A program made the position numbers and the translations under genes. A DNA stretch of 53,843 bases, taken from contig MGQK01000130.1 in the NCBI GenBank assembly GCA_001797815.1, positions 22,213 through 76,055 on the forward strand, written 5' to 3'. Source of the DNA: Deltaproteobacteria bacterium RBG_13_61_14 (GTDB lineage: Bacteria; RBG-13-61-14). Of the stretch, positions 1 to 53,843 are shown one piece after another (positions within the stretch are counted from its first letter, which is position 1; every line of letters starts with the position of its first letter). The notes below the pieces were generated by a model. That model was not told where the DNA came from, made no database searches, and saw only the letters and a list, made by a program, of their open reading frames with translations.

Positions 1-26
1 TTGTATGTAGATAATCTTAAATTCCG

Positions 27-434
27 TTATTTTTTGCCCAAGCTGATTGCTCCGGCCGAATTGATTAATCCGGTTATCAGCCGAGCTATCTCGTCGCATG
101 AAGCCATTAAATTCTCCGCGCTCTCCCCGTATCCGAGATCGTGGGTTAGAATCAAATGGTATCGCACCTCTTCCAAAGAACCCTGGCTGATGTTGCAGGA
201 CTGGACCTTGCCTTTTTCCCCTCGACGTTTGAAACCTTCCGCCAAATTGGCGGCGATGGATACAGCCGCTCGCCGCATCTGGATCGTTAAACCAAACCTC
301 TCATCCTCAGGAAACTTTTTCGTAATCTGGTAAATGCTCAACACCAGGGCATGGGCCTTCTGCCAGGCAATCAAATCCCTGAAATCTTCAATCCCCCGCC
401 TCGTCCCTGCTTCTCTGTATTCTGTTTCCGGCAT
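27..434 (-). CDS. four-helix-bundle protein (S23 / 23S rRNA-intervening-sequence family)
   Basis: About 135 residues. The middle reads IEDFRDLIAWQKAHAL, then AVSIAANLAEGFKRRG and a helical C-terminus; this WQKA...SIxxNIAEG pattern marks the four-helix-bundle (TIGR02436/S23) family. Members were first found inside intervening sequences of 23S rRNA, but most are free-standing genes and their molecular role is unknown. The gene lies 33 bp after atpG on the same strand, so it is probably read with the ATP synthase operon. I use the ATG at 434, which has AGGG just upstream; an ATG at 452 is possible but lies inside a heptamer repeat array. Family call is firm; function is not known. Confidence 0.85.
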   Translation of the reverse strand: MPETEYREAGTRRGIEDFRDLIAWQKAHALVLSIYQITKKFPEDERFGLTIQMRRAAVSIAANLAEGFKRRGEKGKVQSCNISQGSLEEVRYHLILTHDLGYGESAENLMASCDEIARLITGLINSAGAISLGKK

Positions 435-441
435 TTTCCCT

Positions 442-469
442 ACATACAACATACTACATACGACATACT
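442..469. repeat. 7-bp-period tandem array, four ACATACN units
   Basis: Four consecutive heptamers of the form ACATACN (N = A, T, G, T) fill the gap between atpG and the S23-type gene and overlap the atpG stop codon. The inverse heptamer GTATGTC recurs at 22230-22257. Confidence 0.8.
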
Positions 470-1331
470 ACTTCTCCAGCGCTTCCTTCCCCCCGATAAT
501 CTCCATCAACTCCTTGGTAATCGCCGCCTGCCGCGCCCGGTTGAACTGGAGCGTCAGCTTGCTGATCATGTCCGAGGCGTTGGAGGTGGCCGCGTCCATC
601 GCGGTCATCCGCGCCCCGTGCTCGCTCGCCCGCGATTCCAGGAGCGACCGGTAAAACTGCACCCGCACGTAACGCGGCAAGAGATCCTCCAGCACCGCTT
701 TCGCATTCGGCTCGTAAATATAGTCCACCGCCGCGGTCCCTTCCTCCGTGGGCAGCTCCAGGGGCAAGAGCCGGACCGTGGTCGGCCGCTGCACCATGGC
801 CGACTTGAACACCGAGTAAACCAAATACACCCCGTCCACCTCGCCGCTCAGGTAGCGGCGGATCAAGTCCTGGCCCAGCGCCGCGGCCCGGGCATACTCC
901 AGACTCCGGAGCACGTCCACCTCGGCCAGGCGCAACTCCACCTTGCGCCGGCGGAAGTAATCGCGGGCCTTCTTGCCGATCACCGAGAGCACCACCGCTT
1001 CGTGCCGGGGCCGGCGCTCTTTGAGGAAAGCCTCGGCGGTGCGGATCAGGTTGGAGTTAAAGCCGCCGCATAGGCCCCGGTCGGAGGTCACCAGGACTAG
1101 CTCGATCTTCTTTTCCTCGCGCACCTTAAGAAGCGGGTGGTCCTTCTTCTCCGCCCGCTTGGCCAGGCTCGCCACCACCCCCTCAAACGCCCGGGCATAG
1201 GGCCGGTTCGATTCCGCGCCTTCCTGCGCCCGCCGGAGCTTGGCCGCGCTCACCATGTACATGGCCTTGGTGATCTGCTGCGTGCTCTTCACGCTCCGAA
1301 TCCGCCGCTTAATGTCACGTAACGTCGCCAT
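468..1331 (-). CDS. atpG: F1Fo ATP synthase gamma subunit
   Basis: 287 residues, normal length for the family. It begins MATLRDIKRRIRSVKSTQQI, the typical N-terminal coiled-coil helix of the rotor shaft, and ends with the matching C-terminal helix (SNASDMISKLTLQFNRARQA, KELMEIIGG). Gamma couples proton flow through Fo to the catalytic sites of F1. It follows atpA after a 91-bp gap that holds a REP doublet. An AGGAAA Shine-Dalgarno lies before the ATG. atpD and atpC, which usually follow, would lie beyond the left edge of the window, past the S23-type gene. Confidence 0.97.
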   Translation of the reverse strand: MATLRDIKRRIRSVKSTQQITKAMYMVSAAKLRRAQEGAESNRPYARAFEGVVASLAKRAEKKDHPLLKVREEKKIELVLVTSDRGLCGGFNSNLIRTAEAFLKERRPRHEAVVLSVIGKKARDYFRRRKVELRLAEVDVLRSLEYARAAALGQDLIRRYLSGEVDGVYLVYSVFKSAMVQRPTTVRLLPLELPTEEGTAAVDYIYEPNAKAVLEDLLPRYVRVQFYRSLLESRASEHGARMTAMDAATSNASDMISKLTLQFNRARQAAITKELMEIIGGKEALEK

Positions 1332-1348
1332 CTTTTTTCCTGGTGCTT

Positions 1349-1412
1349 GTAGTGGCGCGATTCATCGCGCCCTTACTTCTGGATTCTTGGGCGCAATCAA
1401 TTGCGCCCCTAC
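1349..1412. repeat. REP doublet of the GTAGGGGC family (two 28-nt palindromes)
   Basis: Two adjacent palindromes, 1349-1376 (core GCGCGATTCATCGCGC) and 1385-1412 (core GCGCAATCAATTGCGC, ending CCCCTAC), lie between atpA and atpG. The same doublet, with nearly the same cores and spacing, recurs at 50395-50453. Confidence 0.85.
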
Positions 1413-1422
1413 GAAATGCCAT

Positions 1423-2934
<1,512 letters not shown>

Positions 2935-2970
2935 GGTTAGTTACTCCTCTTTCCTCTGAAGAACCGTAGC

Positions 2971-3046
2971 GTGTCAGGAGTCAAGAAAAAGCAATTCGGA
3001 AATCTTCTTCATCTTGCCTGATACGTGACACCTGACACTTGACACC
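2971..3046. repeat. 7-bp-period repeats (TGACACC type) with inverted partner
   Basis: Heptamers TGATACG, TGACACC, TGACACT and TGACACC run from 3019 to 3046; the complementary sense GTGTCAG and GAGTCAA lies at 2971-2984, so the atpH-atpA gap could fold into a hairpin. The same heptamer type recurs at 38069-38168. Confidence 0.75.
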
Positions 3047-3056
3047 ATCTCATCCA

Positions 3057-3602
3057 TCACGAGACGTTGGCCAACTCCCGCCGCATCTGCCGAAGCTGGG
3101 TTTTGATCGAGCCGTCGAGGAGCAAGCCGCTGACCCGGGTGACCACTCCGCCGATCAGTTCGGGATTCACTTCCACGGTCATGATGACCTCTTTGCCCGT
3201 CAGTTTCTTCAAGGTGGCCTTGATCTGTTCTTCAGCCGCGGCCGAAAGCGCCGCCGCCGTGGTTACCGAGGCCCGCACCCGGCCCTGGGCCTCGTCCAGC
3301 ATCTCCCGGAACGAGCCGAGGATGCGGGGCAGATAGTCGAGCCGGCGCCGGTCGTCGAGCAGGCGCAGGAAGCGCACCAGGGTGTCGGAAAGCTTCATGC
3401 GCCGGGCCACCTCCCGCAGGACGGCGTCGCGCTGGGGCCGGGGCACGGTCGGTCCCAGCAAAACTTCGTAGAGGTTCTTGTCCTCCAAGAGCAGTTCCAC
3501 AAACCGTGCCAGCTCCGAGGCCAGCGCCTCCAGGCGGTTTTCCTCGCGGCCGATGGCGAGCAACGCCCGCGCATAGCGGCGGGCCAGGCTTCCCTGAATC
3601 AT
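3057..3602 (-). CDS. atpH: F1Fo ATP synthase delta subunit (OSCP homologue)
   Basis: 181 residues. N-terminal IQGSLARRYARALLAIG is the conserved delta start; the C-terminal half carries LTGKEVIMTVEVNPELIGG and the DGSIKTQLRQMRREL end typical of the family. Delta links the peripheral b/b' stalk to the top of F1. Its ATG overlaps the stop of atpF by four bases (ATGA), so translation is probably coupled. Confidence 0.96.
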   Translation of the reverse strand: MIQGSLARRYARALLAIGREENRLEALASELARFVELLLEDKNLYEVLLGPTVPRPQRDAVLREVARRMKLSDTLVRFLRLLDDRRRLDYLPRILGSFREMLDEAQGRVRASVTTAAALSAAAEEQIKATLKKLTGKEVIMTVEVNPELIGGVVTRVSGLLLDGSIKTQLRQMRRELANVS

Positions 3603-4207
3603 GGTTTCAACTCCTCTCGCCCCAGATAGTCGCGCAGAATCCGCTCCTGATCCTGGTCGTTAATCACCTGGCGGATCACCTTCTCCGCCAGCTCCACGGT
3701 CAGCGCCGCGGCCTCTTCCCGCAAGGCGGCCCGGGCCTTGCTCAACTCCTGGCGGGAGGTGAACTCGGCCTCGTGGCGGATGCGCGCCGCTTCGTCCCGC
3801 GCCGCGGCCAGGATCCGCTCCTTCTCCCGCTCCGCCTCCTCGCGCATGGCCTGCTTCAGGCCCGCCATCTCTTCGCCGATCCGATCCAGCTTTTCCCGGT
3901 ATTCCTGGTGACGGTCTTCGGCCGCCAGCTTTTGCCGCTCGGCCTCGGCGATCGCTTCGGCCAGGCCGGCCCGGCGCTGCACCAGGTGCTCCTTGAGCGG
4001 CCCCCGTCCGAAATACCAGAGGATGGTGACCAGGATCAGGAAATTGGGCAGGTGCCAGCCCACGCTCAGAGCGCCTTTGATGCCCTGGATGCCGAACGGC
4101 TGCACCAGAGCCAGCACCACCGTGAAAATAATCCCCAGCAGAGTCCAGATCACCATCAAGGTGATCATCTTCTTCTTGGCCTGATTCTGATTATTATTGA
4201 CCGCCAC
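3599..4207 (-). CDS. atpF: F1Fo ATP synthase b subunit
   Basis: 202 residues. Two hydrophobic stretches near residues 14-36 and 50-66 are followed by a long charged coiled coil (REEAEREKERILAAARDEAA). This is a stalk b subunit, longer than the usual 160 residues because of the extra N-terminal hydrophobic segment. It precedes atpH with a 4-bp overlap and follows a second, shorter b-type subunit, so the peripheral stalk is probably a b/b' heterodimer. Confidence 0.92.
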   Translation of the reverse strand: MAVNNNQNQAKKKMITLMVIWTLLGIIFTVVLALVQPFGIQGIKGALSVGWHLPNFLILVTILWYFGRGPLKEHLVQRRAGLAEAIAEAERQKLAAEDRHQEYREKLDRIGEEMAGLKQAMREEAEREKERILAAARDEAARIRHEAEFTSRQELSKARAALREEAAALTVELAEKVIRQVINDQDQERILRDYLGREELKP

Positions 4208-4232
4208 GATTGCTTGCCTTTCCTCTTCTTCC

Positions 4233-4259
4233 CTGCCTACTGCCTACTGTTTACTGAAC
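4233..4259. repeat. 7-bp-period repeats (CTGCCTA type)
   Basis: Two perfect CTGCCTA units followed by CTGTTTA and a decayed unit lie between the two b-type genes and run into the stop codon of the b' gene. Confidence 0.7.
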
Positions 4260-4679
4260 CGGCCGGCCCAGCACCTGGACCGCCACTTCCCGGGCCAGCT
4301 CCTGCGCCTCGGCCTTGAGCGTGGCCGAAGCCTCCCTATACTCACGGGCGATCCGTTCCCGCAACTCGCCCAGCGTGTCGCCGGTTTCTTCCCGCGTCTG
4401 CCGGACCAGGCGCTCGTTTTCCGCCAACGCCATCTTGCGCATGGACTCCCGCAAGCGCTCCCCCTCGGTGCGCGCCTCCTCCAGTTGTCCCTGGTAAGCC
4501 GCCACCTGCTTGGCCGTCTCGGCTTCCAGGGCGCGGGCCTGGGTCTTGGCGTCCTCCACCCGGCGCGTGCGTTCGTCAAAGGTCGCGAGGATCGGCTGGA
4601 AGAGCAAGCGGTTAAGGATGACCAACACCGCCAGGAAGACGCCCATTTGAACCAGCAAGGTGAGATTGATACTAATCAA
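4251..4679 (-). CDS. atpF': F1Fo ATP synthase b' subunit
   Basis: 142 residues with one N-terminal membrane helix (MISINLTLLVQMGVFLAVLV) followed by LFQPILATFDERTRRVEDAK, the typical b/b' junction, and then a coiled coil. It is the first gene of the local ATP synthase cluster. Having b' and b as neighbours, with a and c encoded elsewhere, is known from several deltaproteobacterial and related lineages. An alternative label is a second b subunit. Confidence 0.93.
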   Translation of the reverse strand: MISINLTLLVQMGVFLAVLVILNRLLFQPILATFDERTRRVEDAKTQARALEAETAKQVAAYQGQLEEARTEGERLRESMRKMALAENERLVRQTREETGDTLGELRERIAREYREASATLKAEAQELAREVAVQVLGRPVQ

Positions 4680-4756
4680 GCACGATCTCCTTTTTTTCAG
4701 AAATCGAGGGTGACTTTGCCACAGCTGCGAGTATATCAGGACTCCAGAGCAAATTT

Positions 4757-4785
4757 TTTCTACACTACCTGCGGAAAAATTGCAA
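4757..4785 (-). promoter_or_regulatory. possible sigma-70 promoter for the atp operon
   Basis: On the minus strand, TTGCAA (4780-4785) and TAGAAA (4757-4762) are separated by 17 bp, about 75 bp before the b' start codon. Both boxes are imperfect, so this is tentative. Confidence 0.35.
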
Positions 4786-4864
4786 GCATATTAACCCAAT
4801 TTTAATTTTAAATTAATGGGGCCGGTTTTCAGCCTTGCCCCAGCTTCAGTTTTCACAAAGAACC

Positions 4865-6313
4865 TCAGAGAAAAAACACCAGGGTCAGGGCGATAAAGGT
4901 CGGGATCAGGATCGCGACCGACCAGCCCATGTAGCCGAAGAAAGAAGGCATCTTGATGCTGTTTTCCTCGGCGATGGATTTCACCATGAAGTTGGGCGCG
5001 TTGCCGATGTAGGTGTTGGCGCCCATGAACACCGCGCCGGCGGAGATGGACAGCAGGGTGACTTGTTTAATCTCGGCTCCCTGGTGGAGCAGGACCCGGG
5101 CCATGCCCTCGGGCACCGGCTGGCCGGTGCCCAGGGAGAGGAAAGTCAGGTAGGTGGGAGCGTTGTCCAGGAAGCTGGAGAGGCCGCCGGTCATCCAGAA
5201 GAAGTGCCAGGGCTGTCGAATGGGAGCGGTGGGGCCCCAGTGGTTGAGGATGACCAGGGCCGGGATCATGGTGACGAAGATGCCCAGAAAGAGCACCGCC
5301 ACCTCGATGATGGGGTGGAAAGTGAATTTCTGGTCGCGGCGGTTTTCGATGGGCGTGAACTTCCAGGACAGGACCGCCATCAGGACCATCAATGCTTCAC
5401 GCACCGGGATGACCTCGGCCTGGCTCTCCGGGATGCCCAGCCGGCCGACCATGAATTTCAGCATGTCCGGGTAGAAATAAATTGACGCGATTACCCCGAG
5501 CAGGAAAAGGAAGTTGAGGTTGCCCCGGAGCTTCAAAGGGATCACATGCTCCTCGTCCCAGTGCCGGGCTTCCGGGGTTTCCTTTTTCCAAAAGTAGGTG
5601 TCGAGCAGGAAATAGAGGGCGAGCAGGAACAAGCTGGTGGGAAGCCACAGCTGCCAGAGCCGGAAGGTCCAGGTGAAGGGCACGCCCCGCAGATACCCGA
5701 GGAAGAGCGGCGGGTCGCCCAGCGGGGTCAGCGAGCCGCCGATGTTGGCGACCAGGAAGATGAAAAAGATCACCGTGTGCTTGACGTGCTTCCGCTCGGA
5801 GTTGGAGGCGAGCAGGGGCCGGATCAGGAGCATGGCCGCGCCGGTGGTGCCGATGAAGCTGGCGAGCAAGGTGCCGATGGCCAGGAAGACCACGTTGTTG
5901 CGGGGCCGGCAGTGGATGTCGCCGTGCAGGATAATGCCGCCGGAAATAACGAAGAGCGAAGCGAGCAGAATCAGGAACTGCTCGTACTCGTGGAGGCTGC
6001 GGACGAGCGCGTGCCCGTCGTGATGGATCACGTAGAGGCCGAGAGGAATGCCGAGCGCGGCGACGACGTAGCCCTTGTGCCGGTTGGATTCCCACCAGTG
6101 GGACTTGACCAGGGGAATGACGGCGATGCTCAGGAGCATGAGCACGAAGCCGGTGATGCTCCAGAGCGGGGGCTGCCAGAGATGGCGACCGGCCTCTGCG
6201 GCTTCGGAGGCGAGTGCCGCGAGAGGAAAGAGCATCAAGCCGAGCGCCGAGACCGCCAGGGGGGTTCGGCGCCCACGCAATCCAACTACTTGCGTCATTC
6301 GAGACTTTTTCAC
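4865..6313 (-). CDS. NhaD/CitMHS-type sodium:proton antiporter
   Basis: About 482 residues of mostly hydrophobic segments. Diagnostic motifs of the ion transporter superfamily are GGSLTPLGDPPLFLGY, SFLDNAPTYLTFLSLG and ANTYIGNAPNFM, which correspond to the discontinuous helix hairpins of NhaD/ArsB-type carriers. It probably exchanges Na+ for H+ in the inner membrane; a carboxylate carrier is the alternative. I choose the GTG at 6313 because GGAGGG lies seven bases upstream; ATGs at 6319 and 6298 are alternatives. It follows the bactofilin gene by 66 bp on the same strand. Confidence 0.88.
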   Translation of the reverse strand: MKKSRMTQVVGLRGRRTPLAVSALGLMLFPLAALASEAAEAGRHLWQPPLWSITGFVLMLLSIAVIPLVKSHWWESNRHKGYVVAALGIPLGLYVIHHDGHALVRSLHEYEQFLILLASLFVISGGIILHGDIHCRPRNNVVFLAIGTLLASFIGTTGAAMLLIRPLLASNSERKHVKHTVIFFIFLVANIGGSLTPLGDPPLFLGYLRGVPFTWTFRLWQLWLPTSLFLLALYFLLDTYFWKKETPEARHWDEEHVIPLKLRGNLNFLFLLGVIASIYFYPDMLKFMVGRLGIPESQAEVIPVREALMVLMAVLSWKFTPIENRRDQKFTFHPIIEVAVLFLGIFVTMIPALVILNHWGPTAPIRQPWHFFWMTGGLSSFLDNAPTYLTFLSLGTGQPVPEGMARVLLHQGAEIKQVTLLSISAGAVFMGANTYIGNAPNFMVKSIAEENSIKMPSFFGYMGWSVAILIPTFIALTLVFFL

Positions 6314-6379
6314 TCCCATCCCTCCGGCCGCAACGGTTCCGGGACCGCGCTCCTTCAGTCGGGGGATGAGCCGGCCCAA

Positions 6380-6886
6380 TTACGGAGCCGGGGAATTGGA
6401 TCCTTCTTGTTGGGCAGGTCCGCCGAGCAGGGTCACCGGCCGGGCTGGCCGCTCGCGGTTTTGCATCTGGCACTGGCCGTCGAAGCGGGCGCCTTCTTTC
6501 ACCACCAGGGCCGGGGTCGAGAGGTTCCCGGTCACCCGGGCGCTGGCCTGCAACTCGATCTTGCTCTTGGCGGTGATGTTGCCCCGCACCTCGCCGCCGA
6601 TCACGGCGGTGTCCACCAGGATCTCGGCCTCGACCACCGCGGACTCGCCGATCATAAGCAGGCCCTGGGACTGGATGTCGCCCCGGAACGTCCCGTCAAT
6701 CCGAACCGTGCCCTCGAACGAGAGCTTGCCCTCGAACTCGCTGCCCTGGCCCAAGAGGGCGTTGAGCTCTCCCGAGGTCGGGACCGGCACGTTGTTCTTT
6801 TTTCCACCGATCATCTCTTCCCCCTTCGGGGCCGTTGCCGGCTCCGATGCTTTCCGCTTGTCTTTATCTCCTCCGAACAGGGCCAT
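6380..6886 (-). CDS. bactofilin (polymer-forming cytoskeletal protein)
   Basis: About 168 residues. The centre is a beta-helix core with regularly spaced hydrophobic and glycine residues (FEGTVRIDGTFRGDIQSQGL, VDTAVIGGEVRGNITAKSKI), the hallmark of bactofilins; the N- and C-terminal tails are proline-rich and disordered. Bactofilins polymerise without nucleotide and organise cell-wall or polar structures. The ATG at 6886 is preceded by AAAGGG; a longer reading frame upstream lacks support. Neighbouring genes give no clear partner. Confidence 0.93.
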   Translation of the reverse strand: MALFGGDKDKRKASEPATAPKGEEMIGGKKNNVPVPTSGELNALLGQGSEFEGKLSFEGTVRIDGTFRGDIQSQGLLMIGESAVVEAEILVDTAVIGGEVRGNITAKSKIELQASARVTGNLSTPALVVKEGARFDGQCQMQNRERPARPVTLLGGPAQQEGSNSPAP

Positions 6887-6957
6887 GGTCAAGTTACCCT
6901 TTGCCGCGGATTCTCCCCGCGCGACGGTACCCATTATGCCCCAATTCCGAAAAGATT

Positions 6958-7899
6958 TCAATCCTTTCTTTCCCCATCGTTCCGCACCCGGTTCAACCAG
7001 GTCAAGCCCAGGTCGAGCGCCGCGGGGTTGAACAGGTCACCGTGGCCGCCGGGGAAGATGAAAAGCGACGAATCCGGATGCGCCGCCAGCCAGGCCTGCG
7101 ACTGGGTCAGGGGCACGGTGCGGTCGCGGCTGCCGTGCGCCAGAAAGACCGGAACCTTCAACTTCTCCGCGAAGTGAATGGCCGAGCCTTGCCAGCGCTC
7201 TTCCGGCGTAAACCGCTTCAGCAATTCGCAATACCCGAGCTTCTGGCCGCAACAGAACTCAAACCACGCCTCGTAGTCGGTGATCGGCCCGTAGGCGAGC
7301 ACCGCGTCCAACCCCAGGCCGCGGCCGGGAAACTCCTCGGCGGCCCGCAGGGCCAGAGCGCCGCCGTGGGAAAAGCCGACCAAAGCCAGGAAGGATACTC
7401 GGCGATGTTCCCGGAGCCAAACGGCCGCGCTGATCACGTCGTCCACTTCCTTGGTGCCGATGTCCTCCAGGCTGTCGAAATGTGGGCCGTGACCCGGGCG
7501 GCCCCGGTAATCCAGGCCCAGGATCTCGTAGCCCTCCCGAACCAGACGTTGCACCGCGGGTTGGACATTGGGGTCCAGCACGCTGAGTGTCCACCCGCCT
7601 TGGAGCAGGATGACGGTCCCCCGGCTCTCCCCTTCCGGCTCCCAGGTCAGGGCATAGGTCGTCAGGCCGTCGCCCAGGCCGGGGATGGAAATCCAGCCGG
7701 AGGACGGGGCCAGCACCGGTTCCGAAGACGAAGCCGCGGTTGGAGAAGCCTCGGCCGGATTTTCCCCCGCCGGGGGCTTTCGAATCCAGCCCAGGTAAAC
7801 CGCCGCGAGTCCAACCCCTGACAAGATGATGACCGCGGCAGACCATCGGAAGATCCGAGAGTTCCAAGCGCGTTTGGGCGGAGGGGGCGGCTTTTTCAC
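6958..7899 (-). CDS. membrane-anchored alpha/beta hydrolase
   Basis: About 313 residues. A membrane anchor ([19 protein letters not shown]) near the N-terminus is followed by an alpha/beta-hydrolase domain with the nucleophile elbow GFSHGG, an acid in HGSRDRTVP and the catalytic histidine in FPGGHGDLF, so the triad is complete. Related to dienelactone-hydrolase/S9-like serine hydrolases; the substrate is unknown. The GTG start at 7899 overlaps the stop of the upstream acetyltransferase gene (GTGA), which decides the start and implies coupled translation. Confidence 0.88.
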
Positions 7900-8522
7900 G
7901 CTTTCGGCTTTTGGTCCTCGCCGCGGGCCGCGGCAATGAACTCTTGGATGCGGTCGGAGCAGAGCAGATCCACGTGGCGCAGAATTTTTTCCAGCGGCCA
8001 GTCCCACCAAGCTATCTTGAGCAAAGCCTGGATCGTCTCCGGGTCAAACCGGTAGCGGATAAGCTGGGCCGGGTTGCCAGCCACGACGGCATAATCGGGC
8101 ACGTCCTTGGTGACCACCGCGTAAGCCCCCACCACCGCGCCGTTGCCGACCCTTACGCCCGAGAGGATCCGGGCCCCCTGGCCGATCCAAACATCATTCC
8201 CAAGGACCACCGGCCCGCGGCTCCCGGGATGACCGTCCCGGCCGGCCCCCGGCAGGCGAAAGCGAACCCGAAACGGGAACGTGCTCACCCAATCCATCCG
8301 GTGCTCGCCGCCGGTGATGATCCGCACGTCCGGGGCGATCGCGCAGAACTTGCCGATCGAGCAGCGGTCCGAGGGCGTCCAGGCGTCCACCACCGGGAAA
8401 CCGTAGGAATGGTCGCCCATCTTGACCAGCCGGCTGGTCACCTGGCGCTTGAGGTAACGCCAGACCTTGGCGGGAAAATCGAGCAGGTTCGGACTCCGCT
8501 TCTGTTCAGCTTCCTCGTCCAC
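7896..8522 (-). CDS. CatB-related hexapeptide O-acetyltransferase
   Basis: About 208 residues with left-handed beta-helix repeats ([51 protein letters not shown]) and the family end [27 protein letters not shown] is the loop that carries the catalytic histidine in xenobiotic acetyltransferases (CatB/VatD). It transfers acetyl from acetyl-CoA to a hydroxyl group, either a drug or a surface sugar. The start is uncertain: GTG at 8522 has AAAGGGAG upstream, while GTG 8549 and TTG 8561 extend the frame. Confidence 0.87.
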
Positions 8523-8594
8523 CGGGCAACGAGCTCCCTTTAATATCACGCCTCTTTTCAAAGGTCAAGAAAAGATAGCCCGGGCCGGCCGGAC

Positions 8595-8622
8595 TTCCAA
8601 ATTCGGACCCTTCTGCTACAAT
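8595..8622 (+). promoter_or_regulatory. candidate sigma-70 promoter
   Basis: TTCCAA (8595-8600), a 16-bp spacer and TACAAT (8617-8622) lie 22 bp before the ATG at 8644. The same -35 hexamer TTCCAA is used at 22672. Confidence 0.55.
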
Positions 8623-8643
8623 GGCCCGAACGACTTCGCTCCC

Positions 8644-9639
8644 ATGACTACACCCGACCTGATTGTGCCCCCGCCCGTCCCCCGGCCCCGGTACCGAAAG
8701 TTTCTGTCCTGGGCGGTTCTCGCCGCGATTTTCGCTCTGATCTTCATGCGCGTGCCCCTGGAAGAGGTGCTCCGCTCCGCCCTCCAGGTCCGCCTGGTCC
8801 CCTTCACCGCGATTACCGGCCTCTTCGTTGCCGCCCTCATCCCCCTGGACGCGGCCATGCTCTATTACCTCGTCGGCCGGCTCCACCGGCCGCTGCCTTT
8901 CCGCGCAATCTTCTACGCCCGCGGGGCGGCCAGCCTCTGGCAGAGCCTGACCACCATGGCCGGCCATTTCGGCATGGGAGTCTGGCTGGCCCGGAACGCG
9001 AAAATCCCGCCGGCTAAGGCGGCCTCCACCATCCTGCTGGTCGTGCTCCTCGAAACTTACGCCCTCCTGGTCCCGCCCACGGCCCTGCTCCTGGTGCTTC
9101 CCGGGCGCGGCCCCGCGCTCCTCCTCCAGCACTCCCGCGACGGCGTCATCCTGGTTTCCCTGGCCGCGGCCTGGCTGGCCCTCGGCCTGGCCATCCTCTT
9201 CTGGAAGAAAAGCGGGCCAAATTTTTTCCAGCGCCTGGCCGACCGGGTCGGGCTGTGGTCCTCCTTCCACCGGGCCTCGGCCCGGGACTACGCCGTGTTG
9301 CTAGCCGGGAAAACCCTGCTCATCGCCGTCACCTGCGTCTTCTTCGTAATCCTTCTCCCCTCCACCCGCATCCACATCACCGCGGTGGATGTCTTCCTCT
9401 ATTTTCCGCTTGTCTCCCTCCTTGCTTCCATTCCGATCACCCCCGCCCGCCTCGGCACCACCCAGGTCGGGTTCCTCATATTTTTTCCCGGGGCGAACCC
9501 GTCCGACCTCATCGCTTTCAGCCTGCTCTGGCAGATGATCAGCAATATTTTCCGTTGGATCTTCGGCGCCCTCTTCCTGCGCCTGTCCATGCAGGGCTCC
9601 GAGGAGACTTCATCGCCCGAGACGCCCGCGATTCCTTGA
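8644..9639 (+). CDS. lysylphosphatidylglycerol synthase TM-region / flippase-like membrane protein
   Basis: 331 residues with about seven to eight hydrophobic helices. The pattern (RVPLEEVLRSALQ near the N-terminus, ARGAASLWQSL in the middle, PLVSLLASIPITPARLGTTQ near the C-terminus) fits the LPG_synthase_TM/UPF0104 family, which in MprF is the lipid-flipping half; free-standing members are putative lipid or glycan flippases. No synthetase half is present. The ATG at 8644 is chosen because a promoter ends 22 bp upstream; the longer frame overlaps the divergent acetyltransferase gene. Confidence 0.78.
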   Translation: MTTPDLIVPPPVPRPRYRKFLSWAVLAAIFALIFMRVPLEEVLRSALQVRLVPFTAITGLFVAALIPLDAAMLYYLVGRLHRPLPFRAIFYARGAASLWQSLTTMAGHFGMGVWLARNAKIPPAKAASTILLVVLLETYALLVPPTALLLVLPGRGPALLLQHSRDGVILVSLAAAWLALGLAILFWKKSGPNFFQRLADRVGLWSSFHRASARDYAVLLAGKTLLIAVTCVFFVILLPSTRIHITAVDVFLYFPLVSLLASIPITPARLGTTQVGFLIFFPGANPSDLIAFSLLWQMISNIFRWIFGALFLRLSMQGSEETSSPETPAIP

Positions 9640-9687
9640 ACAATGGCGGATGATTAGATGAACCGATAAGACCAGCAGGAAAGGTCT

Positions 9688-10362
9688 TCAGCTCTGGAGC
9701 TTCAAGTAAATGAATTTCGCAACCTCGAAGAGCAGGGTTTTCAGTCGCTCCATAAAAATCAACCGCCGGGCGTGCCAGCCTTGCATGGCGCGGTCGGTGA
9801 CCTCAAGCTCCCGGCCTCCGGTCACCACGCAATAAAGCGGGTAATCGGCGAGGTCGGCCTCGATAAATCCCGCCGGCTTGATCATCTTGGCATAGACCAG
9901 GGTGGGCTTTCTCTCGTCTTCCTCCAGGACGGCGATCTCAAAATCCGAGAAGATCCGGCGGATATCGTCCGGGAAAAAGCGCCAATAGTCGCCGGGATAT
10001 TCGTGGTAGGGCCAGACGGAAGGCACGATCAGGAACAGGGTGCCGCCGGTCTTGCACACGTTTTTCAGGTTGGTGACCGCTCCGCGCCAGTCGCGGATGT
10101 GCTCGAGCGCGGCGATGGAGACCACCAGGTCGAAGCTCTCCCGGCCGAACCGCTCCACCAGCTTTTCCGCAGGGCAGATCACGTCCACCCCCGGCCCGGC
10201 CTGAATATCCACGCCGATGTATTCGGCCGGCTCCAGGAGCGAGATGATCGGCCGGATGGTGCCGTTCACGTCGTAAGAGCCGACCTCGAGCACGCGCTTG
10301 CCCTGCACCTCGGCTCGGGCCAGGTGCTTGGCGCCCCAGAGCACGGCCTGGATGTTACACAT
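9688..10362 (-). CDS. class I SAM-dependent methyltransferase
   Basis: 224 residues. Motif I reads VLEVGSYDVNG, followed by the acidic loop GVDIQAGPGVD, motif IV FDLVVSIAALEHI and the post-motif CKTGGTLFLIVPS. These define a Rossmann-fold methyltransferase (Methyltransf_11/31-like). The PSVWPYHEYPGDYWRF segment is shared with methyltransferases often found in surface-glycan loci; the acceptor cannot be told from sequence. GGAG precedes the ATG. It stands alone between a flippase-like gene on the other strand and a secreted PD40 protein. Confidence 0.85.
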   Translation of the reverse strand: MCNIQAVLWGAKHLARAEVQGKRVLEVGSYDVNGTIRPIISLLEPAEYIGVDIQAGPGVDVICPAEKLVERFGRESFDLVVSIAALEHIRDWRGAVTNLKNVCKTGGTLFLIVPSVWPYHEYPGDYWRFFPDDIRRIFSDFEIAVLEEDERKPTLVYAKMIKPAGFIEADLADYPLYCVVTGGRELEVTDRAMQGWHARRLIFMERLKTLLFEVAKFIYLKLQS

Positions 10363-10498
10363 TTTTCACTCCACCCCAACCGAGTCTACCTCGCTGGCAG
10401 CGGGAAAAAATCATCAGGAGAAGAGTTTACGCAATGGAAGGGCCGCCTGTCAAACCCTTTCGCCGAAACCCGGACGGAAAAACTTGGAAGAAGAAAAA

Positions 10499-12481
10499 CT
10501 ACCGCGGCCGGCGTTTTATCAGCCGACCCGAGCCGAGCAGCCCGAGCAGTCCGACCACTGCCGCCCAGCCCGCCGGGTCGGACGCGGCCGCCACCGAGAG
10601 ACAGCCCGGGCCGGAGCCGGAGTCGGTCGAGTGCAGCTTCGGGCCGGAAGCATCGGCCGGCGGCGGATTGGCCGGCGGCTCCACCGGCGGTTCGACCGGA
10701 GGAGGTTCCTCGTCCGGGGTGGTCCAGGTGCCCAGCGCAAAAATGGGGAAGAACTGATTCATCGCGCAAGTGACGTTGTCGGCGACCGGGTCCACTTCCG
10801 AAGGCAGCGCCATCCAGGCGCCGGACTCCTCGTCGTAGCGGGCCAGGACCAGTCCGGTTTCCGCAACCGAGGTGCCGTCCACGATTCCGTCGTCGTCTTC
10901 ATCCGCATAGGCGATCTTGATTATTCCCGCCTGGCCGTCCAACAACTGCGTTTGGCCGTTTTCCAGTTCGAGTTTCAAGAAAACGCCGGTGGGAGCCAGG
11001 GGGGCTTCCGGCTGGATCAGGTCGGTATAAAGGGCCGGATCGCCCTCGGTCAAGACGCCGTAGGTGGATTCGCTCAAACCCGCCCCCGGAATGACCGCGG
11101 TCGCCTCGACCCCCGCGCTGGAGGTAAGGAGCAACACCAGCGCGGTGTCCTGATCGGCTGGAGTGGACTGAACTACCTGGTTTTCGCCCAAATAATTTTG
11201 ACTTTCCCAGATGTTCACCTCGACGCCGACCAACTCCACCAGCAGGACCGTATCATTATAGTCCCAATCAGCCAAGTCCGCGGGCAGATCCTCAAAGCCG
11301 ACCAGGTAGCGCAGGGGGTCGGTCCGCTGAACGCGGGCGAACTCGCTGTTGGAATAATGGTCATACTCGCCCAAACCCCAGTTGTTGGCATCCACGTGGA
11401 TATGGAAGATCAACTCTTCAGCGGAAAGGAAGGGGGTGGACACCACCTTGCCCACGTTTTTCAAACTGTGTTTAATCAGCAACTGGGAGATGGGCTGATC
11501 CAAATAGATGTCGTTGCTGAGATCGGCGCTGGCTTCGAGCAGGGTGACGCGGACGCGCCATTGCCCCTCGGGGATGATGAAATTATCGCAGGGGTTAGGA
11601 TCGGGGAAATCCAGCCATTGGGTGGTGGCGATGTCCCAGGAGCCCAGCGGGCTGCACATGTTGTAAAAATAGAGAGTTTGAGTGCAATCGTTGAAGATGC
11701 TGCTTTCCGTGCCGGACCAGCACTGGTTCACCGGAGGAGGAAGTTTGATCGGCGTCTGCCAAACGCCGTCCACTTTGATGGAACGATAGACGTTGCTTAA
11801 ATCCGAGAGGAACATGTATTTGCCGGTATAGGAAACATTGGGAGCGACCTGGGCGATGGAGTTATTGATGACGGGACCCATGTTTTCCGACTTCTGCCAA
11901 ACGCCGTCCACCTTGTGGGAAATATAGAGGTCGAAATTGCCGTAGCCGCCCGGCCGATTGCTCGTGTAGATCAGGGTCTGGCCGTCAACCGAAATCTGGG
12001 GCGCATAATCCCAATAAGTGGTGTTAATATTAGCCCCCAAAACCACCGGCTGCTGCCAGACCCCGTTGATGTTTTCCGAGACCCAGATGTCCGTGTCGTC
12101 CGCCTGGCGGGTGCCCGGGTTGAAGGGGCTTGGGCGGTTGGAATGGAAATACATGTAACGGCCGTCGAGAGTAAGGCTGGGGTGGCCGTCCCAGCTCAAA
12201 GGATCGTTCAACGGCTCGGGCAGGCGCTCGGGCGCGGTCCAGAGCCCGTCCACCAGATGCGAGACAAAGATTTCCATCCCGCATCGGCTACAGGTGCCTC
12301 CTGGAATGCGGTCCGAGGCGATATAAACGGTCTTGCCGTCCGCGGAGATCCAGGGCGTAACGTCGCGCTTGGCGGAATTAAGTTCGGTGATGTATTGCGG
12401 CGCCGACCATTCTTCCGCATAAAGCGTGGCAGGGAGCAAAAAAGCCAACGAAAAAATGACCTTCAGGTTTCTGGCTCTCAT
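10499..12481 (-). CDS. secreted PD40 (TolB-like) repeat protein with Cys-containing C-terminal anchor
   Basis: 660 residues. A signal peptide (FSLAFLLPATLYAEE) is followed by TolB-type PD40 blades: SADGKTVYIASDRIPGG, TLDGRYMYFHSNRP, SVDGQTLIYTSNRPGG. Residues about 300-430 hold a DUF4114-like region (DWDYNDTVLLVEL). A calcium-loop-like acidic stretch (ADEDDDGIVDG) follows, then a proline-rich linker and a tail of GSGPGC, a hydrophobic helix and RRPR. Such Cys/helix/Arg tails resemble sorting signals (GlyGly-CTERM, MYXO-CTERM, Synerg-CTERM). It is probably displayed on the surface; the ligand is unknown. AGGAGG precedes the ATG. Confidence 0.85.
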   Translation of the reverse strand: MRARNLKVIFSLAFLLPATLYAEEWSAPQYITELNSAKRDVTPWISADGKTVYIASDRIPGGTCSRCGMEIFVSHLVDGLWTAPERLPEPLNDPLSWDGHPSLTLDGRYMYFHSNRPSPFNPGTRQADDTDIWVSENINGVWQQPVVLGANINTTYWDYAPQISVDGQTLIYTSNRPGGYGNFDLYISHKVDGVWQKSENMGPVINNSIAQVAPNVSYTGKYMFLSDLSNVYRSIKVDGVWQTPIKLPPPVNQCWSGTESSIFNDCTQTLYFYNMCSPLGSWDIATTQWLDFPDPNPCDNFIIPEGQWRVRVTLLEASADLSNDIYLDQPISQLLIKHSLKNVGKVVSTPFLSAEELIFHIHVDANNWGLGEYDHYSNSEFARVQRTDPLRYLVGFEDLPADLADWDYNDTVLLVELVGVEVNIWESQNYLGENQVVQSTPADQDTALVLLLTSSAGVEATAVIPGAGLSESTYGVLTEGDPALYTDLIQPEAPLAPTGVFLKLELENGQTQLLDGQAGIIKIAYADEDDDGIVDGTSVAETGLVLARYDEESGAWMALPSEVDPVADNVTCAMNQFFPIFALGTWTTPDEEPPPVEPPVEPPANPPPADASGPKLHSTDSGSGPGCLSVAAASDPAGWAAVVGLLGLLGSGRLIKRRPR

Positions 12482-12538
12482 CTCTTCCCCCTCCTTTGGC
12501 TGAGAGAACTAAAGAGTTTACGCCTGATACTCAAAACA

Positions 12539-12568
12539 AGTAAAATTTACCTAATTCATCATTGTCAA
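12539..12568 (-). promoter_or_regulatory. candidate sigma-70 promoter for the PD40 gene
   Basis: On the minus strand a perfect TTGACA (12563-12568) lies 18 bp before TTTACT (12539-12544), about 60 bp upstream of the PD40 start codon. Confidence 0.5.
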
Positions 12569-12591
12569 AGATTTTTTACTATTGCCCACCC

Positions 12592-12669
12592 TCAGTTTTT
12601 AAGAACCCGCGCGTTGGCGCAGAGCACCACGTCGTTACAGCCGTCGCCGTTGCCGAAGAAAATGAACAA
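12592..12669 (-). pseudogene. 3' remnant of an FG-GAP/VCBS-like repeat gene
   Basis: The minus strand encodes FFGNGDGCNDVVLCANAR and a few more residues before a stop, and is preceded at once by another stop. FGNGDG is the signature of FG-GAP beta-propeller repeats, so this 25-codon piece looks like the surviving tail of a deleted surface-protein gene. It lies just upstream of the PD40 promoter. It may be a chance reading. Confidence 0.4.
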
Positions 12670-12736
12670 CTAATCTGTATCCCATTGAAAAATATGCAAA
12701 AATTATGCCTTAAATCTTTTCTCTTTCTTTTTAATG

Positions 12737-12882
12737 CTTAGTGCAGGGTTTCATAAATGGTGTTCCATATTATTGTCTGGACCCAAATCATCGGCCGCCG
12801 GTAGGGGCGGTTCGCTAACCGCCCCTACCCGTCCCTGACGTAATCTCGATACGTCATCGAATTTATGAAACCCTGCACTAAG
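12737..12882. repeat. MITE-like element 1 with terminal inverted 31-bp-family repeats
   Basis: The left end CTTAGTGCAGGGTTTCATAA is the exact reverse complement of the right end (21 bp perfect at 12738-12758 and 12861-12881). The right-hand repeat 12852-12882 starts CGTCATCGAA and recurs at 13039-13069 and 19839-19869. A 28-nt GTAGGGGC palindrome (12801-12828) sits inside. No coding potential is visible. Confidence 0.75.
12801..12828. repeat. 28-nt REP palindrome, GTAGGGGC family
   Basis: A perfect 12-bp stem GTAGGGGCGGTT / AACCGCCCCTAC with loop CGCT. Confidence 0.85.
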
Positions 12883-13069
12883 GCTATTTCATAAATATCA
12901 TGACGTATTCTTGATCTTCATATCAGTCCTGGGACACCGAAAGGCTACCCCCCTCTCCTTATCCTCTCCCCCGCTGGGGGGAGAGGGGAGGGTGAGGGGG
13001 AGCGTGATGGGGCAAGGCGGGAGCGAGCAGTGAAAGGACGTCATCGAAATTATGAACTGGAGCACTTAG
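12878..13069. repeat. MITE-like element 2 and internal palindrome
   Basis: The left end contains TTTCATAAATATCATGACG (12887-12905) and the right end is a 31-bp copy (13039-13069) starting CGTCATCGAA and ending CACTTAG, in inverted orientation. A C-rich/G-rich palindrome (about 12949-13003, CCCCTCTCC opposite GGGGAGAGGGG) lies between. No gene is seen. Confidence 0.6.
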
Positions 13070-13152
13070 GCACAAAATTAACCTGCCGATTAGATAAAGA
13101 TTTATCAATTCTTGCCATCATTATGAAGTTATTGCGAGGTGGGATGGCGAAG

Positions 13153-13189
13153 GGGACAGGCACCAATAGATAGAGTCGGTGCCTGTCCC
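13153..13189. terminator. 12-bp stem palindrome after the RND gene, possible terminator
   Basis: GGGACAGGCACC (13153-13164) pairs with GGTGCCTGTCCC (13178-13189) and is followed on the plus strand by five T. It ends 8 bp past the RND stop codon on the minus strand, where no T-run follows, so termination of the efflux operon is likely but unproven. It could also be a dispersed palindrome. Confidence 0.5.
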
Positions 13190-13197
13190 TTTTTCGA

Positions 13198-16100
13198 TTA
13201 GGCGCCGCCACCGCCGGGGGAAGGCTCAGGCGAGGGCTCGGGTTTTTTACGGCGGAACAGGTTCTTGAGGTCCAGGGCCAGGTCGTCCATTACCTCATAG
13301 ACCGCCGGGATGATAACCAGGGTGAGGAAGGTCGAAGAGAAGAGTCCTCCCACCACCACAATGCCCAGCGGTTGTTGCATCTCCATGCCCTCGGCGCGGC
13401 CCATGGCGATCGGCAGCACCCCGAAGAGGGTGGTAAGCGCGGTCATCAGGATCGGCCGCAGCCGGGTGCGGCCGGCTTCGATGATGGCCTGCCGGCGCTC
13501 CATGCCCTGGCGGTGGAACTCGAGCAGGAAGTCCACGAAGACGATGGAGTTGGTGGCCACGATGCCGATCAGCATGATTAGCCCGATAAAGGCGGTGACC
13601 CCGAACCCGGTGTCGGTGAGGTAAAGCCCGATCACCGCGCCGGTGAAGGAGAAGAGCGCGGCCGGCACCATGATGGTAAAGGGGTGGATCAGGGACTCAT
13701 ACAGGCTGGCCAGCACCATGTAAACCAGGAGCACCCCGAGGGCGAACATGATGGCCAGGTCCTGGAAGGCCTCCATCTGGTCCTTGCGCTCGCCGCCGAA
13801 ATCAATGAAATAGCCTTCCGGGATGACGACCCCGACCAGGGCGGTTTCAATATCCGCGATAATCGAGCCCAGGGGCCGGTCGGTCTTGTTGGCCTCCACT
13901 GAGACCACCCGCTTGGAGTTCTCCCGCTTGATTTGGGCCGGGCCTTGGCCGAGGCGCGGCCGGCTCACGTCGCGCAGGGGCACGGTGAAGCCGAGCGGAG
14001 AGGCCAGGGGCAGATCCGAGATTTTTTCGGACGAGTTCCGATCCTCTTCCTGGAGGCGCACCCGGATATCGTGCTCTTCCCCGAACTCCCGATACAGGCT
14101 GGCCACCTCGCCGTCCACCGCGGCGCGCAAGGCCATGGCCGCCTGGCCGGCAACCATGCCGTAATTGGAAAGCCGGGTGCGATCGAGCTCGTAGCGAAGC
14201 TCCGGCGTGCCTTCTTCCAGGGTGGTGGTCACGTCCTTCACTCCCTCGATGCCCTTAATCGCGCCCACGATCTGGTCGGAGATCTTGCCCAGCATCTGGA
14301 AGTCATCGCCGAAGATTTTGATCGCGATCGGCTTGGTGGCCTGGAACTGCATGCTCCCGGCCTCGCGGAAGCTGATCTTGGCGCCCGGGGTCTCGCGGAT
14401 CAACTCGTCCCAGGCGGCCCGCAGCTCGGGGTCGGTGGTCACCCGGCCTTCCACCTTTTTCGGGAACATGATCATCATAGTGGCTTGATGGGTGCCCTGC
14501 TCGCCGCCGAAAAAGGCTTCCCGCTTGGGGTCGCCCGACTTGCCCATGATAATAAAGAGCCGCTTCACGTCCTTGAATCGGGCCATCTTTTGCTCGACCC
14601 GGTCCACCAGTTTGATGGTTTCCGGAAGACTCGAGCCTACCGGCAGGTCCATTTTGGCCTCATATATGCCGCCGATGAAGCGGGGGATGAACTCGGTGGG
14701 AAGGGCTGCGGCCATCATGCCGGTCAGGACCAGGATCAGGGTGGCCAGGGTCAGCACCTTGCCCTTGTTGTCCAAAACCCAACCCAGCAGGCCGGCGTAG
14801 GCGTTCTGCACCCTCTCGAAAATATGGAGGCTGCGTTTGGAGCCTTTGCCGTGGGGCTTGAGGACCCGGGAGGCCAGCATGGGCACCACGGTGAAGGAGA
14901 TGAGCAGCGAGGCCATGAGCGCGAAGAAGATGGTGGCGGCAAAGGGGCCGAACAATTGGGAGGAAAGCCCCTCGGTAAAGGCGACCGGCAGGAAGATAAT
15001 CACCGCCACCAGGGTGGCCGCGGTCACCGCGACGCTCACTTCCTGGAACCCTTTTTCCGCGGCCGAGTGGGGATGTTCGCCCAGGTCAATGTGGCGGTAG
15101 ATGTTTTCCATCACCACGATCGAGTCGTCCACCAACTTGCCCACCGCGATCACCATCGCGCCCAGGGTCATGATGTTCAGGGTATAGCCGACAAAATACA
15201 TGCAGACCACGGCCAGGAGCAAAGAGAGCGGAATGGAGAGCGCGACAATTAAGGTCGGCCGGATCTGCCACAGGAAAACCAGGAGCACAATCACCGCGTA
15301 GATGGCGCCCTCGACCGCGGAGGAGCGCAACGCCGCAATTGAGTCCTCGACGATTTCGGAGAGATCGAAGCTGGTGTTGAGTTCCACCCCTTGGGGCAAA
15401 GCTTTCTGGATCTCCGGGACCTTGGCCTTGACCGCCCGGGCCACGGTGACTATGTTGGCATCGGTCTCTTTCATCACGGCCAGACCCACGCCGGAATGAG
15501 GCCCGGTCTGGTCAATGATCCGGACCGCGCCCAAAAACTCCTGGAAGCCGTCTTGGACCTCGCCGATGTCCCGGAGCCGGATGGGCGAGATCGCGCCCTG
15601 GCCGGCCAGGGGCTGGGGCATCCCGGAGAGCGCCTGCAACTGCTGCTGCTGGCGCTGGGCCGGGGTCATGCCGTTGCCCACCACCAGGTTCTCCAGGTCC
15701 TCGAGGCTGGCGAACTCGCCCTCGCCCTTGACCCGGAAGCGCATCCCGCTCTGCTCGAAATGGCCGGCGGTCAGGTCCAGGTTCTGGTAGCGGACGGCGG
15801 CGATCACGTCGTTGATGCCCAGGTTGTAGGCGATCAGCTTGTCTTTGTCCAGGTTGACCTGGATCTCGCGCTGGCGGCCGCCCATCACCGCCACCGAGGC
15901 CACGCCCGGCAGCCGCTCGAGCAGGGGAGCCACCTGGTCCTCGCCGATCTTGCCCAGCTCCGAGATATGCCGGCCCTCGCCCCGGATATTCAAGAACATC
16001 ACCGGCATTTCCTTCATGTTAATCCGCATAATGATCGGGTCTTCGGCGCCTTCGGGCATGTATTTCTTGACCATCCCGATTTTTTCCCGGAGGTCGGTGG

Positions 16101-16413
16101 AAGCGGTATCCAGGTTGGTGCCCCAGTTGAACTCGGCGTTGATCACGCAGGTCCCCTCGCCCGAGGTGGAATTGACGTTCTTGATGTTGGCCACGGTCTT
16201 GATCACGCCCTCCAGCGGCCGGGCCACCGTGCGCTCGATTTCCTCCGGGCCGGCCCCCTCGTAGCGGATGATTGTCATCAGGTTGGGAAAGGCGATATCG
16301 GGCATCAAGTCCAGGGGCGTCTTCCACAAGGCGATGCCGCCGACCAGCACCGCGATCAGCATTCCCATCACGACCGTGACCGGCCGCTTGACTGGAAAGT
16401 TGAACAGGTTCAT
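13198..16413 (-). CDS. RND efflux transporter, inner-membrane permease (HAE1/AcrB type)
   Basis: 1071 residues, full length. N-terminal NLFNFPVKRPVTVVMGMLIA and the first porter domain are followed by TM4 carrying the proton-relay pair in GKLVDDSIVVMENIYRHI, then the second porter domain (IKIFGDDFQML, TLEEGTPELRYELDR) and C-terminal helices (GVTAFIGLIMLIGIVATNSI). This is the drug/lipophile type, not the heavy-metal type. It pumps substrates across the outer membrane with the MFP and TolC partners encoded 3 bp and about 0.9 kb upstream. The substrate is unknown; the linked TetR repressor suggests a small hydrophobic inducer. Confidence 0.96.
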   Translation of the reverse strand: MNLFNFPVKRPVTVVMGMLIAVLVGGIALWKTPLDLMPDIAFPNLMTIIRYEGAGPEEIERTVARPLEGVIKTVANIKNVNSTSGEGTCVINAEFNWGTNLDTASTDLREKIGMVKKYMPEGAEDPIIMRINMKEMPVMFLNIRGEGRHISELGKIGEDQVAPLLERLPGVASVAVMGGRQREIQVNLDKDKLIAYNLGINDVIAAVRYQNLDLTAGHFEQSGMRFRVKGEGEFASLEDLENLVVGNGMTPAQRQQQQLQALSGMPQPLAGQGAISPIRLRDIGEVQDGFQEFLGAVRIIDQTGPHSGVGLAVMKETDANIVTVARAVKAKVPEIQKALPQGVELNTSFDLSEIVEDSIAALRSSAVEGAIYAVIVLLVFLWQIRPTLIVALSIPLSLLLAVVCMYFVGYTLNIMTLGAMVIAVGKLVDDSIVVMENIYRHIDLGEHPHSAAEKGFQEVSVAVTAATLVAVIIFLPVAFTEGLSSQLFGPFAATIFFALMASLLISFTVVPMLASRVLKPHGKGSKRSLHIFERVQNAYAGLLGWVLDNKGKVLTLATLILVLTGMMAAALPTEFIPRFIGGIYEAKMDLPVGSSLPETIKLVDRVEQKMARFKDVKRLFIIMGKSGDPKREAFFGGEQGTHQATMMIMFPKKVEGRVTTDPELRAAWDELIRETPGAKISFREAGSMQFQATKPIAIKIFGDDFQMLGKISDQIVGAIKGIEGVKDVTTTLEEGTPELRYELDRTRLSNYGMVAGQAAMALRAAVDGEVASLYREFGEEHDIRVRLQEEDRNSSEKISDLPLASPLGFTVPLRDVSRPRLGQGPAQIKRENSKRVVSVEANKTDRPLGSIIADIETALVGVVIPEGYFIDFGGERKDQMEAFQDLAIMFALGVLLVYMVLASLYESLIHPFTIMVPAALFSFTGAVIGLYLTDTGFGVTAFIGLIMLIGIVATNSIVFVDFLLEFHRQGMERRQAIIEAGRTRLRPILMTALTTLFGVLPIAMGRAEGMEMQQPLGIVVVGGLFSSTFLTLVIIPAVYEVMDDLALDLKNLFRRKKPEPSPEPSPGGGGA

Positions 16414-16416
16414 TCC

Positions 16417-17343
16417 TTACTCCCCTTCCACGAGCTCCGCACGGCGGGCGATTCGGGCCTTGGCGCCATCCTGGAGAAAGGCCTGGTCCTCCGCCACCAC
16501 CAGGTCGCCCAGCTTGACCCCGTCCAGAATCTCATAACTTTTCAGGTCATAATAGCCGAGCTTCACCGGCTGCATGTGCACCCGGTCCGAGCCCAGGACA
16601 AACACCACGTTTTCGCCCCGGCGCTGCACCACCACCTCCTTGGGCAGCACCGGCACTCCCTGGTGCCGGTCCGCCACCAGTTCGATGGTGGTGAACATGC
16701 CCGGCCGGAGCTTGCGCTCGGGATTGGGGATCATGATTTCCACCGTGGCGGTGTGGGAGAAGGAATCCAGGGTGGGCGAAATCCGATAGACCGAGCCTTC
16801 AAACACCCGGTCGGGAAACGCCTCGGTGAGCACCCGCGCCGGCAGGCCCGGTTTGAGTTTGCCATAATCTTCTTCGATCACGCTGGTCTTCACCCGCACC
16901 CGGTCAATCTTCATCACCACCGCCAGCGGAAACTGAGGCGCGACCATGGCCCCGGGGTCAAAGGCCAGCTTGGCCACAATGCCCCGGACCGGACTCTCCA
17001 CCGGGTATTCGGCAAAGGTGACCCCGATCTCGTCCCGGTTCACGTAGGCGATCACCTGGTCCTTGCCCACCTCATCCCCCTCCCGCACCACATTGCGGGT
17101 AAGCTTGCCCGGAATCTTGGAGATCACGTTCACCCTCTCGTCCGGCTCGATCCATCCGGTCAGATCAATGATGTCTTCGATGCTGCCGTTTTTCACTTCC
17201 ATCACCACCACCGGAATGACGGACTCCGCCACCGTGGTCTCCTGCTTGGCCCTGAACTTCAGAGCCATCTGGATCCCCACCGCCGCGATCCCGGCCAGGA
17301 TGATGAACAGGACCACCAAAAAAACAATGCTGCTTCGTTTCAT
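16417..17343 (-). CDS. RND efflux membrane fusion protein (HlyD/AcrA family)
   Basis: 308 residues. One N-terminal anchor (SIVFLVVLFIILAGIAAVG), a barrel-sandwich lipoyl-like domain (GWIEPDERVNVISKIPGKLT, ESPVRGIVAKL), then beta-barrel and membrane-proximal domains (HTATVEIMIPNPERKLRPGM). The hairpin between the lipoyl halves is very short (VGKDQVIAYVNRDEIGVT), so it reaches less far than AcrA. It bridges the RND pump and the TolC channel. Its ATG overlaps the tolC-like stop by four bases and its stop is 3 bp before the RND start. Confidence 0.93.
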   Translation of the reverse strand: MKRSSIVFLVVLFIILAGIAAVGIQMALKFRAKQETTVAESVIPVVVMEVKNGSIEDIIDLTGWIEPDERVNVISKIPGKLTRNVVREGDEVGKDQVIAYVNRDEIGVTFAEYPVESPVRGIVAKLAFDPGAMVAPQFPLAVVMKIDRVRVKTSVIEEDYGKLKPGLPARVLTEAFPDRVFEGSVYRISPTLDSFSHTATVEIMIPNPERKLRPGMFTTIELVADRHQGVPVLPKEVVVQRRGENVVFVLGSDRVHMQPVKLGYYDLKSYEILDGVKLGDLVVAEDQAFLQDGAKARIARRAELVEGE

Positions 17344-18797
17344 GGAGCAACCTCCTCCATCCGCCCAATCGCCTTTTCCAGGCTGGCCTGGGCCAAGAGA
17401 TAATCGTGGACCGCCAACAGGTAGTCGGCCTGCGCCCGAGTCAGCAACACCTCGGCGTCCAACACGTCCAAATGGTTCACCAGACCCACCGAGTAGCGGT
17501 CTTCCGAGACCTTGTAGTTCTTTTCCGCGGCCTGGACGCTTTTTTCGGTGGCCGCAATCCGCTCTTCCGCGGCCCCCAGGGTCAGCGCCGCGGCGGTCAC
17601 CTCCGCCTCGATCCCGGCCTTGAGCGCCGCCTGATTCATTTCGATCTGGTCCTTCAAGCCCTGCGCATTCTTCATCTCGCCCCGCGCGGCCAGACCGTCG
17701 AAAAGCGGCATGGAAAAGCTCAAGCCGGCCTGCCAGCCGTCGCGCCAGATCGTGTCATTCGGCGGCAATTCCTGGCCCCGGTTCCACTGGTAGTTGGCAA
17801 ACGCCCCCACCGTGGGTAAGTAACCTGCCCGCGCAATCTTCTTCAGCCGGTCCGCCTGTTCGTAGCGCAGTTCCAGGCCCTTCAGCTCGGGCCGAGCTAA
17901 AGCCGCGGCATGTTTCAACGCCGGAATCTCCTCCACCGGGGCCGGGGCATAAGCCAGCTCCCCCTCGATATCTGCCGGCGTCTCCAGGTCGAGGTTGAGC
18001 ACGGCGAGCAAGCGCACCTTCGAAAGCTCCAGGCCGTTGTGCACCTGGATCTGCTGAGGCCGGATCGAACTCAGTTGCGCCTCCACCTGCAAGAGGTCCA
18101 GGTTGGACACCATCCCCTGCCGATATAAGTCCTGCACCCGCTTGTAGTGCGCCTCCATGGTGGCAAACGACTTGTCCACCACTTCCACCATCGCCCGGGC
18201 CAGGAGCACCCCGTAAAACGCCTGCTTCACCTGAAAGACCGTGTCCAGCTCCATCCGCCGAAGGTCCTCCTCCTGGGCCCGCGTCTCCAGCCGGGCCGCC
18301 TGATACCCGTTCACCACCCGGCCCCCGGTGAACAACGGCATCTGCGCCTCGAGCTTGGCGTTGTAAATGTTGCCTTCCCGGGTGTTGCTCATCTCAAATC
18401 CAGCTGTAGGATATTTGTGGATGTGATCCGGCGGGACCGGGTCGCCCTGGCTGTTGGCCACCGGGAAGGAAGTATCCAACATGGTTGGGGTCCCGATCTT
18501 GAATTCGGTCAAGGTATTGGACCGCACCAGGGCCCCGCTCGCCGTCAGCTTGGGAAAAAAATTGGCCCGCGCACTGATCTGTTTGCCCTGGCTGGCCCGT
18601 ACTCTTGCCTCCGCCGCCCGCAACTGCGGGTTGTTGGCCAGGCCCAAACGCAGGCTCTCCTCCAAACTCAACCGCAGCACCTCCGTGGCGCGGGTGCCCA
18701 CACCCGCATCCATTCCCTCGGATGGCGCCTGTCCCAAAAAGACCGGCGCCGCCACAATCAGCCCGATCGAGAACCACCGACTTCGCACCCTTCTCAA
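17340..18797 (-). CDS. TolC-family outer-membrane efflux protein
   Basis: 485 residues with a signal peptide (WFSIGLIVAAPVFLGQAP) and two OEP repeats: LSLEESLRLGLANNPQLRAAEARV in the first half and RPELKGLELRYEQADRLKKIARAGYLPTVG in the second, ending in a long helix (LDVLDAEVLLTRAQADYLLAVHDY region). It forms the trimeric exit duct. The TTG start at 18797 is preceded by AGGAGG at ideal spacing; an in-frame GTG at 18788 has no such site. It lies 20 bp after the tetR gene, so the four genes form one operon. Confidence 0.94.
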   Translation of the reverse strand: MRRVRSRWFSIGLIVAAPVFLGQAPSEGMDAGVGTRATEVLRLSLEESLRLGLANNPQLRAAEARVRASQGKQISARANFFPKLTASGALVRSNTLTEFKIGTPTMLDTSFPVANSQGDPVPPDHIHKYPTAGFEMSNTREGNIYNAKLEAQMPLFTGGRVVNGYQAARLETRAQEEDLRRMELDTVFQVKQAFYGVLLARAMVEVVDKSFATMEAHYKRVQDLYRQGMVSNLDLLQVEAQLSSIRPQQIQVHNGLELSKVRLLAVLNLDLETPADIEGELAYAPAPVEEIPALKHAAALARPELKGLELRYEQADRLKKIARAGYLPTVGAFANYQWNRGQELPPNDTIWRDGWQAGLSFSMPLFDGLAARGEMKNAQGLKDQIEMNQAALKAGIEAEVTAAALTLGAAEERIAATEKSVQAAEKNYKVSEDRYSVGLVNHLDVLDAEVLLTRAQADYLLAVHDYLLAQASLEKAIGRMEEVAP

Positions 18798-18817
18798 CTT
18801 GGTTCCTCCTTCATTTC

Positions 18818-19450
18818 TTATCCTTTCGCGCTGCCGCGGTAAAAGATATCCAGAATCACCGGCTTCTTCTCCCGAAGCGTCCCCTTGGGCTCGGTTTCAA
18901 TCCATAAGAAAAGGAACGAGTTCATCACCCCCATGAAGCAAAGCGCCAACTCCTCCGGCTCATGGGCCTTAAAGGCGCCTTGCGCAATCCCCTGCTTGAA
19001 TACCTCCACCAGCTCGGCGATGAAACTCAAATACTTGGCCCGCACCACCTGAGCCAACTCCCCTTTCATCGGCCACTCGAAATGATCCTGGTGCATCGAA
19101 AAAATCTTGAAAAAGTCCCGGTTCGCCTCGAAATAATCAATCAGGCTGTCCACCACCGCTTCCAGCTTTTCCGCCGGGCCTTTCGCCTGGTCTTTCCGGA
19201 CGCGCACGTCCGCTTCGATCTTCTCGATCTCTTCCCGCAACAGGGTTAAGTAAAGCGCCTCTTTGCTCTTGAAAAAATTGTAAAGCGAACCGGTGCTGAA
19301 CTCCGCTTCTTTCGCGATCTCGCTCATAGTCGTGTTGTGGAAACCCTTGCCGGCAAAGAGGCGCATGGCCGCAGCCATGATCTCGTTCCTTCGCATCAGG
19401 AACTCTCGTTCTTTGCGGCTTATCTTCCCATTCTCTGAACTCTCGTTCAT
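18818..19450 (-). CDS. TetR/AcrR family transcriptional regulator
   Basis: 210 residues. The N-terminal helix-turn-helix reads RRNEIMAAAMRLFAGKGFHN and STGSLYNFFKSKEAL, typical of TetR; the C-terminal ligand domain is divergent. As the first gene of the tetR-tolC-mfp-rnd operon it probably represses its own promoter until a pump substrate binds. GGAG precedes the ATG. The promoter at 19487-19515 overlaps a small palindrome that could be its operator. Confidence 0.94.
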   Translation of the reverse strand: MNESSENGKISRKEREFLMRRNEIMAAAMRLFAGKGFHNTTMSEIAKEAEFSTGSLYNFFKSKEALYLTLLREEIEKIEADVRVRKDQAKGPAEKLEAVVDSLIDYFEANRDFFKIFSMHQDHFEWPMKGELAQVVRAKYLSFIAELVEVFKQGIAQGAFKAHEPEELALCFMGVMNSFLFLWIETEPKGTLREKKPVILDIFYRGSAKG

Positions 19451-19481
19451 TTTTCAACTCCAAGATTCAAATAATGAGGCA

Positions 19482-19515
19482 AGCTTAAGCTAATCCAATC
19501 TCTGCCTTTTGTCAA
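19482..19515 (-). promoter_or_regulatory. efflux-operon promoter with overlapping palindrome
   Basis: Minus strand: perfect TTGACA (19510-19515), 17-bp spacer, TAGCTT (19487-19492). The -10 box overlaps the 10-bp perfect palindrome AGCTTAAGCT (19482-19491), a plausible but short TetR operator. This is 37 bp before the tetR start codon. Confidence 0.55.
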
Positions 19516-19746
19516 GTTTTTTCTCTCCTCGGAATTTTTCTGTCCAGGTTCAGATACATGGTAAACACTCTGCCTTCCTTCCTGGCGCGCCAGCGAGCGC
19601 GCCGTTCGGCTGAGCTCACGGCCGAAGCCCTAGGGTGGAGGCGCGCGCCGTCTGTCTTCGACCCTGAGGCTCAGACCGAAGGGAGCGCAAACACCCAAAG
19701 GCGCTTGACGCCTTCTTCTCTTGGCGTCTTCGCCCCCTACCGACCT

Positions 19747-19870
19747 CTTAGTGCTTCGATTCGCAAATACAATGACATATCATTTCTGCTTGCTCGATGA
19801 GTTTGCTCACTCAGCACTAAGTCCTGAGTAAATAAGTTCGTCATCGAACTTATGAATCGAAGGACTTAGT
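19747..19870. repeat. MITE-like element 3 with internal hairpin
   Basis: The left end begins CTTAGTGC and the right end is a 31-bp family copy (19839-19869: CGTCATCGAA ... GACTTAG). Within it ACTAAGTCCT (19816-19825) and AAGTTCG pair with CGAACTT and AGGACTTAGT (19861-19870) to make a hairpin of about 55 nt. The gap 19451-20047 holds only this element, the operon promoter and GC-rich sequence without a convincing gene. Confidence 0.6.
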
Positions 19871-20047
19871 CTTTTTCTTCTTCCTCTCATTCTGATCGAA
19901 GGTCACCTCACCCCAGGAAGCGATCTCGGGTTGACGTACTGTTAAGCCGGAAGATCCTAAATTGTGAATTGTCAGAACCTGACCCCTCTACTCTAGGCGG
20001 CCCCGCACTGTTATGATAAGCTGGACCGCGTCTAAGGAGGTGCAATC

Positions 20048-21364
20048 ATGAAAACCATCCGGACTCTCGCCAGCCTCGGATTGGCACTCACTTTGATCTT
20101 TGCCTTTACCGCCCGGGCCGAACTCCTGGCCGGCGCCGCCAAAGCCGACATCACCCCTAATGTCCAAGAGCATAAGATCCCTTCTTCCGGCTATGGCGCC
20201 CGCGGCCGCCAGCCCATGCAAGGCGTCCACGACCCGGTCATGGCCAAGGCCCTGGTCTTGAAAAGCGGCGACTTTAGCGTGGCCATCGTCACCCTCGACC
20301 TGATCGGCGTCTCCCGCGAGCTCCGCCGGGCCGTGCTCGAGCGGCTCCAAGGCGCCGGCATCAACGATCAAAACCTGCTCATCACCGCCTCGCACACCCA
20401 TTCCGGGCCCGGAGCTATGGAGAAGAATTTCATCGCCGGCCTGGTCTTTGGCGGCTACCAGAAGTGGCTGACCGAATGGACCGCGGATCAGATCGCCGGC
20501 GCGGTCAAAGAGGCCCAGTCCGGGCTAAAGCCCGCGAAGCTCAAGGCCGCTTCCGGCCTGGCGCCCGGCCTTACCAAGAACCGCCGCGACCCGGCCAAGT
20601 CTTACAACTACGACACCCGCCGCTTCAACAACGCCTACGACCCCAGGAACCCGGCAAACGTCACCGACGACGAGATCATCGTGCTCCGGGTGGACGATGC
20701 CTCGGACCAGCCTCTCGCTATCCTGGTCAGCTTTGCCACCCACGGCACCGTGCTCGGCGCCGATAACATGCTCATCTCCGCGGACTGGCCCGGCGCCATG
20801 CAGCGTGAACTTGAAGCCGCCTTCCCCGGAGCGGTCGTCCTCTACATGAACGGCGCCCAGGGCGACCAGGCCCCGGCCATGCCCGACAACCCCGACGACC
20901 TCGCCTGCATGGAAATCATCGGCAAGAACGTGGCCCAGGCCGCCCTGCCGCTCGCCCAAAACGCGCTCCCGATCCCGGCCGAGCCGGTCGCCGCGGTGCT
21001 GGTGCGCCGCGAGATTGACGTGCCGGTCCGGGCCATGGGCGTCCATATTCCCAAGCTCCTGTTCAAGCGCTGGTATCCCTCCATGCCGCTCGCCGGGGTG
21101 CGCGCCGGCGACGTGATCTTCCTGGCCGTGCCCCTGGAAATGATCTCCGAGATCGGGCTGACCATGAAACAGGGCGCCAAGGGCATCGGCTACCCGGTCC
21201 CCATCATCGCCGGCCTGGCCAACGGCCTCTTCCTCTACCTCACCACCCCCGACGAGTATGACGAAGGCGGCTACGAGGCCGGGAACACGGTTTACGGCAA
21301 GATTGAAGCGGGGCTGGTGATCGGGGAGGAGATGATGATCGCGCGGAAGCTCAGGAAGCAGTAG
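20048..21364 (+). CDS. neutral/alkaline ceramidase-like secreted hydrolase
   Basis: 438 residues, covering only the N-terminal catalytic domain of neutral ceramidases. A signal peptide (LASLGLALTLIFAFTARA) precedes AAKADITP, PSSGYGARGRQPMQGVHDP and the zinc-site motif ASHTHSGPG (His116/His118); another histidine lies in FATHGTVLG. In Pseudomonas ceramidase the nucleophilic serine sits in a GDxSPN motif; here the same place reads GDQAP (Ala275), so amide hydrolysis of ceramide is doubtful. The C-terminal immunoglobulin-like domain of long forms is absent. A strong AAGGAGGTG precedes the ATG. Confidence 0.85.
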   Translation: MKTIRTLASLGLALTLIFAFTARAELLAGAAKADITPNVQEHKIPSSGYGARGRQPMQGVHDPVMAKALVLKSGDFSVAIVTLDLIGVSRELRRAVLERLQGAGINDQNLLITASHTHSGPGAMEKNFIAGLVFGGYQKWLTEWTADQIAGAVKEAQSGLKPAKLKAASGLAPGLTKNRRDPAKSYNYDTRRFNNAYDPRNPANVTDDEIIVLRVDDASDQPLAILVSFATHGTVLGADNMLISADWPGAMQRELEAAFPGAVVLYMNGAQGDQAPAMPDNPDDLACMEIIGKNVAQAALPLAQNALPIPAEPVAAVLVRREIDVPVRAMGVHIPKLLFKRWYPSMPLAGVRAGDVIFLAVPLEMISEIGLTMKQGAKGIGYPVPIIAGLANGLFLYLTTPDEYDEGGYEAGNTVYGKIEAGLVIGEEMMIARKLRKQ

Positions 21365-21386
21365 TCAGTAGCCAGCAGGCAGTGGT
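21359..21386. repeat. 7-bp-period repeats (CAGTAGN type)
   Basis: CAGTAGT, CAGTAGC, CAGCAGG and CAGTGGT run in tandem from the last codons of the ceramidase-like gene into the gap. Confidence 0.65.
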
Positions 21387-21407
21387 GTGGTGTATGGGGT
21401 CAGAGCT

Positions 21408-21439
21408 AGCGGTTGCGGGTGTGGGCACCCGCACCACTC
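21408..21439. repeat. REP flank, left, of RAYT unit 1
   Basis: A palindrome GCGGGTG-TGGG-CACCCGC (21415-21432) inside a 32-bp segment that reappears inverted at 21951-21982 with only two differences. It ends 21 bp before the RAYT start codon. Confidence 0.85.
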
Positions 21440-21460
21440 GGGAGATGAGGGAGATGGGCA

Positions 21461-21952
21461 ATGAAGCGGGTTGGACCAACGCTGGGGCATCGGCGGCGGG
21501 AGCGTTTGCCGCACTGGGAGAAGGGCGGGTCCACCTATTTTCTGACGTTTTCGGCTCGACGCGGGGAGCATTTCGACGCTCAGGAACGCGCGATCATTTT
21601 GGCCAGTTGCCGTTTTGGGCATCCGGAGAGATGGGTTTTACATGCGGTGGCGGTGATGCCGGATCATGTGCATATGCTGCTAACGCCGCAACGGCCTGCG
21701 CCAAACGCGCCGCAATGGTTTTCGCTGGCTGAGATCGTAAAAGGTATCAAGAGCGTTACGGCTCGAAAGATCGGCCGGCATCGCGGAGGAACCGGCGGTT
21801 CGATTTGGCAGGAAGAATATTACGATCATCTGATTCGGGATCCCGAAGATTTCGCGGCCGAGCTCAACTATCTGCTCCAAAATCCGGTCAAACAAGGACT
21901 GGCGCTAAAGCCCCCCGATTGGGACGGGCTTTGGGTCGGGAAACTTTCTTGA
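21461..21952 (+). CDS. REP-associated tyrosine transposase (RAYT, TnpA-REP family)
   Basis: 163 residues, single Y1 HUH domain. The start region contains GGSTYFLTFSARRGEHF; the HUH motif is MPDHVHMLL (His69, His71); a candidate catalytic tyrosine lies in SIWQEEYYDHLIRD (Tyr120/121). RAYTs are single-copy, domesticated relatives of IS200/IS605 transposases that cut and spread REP palindromes. The gene is flanked by an inverted pair of 32-bp REPs, and its stop codon touches the right one. About 75 percent similar by eye to the RAYT at 39614-40279. No tnpB-like gene is nearby. Confidence 0.93.
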   Translation: MKRVGPTLGHRRRERLPHWEKGGSTYFLTFSARRGEHFDAQERAIILASCRFGHPERWVLHAVAVMPDHVHMLLTPQRPAPNAPQWFSLAEIVKGIKSVTARKIGRHRGGTGGSIWQEEYYDHLIRDPEDFAAELNYLLQNPVKQGLALKPPDWDGLWVGKLS

Positions 21953-21982
21953 GTGATGCGGGTGCCTACACCCGCAACCGCT
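21951..21982. repeat. REP flank, right, of RAYT unit 1
   Basis: Inverted copy of 21408-21439, with palindrome GCGGGTG-CCTA-CACCCGC at 21958-21975. Confidence 0.85.
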
Positions 21983-22071
21983 GAATTCTCTTGCTCCCTT
22001 CCCTCCGCGTTTATCTGCGTCCATCTGCGGATGATCTCCTTCTTACTGCCTCAAGCCTCTTGCGGAGAATA

Positions 22072-22099
22072 GTGAACAGTGCACGGTGCACAGTGTTTG
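22072..22099. repeat. 7-bp-period repeats (GTGCACN type)
   Basis: GTGAACA, GTGCACG, GTGCACA and GTGTTTG in tandem. Confidence 0.7.
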
Positions 22100-22126
22100 T
22101 AGTAGAGATCCCCAGGCGGAAAACAC

Positions 22127-22210
22127 GGGGTGGTTGCTGCGCAGAATGGGGTGGCTGCTGCGCAGGATGGGGTGGCTGTTGCGTAATATGGGGTGGTTGG
22201 CGCGCAGAAT
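22127..22210. repeat. four tandem 21-bp repeats
   Basis: Four copies of a unit beginning GGGGTGGYTG and ending with an A/T-rich AAT or GAT, differing at a few positions. 21 bp is three heptamers and seven codons; one frame would give repeats of GWLLRRM, but no convincing start, ribosome site or codon bias supports a gene. The gap 21983-22708 otherwise holds heptamer arrays and a promoter. Confidence 0.8.
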
Positions 22211-22229
22211 GGGGGGACGTTTGAAGAGG

Positions 22230-22257
22230 GTATATCGTATGTCGTATGTAGTATGTC
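22230..22257. repeat. 7-bp-period repeats (GTATGTC type)
   Basis: GTATATC, GTATGTC, GTATGTA and GTATGTC in tandem; the inverse of the array at 442-469. Confidence 0.8.
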
Positions 22258-22568
22258 GGGAAAGAGAAGAAGAAGAAACCAAGAGAAATTTCGCCAGGTT
22301 AAGTTGGTTTCAGGGTAGTCGGAGAGGAGGATCGGAGGATTCGGGAAGGCAGGTGCCAAGCGCGCCCCGGCGGCTTGGGTGCATTGAGACAAAAAGGCCT
22401 TGATAAATCGCCGGGTTAGCATCTCGAACAATCGTTATATTTTATCCCCCATCTTTCACCCTTCATCTCTCTCTATATATGTAAGTTTGGTGCAGTTTTT
22501 AACGGGCCCCACCCTTTGCGGACAAAGGGAGGGCTACAAGGACGACGGGCCGGTGGGCAGTAAAAAGA

Positions 22569-22647
22569 ATTTAGATTTTGTAGATTTTGGATTGGCAGAA
22601 TTTTCGCAAGTCCGAAATCCCCAATCCGAAATCCAAAATCTAAAATG
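22569..22647. repeat. inverted pair of AAATCC-type heptamer repeats
   Basis: CGAAATC, CCCAATC, CGAAATC, CAAAATC, TAAAATG run at 22613-22647, and the complementary sense (TTTAGATTTTG, ATTTTGGATTGG) lies at 22569-22595, so the two could pair. They sit just upstream of the carboxyltransferase promoter. Confidence 0.65.
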
Positions 22648-22671
22648 ATGCGGTCTAGCCTCTGATTTCCA

Positions 22672-22700
22672 TTCCAAATCTTTGGCACTTTGGGTATAAT
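22672..22700 (+). promoter_or_regulatory. sigma-70 promoter of the carboxyltransferase gene
   Basis: TTCCAA (22672-22677), 17-bp spacer, perfect TATAAT (22695-22700). The ATG at 22709 lies only 8 bp past the -10 box, so the transcript is probably leaderless or nearly so. Confidence 0.65.
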
Positions 22701-22708
22701 GAGGGACC

Positions 22709-24256
22709 ATGGAAGACGAGATCAAGAAGTATCGGGAAAAGAAGGCTGAGGCCGAGCAGGGCGGGGGCGAGGCGCGGATCGAGGCGCAACACAAGAAGGG
22801 CAAGCTGACCGCGCGGGAGCGGATCACAGCGCTTTTGGACCCGGACAGCTTTTTCGAGCTTAACCTTTTCGCCGAGTCCTCCTCCCAGAACTTCGACATG
22901 CCCGAGAAAAAAGGCCCGGGCGACGGCGTCATCGCCGGCTGGGGCAAGATCGCCGGCCGGGAGGTCTGCCTCTACGCGCAGGACGCGACCGTGCTCGGCG
23001 GCTCGATCGGCCCGGTTCACGGCCGCAAGATGTTTGCCGCGGCCGAGCTGGCGCGGAAACGGGGCGTGCCGCTGATCGGGCTCCTCGACTCGGGCGGGCT
23101 CCGCATCCAGGAGGCCCAGGCCGGCCCGCACGGCGGAGAGGCCATCTTCCTGGCCAACACCCTGGCCTCGGGCATCGTGCCCCAGATCGCGGTCATCCTC
23201 GGACCCTGCGCCGGGGTGGCGGTCTATTCGCCGGCGCTGATGGACTTTGTGATCATGGCCGAGGGCATCGGGAACATGTTCATCACCGGGCCCAAGGTGA
23301 TTGAGGAAGTGACCGGGGAGGCGATTGCGCTGGAGGCCCTGGGCGGGGCCGGCGTGCACTGCACCCGGACCGGGGTGGCGGATCTGCGGGGCGCAAGCGA
23401 GCAGGAGTGCTTTGCCCTGGTGCGCGAGCTGTTGAGCTACCTGCCCCAGAACCACCTGGAGGCGCCGCCCCTGGTGGACCTGGGCGATGACCCGGCCCGC
23501 CGGACCGACAGCCTGGCCGACCTGGTCCCGCTCGATCCCCGCCAGCCCTACGACGTCCGCCAGGTGATCCAGGGCCTGGCGGATTCTGGCCGCTACTTTG
23601 AGATCAAGCCCGAGTTCGCAGCCGAGGCCAGCGTCGGTTTTATCCGCCTGGCCGGACGGACGGTGGGAGTGATCGCCAACAACCCGATGCACCTGGCGGG
23701 ATCACTCACGGTGGACGCTTCGGATAAGTGCGCGCGCCACATCCGCTTCTGCGACTGCTTCAATCTCCCGCTGCTTTACCTGATGGACGTGCCCGGGTAT
23801 TTTCCGGGCGTGCTGCAGGAGCACTCGGGCATTATCCGCCACGGGGCCAAGATGCTCTATGCGTTTTGCGAGGCGAGTGTGCCCAAGGTCACGCTGATCT
23901 TGCGCAAGGGCTACGGCGGCGGGATTTTGGCCATGGGCGGGTCGAAGGCCATGGGCGCGGATTTGATCCTGGCCGGGCCGGCCGCGGAGATGGGAGTGGT
24001 CGGGGCCGAGGCCGCGGTGAACGTGCTCTTTCACCAGGAGCTCGAAAAGGCCGAGGACCCGGACCGGGCCCGGGCGGAGAAAGTGCAAGAGTTCCGCGAA
24101 AAGTTCGCCAACCCTTACTATTCGGCCCGGACCGGCGCCATTGACGACGTGGTGGAGCCGGGGGAGACCCGCCTCCGCCTTATTCAAGCCTTTGCCTTCT
24201 TCAGCGGCAAACACGAACTCCGTCCCCGCAAGAAGCATGGCAATATCCCGTTGTAG
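22709..24256 (+). CDS. acyl-CoA carboxylase carboxyltransferase (beta) subunit
   Basis: 515 residues, full length for the biotin-dependent carboxyltransferase family (propionyl-, methylmalonyl- or methylcrotonyl-CoA type). It shows KLTARERITALLDPDSFFEL, the DGVIAGWGKIAGREV segment, the acyl-CoA oxyanion region GGLRIQEAQAG and CAGVAVYSPALMDF, the second-half KVTLILRKGYGGG, and the characteristic end RKKHGNIPL. It moves the carboxyl group from carboxybiotin to an acyl-CoA. The biotin carboxylase and carrier are not in the window. Acyl chain specificity cannot be read; a sodium-pumping decarboxylase alpha subunit is the main alternative. Confidence 0.93.
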   Translation: MEDEIKKYREKKAEAEQGGGEARIEAQHKKGKLTARERITALLDPDSFFELNLFAESSSQNFDMPEKKGPGDGVIAGWGKIAGREVCLYAQDATVLGGSIGPVHGRKMFAAAELARKRGVPLIGLLDSGGLRIQEAQAGPHGGEAIFLANTLASGIVPQIAVILGPCAGVAVYSPALMDFVIMAEGIGNMFITGPKVIEEVTGEAIALEALGGAGVHCTRTGVADLRGASEQECFALVRELLSYLPQNHLEAPPLVDLGDDPARRTDSLADLVPLDPRQPYDVRQVIQGLADSGRYFEIKPEFAAEASVGFIRLAGRTVGVIANNPMHLAGSLTVDASDKCARHIRFCDCFNLPLLYLMDVPGYFPGVLQEHSGIIRHGAKMLYAFCEASVPKVTLILRKGYGGGILAMGGSKAMGADLILAGPAAEMGVVGAEAAVNVLFHQELEKAEDPDRARAEKVQEFREKFANPYYSARTGAIDDVVEPGETRLRLIQAFAFFSGKHELRPRKKHGNIPL

Positions 24257-24348
24257 CCGCGGTCGACCAAAATCATCAAAAAAATCATCCGAGCCGTTTC
24301 CTCACCGCCGGCGGGCCCCGCGCAACCGGGAATGCCATCACATTTCTG

Positions 24349-24560
24349 TATAATCGGCGGCAGCGCATTCCCGGGCGCGGCCTCGGGCTTTGACCGGAGC
24401 CGAGGGAAAAGTCCGAGGCTTCCCTCCGCGCCTGCCGGGGAAAGACGGCCATTCGCTTTGGGCCGGAAAATTGCTTTTACTTTAGAAGGGATCTCCTGGC
24501 TAATGGAAACTGGGACCTGCTGGCCGGTCCAGGCCGGCAGAAGAGAGAAACGGCACATGC
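24349..24560 (+). ncRNA. possible structured RNA behind a TATAAT box
   Basis: A perfect TATAAT (24349-24354) is followed by a GC-rich stretch with strong, mutually exclusive pairings: CCTCGG with one of two CCGAGG copies, GAGGGAA with TTCCCTC, and an outer GGCGCGG / CCGCGCC-type stem. No -35 box is clear and no known RNA family is recognised, so this is only a candidate. Confidence 0.25.
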
Positions 24561-24589
24561 GTTGAATAGGCTGCCAATAGGAATAACAT

Positions 24590-25118
24590 CCGTTTTTATG
24601 AATTAACATGGCAACTTTCTTACATTTATTCGATAAATGGCCCTATTGAATTTTTTGCAAACTCGAACATGGAATTTTTTCAGAATGATCGGTTTTTCAA
24701 TAAGTTAGAATTTACCATCACTAATCAAATATTTGAACAAATGATGACTTTATTTCATTGGGAATCAATCTTCCAAAATGGGAAAAAACAGATATAACAA
24801 TAATGTTTTCAAATAGTTGGGTTTAATCATGATATATAATTATAAAAAATGAATAGGGATTCATCAACTGAACGATTAGTAAGAATTCTGTGGTTGCAAA
24901 TCAAAATCTAAATACTTTAATTGTTTATAACTAGCTGAAATTAAATGATTACAATTCGCGAGCGGACATTTTTTTCAGGATTTTTAAAAGGAGCTTGCTT
25001 GTTGGGTTCATCGTTTATCATTTGTAATATATTGTTTTTTAACATAAATTTGCCGATGCTGGATAATCATGCATACTTGGCACCTAAGATGCATGACTTG
25101 GGTGTCAGAGAGGAAAAA
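24590..25118. other. AT-rich intergenic island upstream of the pilus operon
   Basis: Composition drops abruptly from the GC-rich average of the window to strongly AT-rich sequence. A 42-codon frame from the ATG at 24669 reads through it but has no ribosome site or recognised family. A second sigma-70-like promoter (TTGGGT 25002-25007, TAATAT 25025-25030) and a sigma-54-like site lie in its right part. It may be a regulatory region or decayed foreign DNA. Confidence 0.5.
25078..25093 (+). promoter_or_regulatory. candidate sigma-54 promoter of the minor pilin operon
   Basis: TGGCAC-N5-ATGCA places GG (25079-25080) and GC (25091-25092) exactly ten bases apart, the -24/-12 spacing of RpoN promoters (consensus TGGCACN5TTGCW). 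The predicted start is about 15 bp before the pilV ATG, just ahead of the AGAGGA ribosome site. Confidence 0.5.
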
Positions 25119-25814
25119 ATGTCAGGGAAAAGGACAAATCGCTTGGCTGGTCAAGGGCATGAACCAAGGGGTTTTACCCTGATTGAAGTGCTGGTGGCCT
25201 TGTTCGTTCTGGCGGTTGGCCTGCTCGCGTTAATCCAGCTTCAAGTGGCGGCGATTAATGGCCTTGCTTATAGCCGGCATTTTTCGGTGGCCACCCAGTT
25301 AGCCGAGGGGCAGATGGAAAAACTCATGTCCTATCCCTTTCCGGAAACGGAAACAAACAATATCATTTATTACCCCAAAGACGAATTAGGCAATAACATT
25401 GAGGCCCAGACCTCTTCCGAGACGAAGGCGTCTCCATTTTTTGACGGATTAGGCGCCCCCGACTCCTTGGGGATGATGCCTGGTGATGGCGACGCCACCC
25501 GCCTTTGGCTTCTCGGTCCAGTTAATGAACAAGGCCAACCCGCCCGGGTCGGAGAGCCGGCTTATCTGGTGACCTGGACCGTGGAGCGGGGCGGCTCGAA
25601 GGGCACGACTCCGCTTTCCGGCAAGGATTACGGCTTTCCCGGCCCATACCAAATTCGTTTTGTGGTGAGCGTGCTTTGGTTTGAAAAGGGAGATAAGAAA
25701 AACGCCTGGACTCCTATCCTCAATTTTGTTTTTGGGGGCGGGAATGACAATCTCGACTGGAGAAAACGGGCCACCATCTCAGGGGTCCGGGAAGTGCAGG
25801 CCCAGGAACGATAA
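25119..25814 (+). CDS. pilV: type IV pilus minor pilin PilV-like
   Basis: 231 residues from the ATG at 25119, which has AGAGGA just upstream; a longer frame begins in AT-rich DNA and would bury the prepilin signal. The leader is cut before RGFTLIEVLVALFVLAVGLL, a perfect type IV prepilin motif (G/FTLIE). LLALIQLQVAAINGLAYSRH continues the PilV helix. Minor pilins prime pilus assembly in the inner membrane. First gene of pilV-pilW-pilX-pilY1, spaced 17 bp from pilW. Confidence 0.9.
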   Translation: MSGKRTNRLAGQGHEPRGFTLIEVLVALFVLAVGLLALIQLQVAAINGLAYSRHFSVATQLAEGQMEKLMSYPFPETETNNIIYYPKDELGNNIEAQTSSETKASPFFDGLGAPDSLGMMPGDGDATRLWLLGPVNEQGQPARVGEPAYLVTWTVERGGSKGTTPLSGKDYGFPGPYQIRFVVSVLWFEKGDKKNAWTPILNFVFGGGNDNLDWRKRATISGVREVQAQER

Positions 25815-25831
25815 GAGGCGGTTGGAGAGCG

Positions 25832-26944
25832 ATGATGAGATCCAGAATTTCAAAGCAAGAGCAAGGCTTCACCCTGGTGGAGCTCCTGATCGCGATGGCG
25901 GTTTCCTCCATCGTGCTCCTGGCCGTATTCTCTCTGTTCTGGGCCCAGCAGCGCAGTTTCAAACAACAGTCCGAGTTAGCCCGGAACCAGGCCCAGTTGC
26001 GGGCCGCGCTTCATATGGTGGCCCGGGACATTCGCATGGCCGGATACTCCGGGATTGCGCTGGGCTTTGACCGGGAACCCACGCTCTACCCGATCCGGCC
26101 CTGGCCCATGGAAGGAACAACTGTAGTTCTGGATGATGGGACCCTGCTCCCGGACGATCCGAAATACGGCCAGTCCGAAGCCATTGAGGTCTGGGGCAAT
26201 TTTTTGCGTGAGACCACCACGATCGCGGGCCAACATCTCGGCGGTTCCAACACGATTACCATCAATAACCCGGGCCTGTTAGTTGACCAATATGTCAAAC
26301 GCATCTTGATCGGAAACGAGAGCGTGGTTTCCTATCACGAGATCACCGCGGTGTCGGGAGGAGACACGGTTGGCACTTTCACCATCAATCCGCCCCTGCC
26401 CGTGCCGATCGCCGACAGCGACGTGGTGGCCCCGATTATCCGGCGAATCTTCTTTGTCAAGCAGGAAGACCGGACTTCGGGCGCGCTCACCGAACCGGTC
26501 AACTTCCTAGTTCGGCGGACCTATGTGGCGGATCCCACGAAACCCCTCAATACGCGCTACGCCGCCACCAACACCTGCTTCATTGACGAGGAGTTGGGAG
26601 ATCATATTGATTACCTGAATGTGCGCTATAATTTAGTCGAACTCAATCCGGACAACAAGCCCAACGGCAACGTTGACACCTCCCCCGACACCGCCGGCAG
26701 CCAGACCAATAATCCCAGCAACCCCTGCCGGATCAGCTCCATTGAGCTGCAATTGGTCAGCAAGACCTGGGGCCCGCTCACCGCTCAAGGTCAAAAGGGC
26801 AACGTCCCCCTGACCCTGGACCACGTCCAAAAAATCCAGCCCCGGAACATCGGGCTGTCCAATTATGTGTGCTCGGCCACCCCGGCCCTCACCGCCTGGA
26901 TTGAAATCTCCTGTCCCACCAGCGGGACGACCTTTGGCCTGTAA
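25832..26944 (+). CDS. pilW: type IV pilus minor pilin PilW-like
   Basis: 370 residues. Short leader SRISKQEQ then GFTLVELLIAMAVSSIVLLA, a perfect prepilin cleavage site, followed by LRAALHMVARDIRMAGYSG, the PilW signature. The remainder is a large C-terminal globular domain with at least four cysteines. With PilV and PilX it forms the tip complex that carries PilY1. Codon use matches the rest of the operon, unlike the AT-rich leader. Confidence 0.91.
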   Translation: MMRSRISKQEQGFTLVELLIAMAVSSIVLLAVFSLFWAQQRSFKQQSELARNQAQLRAALHMVARDIRMAGYSGIALGFDREPTLYPIRPWPMEGTTVVLDDGTLLPDDPKYGQSEAIEVWGNFLRETTTIAGQHLGGSNTITINNPGLLVDQYVKRILIGNESVVSYHEITAVSGGDTVGTFTINPPLPVPIADSDVVAPIIRRIFFVKQEDRTSGALTEPVNFLVRRTYVADPTKPLNTRYAATNTCFIDEELGDHIDYLNVRYNLVELNPDNKPNGNVDTSPDTAGSQTNNPSNPCRISSIELQLVSKTWGPLTAQGQKGNVPLTLDHVQKIQPRNIGLSNYVCSATPALTAWIEISCPTSGTTFGL

Positions 26945-26960
26945 TGGAAAGGAGCCTGCC

Positions 26961-27494
26961 ATGAACATGTTTGCCCTGGTTCGGAAAGCCAAGCCGGAAG
27001 AAGGCGCCGCCCTGTTGACCGCGGTCGTGATCTTGCTCGCCCTCACCATCATGGGTTTCGCCATGATCCTGGTGACCAAAGTGGATCTGATGGTTTCCCG
27101 CAACTTCCGCGTGGCGGAGGAAGCCTTAAATGCCTCGGAGATCGGGGCAAGCATGTGCGTTCAGGTCGCGAACATCAATAAAGTGGAGATGATCATCGAC
27201 CAAGCCTATGGTTTATTTCCCGAGTCTACCCCGCTCAAAACCTCTGATGTCGAAGCCGGGGTCGGCTACTCCCATTGGGAGTGTCTGGTCACCAAAGAGG
27301 GGCTGGCTCCGGGCCGAAAGCGATCCTCCCTGGATAGTGCTGACACCAAGGTGGTTTATTACCAGTTTCGCATCCAGAGCAAAGGCCTGGGCCGGGCTCA
27401 GACCCAGAGGAACATTGAGACCCTGATCCGAGTCAAGCAAGTGCAACACCATGGCGATCCCGGATTCGCCCGCATCGCCTATCGCTACAATTAG
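26961..27494 (+). CDS. pilX: type IV pilus assembly protein PilX-like
   Basis: 177 residues. EEGAALLTAVVILLALTIMG is the PilX N-terminal helix (PilX_N family), in which the usual FTLIE is replaced by AALL. The C-terminal domain is short. GGAG lies seven bases before the ATG. It sits between pilW and pilY1, as in Pseudomonas-type clusters. No pilE- or fimT/fimU-like gene is present in the window. Confidence 0.87.
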   Translation: MNMFALVRKAKPEEGAALLTAVVILLALTIMGFAMILVTKVDLMVSRNFRVAEEALNASEIGASMCVQVANINKVEMIIDQAYGLFPESTPLKTSDVEAGVGYSHWECLVTKEGLAPGRKRSSLDSADTKVVYYQFRIQSKGLGRAQTQRNIETLIRVKQVQHHGDPGFARIAYRYN

Positions 27495-27542
27495 GCCGGA
27501 GGAACACCCAACTTTCGCTCTTGACTGGAAGGAGAAGATACC

Positions 27543-30500
27543 ATGAAAAACAAGACCTTCCTCAATGCCACGGTCGCCGGAGCCGCCGTCCTTTTCCTGG
27601 CCGGCCTGGCTCACGCCCAGTTCGCCGAGGTTCCGTTCTACGCCGGGAACCAAATCAAGCCCAACGTCATGATCATGCTCGATACCTCGGGCAGTATGGA
27701 GTGGGACATCAACGGCTGCACTGAGGGTAGCTACCGTTGCACCTACCTGGGCACCAACCGCATTGAGATCGCCAAATACGTGCTCACCGGCTCCGGCCAG
27801 ATCCCGGTCCAATTCGAGGGCTACAATGTTTACATGGGCGATCCCAACGGCCCTCTCACCGTGCGGGCTTCCCTGACCAACCCTTTCACCCGGATTCTCC
27901 GGATCAATGCTTCCTATCAGCCGGAGGAGAATGGAGAGTATTTTGTCTTCGCCGATTCCGATGACATTGGCTTCGGCGACTTCAGCAACGGCACGATAAT
28001 CAATAACTGCCAGGGGGGCAACTGCCCGTCCAGCGCGAACATGGACAAGGCGCTCACCACCCTGGACCAATACCTCTGGGCTCGGCAGATGTTCGAGCTG
28101 AATCTGATCGCCCGGTCCGACATCACCGACGGCGGGATCAGCAAGCAACGCGACATCTATACCGCCGTGCCTACCGGCGGCTCCCTCACTCCCCGCGACG
28201 CCTTTGTCCAGCATTATTGGGATGTGAACCGCACCGTCCGAGTCTTTCCGGTAATCTATATCGCCGAATGCTATTATTCGTGGTGGCGGTGGCGGGCCTG
28301 CTATCGGCCCGACCCTTCGGGAAACTACTTCGTCTTTTTTGACAGCGACGATTACGACGTCTCTGTCAGCGACCCCGATGCCCGGTTATGGGCGGTGGAC
28401 TTGCTCCTGCGGGATTACCTGGCTTCCAAAGGCACCAGCAGCTATAGATCTTACGGGACCGGAAACGTGTGCGGGGACTCGACCTCAAGTAATTGCCCGG
28501 ACGACGGCCGCAATGAAACCCGCGATCTTTACCAGTGGGTGGCTAACGGCACCGTCGGAGCGACGGTCTTTGTGAACCGGACTCCCACCGAGGATGAGGT
28601 GAGAGCCGCGCTGGTGGGGGGCATCCCCAAGGTTACCTTGACCGATGTGATTAACCCGGACGGCCGCTTCGGCCCGGACTTCACCTTAGACAACACCCCG
28701 GGCAATTCTACCCTCGACTATGCGGTCCGCATGGGCCTGGAAATCCCTCAGCCTTCCAGCACTAATCCCCTGAATTACATTGACTCCGCTTTCACCTACG
28801 TCAATACGGGCGTGACCTATCATTTCTTTGACGGCAAGGATGCGAATGGAGACGGCAAGTTCGACGGTATGACTTACGGCCAGAAATATTACGAGCTGGA
28901 CCCGGGCCTGCTCGACATCTACACCAATATCCGCTGGGGCCTGGCCAAGTTTGACAACGGCGGAAACGTAGGGGGTTCCAACTGCACGGGCAACAACACG
29001 GACTTCCTCAGGTGCGGGGCCAACCTCCTGGTCAGCCTGCCCGATGAATACAGCACCGGGATCAGCGCCGACGCCGCCCGCAATAATGTGCAGGATCAGA
29101 TCATCGCCTTATCCCCGGACGGCTGGACGCCCCTGGCCGATTCGATGCGCAACATGTATGAATACTTCTTTGCCCCCGCCTCCCTGGACGATCTCCTGGA
29201 CATTACGGGCCGCAACGACACCAATCCCACCATGTATGTGGACCACGAATGCGACCTCACGCCGGACGACCACATCGTCCAGGCCGATAAGGCCTACACC
29301 TCCACTACCACCGAAGGGAACCTGGGTTGCCGGCGCAACTTCGTTATCTTTGTCACCGACGGTGAACAGACCATGGGCGACGGTTGCACCGGCTTTGACG
29401 TCTCGAATTGCCCGCTCAGCACCGTGATCCCCCGACAGAAGTATTGGATCGAGCAGCTCAAGCAGGACGGCGACATCTGGCAAGGGGTCAAGGTGTTCCT
29501 GATCGGTTTCGCCCTGCAAGGCAACCCAAACGCCATGGCCCAACTTGAGGGCATGGCCGATGCCTCGAAGATGGATAGCGACGACCCCTATGACTATGCC
29601 TTTTACGCCAACAATGAGGATGAACTGAAGGCCACCTTGGCCACGATCTTCAACATCATCATGTCCGGGGCCTACACCCGGAGCGCACCTGTCCTGAATC
29701 CCAAGGAAACCGCGATCGTCGCCGGCTACTTTGTAGTCAATCCGGACAAGGTGATGTGGGAGGGCCATTTGGAACTGTATGACCTGACCCTGCTTGAGGA
29801 CCCGAACAACCTGGGCGGCCTGATGCCGGTGGCGGACGGAGCTTCGGTGCTCAACCAGACGAATTCGAACGACCGGGATATCTTCACCGCCCAGCCGGTC
29901 TCCGGCTCCAATAATTGGGCTTACCGTGATGGGAGCCTCGTCCGGTGGGACAAGCTGGACTTTGTGACCAGCCAGGCGTCCACCCTCCTCACCCTCCTCA
30001 GACCCGGGAACCAGGACGGCGATACCGCCCTGAACGAGGTGGAGGACGCCCGGGTGCTGATTTCCTTTATCCGGGGGACTGCTGAGGACAGCCCCCAAGT
30101 CACTTTTAAGAATGGCGACGAGCGCACCTGGACCCTGGGCGCCGTCAACCGCTCCATCCCCGTCATCGTGGGGCCGCCCGGAGGGGAGGCAGAGGAGAGC
30201 TTCCTTAAGTATGAATTTTTCCTGGAGAAATATAAAGATCGGCCCAGCCTGACCTACGTGGGCGCCAACGACGGCATGCTCCACGCCTTCTTCTTGGACG
30301 ATCCCGACATCGCCCCCGAGCAGATGGAAGAGGCTTTTGCCTACATCCCCTATGAGGTCTTGCCTACGCTCCGAATCCTCCGCGAGAACCAATGGTATTA
30401 CGTGGATGGAAGCCCGGTGGCGGCCGACGTGTTCCTGCCCCAGCCCCTCTGGATGGCCGACGTGGAATGGGATGATACCACCAAGCGCGCGGCCGCCGGC

Positions 30501-31850
30501 TGTGACGAGGTGGGCGGTGAGCGTTTCTGCTGGCGGACCATGATCGTCTGCGGCCTGGGCCAGGGCGGCCGGGACTACTTTGCCCTTGACGTTAGCGACG
30601 CCGACTCCACCTCGGCTTCCGATACCGGCACCTCGGCGGAGAAGATCCACACCTTCTGGGAGTTCACCGATCGCTATACGGTAGCCGGTGAGACAGACCC
30701 GCGCGACCGTCTCGGTGATACCTGGTCCCGGCCCTTCCTGGCCGAGCTCTGGTTGGGCGACGGCGACAGCACCTGGGTGGCCGCGGTCTTCGGCGGCGGC
30801 CAGTCGGCAGAAGGTGAAGACCCCGACATCGGCAACTACATCTACTTCGTCAACGCGGACGATGCCAGCATCCTCCGCCGCTTCATGGTCCCGGACAAGG
30901 ACGATCCTCATTGGTGGGACAAGGTGGAAGCCGGGCTCTGGAACGACGATCCCTCGAGTGGCGATTACTTCGCCAGTTGGAATAACCTGCCCAGCGATCC
31001 CACCGTGGTGGACGCGCCGCCCCAGGAAGGGCTGAGCGAACTCCTTTACATGGGCGATCTGCAGGGACGGATGTGGAAGGTGAACATGGCCAGCGGGGAT
31101 ACCACGGAGTGGGAACTGGGCCTGCTCTGGGATACCGGCGACCGCGAGGGCGAATACGCCGATGAGGAAGACTTGCCCAAGCCCTGTGATCCCCCCGCGC
31201 CCTGTGATCCCGATTATCCCGATTTTGACGCCCTCCGGCGCCCCATCTTCTATGCCCCGACCGTGATTGAGGCTCCGGAAAGCGGCCTCATCGTCATTTT
31301 CGGCACCGGCCACATCGAGGACAAGGTGATGGCCCGGGACGAGACCATGATCAATTGCATTTTTGCGGTCTGGGATAAGGACCCCGTTATAAAGATTGGT
31401 ACCGAGGACATTACCTCCTACGGAACCCTGTGGAGTGAAACGCAGCGCGAGGAGCATTGTCCAGGATGCATCGGCGACATCACTTACCCCTTCTGCTTCG
31501 AGCCGGGTGAGAAAATCATCACCAAGCCGAAGGTGGACGAGGGGGTGCTCAAATTCCAGACCTTTGTCCCCTTCAGCAACAATCCCTGTGCTAGTAGCTT
31601 CAACCCTTGTAAGCCTGGGGTTGTCCGAAGCTGGTATGTGGACTACCTGACCTTCCTAGGCATTTACAACCTCCCCGGAGAGGGAGGCAGGTATTTCGAA
31701 CTTGAGGATTTTACTACCAGCCGCTTCGCCTCGAGCAATTTAGGCGATCTTTACATGGTTCCCCCGGGTGGCATCGGCCTCGTCCCAACCCCGCCCAGCA
31801 AGGACTCCGACATTCTTTCCTGGGGCGAGGGAATCTCCTTCGACTGGTAG
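27543..31850 (+). CDS. pilY1: type IV pilus tip adhesin PilY1/PilC
   Basis: 1435 residues. A signal peptide (GAAVLFLAGLAHAQ) precedes a von Willebrand A-like domain whose MIDAS motif is MLDTSGSMEWD near residue 46; NFVIFVTDGEQTMGDG lies in its second part. A calcium-loop-like DANGDGKFDG occurs near residue 435. The last 500 residues match the PilC beta-propeller (PSLTYVGANDGMLHAFF, FALDVSDADS, LLYMGDLQGRMWKVN). It is the mechanosensing adhesin and retraction regulator at the pilus tip. GGAAGGAGA precedes the ATG. Larger than Pseudomonas PilY1, with a cysteine-rich insertion in the vWA half. Confidence 0.93.
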   Translation: MKNKTFLNATVAGAAVLFLAGLAHAQFAEVPFYAGNQIKPNVMIMLDTSGSMEWDINGCTEGSYRCTYLGTNRIEIAKYVLTGSGQIPVQFEGYNVYMGDPNGPLTVRASLTNPFTRILRINASYQPEENGEYFVFADSDDIGFGDFSNGTIINNCQGGNCPSSANMDKALTTLDQYLWARQMFELNLIARSDITDGGISKQRDIYTAVPTGGSLTPRDAFVQHYWDVNRTVRVFPVIYIAECYYSWWRWRACYRPDPSGNYFVFFDSDDYDVSVSDPDARLWAVDLLLRDYLASKGTSSYRSYGTGNVCGDSTSSNCPDDGRNETRDLYQWVANGTVGATVFVNRTPTEDEVRAALVGGIPKVTLTDVINPDGRFGPDFTLDNTPGNSTLDYAVRMGLEIPQPSSTNPLNYIDSAFTYVNTGVTYHFFDGKDANGDGKFDGMTYGQKYYELDPGLLDIYTNIRWGLAKFDNGGNVGGSNCTGNNTDFLRCGANLLVSLPDEYSTGISADAARNNVQDQIIALSPDGWTPLADSMRNMYEYFFAPASLDDLLDITGRNDTNPTMYVDHECDLTPDDHIVQADKAYTSTTTEGNLGCRRNFVIFVTDGEQTMGDGCTGFDVSNCPLSTVIPRQKYWIEQLKQDGDIWQGVKVFLIGFALQGNPNAMAQLEGMADASKMDSDDPYDYAFYANNEDELKATLATIFNIIMSGAYTRSAPVLNPKETAIVAGYFVVNPDKVMWEGHLELYDLTLLEDPNNLGGLMPVADGASVLNQTNSNDRDIFTAQPVSGSNNWAYRDGSLVRWDKLDFVTSQASTLLTLLRPGNQDGDTALNEVEDARVLISFIRGTAEDSPQVTFKNGDERTWTLGAVNRSIPVIVGPPGGEAEESFLKYEFFLEKYKDRPSLTYVGANDGMLHAFFLDDPDIAPEQMEEAFAYIPYEVLPTLRILRENQWYYVDGSPVAADVFLPQPLWMADVEWDDTTKRAAAGCDEVGGERFCWRTMIVCGLGQGGRDYFALDVSDADSTSASDTGTSAEKIHTFWEFTDRYTVAGETDPRDRLGDTWSRPFLAELWLGDGDSTWVAAVFGGGQSAEGEDPDIGNYIYFVNADDASILRRFMVPDKDDPHWWDKVEAGLWNDDPSSGDYFASWNNLPSDPTVVDAPPQEGLSELLYMGDLQGRMWKVNMASGDTTEWELGLLWDTGDREGEYADEEDLPKPCDPPAPCDPDYPDFDALRRPIFYAPTVIEAPESGLIVIFGTGHIEDKVMARDETMINCIFAVWDKDPVIKIGTEDITSYGTLWSETQREEHCPGCIGDITYPFCFEPGEKIITKPKVDEGVLKFQTFVPFSNNPCASSFNPCKPGVVRSWYVDYLTFLGIYNLPGEGGRYFELEDFTTSRFASSNLGDLYMVPPGGIGLVPTPPSKDSDILSWGEGISFDW

Positions 31851-31902
31851 GCCCAGGAGGGTTGACCGTCACCAGCTAACGCTGACCCGTTGATCCGAAA
31901 CC

Positions 31903-31932
31903 GGCGGGGTCGAAAGCGACCCCGCCTTTTTT
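31903..31932 (+). terminator. rho-independent terminator of the pil operon
   Basis: Perfect 10-bp stem GGCGGGGTCG / CGACCCCGCC with AAAG loop (31903-31926) followed by six T, 52 bp after the pilY1 stop. Confidence 0.93.
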
Positions 31933-31990
31933 ATGCCCTTCTTACCGCCTACCTGGAATGCCTCAACAACTTAGCATACGGTCCCCTTGA

Positions 31991-32058
31991 ATCGGGCAGG
32001 TATCCAAACCTGCCCTACGTTAACGAATTGGTCGGGCACGATTGGATTCGTGCCCGAC
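31991..32058. repeat. REP doublet, divergent GTAGGGGC family
   Basis: Two palindromes: stem GGGCAGGT / ACCTGCCC (31994-32015, ending CCCTAC) and the 28-nt GTCGGGCACGA / TCGTGCCCGAC (32031-32058) with loop TTGGAT. They lie between the convergent pilY1 and GH31 genes. Confidence 0.75.
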
Positions 32059-32094
32059 GATCTGTAGGCCAATCTTTTGAGTCCTTACACCTAC

Positions 32095-32151
32095 CGCCAA
32101 CCTCCAACCGCCAACTGTCATCGTCAACTGTCAACCGCCAACCGCCAACCT
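32095..32151. repeat. 7-bp-period repeats (CGCCAAC type)
   Basis: About eight tandem heptamers of the form CGCCAAC, CTCCAAC or TGTCAAC end 6 bp before the GH31 stop codon. Confidence 0.8.
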
Positions 32152-32156
32152 TTAGC

Positions 32157-34622
32157 TCACTTATACGCGATCGTAAGAATCTCCGCCTGCCCCCGGTCCG
32201 GCATTTGCACGATCAAGACCCGGCGCGAGGCGTCATAGACCCATTCCAGGCCCGGCCCCCCGGCCGCCGGTGTCACCGCCGCCACCGCGGCCAGGCCGTA
32301 AAACTCCAGGCGGAAAGAGCGGGCGGCCGGAGTGTAAGCGCCCAGCGGGGCCGCGATCTGGAAGACCAGCGCGTCCGCGGCCGGCCGGACCGTGGCGGTG
32401 GTCCGCCGCCACTGGCCTTGCTCGTAGGCAAAGCTCTTCTGGTCATCTTCATACCAGGTGAAAGAGGACTCGCCCGCCCCGGGGTAGATCCTCAGGCTCA
32501 GCGGGTCCCAGGGCTTGGCGCCGGTGTGCGGCATGACCGGCGCCAGGGGGATGATCGCGCCTTCCCGGACCCAGAGCGGCAGGGTGTCGAGCGCGGTCGC
32601 CACCTCGATCCACCCGGGCCCGGGATAAACCTTGCCCTCTTTCCAGGAAACCCAGCGGCCCTCGGGCAGATAAACCCGCCGGCTCCTGGCTCCCTTTTCC
32701 ACCACCGGCGCAAACAGCAGGTCCGGGCCGATCAGGAACTGGTCGGAGATGGCGTAGGTGGTTTCATCCCGGGGGAACTCGAGCAGGAGCGGCCGCATCA
32801 CCGGCAGCCCGGTCCGGCTGGATTCCTCAAACAGGGCATAAATATAGGGCAAAAGCTGGTAGCGCAGCCGGATCACCTCCTTGGCGATCGCCTCCACCTC
32901 CGGCCCGAAACTCCACGGCTCCTGGTCCCCGGACAGGATCATGGTGTGGGTGCGGGCGAACGGATAAAAAGCGCCTTGCTGGATCCAGCGGGCATACAGC
33001 TCCGGGCTGGGCGAGCCGACAAAGCCGCCGATGTCGGCGCCCACGAAGGTCAGTCCCGAGAGTCCCAGGTTGAGGAGCATGGTCAGGCTGAGCGGCAACT
33101 GGTTCCAGTTGGAATAGTTGTCCCCGGTCCAGACGCAGGCATAGCGCTGGATTCCGGGGAACCCGGCCCGGCTGATGACAAAAGGACGCTCCTCCGGCTT
33201 GAGCCGGCGCAAACCCTCGTAGGTGCCCTGGCTTTCCAGGAGCCCGTAAACATTATGCACTTCGGCATGAGGAACCGGCGCATCCGCCGGGCCGTGGACC
33301 ATGTCCATCTCCCGGATCGGGCTCAGGCTGAGCATCAGGCCCCCCGCCCGCACGTCGTGTTTCCAGCCCGAGGGCTCGTTCATGTCGTTCCAAATCCCCG
33401 CCACTCCCGGGTCCAGAAGGACGCGGTGGAGGTCGCCCCACCAGGCCCGCACCTCCGGCCGAAGAAAATCCGGGTAAGAGCAGTCCCCCGGCCACACCCG
33501 CGCCCGGTAATCCGACCCGTCCAGCCGGCGGCAAAAATAGCCCTTGGCCACGCCTTGGTCATAGACAAAGTAGCCGGGCTGAACTTTCACCCCCGGATCA
33601 ATGATGGTGACGACCTTGAAGCCTTTCTGGCCCAGGTCCGCGAGCAAGCCCGCCGGGTCCGGGAAGCGCCGGCGGTTCCAGGTGAAGACCTTGTAGCGGT
33701 CCAGGTAATGGATGTCCAGGAAGAGCACGTCGCCGGGGATGCCCCGGCTGCGAAACCCGGAGGCGATCTCCCGCACCCGCTTCTCGTTCTCATAGCTCCA
33801 GCGGCTCTGCTGGTAGCCCAGCGCCCACAGGGGCGGCAGCGGCATCCGGCCCACCAAATTGGTGTAGCGCCGGATCACGTCTTTCGGCTCCGGCCCATAG
33901 ATAAAGTAGTAGCGAAGCGGCCCGCCCGCGGCCCGGAAAGTGTAAGTGGAGGAGTCGGACCGGCCCATGTCGAAATAGGAGTGAAAGCTGTTGTCGAAGA
34001 AAATGCCGTAGGCCCGGCCTCGGTTCAGCGCCAGAAAGAACGGGTGCGACTGGTAAAGCGGATCCAAATCCCCGGAATAGGGCTGGTCCCGGTTCCACAT
34101 CTCCATGGCCAGGCCCCGCTTGTCCAGCGGGCCGGTCTTCTCGCCGAACCCGTAATAGTGCTCGGTCTCCGGCATCTGCTTCGTGACCAGGACCTCCTCG
34201 CCCCTAAAGCCCAAGCCGCCGGGCTCCGCGTCTCGATGAAGGGGCCGGCCGTCCCCATCCAGGAAGACCAACTGGAGGGGATCGCGGTTGATCTGGATCA
34301 AGATCCCGTCGCCTTTCAGGCGCAGCCCTTGCCCGGATTCGTCCACCTCCAGTCCGGAAGCCGCGGGCGCGAGGTCAGCCAGCGCGTAAGACCGGACCGG
34401 CGCCAGGTTGCCGGAGCGGTCCGCCAGCACCCGGACCACTCCCGGTCCGACCTGGGCGAGTTCTACGGCGCCGGTTTCACAGCGGAGGATCACTCCGCCG
34501 GAGCCGGGCTCTATCGTTAACACCCGGCCCGGCCGCTCGATCTTCTCCTGGGCCGCGGCCGCAAAGGCGGTCAGCCAAACCACCAGCACAACCCTCAAGA
34601 ATCCTTTCGCCTCGCGGAACAT
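32157..34622 (-). CDS. glycoside hydrolase family 31 (alpha-glucosidase/xylosidase type), secreted
   Basis: 821 residues. A signal peptide (VVLVVWLTAFAAAAQ) precedes an N-terminal beta-sandwich and the GH31 barrel. The nucleophile lies in GIWNDMNEPSG and the acid/base aspartate in FVGADIGGF; PLPPLWALGYQQSRWSYENE is the conserved substrate-region strand. YGFGEKTGPLDKRG is a GH31 N-domain hallmark. It cleaves alpha-glycosidic bonds outside the cytoplasm; glucose or xylose specificity cannot be settled. The ATG at 34622 is chosen because GGGAGGT lies upstream; a longer frame adds an unlikely leader. Confidence 0.93.
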   Translation of the reverse strand: MFREAKGFLRVVLVVWLTAFAAAAQEKIERPGRVLTIEPGSGGVILRCETGAVELAQVGPGVVRVLADRSGNLAPVRSYALADLAPAASGLEVDESGQGLRLKGDGILIQINRDPLQLVFLDGDGRPLHRDAEPGGLGFRGEEVLVTKQMPETEHYYGFGEKTGPLDKRGLAMEMWNRDQPYSGDLDPLYQSHPFFLALNRGRAYGIFFDNSFHSYFDMGRSDSSTYTFRAAGGPLRYYFIYGPEPKDVIRRYTNLVGRMPLPPLWALGYQQSRWSYENEKRVREIASGFRSRGIPGDVLFLDIHYLDRYKVFTWNRRRFPDPAGLLADLGQKGFKVVTIIDPGVKVQPGYFVYDQGVAKGYFCRRLDGSDYRARVWPGDCSYPDFLRPEVRAWWGDLHRVLLDPGVAGIWNDMNEPSGWKHDVRAGGLMLSLSPIREMDMVHGPADAPVPHAEVHNVYGLLESQGTYEGLRRLKPEERPFVISRAGFPGIQRYACVWTGDNYSNWNQLPLSLTMLLNLGLSGLTFVGADIGGFVGSPSPELYARWIQQGAFYPFARTHTMILSGDQEPWSFGPEVEAIAKEVIRLRYQLLPYIYALFEESSRTGLPVMRPLLLEFPRDETTYAISDQFLIGPDLLFAPVVEKGARSRRVYLPEGRWVSWKEGKVYPGPGWIEVATALDTLPLWVREGAIIPLAPVMPHTGAKPWDPLSLRIYPGAGESSFTWYEDDQKSFAYEQGQWRRTTATVRPAADALVFQIAAPLGAYTPAARSFRLEFYGLAAVAAVTPAAGGPGLEWVYDASRRVLIVQMPDRGQAEILTIAYK

Positions 34623-34754
34623 CTTGACCTCCCACTCTCGATTTGGCACAAGATTAAACAAGCCCCCGCGCTTTGTCAAACCGGGTTTCCAGTTTCGTGG
34701 TTAAGCCCGTTCGGCGGCTACTTGAAAAGAAAATCCTTTCTATGGTAAAAATGA

Positions 34755-34905
34755 GAATGAAAGAGACGGCGGTGAAGCCGAGTCCCGAGGGTTGAGCTTC
34801 CGGCCGCTAAAGGCGGCGCCTAGACTTGACGGCGCGGGCCGCCGCCACGGAGAAGCCGATTCCGCCAAAGCGGGAACACATCCAGAGTCCAGGAGTCTTT
34901 CATTC
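34755..34905 (+). promoter_or_regulatory. structured 5' leader of the LpxL-like gene
   Basis: GAATGAAAGA (34755-34764) is the exact complement of TCTTTCATTC (34896-34905), closing a GC-rich domain with several small hairpins (for example CCGC-TAAAG-GCGG and TTCCGC-CAAA-GCGG). The AGGAG ribosome site (34891-34895) abuts the closing stem and the ATG is 2 bp past it. A weak promoter (TTGAAA near 34722, TAAAAA 18 bp later) would start the RNA at this domain. A cis-regulatory RNA is possible; no known family is recognised. Confidence 0.4.
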
Positions 34906-34907
34906 CC

Positions 34908-35885
34908 ATGCAACTTTTCAATTACCTCGTTTATGCCCTGGTCCAGGCGTTCCTGGCCTCGAGCCGGGTTATCCCCATGCGCTTCACCTTCTGGTGGGTC
35001 CGGGGCCTGTCCCGCCTGGCTTTTCGCCTGGCCAAAGGCCGGCGGGCGCTGACGCTTTACAACCTGGAATTGGCGCTGGGCCGGGAAACGACTCCGGAGG
35101 AGCGGGAGCGGATCGGCCGGCTCTCGTTCGAGAACATGTTTTTAAGCATCGGCGAACTCCTGCACTACAAGGAGATCCACTTCCGTAACCTCTCCGAGCA
35201 TTTCACCTTTGAAGGCGCCGAGATCCTGGAGCGGTTCCTGGCCCGGAAACAGGGCGTGTTCCTGATCGGCGGCCACCTGGGCGGCTGGGCTACCTTGTCG
35301 CTGATCTTCCGGTTCCCCCGCCTGCCCGCGGTCTACCTGGTGGCCAAAGGCCTGGGCAACTCTCGCCTGCAAGGGCTGCTGGACTATATAGCCGCGCCGT
35401 TCAACGTCCATATCCTCAGCGGCAAGGGCCTGGGCAAGCTGATCGAGGAGCGGGTGGCCCAAGGCGAGATCTTTCAATTCTGGATGGACCAGGAAGCCCG
35501 GCGCGACCAGGGCACCTTTGTCCAGTTCTTCGGCCAGGACGCCTCCACCTTCGCGGTGCCCGGCTATCTCGCCTGGAAGAACTCGGTCCCCCTGGTCCCT
35601 TACTGGATCATCCGCCGCAAGCCCGGCTATTTCCACGTCATCTTCCGGGAACCCCTCCTTTACCAACTCACCGACGACAAGGACGAGAACAACCGCCGGG
35701 TGGCCCAGGCGATTGCCTCCGAGGTGGAGCGCGCCATCCGGGAGCACCCGGAGCAATGGCTGTGGGCCCACAACCGCTGGCGCCGCCGGCCGGACGGGAC
35801 CCGGGTGGAACTCTTCATCAGGAAAAAGAAGCGCTCCCGCGGCCAGGGGCCTGCCGCGGCCGGCGAAAGCGATACCGGCCGTTAA
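34908..35885 (+). CDS. LpxL/HtrB-family lipid A acyltransferase homologue
   Basis: 325 residues. Family features are the N-terminal FNYLVYALVQAFLASSRVIP helix, RIGRLSFENMFLSIGELL, and the C-terminal VQFFGQDASTFAVPGYLAWK and HPEQWLWAHNRWRRRP. LpxL enzymes add secondary acyl chains to lipid A at the inner membrane and use an H-x4-D/E dyad. Here the motif reads GGHLGGWATL, with His123 but Ala128 where the acid should be, so activity is uncertain. It is 44 bp from the next gene, a surface-glycan-type glycosyltransferase. Confidence 0.88.
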   Translation: MQLFNYLVYALVQAFLASSRVIPMRFTFWWVRGLSRLAFRLAKGRRALTLYNLELALGRETTPEERERIGRLSFENMFLSIGELLHYKEIHFRNLSEHFTFEGAEILERFLARKQGVFLIGGHLGGWATLSLIFRFPRLPAVYLVAKGLGNSRLQGLLDYIAAPFNVHILSGKGLGKLIEERVAQGEIFQFWMDQEARRDQGTFVQFFGQDASTFAVPGYLAWKNSVPLVPYWIIRRKPGYFHVIFREPLLYQLTDDKDENNRRVAQAIASEVERAIREHPEQWLWAHNRWRRRPDGTRVELFIRKKKRSRGQGPAAAGESDTGR

Positions 35886-35929
35886 GGCCCCAGCGGGACG
35901 ATCGTGCCCCTTGTTCTGCACGCTAGCCG

Positions 35930-38068
35930 ATGAAGAAGAATTTTCGAAAACATCCTCCCGCTGGCCGGCCTCCAACCGCCCTGCCGCCGGCGCGCATGCC
36001 CTGGCAGCCGGCCGGAGGCGAGAAGACCCTGCTGATCCTGGTCTTCGCCCTGGCCCTCGGCTTGCGCCTGATCTACCTTTTCCAGATCTCCCATACCCCC
36101 TATTTTGACGACCCGCTCGGCGACTCGAAGATCTATCTGGACCGGGCCCTCTCGATCCTGGCCGGCAACCTGATCGGCGATGAGATTTACTTCCACAGTT
36201 CTCCCCCTTATCCCTATTTCATGGCGCTCTGCCTCGGCCTCTCCGGCAAAAGCTTCTTCGTCCTGGGCCTGGCCCAGATTTTGATCGGCGCCGGCAACTG
36301 CCTCCTCATCTACTTCCTGGCCAAAAAGCTTTCGGCCGGAGATAAAGTCGCGGCTCTCATCGCCGGAATCGCCGCCGCCCTCTACGGCCTCTTCGCCTTT
36401 TTTGACGCCGACCTCCTCATGATCTTCCTCACCCTGGTCTTCGCCGACCTGGCCCTCTTGCTTCTGCTTCAGGCCAGAGAGGTAAGGGCACGGCATGCCG
36501 TGCCCCTACCTGATGAACCCTACCTCCGCGTATTTCACAGCGAGTCGGTTCTGGCTTTCCTGGCCGGCGTCTCCCTCGGGCTGGCCGCACTCGACAAGAC
36601 CAACCTCCTGCTCTTCGCGCCGGTCGCCGCCTGGTGGCTCCTCGGCGAGTATTCACTGCGCTTTCGATCGTGGCGCTTCAAACCCGCGCTCTTGTTCGCC
36701 GCCGGGACCGCGCTCATGATTTTACCGGTCACGGTCCGTAATTATGTCGTGGGCCATGACCTGGTCCTGGTCTCTTCCAACGCCGGCGTCAACCTCTTCA
36801 TCGGCAACAACCCCCAGGGCCAGGGCATCTTCCTCCTGCCCCCGGGCTCCGGGCTCCGCAACACCGACCTCTACGGCACCTCGGTCCAGGTGGCGGAAAA
36901 AGAGACGGGCCGCAAGCTCAAGCCTTCCGAGGTCTCCAACTTCTGGGCGGCGAAAGCCAAGCGCTTCCTGCGCGAACAGCCCGGGGCAGCCGGCCGCCAG
37001 CTCGGCCGCAAGTTCGTCCTGCTCTGGAACAGCTACGAGATCCCCAACCACATCAACTTCTATTTCGTGCGCTCGGAATACGCGCCGGTCTTGAAATGGA
37101 TGTTCGTGGGTTTCGGGCTGGTCACCCCGCTCGCCCTGGTCAGCATCGGCCGGCGAATCAAATCGGGATGGAACTCGGCCGATAAGCTCCTCCTCGGGTT
37201 CCTCCTCGCCTACCTGCTCTCGCTCTTGCCCTTTTTCATCACCGAGCGCTACCGCCTGCCCCTGGTGCCGGTGCTGATCGCCTTCGCCGCGGTGTTGGCG
37301 GCGGAGCTCCTCCGCCTGGTCCGCGCGCGAAAAGTGAAGCCGCTGCTCGCGCTCGCCGCGGCCCTGATCGCGGCCGGGGTGCTGGTCAATTGGCCCCTGA
37401 TCCATTACAATTATTCCTTCATCCGGGTCGCGATCGCGGCCAAGTCCCTGGAAAAGGCTTACCGGAACCCGAAAGCGGGCGTGGCGGACCTGAAGCAGGC
37501 GATCGTGGAATTCAAACAGGCCCTGGAGGTGGACCCCTTTTCCACCGACGGCCATTACAACCTGGGCAGCGCTTATTCCATGGTCGGCTATTACTCCGGC
37601 GCGATCCGGGAATGGGAAGAGACGCTGAGGATAGATCCGGGTATCGCCGAGGCCCAGGCGGCGCTCATGGACGCGAGGCAAAAGTTCGAGCAGACCGGGG
37701 ACCTGGCCAAACCCGAAGCCATCCCCCTGAGTCGCTTTGAAGAAGCGAAAGCGGCCGAGGCCAAGGGGCAATATGACCTGGCCCTGGCCCTTTACCGGGA
37801 TATCATCCGCAAGGACCCCTTCCACGCCGACGCCTGCAACAACCTGGGCGCGCTTTATTATCATCGCCGGCAATACGAGCAGGCAGTCGCCGTGCTCCGG
37901 CAGGGCCTGAAATACCGGCCGGACCATTTTGTCTTGATGAACAACCTGGCCGGCGCTTACTACCAACTGGGGAACCAGCGCGAGGCGAAAAAGCTATGGG
38001 AGCGCTGTTTGCAGATCCAGCCGGAGAGTGAGTTGATTCTTAACCAATTGAAGATGGTCCGGGAATAA
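35930..38068 (+). CDS. PMT/ArnT-type membrane glycosyltransferase fused to TPR repeats
   Basis: 712 residues. The first two thirds are membrane helices with the GT-C acidic motif in TPYFDDPLGDSKIYLDRAL and the luminal LLPFFITERYRLPLVPVL segment, like dolichyl-phosphate-mannose transferases and ArnT. From about residue 500 it has TPR units (FSTDGHYNLGSAYSMVGYYS, FHADACNNLGALYYHRRQYE, HFVLMNNLAGAYYQLGNQRE). It probably adds a sugar from a polyprenyl carrier to a protein or lipid at the periplasmic face, with the TPRs binding a partner. A 28-nt REP palindrome lies in frame at 36482-36509, coding residues 185-194. Confidence 0.88.
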   Translation: MKKNFRKHPPAGRPPTALPPARMPWQPAGGEKTLLILVFALALGLRLIYLFQISHTPYFDDPLGDSKIYLDRALSILAGNLIGDEIYFHSSPPYPYFMALCLGLSGKSFFVLGLAQILIGAGNCLLIYFLAKKLSAGDKVAALIAGIAAALYGLFAFFDADLLMIFLTLVFADLALLLLLQAREVRARHAVPLPDEPYLRVFHSESVLAFLAGVSLGLAALDKTNLLLFAPVAAWWLLGEYSLRFRSWRFKPALLFAAGTALMILPVTVRNYVVGHDLVLVSSNAGVNLFIGNNPQGQGIFLLPPGSGLRNTDLYGTSVQVAEKETGRKLKPSEVSNFWAAKAKRFLREQPGAAGRQLGRKFVLLWNSYEIPNHINFYFVRSEYAPVLKWMFVGFGLVTPLALVSIGRRIKSGWNSADKLLLGFLLAYLLSLLPFFITERYRLPLVPVLIAFAAVLAAELLRLVRARKVKPLLALAAALIAAGVLVNWPLIHYNYSFIRVAIAAKSLEKAYRNPKAGVADLKQAIVEFKQALEVDPFSTDGHYNLGSAYSMVGYYSGAIREWEETLRIDPGIAEAQAALMDARQKFEQTGDLAKPEAIPLSRFEEAKAAEAKGQYDLALALYRDIIRKDPFHADACNNLGALYYHRRQYEQAVAVLRQGLKYRPDHFVLMNNLAGAYYQLGNQREAKKLWERCLQIQPESELILNQLKMVRE
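36482..36509. repeat. 28-nt REP palindrome inside a coding sequence
   Basis: GTAAGGGCACGG ... CCGTGCCCCTAC, centre CATG, one mismatch from a perfect palindrome; nearly identical to 52272-52299. It is read in frame as VRARHAVPLP between two predicted membrane segments of the glycosyltransferase. Confidence 0.85.
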
Positions 38069-38168
38069 GGTGCCAGGGTGTCAAGGTTTGGGAAAAATGA
38101 ACAAGCTCAATCAATTGGGATTCTTTCTGATTGACCCTGACACCTGACACCTTGTCACCTTGACACCT
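38069..38168. repeat. inverted pair of TGACACC-type heptamer repeats
   Basis: CTGACAC/TTGACACC-type units run at about 38134-38168; the complementary GGTGCCAGGGTGTCAAGG lies at 38069-38086, so the 123-bp gap can form a long imperfect hairpin. Confidence 0.75.
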
Positions 38169-38191
38169 TATCAATGTTGAGGAGATGCCTC

Positions 38192-38695
38192 ATGAACCTG
38201 GTATTGATCGGTTATCGCGGCACGGGCAAGAGCACGGTCGGCAAGATTTTGGCGGAGCGGCTCAAGATGCCGCTGGTCAACTTGGACGATCGCATTATCG
38301 CCCAGGCGGGAATGCGCATCCCGGAGATCGTGGAGAAATTCGGCTGGGACCGCTTCCGCGACCTGGAGAGCCAGGTGGTGGTCGAGGTCGCGAAAGAGGA
38401 CAACCATGTCCTCGATTGCGGCGGCGGAGTGATCCTGCGCGAGAAAAACGTGGCTCAGCTCAAAAAGGCCGGCCCGGTCTTTTGGCTTCAGGCCTCGATT
38501 CCAACCATTGTCTCCCGAATCAAGGACGACACCCAGCGGCCGTCGCTCACCGGCAAATCCTTTACCGACGAGGTGGCCGACGTGCTCCGGGAGCGCGAGC
38601 CCAAATACCGCGCCGCGGCCGACCATGTGGTGGACACCGAGGGCAAGAGCGTGGAGCAGGTGGCCGAGGAAATTATCCGCTTATTCGAGAAATGA
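38192..38695 (+). CDS. aroK: shikimate kinase
   Basis: 167 residues, usual length. P-loop GYRGTGKST at the N-terminus, shikimate-binding LDDRI and GWDRFRDLES, Walker-B-like LDCGGGVILRE and the lid arginine segment RPSLTGKSF. It phosphorylates shikimate at O3 in the aromatic amino acid pathway, in the cytoplasm. The ATG at 38192 follows GAGGAG; an in-frame upstream start would include repeat sequence. No other aro gene is near. Confidence 0.95.
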   Translation: MNLVLIGYRGTGKSTVGKILAERLKMPLVNLDDRIIAQAGMRIPEIVEKFGWDRFRDLESQVVVEVAKEDNHVLDCGGGVILREKNVAQLKKAGPVFWLQASIPTIVSRIKDDTQRPSLTGKSFTDEVADVLREREPKYRAAADHVVDTEGKSVEQVAEEIIRLFEK

Positions 38696-38709
38696 AAGGA
38701 TGAATACCG

Positions 38710-39612
38710 GTGGCTGTCCCTAGTATTACACCCCGCTCGACCGAATACTGGTTCAACCGCAGCCTCAGTTGTTCCGAGGCATTGTTCACCGTCTTGAACC
38801 GGGGGCATGAGCTGACCCTGGAAGCGGAAGAGCAGGCCGCGCATCCCCTGGCCGGCGGGGTCTTGCGCCAGGGCCATGCCTGCGGGATGCTCTGGGGCTC
38901 GGCTTTGGCCGCGGGCGTCAGGGCGATGCGGCTACCGGCGGATGCAACAAAAGCCGGCGCGGCCGCGGTGTTTGCCGCCAGCCGCTTGCTCGAGGATTTC
39001 CAGACCCAGGCCGGCGCGGTCAACTGCCGGGAGATCATTGACCGCGGACTGGATACCATGGCCGGGCGCGTGAGCTACATGACTTCGGGCAAACACGTCG
39101 AGTGCCGAAAGCTGGCGGTGGCGTTTGCGCCCCGGGCGCACGCGGCGATGAATCGGGCGCTCAGAGAATTCCAGCCGGAAAGTCTGCAACAGCCTCCGCG
39201 AACCTGCACCCAGGAGTTATGGAGGCGGGTGTGGGGAGAAGCCGGCGACCGGGAGGGAGTGATGGTGGCCGGCTTGGCCGGGGGCCTGGGGCTTTCCGGC
39301 AACGTGTGCGGGGTATTGGCCGCGGGCATCTGGGCGCTGGGGCTTCACCTCTATCGCGACCGGCCGGCGCCGCGCCACAGCTTTTGGAAAGCGCTGACCC
39401 AGGAGATCGGCATCGGCGACCGCCTGGCCCAGGCCGCCTCCGCCTTGCGCCGGGCTTTCCTTGACCGGCACGGCTCGGACCTCTGCCGCGCGATCATGGC
39501 CGGCCGTTTCGCTGATCCGGACGATCATTCCCGCTTCGTGGCCGAGGGCGGATGCCGAGAGGTGATTGAGGGGATGGTAGAGGACCTGAAGCAACGGACA
39601 AAAAGGGGATAG
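38710..39612 (+). CDS. tandem C_GCAxxG_C_C family protein
   Basis: 300 residues. Two related halves are visible: GHACGMLWGSALAAGVRA with a later AGAVNCREI in the first, and GNVCGVLAAGIWALG with DLCRAIMAGRF in the second. Each fits the C_GCAxxG_C_C (redox-active cysteine cluster) family, normally one domain of about 140 residues, so this looks like a duplication or fusion. The function of the family is unproven; electron transfer or metal binding is suspected. GTG start after AAAGGA. Its stop is one base from the stop of the convergent RAYT. Confidence 0.75.
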   Translation: MAVPSITPRSTEYWFNRSLSCSEALFTVLNRGHELTLEAEEQAAHPLAGGVLRQGHACGMLWGSALAAGVRAMRLPADATKAGAAAVFAASRLLEDFQTQAGAVNCREIIDRGLDTMAGRVSYMTSGKHVECRKLAVAFAPRAHAAMNRALREFQPESLQQPPRTCTQELWRRVWGEAGDREGVMVAGLAGGLGLSGNVCGVLAAGIWALGLHLYRDRPAPRHSFWKALTQEIGIGDRLAQAASALRRAFLDRHGSDLCRAIMAGRFADPDDHSRFVAEGGCREVIEGMVEDLKQRTKRG

Positions 39613-39613
39613 A

Positions 39614-40279
39614 TCAAGCCGGCGGTTCGCGGGTGAGGGCACCCGCGCCCCTAAAGGCAGGATCATCTTTGGGAGGGAGCCAAAGGGCGTCCCAATCTTG
39701 GGGCTGGGCCGCCAGACCCTGCTTGATCGGATTGTGCATCAGATATCGGAGTTTCACTTCGAAATCGGCTTGATCCCGGACCGAGCGGTCGTAATATTCG
39801 TCTTGCCAGATCGAGCCGCGTTGGCGGCCTCGGAGGTGGTTGATCTTCCTGGCGGTAACGCTTTTGATGCCTTTGACGATCTCGGATAGTGAAATCCAAC
39901 GGGGTTGGCGGGTGAGGGCACCCGCCCCCCTAAAGTCAGGTTCGGATCTGGGGGCACCCGCCCCCCTAAAGTCAGGTTCGGATCTGGGGGCACCCGCGCC
40001 CCTAAAGTCAGGCTCGGAACCGGGGGCAGATGAGAACCGATTGACTGGTTGCGGCGTCAAGAGCATATGCACGTGATCCGGCATCACCACCGCCCCATGC
40101 AAAAGCCATTGGTCAGGATGACCGTGCCGGCAACTGGCTAGGATCACCGCTCGCTCTGCAGGATTGAAGCTCTCTCCCGGTTTCGCTTTAAAGGTGACAA
40201 AATAGATGGTCCCGCCGGCCTCAGCATGGTAGAGCCGGCCCCGGCTCCTCTGCTCCGTCTGTCTCCCAATGGTCTTCAT
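39614..40279 (-). CDS. REP-associated tyrosine transposase with in-frame REP repeats
   Basis: 221 residues. Core matches the RAYT at 21461: GGTIYFVTFKAKPGESF, HUH motif MPDHVHMLL (His69, His71) and SIWQDEYYDRSVRD with candidate tyrosines 162/163. Between the HUH motif and EIVKGIKSVTARKI it carries about 36 residues made of three copies of a 12-residue unit (RSEPDFRGAGAP type) that the other RAYT lacks; these are encoded by REP-derived 36-bp repeats. The C-terminus also reads through the terminal REP (AFRGAGALTREPPA) to a stop outside the element. ATG 40279 is chosen over one at 40333 that lies in the repeats. Confidence 0.9.
   Translation of the reverse strand: MKTIGRQTEQRSRGRLYHAEAGGTIYFVTFKAKPGESFNPAERAVILASCRHGHPDQWLLHGAVVMPDHVHMLLTPQPVNRFSSAPGSEPDFRGAGAPRSEPDFRGAGAPRSEPDFRGAGALTRQPRWISLSEIVKGIKSVTARKINHLRGRQRGSIWQDEYYDRSVRDQADFEVKLRYLMHNPIKQGLAAQPQDWDALWLPPKDDPAFRGAGALTREPPA
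39624..39656. repeat. 33-bp terminal inverted REP, left end of RAYT unit 2
   Basis: Contains GCGGGTG-AGGG-CACCCGC and is the exact reverse complement of 40396-40428. Eleven bases separate it from the upstream gene stop. Confidence 0.9.
39915..40022. repeat. three tandem 36-bp REP-derived repeats inside the RAYT gene
   Basis: Units 39915-39950, 39951-39986 and 39987-40022 each contain GGGCACCCGC, CCCCTAAAGTCAGG and TCGGA; the period of 36 keeps the reading frame. The CACCCGC half of the REP is present in each. Confidence 0.9.
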
Positions 40280-40310
40280 CTCAGTTCTCTTATCAAGAAA
40301 TCCCAATTTC

Positions 40311-40430
40311 TTTAGGGGCGCGGGTGCCCTCACTCCCAGAGATCCCCAATCTCTTTAGGGGCGCGGGTGCCCTCACTCCCAGAGATCCCCAATCTCTTTA
40401 GGGGCGCGGGTGCCCTCACCCGCGAACCTC
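40311..40430. repeat. three tandem 43-bp REP repeats upstream of RAYT 2
   Basis: Units start TTTAGGGGCGCGGGTGCCCT at 40311, 40354 and 40397. The first two end in ACTCCCAGAGATCCCC..., the last ends in the full REP CACCCGCGAACC, which forms the right terminal inverted repeat (40396-40428). Confidence 0.9.
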
Positions 40431-40440
40431 TTGGATTCCT

Positions 40441-41586
40441 CTACTTGTTCAACACATCCCTCGAGATGATCAACCGCTGGATTTCGGAAGTTCCCTCGTA
40501 AATGCGGAGCGCCCGGGCCTCCCGGTAGATGCTCTCGATCGGGGCCTCCCGCATGTAGCCCATGCCCCCGAAAATCTGGACCGCCCGGTCCGCGATCCGG
40601 CCGATGGCCTCGGTGCAAAAGAGCTTGACCTTGCTCGCCCGGGCCTGGGTCCGGTCGCCCTGGTCCAAGCGCCAGGCGGCGTCGTAAGTCATGCACTGCA
40701 TGGCGTAAAGCTCAACCGCCATGTCGGCCAGCATCCACTGGATGGCCTGGTTCGCCGCGATGGGCTTCCCGAACTGGACGCGGGTGTTGGCGTGGTCCAC
40801 GCACAGATCAATCAGCCGGCGGGCCATCCCGCAGGACCGCGCGCCCTGGCCCAACCTCCCCTCTTCCAGCACCCGCATCGCCGCCTTCCAGCCGTCGCCC
40901 TCCTGGCCGAGCAGGTTCTCGGCCGGGACCTCGCAGTCCTCGAAGATCATCTCGCACTGGTGCAGGATGTCCGAACCCATCGAGTCCTGGAGTTTCCCGA
41001 TCTTGAACCCGGGCGCGTCCTTCTCCACGATAAAGGCGCTGAACCCGCCCTTCTGGCGCTTGGCCTTGTCGGTGACCGCGATCACGGTGAACACGTCCGA
41101 GATGTCGGCGCGGGTGATGAAGTGCTTCATGCCGTTGAGAATATACTGGTCGCCCTTTTTCTCGGCCTTCATCTGGATGGCCGCGGCGTCGCTGCCGGCG
41201 TTAGGCTCGGTCAGCGCGAAGCAGCTCAAGAGCTCCCCGGTGGCCATGCGCGGGAGATACTTCTGCTTCTGCGCCTCGTTGCCGAAATAGAGGATGCCCA
41301 TGCTGCCGATGCCGTTGTTGCCGGAGATGAGCAGGCAAAAGGCGAGGTTGGCCCGGGCTAACTCCTCCTGGATCACGCAGTGGCCCACGTTGCTTAAGCC
41401 CATGCCCCCGTATTCGACCGGGGTCACGATCCCGAAATAGCCCAGCTCCTTCAGCTTCGCGATGATCTCCGCCGGCATGACCTTGGTCTCCTCCATGTGC
41501 TGGGAGATCGGGATCAACTCCTTCTCCGCGAACTTGCGCGTCGCCTCGCGGATCACCTTCAACTCCTCGGGCAGGTCAAAATTCAT
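40441..41586 (-). CDS. acyl-CoA dehydrogenase
   Basis: 381 residues, standard length. The FAD/substrate region reads CFALTEPNAGSDAAA, the second FAD segment QAIQWMLADMAVELYAM and RIADRAVQIFGGMGYMRE, and the end IYREARALRIYEGTSEIQRL includes the catalytic-base glutamate of the short-chain class (YEGT). It oxidises an acyl-CoA to the 2-enoyl-CoA and passes electrons to ETF. No etf or beta-oxidation gene is near, so chain length and pathway are open. The ATG follows AAAGGAGTGG. Confidence 0.94.
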   Translation of the reverse strand: MNFDLPEELKVIREATRKFAEKELIPISQHMEETKVMPAEIIAKLKELGYFGIVTPVEYGGMGLSNVGHCVIQEELARANLAFCLLISGNNGIGSMGILYFGNEAQKQKYLPRMATGELLSCFALTEPNAGSDAAAIQMKAEKKGDQYILNGMKHFITRADISDVFTVIAVTDKAKRQKGGFSAFIVEKDAPGFKIGKLQDSMGSDILHQCEMIFEDCEVPAENLLGQEGDGWKAAMRVLEEGRLGQGARSCGMARRLIDLCVDHANTRVQFGKPIAANQAIQWMLADMAVELYAMQCMTYDAAWRLDQGDRTQARASKVKLFCTEAIGRIADRAVQIFGGMGYMREAPIESIYREARALRIYEGTSEIQRLIISRDVLNK

Positions 41587-41614
41587 GAACCACTCCTTTC
41601 AATCAGAATTTTTC

Positions 41615-41885
41615 ACCACAGAGACACAGAGGACACAGAGAGTCTTTTTATTCCTATGACAGAATGTAGAATCCTAGAAAAAATGGAACCCTGACTTTTC
41701 GAGTTGCTCCAAGTTGATCTGGAATCTGCTTGCTAAAGTATTTTTTCGGGCGAGGACATTCTACCGCTGGTGATAATGCTGTCAAGGAGACCCTTCTCCG
41801 CCAAAGGGCGACAGTGCTTTGCTTAGGGATGACCTTTTAAAGCGTTAAATAGTTTTCCGCTCTGTGCTCTCTGTGGCTCTGTGGT
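41615..41885. repeat. inverted pair of CACAGAG-type repeats
   Basis: ACCACAGAGACACAGAGGAC (from 41615 to 41642) recurs inverted at 41859-41885, framing the 298-bp gap between the acyl-CoA dehydrogenase and diguanylate cyclase genes. No other gene is seen in this gap. Confidence 0.7.
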
Positions 41886-43267
41886 TAAAGTGAAGAAGCG
41901 GCGTAAACGACGTTGCGGGTGGTTTCCTTGCCCCGATACATGGCCTTGTCGGCGAGGTGGATGAGGTCGGTTTTGTTGTCGGTGTCTTCGGGAAAGGTGG
42001 CGGTGCCCACGCAGCAGGTGAGGCGCAGGTGCTGGCTCTCCCGGATCTGGAAGGAGTGCTCCTCCATCGCCTCCCGGATGCGCTCGGCCACCTTGACCGC
42101 GCCGGCGCGGTCGGTCTCGGTGAGCAGCACGATGAACTCGTCGCCGCCGTAGCGGATGGTGAAGTCGATCTCCCGCAGGCAGCTCTTGAGGATCTTGCCG
42201 GTCTCCCGGAGCACCTTGGTGCCGATCAGGTGGCCGTAAGAGTCATTGACCTGCTTGAAAAAATCAATGTCCACGAAGAGGAGCGAGAGGTGGCTCTTGA
42301 AGCGCTTGGCCCGCTTGATCTCGGTCTGCAGGGCCAGGTCCAGGTAGCGGGTGTTGAACAGCCCGGTCACGTCGTCAATAAAGACCAGGCGCTGGGCGTC
42401 GGCATACTTGAGCGAGTTTTCCAGCGAGCGCAGGATCTGCTCGGCGAGGAAGCGGGCGGTAGAGAGGTCCATGCGGTCAAAGACGCCGTTGTGATCCCGC
42501 TTGAACACCACCATCGCCCCTTCCACCGTGCCGTTGACCCGAAAGGGCAGGACGATGGCCGAGCTCAGGCGCAGGTGATAGCCGGGCGCGTCTTCGCGGT
42601 TGCAACTGGGCGACTCCAAGGTCACCAGCCGCTGGGGAATCTGCTTCAGCTCTTCCCCCAACAAGATCTCGGTGATCCCCCGCGCCTCGTCCTCTTCCAG
42701 ACCCCGCCAGGCCTTGAGCTCCAAGTTTTCCCCCGGCTTGCTCCGGAACACGCTCACCCCGGCGTCGCCCTTCAGCCCGAGCAGGATCGCATCCAGGGAC
42801 AGGCCGTAGAGCTTATCCAGCTCCAGGCAGGAGCTGATCCGCTGGCAGGTCTCGTAGAGAGTGAGCAGGCCCTTCAGCTCCACGTTCTCGTCAAACAGGT
42901 GCCGGAGCTCGATCGCCCGCTTGATCGTGATCTTCAGCTCTTCCGGGTTCAGCGGCTTGGTCAGGTAGTCGGCCGCCCCGGTCTTGAGGCACCGGACCGC
43001 GCTCTCCACCGAGGCATAGCCGGTCATGATGATCACATCCAGCGAGGGTTTGATCTGCTTGGCCCGCTCCAGGACCTCCTGGCCGTCCAGCCCGGGCATG
43101 ATCAGGTCGGTGAGCATGATGTCGTAGTCTTCCTGCTTCAGCCGCGCCAGGGCCTCTTCCCCCGTAAAGGTGGTCCTCACCACGTAGCCTTCCTCGGACA
43201 GGACGTCCGAGCAAAAAGCCTGATAAAACTGATCGTCGTCCACGATCAGGATGCGCCCCTTGTTCAT
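41885..43267 (-). CDS. response regulator diguanylate cyclase (REC-GAF-like-GGDEF)
   Basis: 460 residues. REC domain 1-120 with acidic pocket DDD (10-12), phospho-acceptor Asp54 in MLTDLIMPG, Thr82 and Lys104; a GAF-like middle (about 135-280); GGDEF domain about 295-460 with FVDIDFFKQVNDSYGH, intact RYGGDEFIVLL and an I-site REID five residues upstream. It should make c-di-GMP when phosphorylated and be feedback-inhibited. No histidine kinase is adjacent. It has its own promoter (43284-43313) with a perfect palindrome in the spacer. Confidence 0.94.
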   Translation of the reverse strand: MNKGRILIVDDDQFYQAFCSDVLSEEGYVVRTTFTGEEALARLKQEDYDIMLTDLIMPGLDGQEVLERAKQIKPSLDVIIMTGYASVESAVRCLKTGAADYLTKPLNPEELKITIKRAIELRHLFDENVELKGLLTLYETCQRISSCLELDKLYGLSLDAILLGLKGDAGVSVFRSKPGENLELKAWRGLEEDEARGITEILLGEELKQIPQRLVTLESPSCNREDAPGYHLRLSSAIVLPFRVNGTVEGAMVVFKRDHNGVFDRMDLSTARFLAEQILRSLENSLKYADAQRLVFIDDVTGLFNTRYLDLALQTEIKRAKRFKSHLSLLFVDIDFFKQVNDSYGHLIGTKVLRETGKILKSCLREIDFTIRYGGDEFIVLLTETDRAGAVKVAERIREAMEEHSFQIRESQHLRLTCCVGTATFPEDTDNKTDLIHLADKAMYRGKETTRNVVYAASSL

Positions 43268-43283
43268 GACTCTCTATTCTTTT

Positions 43284-43313
43284 AGTATATTTTTACAAGG
43301 TTGTAAAGTGGAA
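43284..43313 (-). promoter_or_regulatory. diguanylate cyclase promoter with operator-like palindrome
   Basis: Minus strand TTCCAC (43308-43313), 18-bp spacer, TATACT (43284-43289). The perfect 16-bp palindrome TTTACAAGGTTGTAAA (43292-43307) fills the spacer, the ideal place for a repressor or MerR-like site. Confidence 0.5.
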
Positions 43314-43318
43314 AGAGG

Positions 43319-44242
43319 TCAGCCTTCCACCTGTTGGTACCGGTATTTCTCCGGGTCCAGGTCGCCCAGTCCCAAAGCCCGCGCCGCCCGCAGGTGGCTG
43401 ACCTGATCCGGTCGCAGCACTTGATCATACCAGGGCGTCAAGGTCACACCCAGGGCGTCCACCTCCACCGGATTCACTCCGGCGACCATGCGATGGAGCC
43501 AGACCACCTTGCCCGGGCCGCCGGGACCGCCGGTCACCAGGGCACGGCTGGCGTCGAGGATGGTAAGCTGCGGCTTGAGGGCGCTGGCCAGGTCGGCAAT
43601 CGCCTGGCCCAGGTCAAAGCGGGTGTGGAAGGCGTTGCGGTCCCAGATCAGGCCCATCTGGTTCTTGAGACCCAGCGAGACCCCGACGGCGCCGTGGGTT
43701 TTAGCGGTAGGGAGGTTGAGGTAGATATCCGCTTCCAGGAGCGGCTTCAGCACTTTCACCCGGTCCAGCACTTTGCCCCGGGGAACGCCAACCTCCTCGA
43801 AAAACTTCTCCTCGGCGAAAAAGCGCACCTGGGTCCGGGGAATCCGGGCGCAGGCCTCCAGGATGCCGGAGCGCGACACGCACACTTCCGGCCGGCGCAG
43901 CGGGTAGTCCGCCACCAGGATCTCCTTGGCCCCGGCCTCGGCTACCAGCCTCGCCACCTCGGCCACCACCTCGGGATGGGTGGTGGCTCCGGCTTCCACC
44001 CCGGTCGGAAAACTCATGTTGGGCTTGAGCACCACCCGCTGGCCCGGCTTCACGAACCTTCCCATACCCCCCAGCGCCGAAATCGCCCTCCGCACGGCAG
44101 GACCCGGCTCGCCCTTGACCAGAACCAGGTCGGCCGGCAAAGAAGCCGGCGCACTCAGCAGCCGGCGGGGCAGGACCCCGATTGCGCCGGCGGCCAAGGC
44201 CGCTCGGCCCAGGAATTTCCTCCGGTCCGGTAGTCTTGACAT
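43319..44242 (-). CDS. Tat-exported DUF362 protein
   Basis: 307 residues. A twin-arginine signal (DRRKFLGRAALAAGAIGVLP) is followed by the DUF362 core: RVVLKPNMSFPTGVEAGATT, EVARLVAEAGAKEILVADYP, YLNLPTAKTHGAVGVSLGLK. DUF362 is uncharacterised; some members carry ferredoxin domains, but no CxxC cluster is seen here. Third gene of the DUF362-DUF6599-DUF362 operon, 32 bp after the middle gene. GGGAG precedes the ATG. Confidence 0.85.
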   Translation of the reverse strand: MSRLPDRRKFLGRAALAAGAIGVLPRRLLSAPASLPADLVLVKGEPGPAVRRAISALGGMGRFVKPGQRVVLKPNMSFPTGVEAGATTHPEVVAEVARLVAEAGAKEILVADYPLRRPEVCVSRSGILEACARIPRTQVRFFAEEKFFEEVGVPRGKVLDRVKVLKPLLEADIYLNLPTAKTHGAVGVSLGLKNQMGLIWDRNAFHTRFDLGQAIADLASALKPQLTILDASRALVTGGPGGPGKVVWLHRMVAGVNPVEVDALGVTLTPWYDQVLRPDQVSHLRAARALGLGDLDPEKYRYQQVEG

Positions 44243-44274
44243 TTCCCGTCTCCCTGCTTCGCCGAAGAGGGGAG

Positions 44275-44802
44275 TTAAGAAGAAGTGCGGATGCGGCGAG
44301 TAATGGCCTCCGCGAACTGGCGGAGGTGTTCGATGGCCTCGGGCCGGCCGCAGTTGATCGAGAGCTCCACGTAAAAAGGCCCCTGGTAGAAATCGAGGGC
44401 GGTCGCGCCAACGAGGTCCAGCCGGGCGCGCGCTTCCTGGCCGATCCCGGGCTCGGGCCGGCGCCGGCCCTCGTAACCCTCGCGAAAGAGCTTGCCCGCG
44501 TCGCCGGCTTGGTAGATGGCCACGCTGACTATCTCCCCTCGCTCGTGGACGATGGCGTAATCCTGAAAAATGCCGCGTTCGGCCGAGAACTCCACATACT
44601 TCTCCGCGGCGCCGTCAATGATCCTGGCCAGGCCCTCAAACCCCTGGCCCAGGCTGGCTTCCCCATCCCGCTCGAAGCCGGGGATCTCCCCGCTCTCCGG
44701 GAGCAGAGCTTTTAAATCAGGAGGTGGGTCCAGGCGCTGACATGCCTCACCGCCGGCCAGGAGCAGCACCGCGGCTACGACAAGGAAAAAGGTCCGTTTC
44801 AT
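44275..44802 (-). CDS. DUF6599-like exported protein
   Basis: 175 residues. An N-terminal signal (TFFLVVAAVLLLAGGEAC) ends at Cys21; the -3 to -1 positions (GEA) are not a classic lipobox, so a lipoprotein is possible but not certain. LLPESGEIPGFERDGEA and IIDGAAEKYVEFSAERG match the DUF6599 pattern (PxxIxGW ... YIDGAAExYxxYGF). Function unknown. Its ATG overlaps the stop of the upstream DUF362 gene by four bases (ATGA), strong evidence for a joint role. Confidence 0.72.
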   Translation of the reverse strand: MKRTFFLVVAAVLLLAGGEACQRLDPPPDLKALLPESGEIPGFERDGEASLGQGFEGLARIIDGAAEKYVEFSAERGIFQDYAIVHERGEIVSVAIYQAGDAGKLFREGYEGRRRPEPGIGQEARARLDLVGATALDFYQGPFYVELSINCGRPEAIEHLRQFAEAITRRIRTSS

Positions 44803-45866
44803 CCGAGCTTGACCTCCCGAATGTCCATCTTTGCCCGGTCGGCCACCCCCAGGCCGAGCCCGGCCGCGGCCTGGATGTAGCCCGATTTTGCCGCCACCGG
44901 CTCCAGGCCGTCCTCCCGGCGCTTCCGGTCCACGATTTCCAGCCCCACCATGTCCATGGCCACCGGGTCGGTGGTCGCGTGGATGGCATAGGCGGCGCCG
45001 GTGGCGGGCCCGCCCGGACCGTTGACGTGGCTGAAGAGAAGCGCATCGCCCAGGTGCAGCCGGGTCTTGTCGCGGAAGACGGAATTATTGTAGAGCTCGG
45101 CGATCTGGGGATTGCCGTTGCCGGTGTGCATGCGGGAGGCTTTGACCTTGGCCAGGAGCGGGGCATCGAGCAGAGGGATACAACCATAATAATTTTTCAG
45201 CGCGTAGGTAATGCCCGGGGTATTGTGATCCTTGAGCACGGGAATGTTGATTGAATATTTCACCATCTCCGAGGCCAGGCGCGAGACCGGAAATTCGAGA
45301 TTGACACTGGGCACTTGGGCTTTGACCTGGGAATCCCAGCCGACCTTTTCGTGGTCAGTGCCCAGGCAGCGCACGCCGGCAGTGCTGTCATTGAGCGTAT
45401 AGCCGGATTTGGCGAAGGAGCCCAGGGTGCCATTGCTGACCCGGTCCCAGATCACGATCTTGTTCTCCTTGACCCCGATCGCCTTCAGCCCGGCCACCAC
45501 CGCCGCCACCACCTCCGGGTGGGTGGGCAGCTTGGGGTTGATCACGTTCGCCTTGATCCCGACCGCGTCCTCCGGCTTAAGCCCGGGCAGCAGCAAGGCC
45601 CAGGCTTCTTCCAGGCTTTTTTCGCCGGTCAGCTCCAGCACGGCGCGATCCACCATCTCGCGCACCTGGTCGGGCTGGAGCTTGGCGGAAGCCGTCACCG
45701 CCCCAGGGTTGGAAACCGCGGCCACCCGGCCCGGCCAGAGGTTGCCCGAGCTCCGGGCCGCCTCCCCGCCCTGGGCCGGCCGGCCTTGGCCCAGCGTTGC
45801 CCAAGCCGCAACCGAAAGCCCCGAACTTTGGATAAAAGTTCTCCGACTGATCTTGTTATTTTTCAC
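44799..45866 (-). CDS. Tat-exported DUF362 protein, larger paralogue
   Basis: About 355 residues from the GTG at 45866, which has AAGGA upstream; a TTG at 45911 would extend the frame. The Tat signal reads ISRRTFIQSSGLSVAAWATL. The DUF362 core has AVGIKANVINPKLPTHPEVV, GVKENKIVIWDRVSNG and VLKDHNTPGITYALKNYYGC. It shares the fold pattern with the 43319-44242 protein but is longer. First gene of the operon. Both paralogues end in a segment with VEVDALGVT / VAMDMVGLE, probably the same strand. Confidence 0.85.
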   Translation of the reverse strand: MKNNKISRRTFIQSSGLSVAAWATLGQGRPAQGGEAARSSGNLWPGRVAAVSNPGAVTASAKLQPDQVREMVDRAVLELTGEKSLEEAWALLLPGLKPEDAVGIKANVINPKLPTHPEVVAAVVAGLKAIGVKENKIVIWDRVSNGTLGSFAKSGYTLNDSTAGVRCLGTDHEKVGWDSQVKAQVPSVNLEFPVSRLASEMVKYSINIPVLKDHNTPGITYALKNYYGCIPLLDAPLLAKVKASRMHTGNGNPQIAELYNNSVFRDKTRLHLGDALLFSHVNGPGGPATGAAYAIHATTDPVAMDMVGLEIVDRKRREDGLEPVAAKSGYIQAAAGLGLGVADRAKMDIREVKLG

Positions 45867-46022
45867 CAGGGATTCCTTGTGAAGAGGGATCTCTTTTGAG
45901 TGTAAAGGCAATCCGGCTCTGTGTCAAATACTTCCGATTGCCGGTCAAGCCCTCATCCTCCCCTGCCCCAAATTTCGATCTGCCACCTTCCGGTGATAAG
46001 CGGGGGATCATGCCTCGCGCCA

Positions 46023-46087
46023 GGCCGGGGCATTCCGGGCAGCCTGGGATGCCCCGCTTGACCGGGATCAGGGTCAAATCCCCGGCC
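46023..46087. other. GC-rich segment with alternative pairings
   Basis: CGGGGCAT (46026-46033) pairs with ATGCCCCG (46049-46056), while the overlapping GGCCGGGG (46023-46030) also pairs with CCCCGGCC (46080-46087). It lies between the divergent DUF362 and receiver-PilZ genes, outside the predicted plus transcript. Function unknown; the rest of the gap 45867-46205 is T-rich leader. Confidence 0.3.
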
Positions 46088-46160
46088 CAGGAAGCCCTCC
46101 AAAAGAAGGATTTTTCTAAAAATGAGATCAAAAATAGTTTTCATTTTTTTATTTTTTTGT

Positions 46161-46189
46161 TTGCATCCCTTGGTGAATTGTGCTAAGTT
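46161..46189 (+). promoter_or_regulatory. candidate promoter of the receiver-PilZ gene
   Basis: TTGCAT (46161-46166), 17-bp spacer, TAAGTT (46184-46189), 16 bp before the ATG at 46206 and preceded by a T-rich stretch. Confidence 0.45.
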
Positions 46190-46205
46190 AGGCTCAAAGT
46201 GGTTC

Positions 46206-46952
46206 ATGGCGACGAGGGGCAAAAAACGTATCCTGGTGGCGGACGACACTCCCCCGATGCGCATCATGCTCGAGGATGTCCTTCACGAAGCCGGCTACGA
46301 GGTCGGCACTGCCAGCGACGGTGAAGAGGCCTGGAACCGGATTATGGCTGAGCCGGGAGGCTGGGATCTGATCATCCTGGATCTGTTGATGCCCAAGATG
46401 ACCGGCTTTGAAATCCTGAGCCGCTTGAAAAAGGAAGCTCCGGCCCCGGCCGCGCCGGTCCTGGTCATCACCGGGATTTTCAAAAGTGAAAAAGAAATTG
46501 AGCGGCTGCGCGAGCTGGGTGCCATCGGCTACTTGACCAAGACGGCACTGGTGGATGAAATCCTGTTCCGGGTGAACCGCGTCTTCTATCGCGGCAGCCA
46601 GGACGCCCGGCACTACCCGCGAATCCTCCTGGCCTTGCCGGTGGATTACGCGGCGGCCGAGGGTTGGATGTCTAATTATACTTCGACCTTGTCGGCCGGC
46701 GGCTGCTTTATTCGGACGGTGGATCCCTTGCCGATTAACCGGCGCACCGAATTGAAATTCCGCCTGCCCGAGACGGATGAGGAAATCCGGACCACGGCCA
46801 AGGTGGTTTGGGTGAATGAATACGACCTGCACCGTAAAAAGATCGCGCTCCCCGGGATGGGGCTGGCGTTCGAATTGATTGACCCGGAAATCCAGCGCCG
46901 GCTGGATATCTTTATCAAGGATCGGCTGAAGAAAGAGCCGATGTGGTTTTAA
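46206..46952 (+). CDS. response regulator with C-terminal PilZ-like domain
   Basis: 248 residues. REC domain 1-125 with DD at 13-14, phospho-acceptor Asp59 in [13 protein letters not shown] and TKTALVDEI near the lysine site. The second half is PilZ-like: RHYPRILL supplies RxxxR, and [17 protein letters not shown] fits the TIGR02266 version common in myxobacteria, with Thr in place of the Asp/Asn of DxSxxG, so c-di-GMP binding is not assured. It probably relays a kinase signal to motility or surface functions. The upstream ATG at 46122 would overlap the promoter. Confidence 0.85.
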
Positions 46953-46968
46953 TTTTGGAGTAAGCGCC

Positions 46969-47160
46969 ATGTCCAGAGTTTGCTCAGTCTGCGGGAAAAA
47001 AGCCCAGGTCGGTTATCAAGTCAGCCACGCCCATAACCGCACCAAGAAGCGCTGGCGGGTTAACATCCAGACCGTCCACGCCCAAACCCCCCAGGGCACC
47101 CGGCAAGTCGTGGTCTGCACCCGGTGCCTCCGGTCCGGCAAAATCCATAAAGCCGCTTAG
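46969..47160 (+). CDS. rpmB: 50S ribosomal protein L28
   Basis: 63 residues. [34 protein letters not shown] and [16 protein letters not shown] are the L28 landmarks. The CxxC pairs make this the zinc-binding form, as in deltaproteobacteria and their relatives. It follows the receiver-PilZ gene by 16 bp with GGAG upstream. The hairpin CTCGGCC-CTGA-GGCCGAG (about 47197-47221) follows it but lacks a T-run, so it is at best a weak terminator. Confidence 0.95.
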
Positions 47161-47244
47161 CCGGAATCCTCCTCTCCCCTGATCCCGAGATCCTCCGTCG
47201 CCTCTCGGCCCTGAGGCCGAGTTCCTGCTTCGTTTCGGCCAGGC

Positions 47245-47273
47245 TTGGCGATCCCGGGCAAATTGACTATAAT
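47245..47273 (+). promoter_or_regulatory. sigma-70 promoter of the RpoH-like gene
   Basis: TTGGCG (47245-47250), 17-bp spacer, perfect TATAAT (47268-47273). Confidence 0.65.
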
Positions 47274-47326
47274 CAACTGGGGGAACCGATCCGGAGCCTG
47301 GGTTGAAGCCGCCCCTGCCTACGACC

Positions 47327-48322
47327 ATGGTTGAGGATAAGGAAAATTTCAAGGCCAAAGCAGAGGATGTCTTCCTCGAGAGCCCGGAAGCGTCGGAGCT
47401 GGAGGACGAGGACCGCCAGACCCTGGCGCCGCTCAGCCCCATGGGCGGCCTGGAGCGGTTAACCCCGCTCCAGAGCTACCTGGCTGAGGTTCGCCGCTAC
47501 CCTTTGCTCTCCCCGGACGAGGAGCACGAGTTCGCCCTCCGCTACCATGACCAGGCCGATCGCCAGGCCGCGGAACGGCTGGTCACCGCCAACCTCCGCC
47601 TGGTGGTCAAGATCGCGCTGGAATACCACCGCAGTTGGATGGACCTCTTGGACCTGGTCCAGGAGGGCAACGTCGGCCTGATGCAGGCGGTCAAGCGCTA
47701 CGACCCCTACCGCGGCATCCGGCTCACCACCTACGCCGCTTTCTGGATCCGGGCCTATATCCTCAAGTTCCTGATGGACAACTGGCGCCTGGTCAAGATC
47801 GGCACCACCCAGGCCCAGCGCAAGCTCTTCTTCAACCTGAAAAAGGAAAAGGAGCGGCTGGAGTCCTCGGGTTTTGTCCCAGGACCCAAGCTCCTGGCCC
47901 AGGCGCTGGACGTGAAGGAGTCCGAGATCCAGGAGATGGACCAGCGCTTGTCCGGCCGGGAGGAGTCTTTGGCTGCGCCGGTGACCGAGGACGGCAAGCA
48001 GAGCCGGCAGGACGTGCTGCGGGACGAGCGGCCGGCCGTGGACGAGGTGCTGGCCGAGGAGCAGTTCCGGGAGCTGATCCAGGCAAAGCTCCAGGCCTTC
48101 CGCCAGACCCTGGAAGACCCCAAGAACAAAAAAGAAGCCTACCTCTTTGACAAGCGCCTGCTCGTGGAAAAGCCCCTCACCTTGCAGCAGGTGGGCAAGC
48201 GCTTCAACATCTCCCGCGAACGCGCCCGCCAGATCGAGGCGAGGCTGATCAAAAAGATCAAAGCCTTCCTCCAAGCCGAGATCCCGGACTTCAAGGACAG
48301 CGATTTTGTTCTAAAGAAATAA
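47327..48322 (+). CDS. RpoH-like (sigma-32 group) RNA polymerase sigma factor
   Basis: About 331 residues. Region 2 reads [40 protein letters not shown] and [20 protein letters not shown]; the RpoH box [12 protein letters not shown] follows, and region 4 ends in [20 protein letters not shown]. The RpoH box points to the heat-shock group rather than RpoD. An acidic N-terminal extension is present. The ATG at 47327 lacks a ribosome site; the TTG at 47303 has GGAG upstream and may be the true start. Confidence 0.9.
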
Positions 48323-48357
48323 TCCCTGAGCACCCTACCCGTGTGCTGAAATCGGCC

Positions 48358-50352
48358 ATGAACTACAAACTCGTCAGCTCGTTCCAGCCCCGCGGCGACC
48401 AGCCCCAGGCCATCGCCGAGCTGGTGGAGCACCTGCAGGCCGGCTCCCGCGACCAGGTGCTGCTCGGCGTGACCGGCTCGGGCAAGACCTTCACCATGGC
48501 CCAGGTCATCGCCCGGCTCAACCGGCCGGCCCTCATCCTTTCCCACAACAAGACCCTGGCCGCCCAGCTCTACACCGAGTTCCGCGAGCTTTTCCCCGAA
48601 AGCGCCGTCGAATACTTTGTCTCCTACTACGACTACTACCAGCCCGAGGCCTACCTCCCCTCCACCGACACCTACATCGAGAAAGACGCCTCGATCAACG
48701 AAGAAATTGACAAGATGCGCCACCGCGCCACCTATTCCCTGCTCGAACGCCGCGACGTGATCATCGTCGCCTCGGTCTCTTGCATCTACGGCCTGGGCTC
48801 GCCCGAGGCCTATTCCGGCATGCTGGTCCAGGCCGAGAAAGGCGCCGAGGCCGACCGCGACCAGATGCTCCGCAAGCTGGTCGAGATCCAATACGAACGC
48901 AACGACCTCGATTTCCACCGCGGCACCTTCCGCGTCCGGGGAGACGTGGTCGAGATCTTTCCCGCCTACGAGGAAGACCGGGCGATCCGGATTGAATTCT
49001 TCGGCGACCTGATCGAGAAGATCAGCGAGATTGACCCGCTCCGCGGCCTCGTGCTCAACGAGCGCGACCAGGCGGCCATCTACCCCGGCAGCCACTATGT
49101 CACGCCCCGCGAAACTATAGAGCAGGCGCTGGTCTCGATCGAGCGGGAGCTTGAGGAACGGCTCGAATTCCTGCGCCGGGAGAACAAGCTGGTCGAGGCC
49201 CAGCGCCTGGAGCAGCGCACCCGCTTTGACCTGGAGATGCTCCGGGAGATGGGCCACTGCTCCGGGATCGAGAACTACTCCCGCCACCTCACCGGCCGCG
49301 CCCCGGGCCAGCCCCCGCCCACCCTGCTCGACTACTTCCCCCAAGACTTCCTCTTATTCATAGATGAATCGCACCAGACCGTCCCCCAGCTCGGCGGCAT
49401 GTTCCGGGGCGACCGCTCGCGCAAGCAGACCCTGGTCGAATACGGCTTCCGCCTGCCCTCGGCCCTGGACAACCGGCCGCTCACCTTCGAGGAGTTCCAG
49501 GAGCGGGTCGGCCAGTTGGTCTATGTCTCGGCCACGCCCGGCGATTACGAACTGAATAAGAGCCGGGGCCGGGTAGTGGAGCAGATCATCCGGCCGACCG
49601 GGTTGATGGACCCGGAGCTGGAGGTGCGGCCGGCCGGGACCCAGGTGGACGACCTCCTGGAGCGGCTGCGCGAGGTGATCGCGCGCAAGGAGAAGGTGCT
49701 CGTCACCACCCTGACCAAGCGCATGGCCGAAGACCTCACCCGCTACTACCAGGAGCTCGGACTGCGCGTCCGCTACCTCCACTCCGACATCGCCACCCTG
49801 GAGCGCTTCGAGATCATCCGCGACCTCAGGCAGGACAAGTTTGACGTGCTGATCGGGATCAACCTCTTGCGCGAGGGCTTGGACATTCCCGAGGTCAGCC
49901 TGGTCGCGATCCTGGACGCGGACAAGGAAGGGTTTTTGCGGGGAGAGAAGGCCCTGATCCAGACCGTGGGCCGCGCCTCCCGCAACGTCCGGGGCAAGGT
50001 CATCCTCTACGCAGACACGGTCACTGCGTCCATGAGGTTCTGCATAGACGAGACCAACCGCCGGCGCCGGATGCAGGAGGAGTTCAACCGCGAGCACGGG
50101 ATCACGCCCGAGACTATTCAGAAGGCGATCAGGGAAATCCGGACCTCGGTGGACGAGGCCGACTATTTCACCGTGCCCGCTCTGGAGGAAGAGAACCCCC
50201 TGGCCCTGGTGCCGCCGGACGAGCTGAACCACCTGATCGCCAAGCTGAAAAAACAGATGCGGGCCGCGGCCCAGAACCAGGAATTCGAGAAGGCCGCCCA
50301 ACTGCGCGACCGCATCTATGAGCTCCAGGAAATGGACCTGATCCTTCGGTAG
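48358..50352 (+). CDS. uvrB: excinuclease ABC subunit B
   Basis: 664 residues, full length. Walker [14 protein letters not shown], beta-hairpin [23 protein letters not shown], helicase motif [18 protein letters not shown] and [13 protein letters not shown], and a C-terminal UVR domain ([20 protein letters not shown]). It is the damage-loading helicase-like subunit of nucleotide excision repair and works with UvrA and UvrC, not seen here. Start at ATG 48358, since a GTG at 48343 adds five odd residues. It is 35 bp after the sigma gene and could share its transcript. Confidence 0.97.
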
Positions 50353-50394
50353 CAAACCGCCTTCCTGCCCCCTCCATTTTTTCAAAAAATCGGG

Positions 50395-50453
50395 GTAGGG
50401 GCGCGATTTATCGCGCCCTGGATGGGATTGGGCGCAATGAATTGCGCCCCTAC
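50395..50453. repeat. REP doublet of the GTAGGGGC family
   Basis: Palindromes 50395-50422 (core GCGCGATTTATCGCGC) and 50426-50453 (core GCGCAATGAATTGCGC, ending CCCCTAC). Same arrangement as 1349-1412. Confidence 0.85.
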
Positions 50454-50499
50454 GAAGTCCGAAAATGCGCGGTGTAGTGGGCAAGCCAACCGCCCTGCC

Positions 50500-50537
50500 T
50501 TGACAAAAGCTGGCATATTGTTATACTATCAGATAGT
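50500..50537 (+). promoter_or_regulatory. toxin-antitoxin promoter and operator palindrome
   Basis: Perfect TTGACA (50500-50505), 16-bp spacer and TATACT (50522-50527). ACTATC-A-GATAGT (50525-50537) is a perfect palindrome overlapping the -10 box, a likely AbrB-family antitoxin site for autorepression. Confidence 0.65.
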
Positions 50538-50572
50538 CAGACATTCGGAAATTCTGGCAGAGGGAGCGGACC

Positions 50573-50872
50573 ATGAAAAATGTCGAAACCAGCACGGTGG
50601 GCAAGCGGGGCGCGATAGTGATCCCGGCCAAGCTGCGGCGCCGCTTCGGAATTGAGGAAGGCGACCTGGTCATCGTCGAGGAGCGGGAAGAGGGCGTGCT
50701 GATCCGGCGGGCCATCGCCCTGCCTCTGGAATCCTACTCGCCGGAACGTAAGGCCGAATTCCTTCTCAGCAACACGGTGGACGCCAAGGACTATGCCCGG
50801 GCCAGAGCCGAGGTCAACAAGCTCGGGCTGGACCCGGATGCCATTCCCCACCGCCGGCCATCCAGGAAATAA
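50573..50872 (+). CDS. AbrB/MazE-type antitoxin
   Basis: 99 residues. The swapped-hairpin DNA-binding domain reads STVGKRGAIVIPAKLRRRFG then IEEGDLVIVEEREEGVLIRR, typical of the SpoVT-AbrB family. The C-terminal half is helical and probably binds the toxin. The next gene, a PIN-domain protein, starts 2 bp after its stop. The promoter carries a palindrome consistent with autorepression. GAGGGAGCGGACC precedes the ATG. Confidence 0.9.
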   Translation: MKNVETSTVGKRGAIVIPAKLRRRFGIEEGDLVIVEEREEGVLIRRAIALPLESYSPERKAEFLLSNTVDAKDYARARAEVNKLGLDPDAIPHRRPSRK

Positions 50873-50874
50873 AG

Positions 50875-51297
50875 GTGGACCGGCTCTTCCTTGATGCCAA
50901 CGTCCTCTTCTCCGCCGCCTATCGTCCGGAGGCCGGCGTCTTCAGGTTGTGGAAGCTGAGGGGAGTAAAACTGATCACATCCGCTTATGCCCTGGAAGAG
51001 GCCCGGATCAACCTGGAAACCGAGGACCAGTGCGCCCGGCTCGAAGGACTTGCTCAAGCTCTGATAATCCTGACCGGCCATCCCGACCAACCGCTTCCGT
51101 CGGGAATCAAACTCCCCGAGAAAGACCGCCCCATCCTCCAAGCCGCCATCTCCGCTCAGGCCACCCATCTCCTGACCGGCGATCTCACGCACTTCGGAAG
51201 ATACTACGGCCAAACTTTCAGCGGGGTTCTTATCCTTTCGCCTGGGGATTATTTGCGCGAGAGGTTGAAAGGAAGTTCTACGCGAGAAAGCGTTTGA
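50875..51297 (+). CDS. PIN-domain toxin (VapC-like)
   Basis: 140 residues. The PIN metal-binding acids appear in LFLDANVLFSAAY, in EEARINLE and in LTGDLTHFGRYYG, the last reading like the GDxxHF block of PIN RNases. Such toxins cleave tRNA or rRNA until silenced by the antitoxin. The GTG start is 2 bp after the antitoxin stop, so the pair is coupled. It converges with ilvE. The substrate RNA cannot be read. Confidence 0.87.
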   Translation: MDRLFLDANVLFSAAYRPEAGVFRLWKLRGVKLITSAYALEEARINLETEDQCARLEGLAQALIILTGHPDQPLPSGIKLPEKDRPILQAAISAQATHLLTGDLTHFGRYYGQTFSGVLILSPGDYLRERLKGSSTRESV

Positions 51298-51325
51298 GTC
51301 CCGGAAGAGCCGCCTACTCCTAAAT

Positions 51326-52240
51326 TTATAAATAGGTCAACCACTGCTTGTATTTTTTGTTCTTGCCCTTGACCACGTCGAAGAAGGCGGCCTGGAGCGC
51401 AAGCGTCGCCGGCCCGGCCTTGCCCGCGCCGATCTGCCGGTTGTCCACTTCGCGCACCGGGGTGACTTCGGCCGCGGTGCCGGTGAGGAACACCTCGTCT
51501 GCGGTATAGACCTCGTCGCGGGGGAAGGTAGTCTCAAGCACGGTGTAACCCTGGTCGCGGGCGAGCTGGATCACGCTTTTGCGGGTGATGCCGTTGAGGA
51601 TGGAGGAGCTTTCCGGGGTGGTGCGGATGGTCTGGTTGTTGACCAGGAAGATGTTCTCGCCCGAGCACTCGGCCACGTAGCCGCTGAGGTCCAGCATCAG
51701 GGCCTCGTCGTAACCGGCCTTGAGCGCCTCCCGCTTGGCCAGGATGGAGTTCACGTAGTTCCCGACGGCCTTGGCCTTGGTCGGGAACACCTGCACCGGC
51801 AGCCGCGCGTAGGAAGAGGTCTTCAGCCGGATGCCCTTCTTCAGGCCCTCCTCCCCCAGATATGCGCCCCAGGCCCAGGCGATGATGGCGGTGCGGATGG
51901 GATTGGTCATGGTCCCCAGTCCCATCTCGCCCTCCCCGATGAACACGATGTGGCGCAGATACCCCTCCTCCATCTTGTTCACCCGCAGGATCTCGCAGCT
52001 CGCCGCTTCCAGGTCTTCCTGGGCGTAGGGGATCTCCAGGGTCAGGATCTGGGCCGAGTTGTAAAGCCGCTGCAGGTGCTCGTCCAGCCGGAAGATAGCC
52101 GAGCCGTCCACGCACTTGTAACAGCGGGTGCCCTCGAACACGCCGAAGCCGTAATGCAAGGTATGGGTCAGGATGTGGACCTGGGCCTGGTCCCAGTCCA
52201 CGAACTTGCCGTCCAGCCAGATCTTGTCCTGCTTTTTCAT
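51326..52240 (-). CDS. ilvE: branched-chain amino acid aminotransferase
   Basis: 304 residues, standard. IWLDGKFVDWDQAQVHILTH at the start, the HYGFGVFEGTRCYK strand, the PLP-lysine segment KAKAVGNYVNSILAKREALK, and the C-terminal DEVFLTGTAAEVTPV with LNGITRKSV. It moves the amino group between glutamate and the keto acids of leucine, isoleucine and valine, with PLP, in the cytoplasm. GAGGAGG precedes the ATG. The gap to glnE holds a perfect 28-nt REP palindrome. Confidence 0.95.
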   Translation of the reverse strand: MKKQDKIWLDGKFVDWDQAQVHILTHTLHYGFGVFEGTRCYKCVDGSAIFRLDEHLQRLYNSAQILTLEIPYAQEDLEAASCEILRVNKMEEGYLRHIVFIGEGEMGLGTMTNPIRTAIIAWAWGAYLGEEGLKKGIRLKTSSYARLPVQVFPTKAKAVGNYVNSILAKREALKAGYDEALMLDLSGYVAECSGENIFLVNNQTIRTTPESSSILNGITRKSVIQLARDQGYTVLETTFPRDEVYTADEVFLTGTAAEVTPVREVDNRQIGAGKAGPATLALQAAFFDVVKGKNKKYKQWLTYL

Positions 52241-52271
52241 CCGATCCCGTCCTCCTCATACCCGCGGGCTC

Positions 52272-52299
52272 GTAGGGGCATGGCATGCCATGCCCCTAC
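52272..52299. repeat. perfect 28-nt REP palindrome, GTAGGGGC family
   Basis: GTAGGGGCATGG ... CCATGCCCCTAC with CATG centre, overlapping the stop codon of the glnE-like gene and about 30 bp upstream of the ilvE start. Confidence 0.9.
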
Positions 52300-53843
52300 A
52301 CTGGTTGCCGCAGGTAATGATCATAGAGACTCCGCACCGCCTCGCGGTGGCGCTCGTAGTCCTCGATCAAGGCCTGGCCCGCACTCTCGCCCTCGTAGCC
52401 CAAACGCCGGGCCAGCCGCTTCAGCCCCGGCCCTTCCTCCGGGAACTGGTGCGCGGCGCGGTCGCTTACGATCCGCAGCCGGTTTTCCAGCCGACGATAG
52501 AAGCGGTGCGCCGCTTCCAACACCCGGTGGTCGGCCTCGGGCAGAAGGCCGGCCCCGGCCAGCGCCGCCAGGGCCTGCAAGGTGTTGGGCTCGCACAGTT
52601 CCGGATGCCCCGCCCCGTGCGCCAGCACCAGGAACTGCACCAGGTATTCGATGTCCACCTGGCCGCCGCGCCCAAATTTTAGATCATATCGGTTTTTGCT
52701 TTCCTGCGCAAGCTCTTTTTCCATGCGCTCGCGGATGCGCCGCATCTCCGGGACCAGGGCCTCGGCCGGGTTGCCGCCGTAGATGTTGCCGGCAATGTCC
52801 TTCATCACCCGCTCGCTGATCCCGGCCTCGTCCACCAGCACCCGCGCCTTGATCAGGGCCTGCTTTTCCCAGACCTGGGCCTGCTGCTGGTGGTAGGTCT
52901 CGAAAGACTCGATCGAGACCACCAGCGGCCCGTGGCTGCCCGAAGGCCGCAGCCGGGTGTCCACCCGGTAGAGGATGCCTTCGCGCGTGGTGGTGGTCAG
53001 GGTGGTGATCAACTGCTGGGCGAGCTTGATGAAAAACTCGTGCACCGAGATCTTGCGCTTGCCCCGGGTCCGGCCTTCGCCGGAATAGACAAAGATCAGG
53101 TCCAGGTCCGATGCGTAGTTCATCTCTTGCCCGCCCAGCTTGCCCAGGCCCAGAATGCAGAGGCCGCCCGGCGCCTGCGGTCGGGCCCAGCGCCGCGTCA
53201 CTTCCTCCCCGGAGACGCGGTAAGATTCGAGCAGGCAAAGGTCGGCGAGCGCGGTCAGCGCCGCTTCCACCCCTTGTTCATCCAGCTTCCCGGCCAGATC
53301 CTGGAGCCCGATCCGCAGGGTCTGGATCTTGTGGAAGCGGCGGAGCGCGTCCAGTCTTCCCTCGAAATCGCTTTCGCGCTTCAGGCTCTCTTGCAACTCG
53401 GCGCGGAGCTTCTCGGGCGGACGCTCGGCCAGGGCCTCGGCCGAGATCAAGTCGTCGAGCAGTTCCGGGTGGAGCACGAAAAAGTTGCCCAGGAACTCGG
53501 AGGTGCCGAAGAGGCGGACCAGGAAGCGCGTCAACTCCGGGTTCTCGCGCAGCAGCACCAGGAAGGTGGACCGCGCGCCGATGGTGGCGAGGAACCGCTC
53601 GAGCAGCCTGAGCGCCATGTCCGGGTCGGGCGCCGCCACCACCTCTTGGAGGAGCAGCGGAGCCAACGCCGAAAGCGCCCGGCGCGAGCGGCGGGAGAAA
53701 TAGGCATGCGGCGGGCCGTCGCGCAGCGCCAGCAGGTTTTCAGCCGCGGCCGCCGGCTCTTCAAAACCCAGCTCCTTGAGCTCGGCTTGCAGGCTTTCCC
53801 GGTCGAGTTCGCGGTCGAGCAGGCGCAAGAGCGCCGGGTCGCC
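52296..53843 (-). CDS. glnE: glutamine synthetase adenylyltransferase, C-terminal part (partial)
   Basis: At least 515 residues, cut by the right window edge: the frame is open to base 53843, so the N-terminal half with the deadenylylating domain lies outside. Seen here are the linker FLATIGARSTFLVLLRENPE, the nucleotidyltransferase motif LGLGKLGGQEMNYASDLDLI, LYRVDTRLRPSGSHGPL and the helical KFGRGGQVDIEYLVQF domain, matching the adenylylating half of GlnE, which shuts down glutamine synthetase when nitrogen is plentiful. A TTG at 53828 is not a likely true start. Confidence 0.9.
   Translation of the reverse strand, partial: GDPALLRLLDRELDRESLQAELKELGFEEPAAAAENLLALRDGPPHAYFSRRSRRALSALAPLLLQEVVAAPDPDMALRLLERFLATIGARSTFLVLLRENPELTRFLVRLFGTSEFLGNFFVLHPELLDDLISAEALAERPPEKLRAELQESLKRESDFEGRLDALRRFHKIQTLRIGLQDLAGKLDEQGVEAALTALADLCLLESYRVSGEEVTRRWARPQAPGGLCILGLGKLGGQEMNYASDLDLIFVYSGEGRTRGKRKISVHEFFIKLAQQLITTLTTTTREGILYRVDTRLRPSGSHGPLVVSIESFETYHQQQAQVWEKQALIKARVLVDEAGISERVMKDIAGNIYGGNPAEALVPEMRRIRERMEKELAQESKNRYDLKFGRGGQVDIEYLVQFLVLAHGAGHPELCEPNTLQALAALAGAGLLPEADHRVLEAAHRFYRRLENRLRIVSDRAAHQFPEEGPGLKRLARRLGYEGESAGQALIEDYERHREAVRSLYDHYLRQPV

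Follow-up and report, generated by a model that had tools for sequence, protein, structure and literature searches.

REPtrons such as TnpA_REP of E. coli (structure 4er8) combine an HUH-Y1 enzyme (RAYT), tagged palindromes on both sides of its gene and a family of REPs spread over the genome. The E. coli enzyme cleaves in vitro, as cited in Di Nocera 2013 (PMC3733652). The parts of that paper drawn on here describe REPs of the GTAG/CGTC type that lie in frame in housekeeping genes, singly or grouped, in Opitutus terrae and Rickettsia conorii (RPE-4/6), as well as REPs overlapping the 3' or 5' ends of RAYT genes; they accept a GTGG tag in O. terrae, do not list GGGG, and contain no mention of REPs in the interior of RAYT genes or of RAYTs embedded in other genes. 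Rickettsia palindromic elements are palindromes translated inside proteins, and TIRtrons (TIRYT) place a tyrosine transposase between inverted repeats (same parts of PMC3733652). One survey of TnpA_Y1 proteins left out members that were unexpectedly long, taking them for fusions or errors of annotation (PMC6006769).

The locus described here lies in a window of 53,843 nucleotides from Deltaproteobacteria bacterium RBG_13_61_14 (contig MGQK01000130.1), the window being the whole stretch of DNA that was analysed. It has the three components of a REPtron, but a REP is also found in frame inside a loop of the enzyme, the tag is GGGG/GTGG and not GTAG, and in relatives host genes enclose the entire REPtron. 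Unlike in Rickettsia palindromic elements, the palindrome family has a matching transposase, which itself carries the palindrome. A TIRtron identity was rejected because it needs inverted repeats unrelated to REPs, whereas the repeats here are the REPs themselves. The embedded RAYTs resemble inteins in their in-frame position in conserved essential genes and differ from them in that no protein-splicing domain is among the Pfam matches of the embedded proteins and the insert apparently stays in the host protein. Intragenic REPs are already known; a RAYT that carries its own REP in frame is a new variant. This links three subjects that are usually treated apart, namely REP dispersal, the enzyme presumed to mobilise REPs, and palindromes that are translated in proteins. 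Full-text searches of an open-access library turned up no account of RAYTs sitting in frame within essential genes, a weak sign of their novelty.

The RAYT gene occupies positions 39614..40279 on the minus strand (222 codons including the stop, 221 residues, MKTIGRQ...LTREPPA*) and is intergenic, not embedded in a host gene. Its product matches NCBIfam NF047646 (REP_Tyr_transpos) with 88.2 bits, above the curated cut-off of 80, and Pfam Y1_Tnp (4.5e-8), and its best PDB match, both by sequence and by fold, is E. coli TnpA_REP 4er8. An IS200/IS605 identity was rejected, the IS200 TnpA equivalog NF033573 reaching 28 bits, below its cut-off of 55. All 12 invariant RAYT residues are present. The HUH motif (H69 V70 H71, codons 69-71, 40067..40075, minus strand) is invariant across 41 aligned RAYTs; Tyr179 (39743..39745, minus strand), also invariant, aligns with the NP-proximal tyrosine of TnpA_REP 4er8 and is the presumed catalytic residue.

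Perfect 33-bp inverted repeats bound the element, each with a hairpin of about 8 bp and a GGGG tag. The 3' terminal arm (39624..39656, minus strand) is translated as the RAYT C-terminus FRGAGALTREP, and the 5' terminal arm (40396..40428, plus strand) was found by repeat search and hairpin folding. The minus-strand frame is open through the loop insert and the 3' terminal REP, and the stop codon (39614-39616) lies beyond the inverted repeat; the RAYT thus has no stop inside its own element. The likely start is the ATG at 40279, shared with the sister copies in the alignment, for which a GTG at 40333 was dropped. With this start, an array of three 43-bp units (40302/40345/40388; 40302..40430, minus strand) falls upstream of the CDS. 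Its distal unit is a complete REP and its two proximal units are 5' halves; since 43 is not a multiple of three, the RAYT frame is open in the proximal unit only. Flanked by REPs of a dispersed family, this element is a REPtron, a single-domain HUH/Y1 RAYT between inverted tagged palindromes. The preliminary description, which had recognised a RAYT gene, perfect REP-bearing inverted repeats at the ends of the element and read-out of the gene through its terminal REP, was right on these points.

The 18-mer GGGGCGCGGGTGCCCTCA, with up to three mismatches, has nine matches in the window against 0.24 expected, and at least 117 in the genome against 7 for a reversed control. The exact palindrome pattern occurs at least 50 + 57 times in the genome, compared with 1 + 2 in the control. 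About 90 REP clusters were fetched for the genome catalogue, and all REP counts are lower bounds. The consensus of 81 complete REPs is GACTTTAG[G/T]GG[C/T]-GCGGGTG-N4-CACCCGC-G, that is, a G[G/T]GG tag with the palindrome GCGGGTG-N4-CACCCGC. GTAG-type REPs are defined as palindromes of 20-40 bp with a GTAG-like tetranucleotide at one end; here the palindrome is present and the tetranucleotide is GGGG or GTGG.

A REP was called in frame when it lay at least 20 codons inside an ORF and both of its flanks scored as coding. At least 19 complete REPs are in frame within 15 other ORFs, and their hosts include AlaRS, RecG, a type IIG-like methyltransferase, a KDO-transferase family protein and an O-antigen-ligase family protein that carries two. 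In this genome's AlaRS, a REP codes for 21 residues that are extra by comparison with the solved AlaRS 9jc7, which identifies it as an intragenic coding REP. The frames ...GARVPSPA and RGAGALTRxP are used 12 and 6 times, respectively; the third, used once, meets TAG in CTTTAGGGG. A good fraction of the REP copies lie in frame in genes, most REP reading frames being open. The word "extragenic" is therefore wrong for the REPs of this genome, many of which are in frame in genes, the RAYT included. Six further candidates (C10, C31:24425, C36:31127, C81:176310, C112 and C125:145597) were discarded, the REP lying upstream of the likely start. Within the window, the gene of a TolC-like outer-membrane protein, named by eye (17340-18797, minus strand), has an in-frame REP at 18690-18707, translated as DAGVGTRATEV, immediately after a presumed signal peptide.

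Partial REPs also recur. At six places (C21:7680, C36:14614, C41:17393, C41:67800, C53:102659 and C116:2372), a tag-side half is followed by another REP about 18 bp on, a pattern that suggests polarised growth in frame-keeping steps. At five others (C32:33455, C44:532, C65:9200, C76:20491 and C82:1969), the tag-side half is followed by a common second motif, CCGTTCGGCTGAGCTCACGGCCG or CCGTTCGGCTGTCTTCGACC, which seems to be a further dispersed element attached to REPs.

Inside the window RAYT, three 36-bp units (39903/39939/39975) sit in frame between the HUH motif and Tyr179. Unit 3 (39903..39938, minus strand) is a complete REP with a GGGG tag, GCGGGTG-CCCT-CACCCGC, and encodes RGAGALTRQP. 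Unit 2 (39939..39974, minus strand; encoding SEPDFRGAGAPR) and unit 1 (36 bp plus the array edge, 39975..40024, minus strand) have the REP 5' half with an altered 3' arm; hairpin folding agrees, these two lacking the 3' arm and folding poorly. The units occupy a variable loop that joins the HUH strand to the next helix. Between LLTPQ and RWISL this loop measures 49 residues, compared with 7 for the sister RAYT at 21461, and the span from HUH to KS/KG is 17-29 residues in relatives, where measurable, against 50 in another copy of this genome, C63. Compared with the sister, the window RAYT keeps its frame and its flanks are homologous to a gene without the REP, which identifies the insert as an intragenic coding REP. 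In the AlphaFold model, 10-residue blocks of the core score mostly above 90 and those of the insert about 50-56. The insert is thus predicted to be a flexible, disordered loop that leaves the Y1 catalytic fold intact.

The preliminary description had placed three half-REP units here and counted about 36 residues added relative to the sister. Position and frame were correct, and "half" applies to two units, the third being complete; the units do give 36 residues, and the total added is about 42. It had also seen the REP as expanding both next to and inside its enzyme. This overstates the case: the insert does lie in frame in the enzyme, but it is no special self-expansion, as at least 15 other genes hold in-frame REPs and the RAYT is one target among many. 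The 36- and 43-bp units with the tail CCCAGATCC were searched for among the roughly 90 REP clusters fetched from the genome, and no copy was found outside the window element, which points to local duplication of the array and not to repeated transposition.

The genome holds at least four close RAYT copies, namely the window copy (C130a), C130b (21461), C63 and C71. C130b (21461..21952, plus strand; 163 aa, 60% identical over the aligned core) has no loop insert and lies between a GTGG-tagged REP variant at its 5' side (21415..21437) and a REP at its 3' side (21958..21975). The insert is also missing in C71, which is truncated by a contig end. The C63 copy (C63:15754) carries a REP pair in the same loop as the window copy; the right-hand REP matches that of the window copy in gene orientation and in its right boundary (REP-x-P-R-W). 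The loop REPs of C63 are of the GCGGCTG/GCGCCTG types, which also flank that copy, and the two inserts differ in length and in REP type. Among 79 RAYTs scanned in addition to the window copy, C63 was the only other one with a REP palindrome in this loop; related RAYTs therefore do not all carry the insert at a fixed length. At C71:66928 the contig ends inside the RAYT copy, as expected if RAYT repeats break assembly.

In a tree built with the insert columns left out, C130a and C63 form a clade (support 98/83), so the insert was probably gained once before their split and then inherited. Since the shared inserts differ in REP type, either the insert was inherited and then converted by, or exchanged with, REPs at the flanks, or REPs inserted twice at the same site; a four-copy tree does not firmly separate these. 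A search for this REP family in other genomes of the order gave essentially no matches.

The explanation that we consider likely is that of a REPtron whose REPs disperse, one copy being tolerated in the loop and then growing locally in tandem. The RAYT, or a relative, would have cut and inserted REPs as single-stranded hairpins. One copy would have entered the loop in the ancestor shared by the window copy and C63, where it was tolerated, and in the window copy the unit would have grown through local tandem duplication of its tag-side half.

Three other explanations have been weighed, each of them unlikely. The loop REP could be functional, regulating the RAYT as DNA, RNA hairpin or peptide, for example if the enzyme binds its own gene or mRNA, and could for that reason have been kept in two paralogues and have followed the flanking REP type of each. 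Two paralogues about 59% identical share the site and orientation of the insert, each insert matches its own flanking REP type and a complete hairpin is retained, all of which would fit such a role; we nevertheless doubt it, because the insert is missing from two of the four close genome copies and from all others scanned, unrelated genes also hold in-frame REPs, and the peptide is predicted to be disordered. Replication slippage and ectopic gene conversion between hairpins could instead account for both REP spread and array growth, the RAYT having no part in the in-frame copies. Slippage does not place a REP at about 80 dispersed sites, and this account sits badly with the REPs that bound close RAYT copies with sequenced ends and with same-order relatives that essentially lack such a REP family. 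It is an improbable source of the whole pattern, despite local tandem arrays unique to the window element and the recurrence elsewhere of full REPs that come after a half unit, often at a distance of about 18 bp.

It is no more probable that the window RAYT is a decaying copy in which insert, read-out and arrays are neutral debris: it is the single copy with such arrays and with a frame that reads past the element, but 12 of 12 invariant residues and the fold are intact, and the repetitive insert has introduced neither a stop nor a frameshift. That the repeat block is an assembly artefact is very improbable, even in a draft genome of 132 contigs where repeats are risk regions, since its units differ in sequence, unique DNA flanks it, the reading frame survives, and an insert of this kind also occurs in an independent paralogue on a different contig.

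In its anatomy, the window element resembles relatives whose whole REPtron would be translated in frame in host proteins. We analysed 74 related RAYT loci from named genomes, a sample biased towards RAYTs like the window copy. Many lie in long open frames, and in 26 of the 74 the Y1 domain (Pfam), or HUH sequence at that place, splits a host protein within one ORF. The host is ValRS in seven cases (L006, L009, L010, L011, L014, L015, L034), AlaRS in four (L030, L045, L051, L058), RecG in four (L025, L037, L042, L057), a DNA methylase in three (L004, L048, L061) and an IleRS-type enzyme in two (L001, L002); PriA, DnaK, PurH, MetH, RarA and RdgB are each host to one, the other six embedded loci being L008, L017, L020, L033, L043 and L050. 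In most embedded RAYTs, in-frame REP palindromes mark the ends, typically about 70-80 residues ahead of the HUH motif and 100-120 residues past it. These palindromes are commonly mutually inverted, as in L011 (GACGGGCTTCCAGCCCGTC ... GACGGGCTGGAAGCCCGTC); at the threshold used, none was found for L002, L037 and L061, and some loci have one on one side only. Tandem REPs occur beside the embedded RAYT in L015, L017 and L048, those of L015 being three GTGVPPV units 45 bp apart, like the window arrays. The genomes are mostly drafts, with one isolate, Desulfoferrobacter suflitae (L004). There is good evidence that RAYTs lie embedded, in frame, within essential genes.

In the genomes tested, the interrupted host gene usually has no second copy. 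In four Verrucomicrobiota genomes, the sole alaS is the split one; it is open over 1114-1236 codons, and the RAYT interrupts it at model position 371-380. Five Planctomycetota genomes have a single full valS, which is split, other matches being weaker and resembling other class I enzymes. Four genomes have a recG match split at 324/332-340; the remaining matches in three of them resemble the related helicase Mfd by span, and one genome (G070) has two short fragments in addition.

The AlaRS-embedded RAYTs form one clade in the tree (99/93), and so do five of the ValRS-embedded ones (100/97). Such host-specific clades point to vertical descent after few insertions. Embedded RAYTs have dN/dS values of 0.05-0.22 in close pairs, equal to or stricter than those of the host in most pairs; the values are rough because dS is high, and suggest strong purifying selection on embedded RAYTs where tested. 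In the AlphaFold model of the AlaRS-RAYT of L045, blocks of the RAYT domain score mostly 85-97 and the linkers 415-449 and 599-617 below 50, so that the RAYT is modelled as a confidently folded domain joined by disordered, REP-coded linkers; the overall pTM is only 0.48, and domain packing is therefore not claimed.

These data allow a broader proposal, which we make tentatively and hold to be somewhat less probable than its opposite: RAYT REPtrons may be a class of mobile elements that have adapted to existence in translated form, with REP ends that serve as open-frame linkers, a RAYT that has no stop of its own and in-frame insertion into essential genes (for example the sole AlaRS, ValRS or RecG of a genome), where the element would be an extra host domain protected from loss. 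The window element, which has coding REPs both at its end and in its loop, would then be a free-standing member of this class. In its relatives, a transposase appears to be under purifying selection as a domain of single-copy aminoacyl-tRNA synthetases and RecG, and if the fusions are expressed whole, this would offer a testable answer to the long persistence of RAYTs that do not multiply.

Embedding is a minority habit, as among 199 Planctomycetota genomes about 8 of the roughly 155 RAYT matches listed have open frames of more than 500 codons. Many other Verrucomicrobiota have an uninterrupted AlaRS match, and the empty site is directly visible in ten aligned sequences. In 106 evenly drawn genomes, the AlaRS site has a RAYT-sized gap in two and smaller gaps of 170-310 bp in five. 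The AlaRS genes of G292, G312, G346, G367 and G368 have in-frame inserts of 170-310 bp at the position that holds the RAYT elsewhere, possibly REP-only insertions or remnants of RAYTs.
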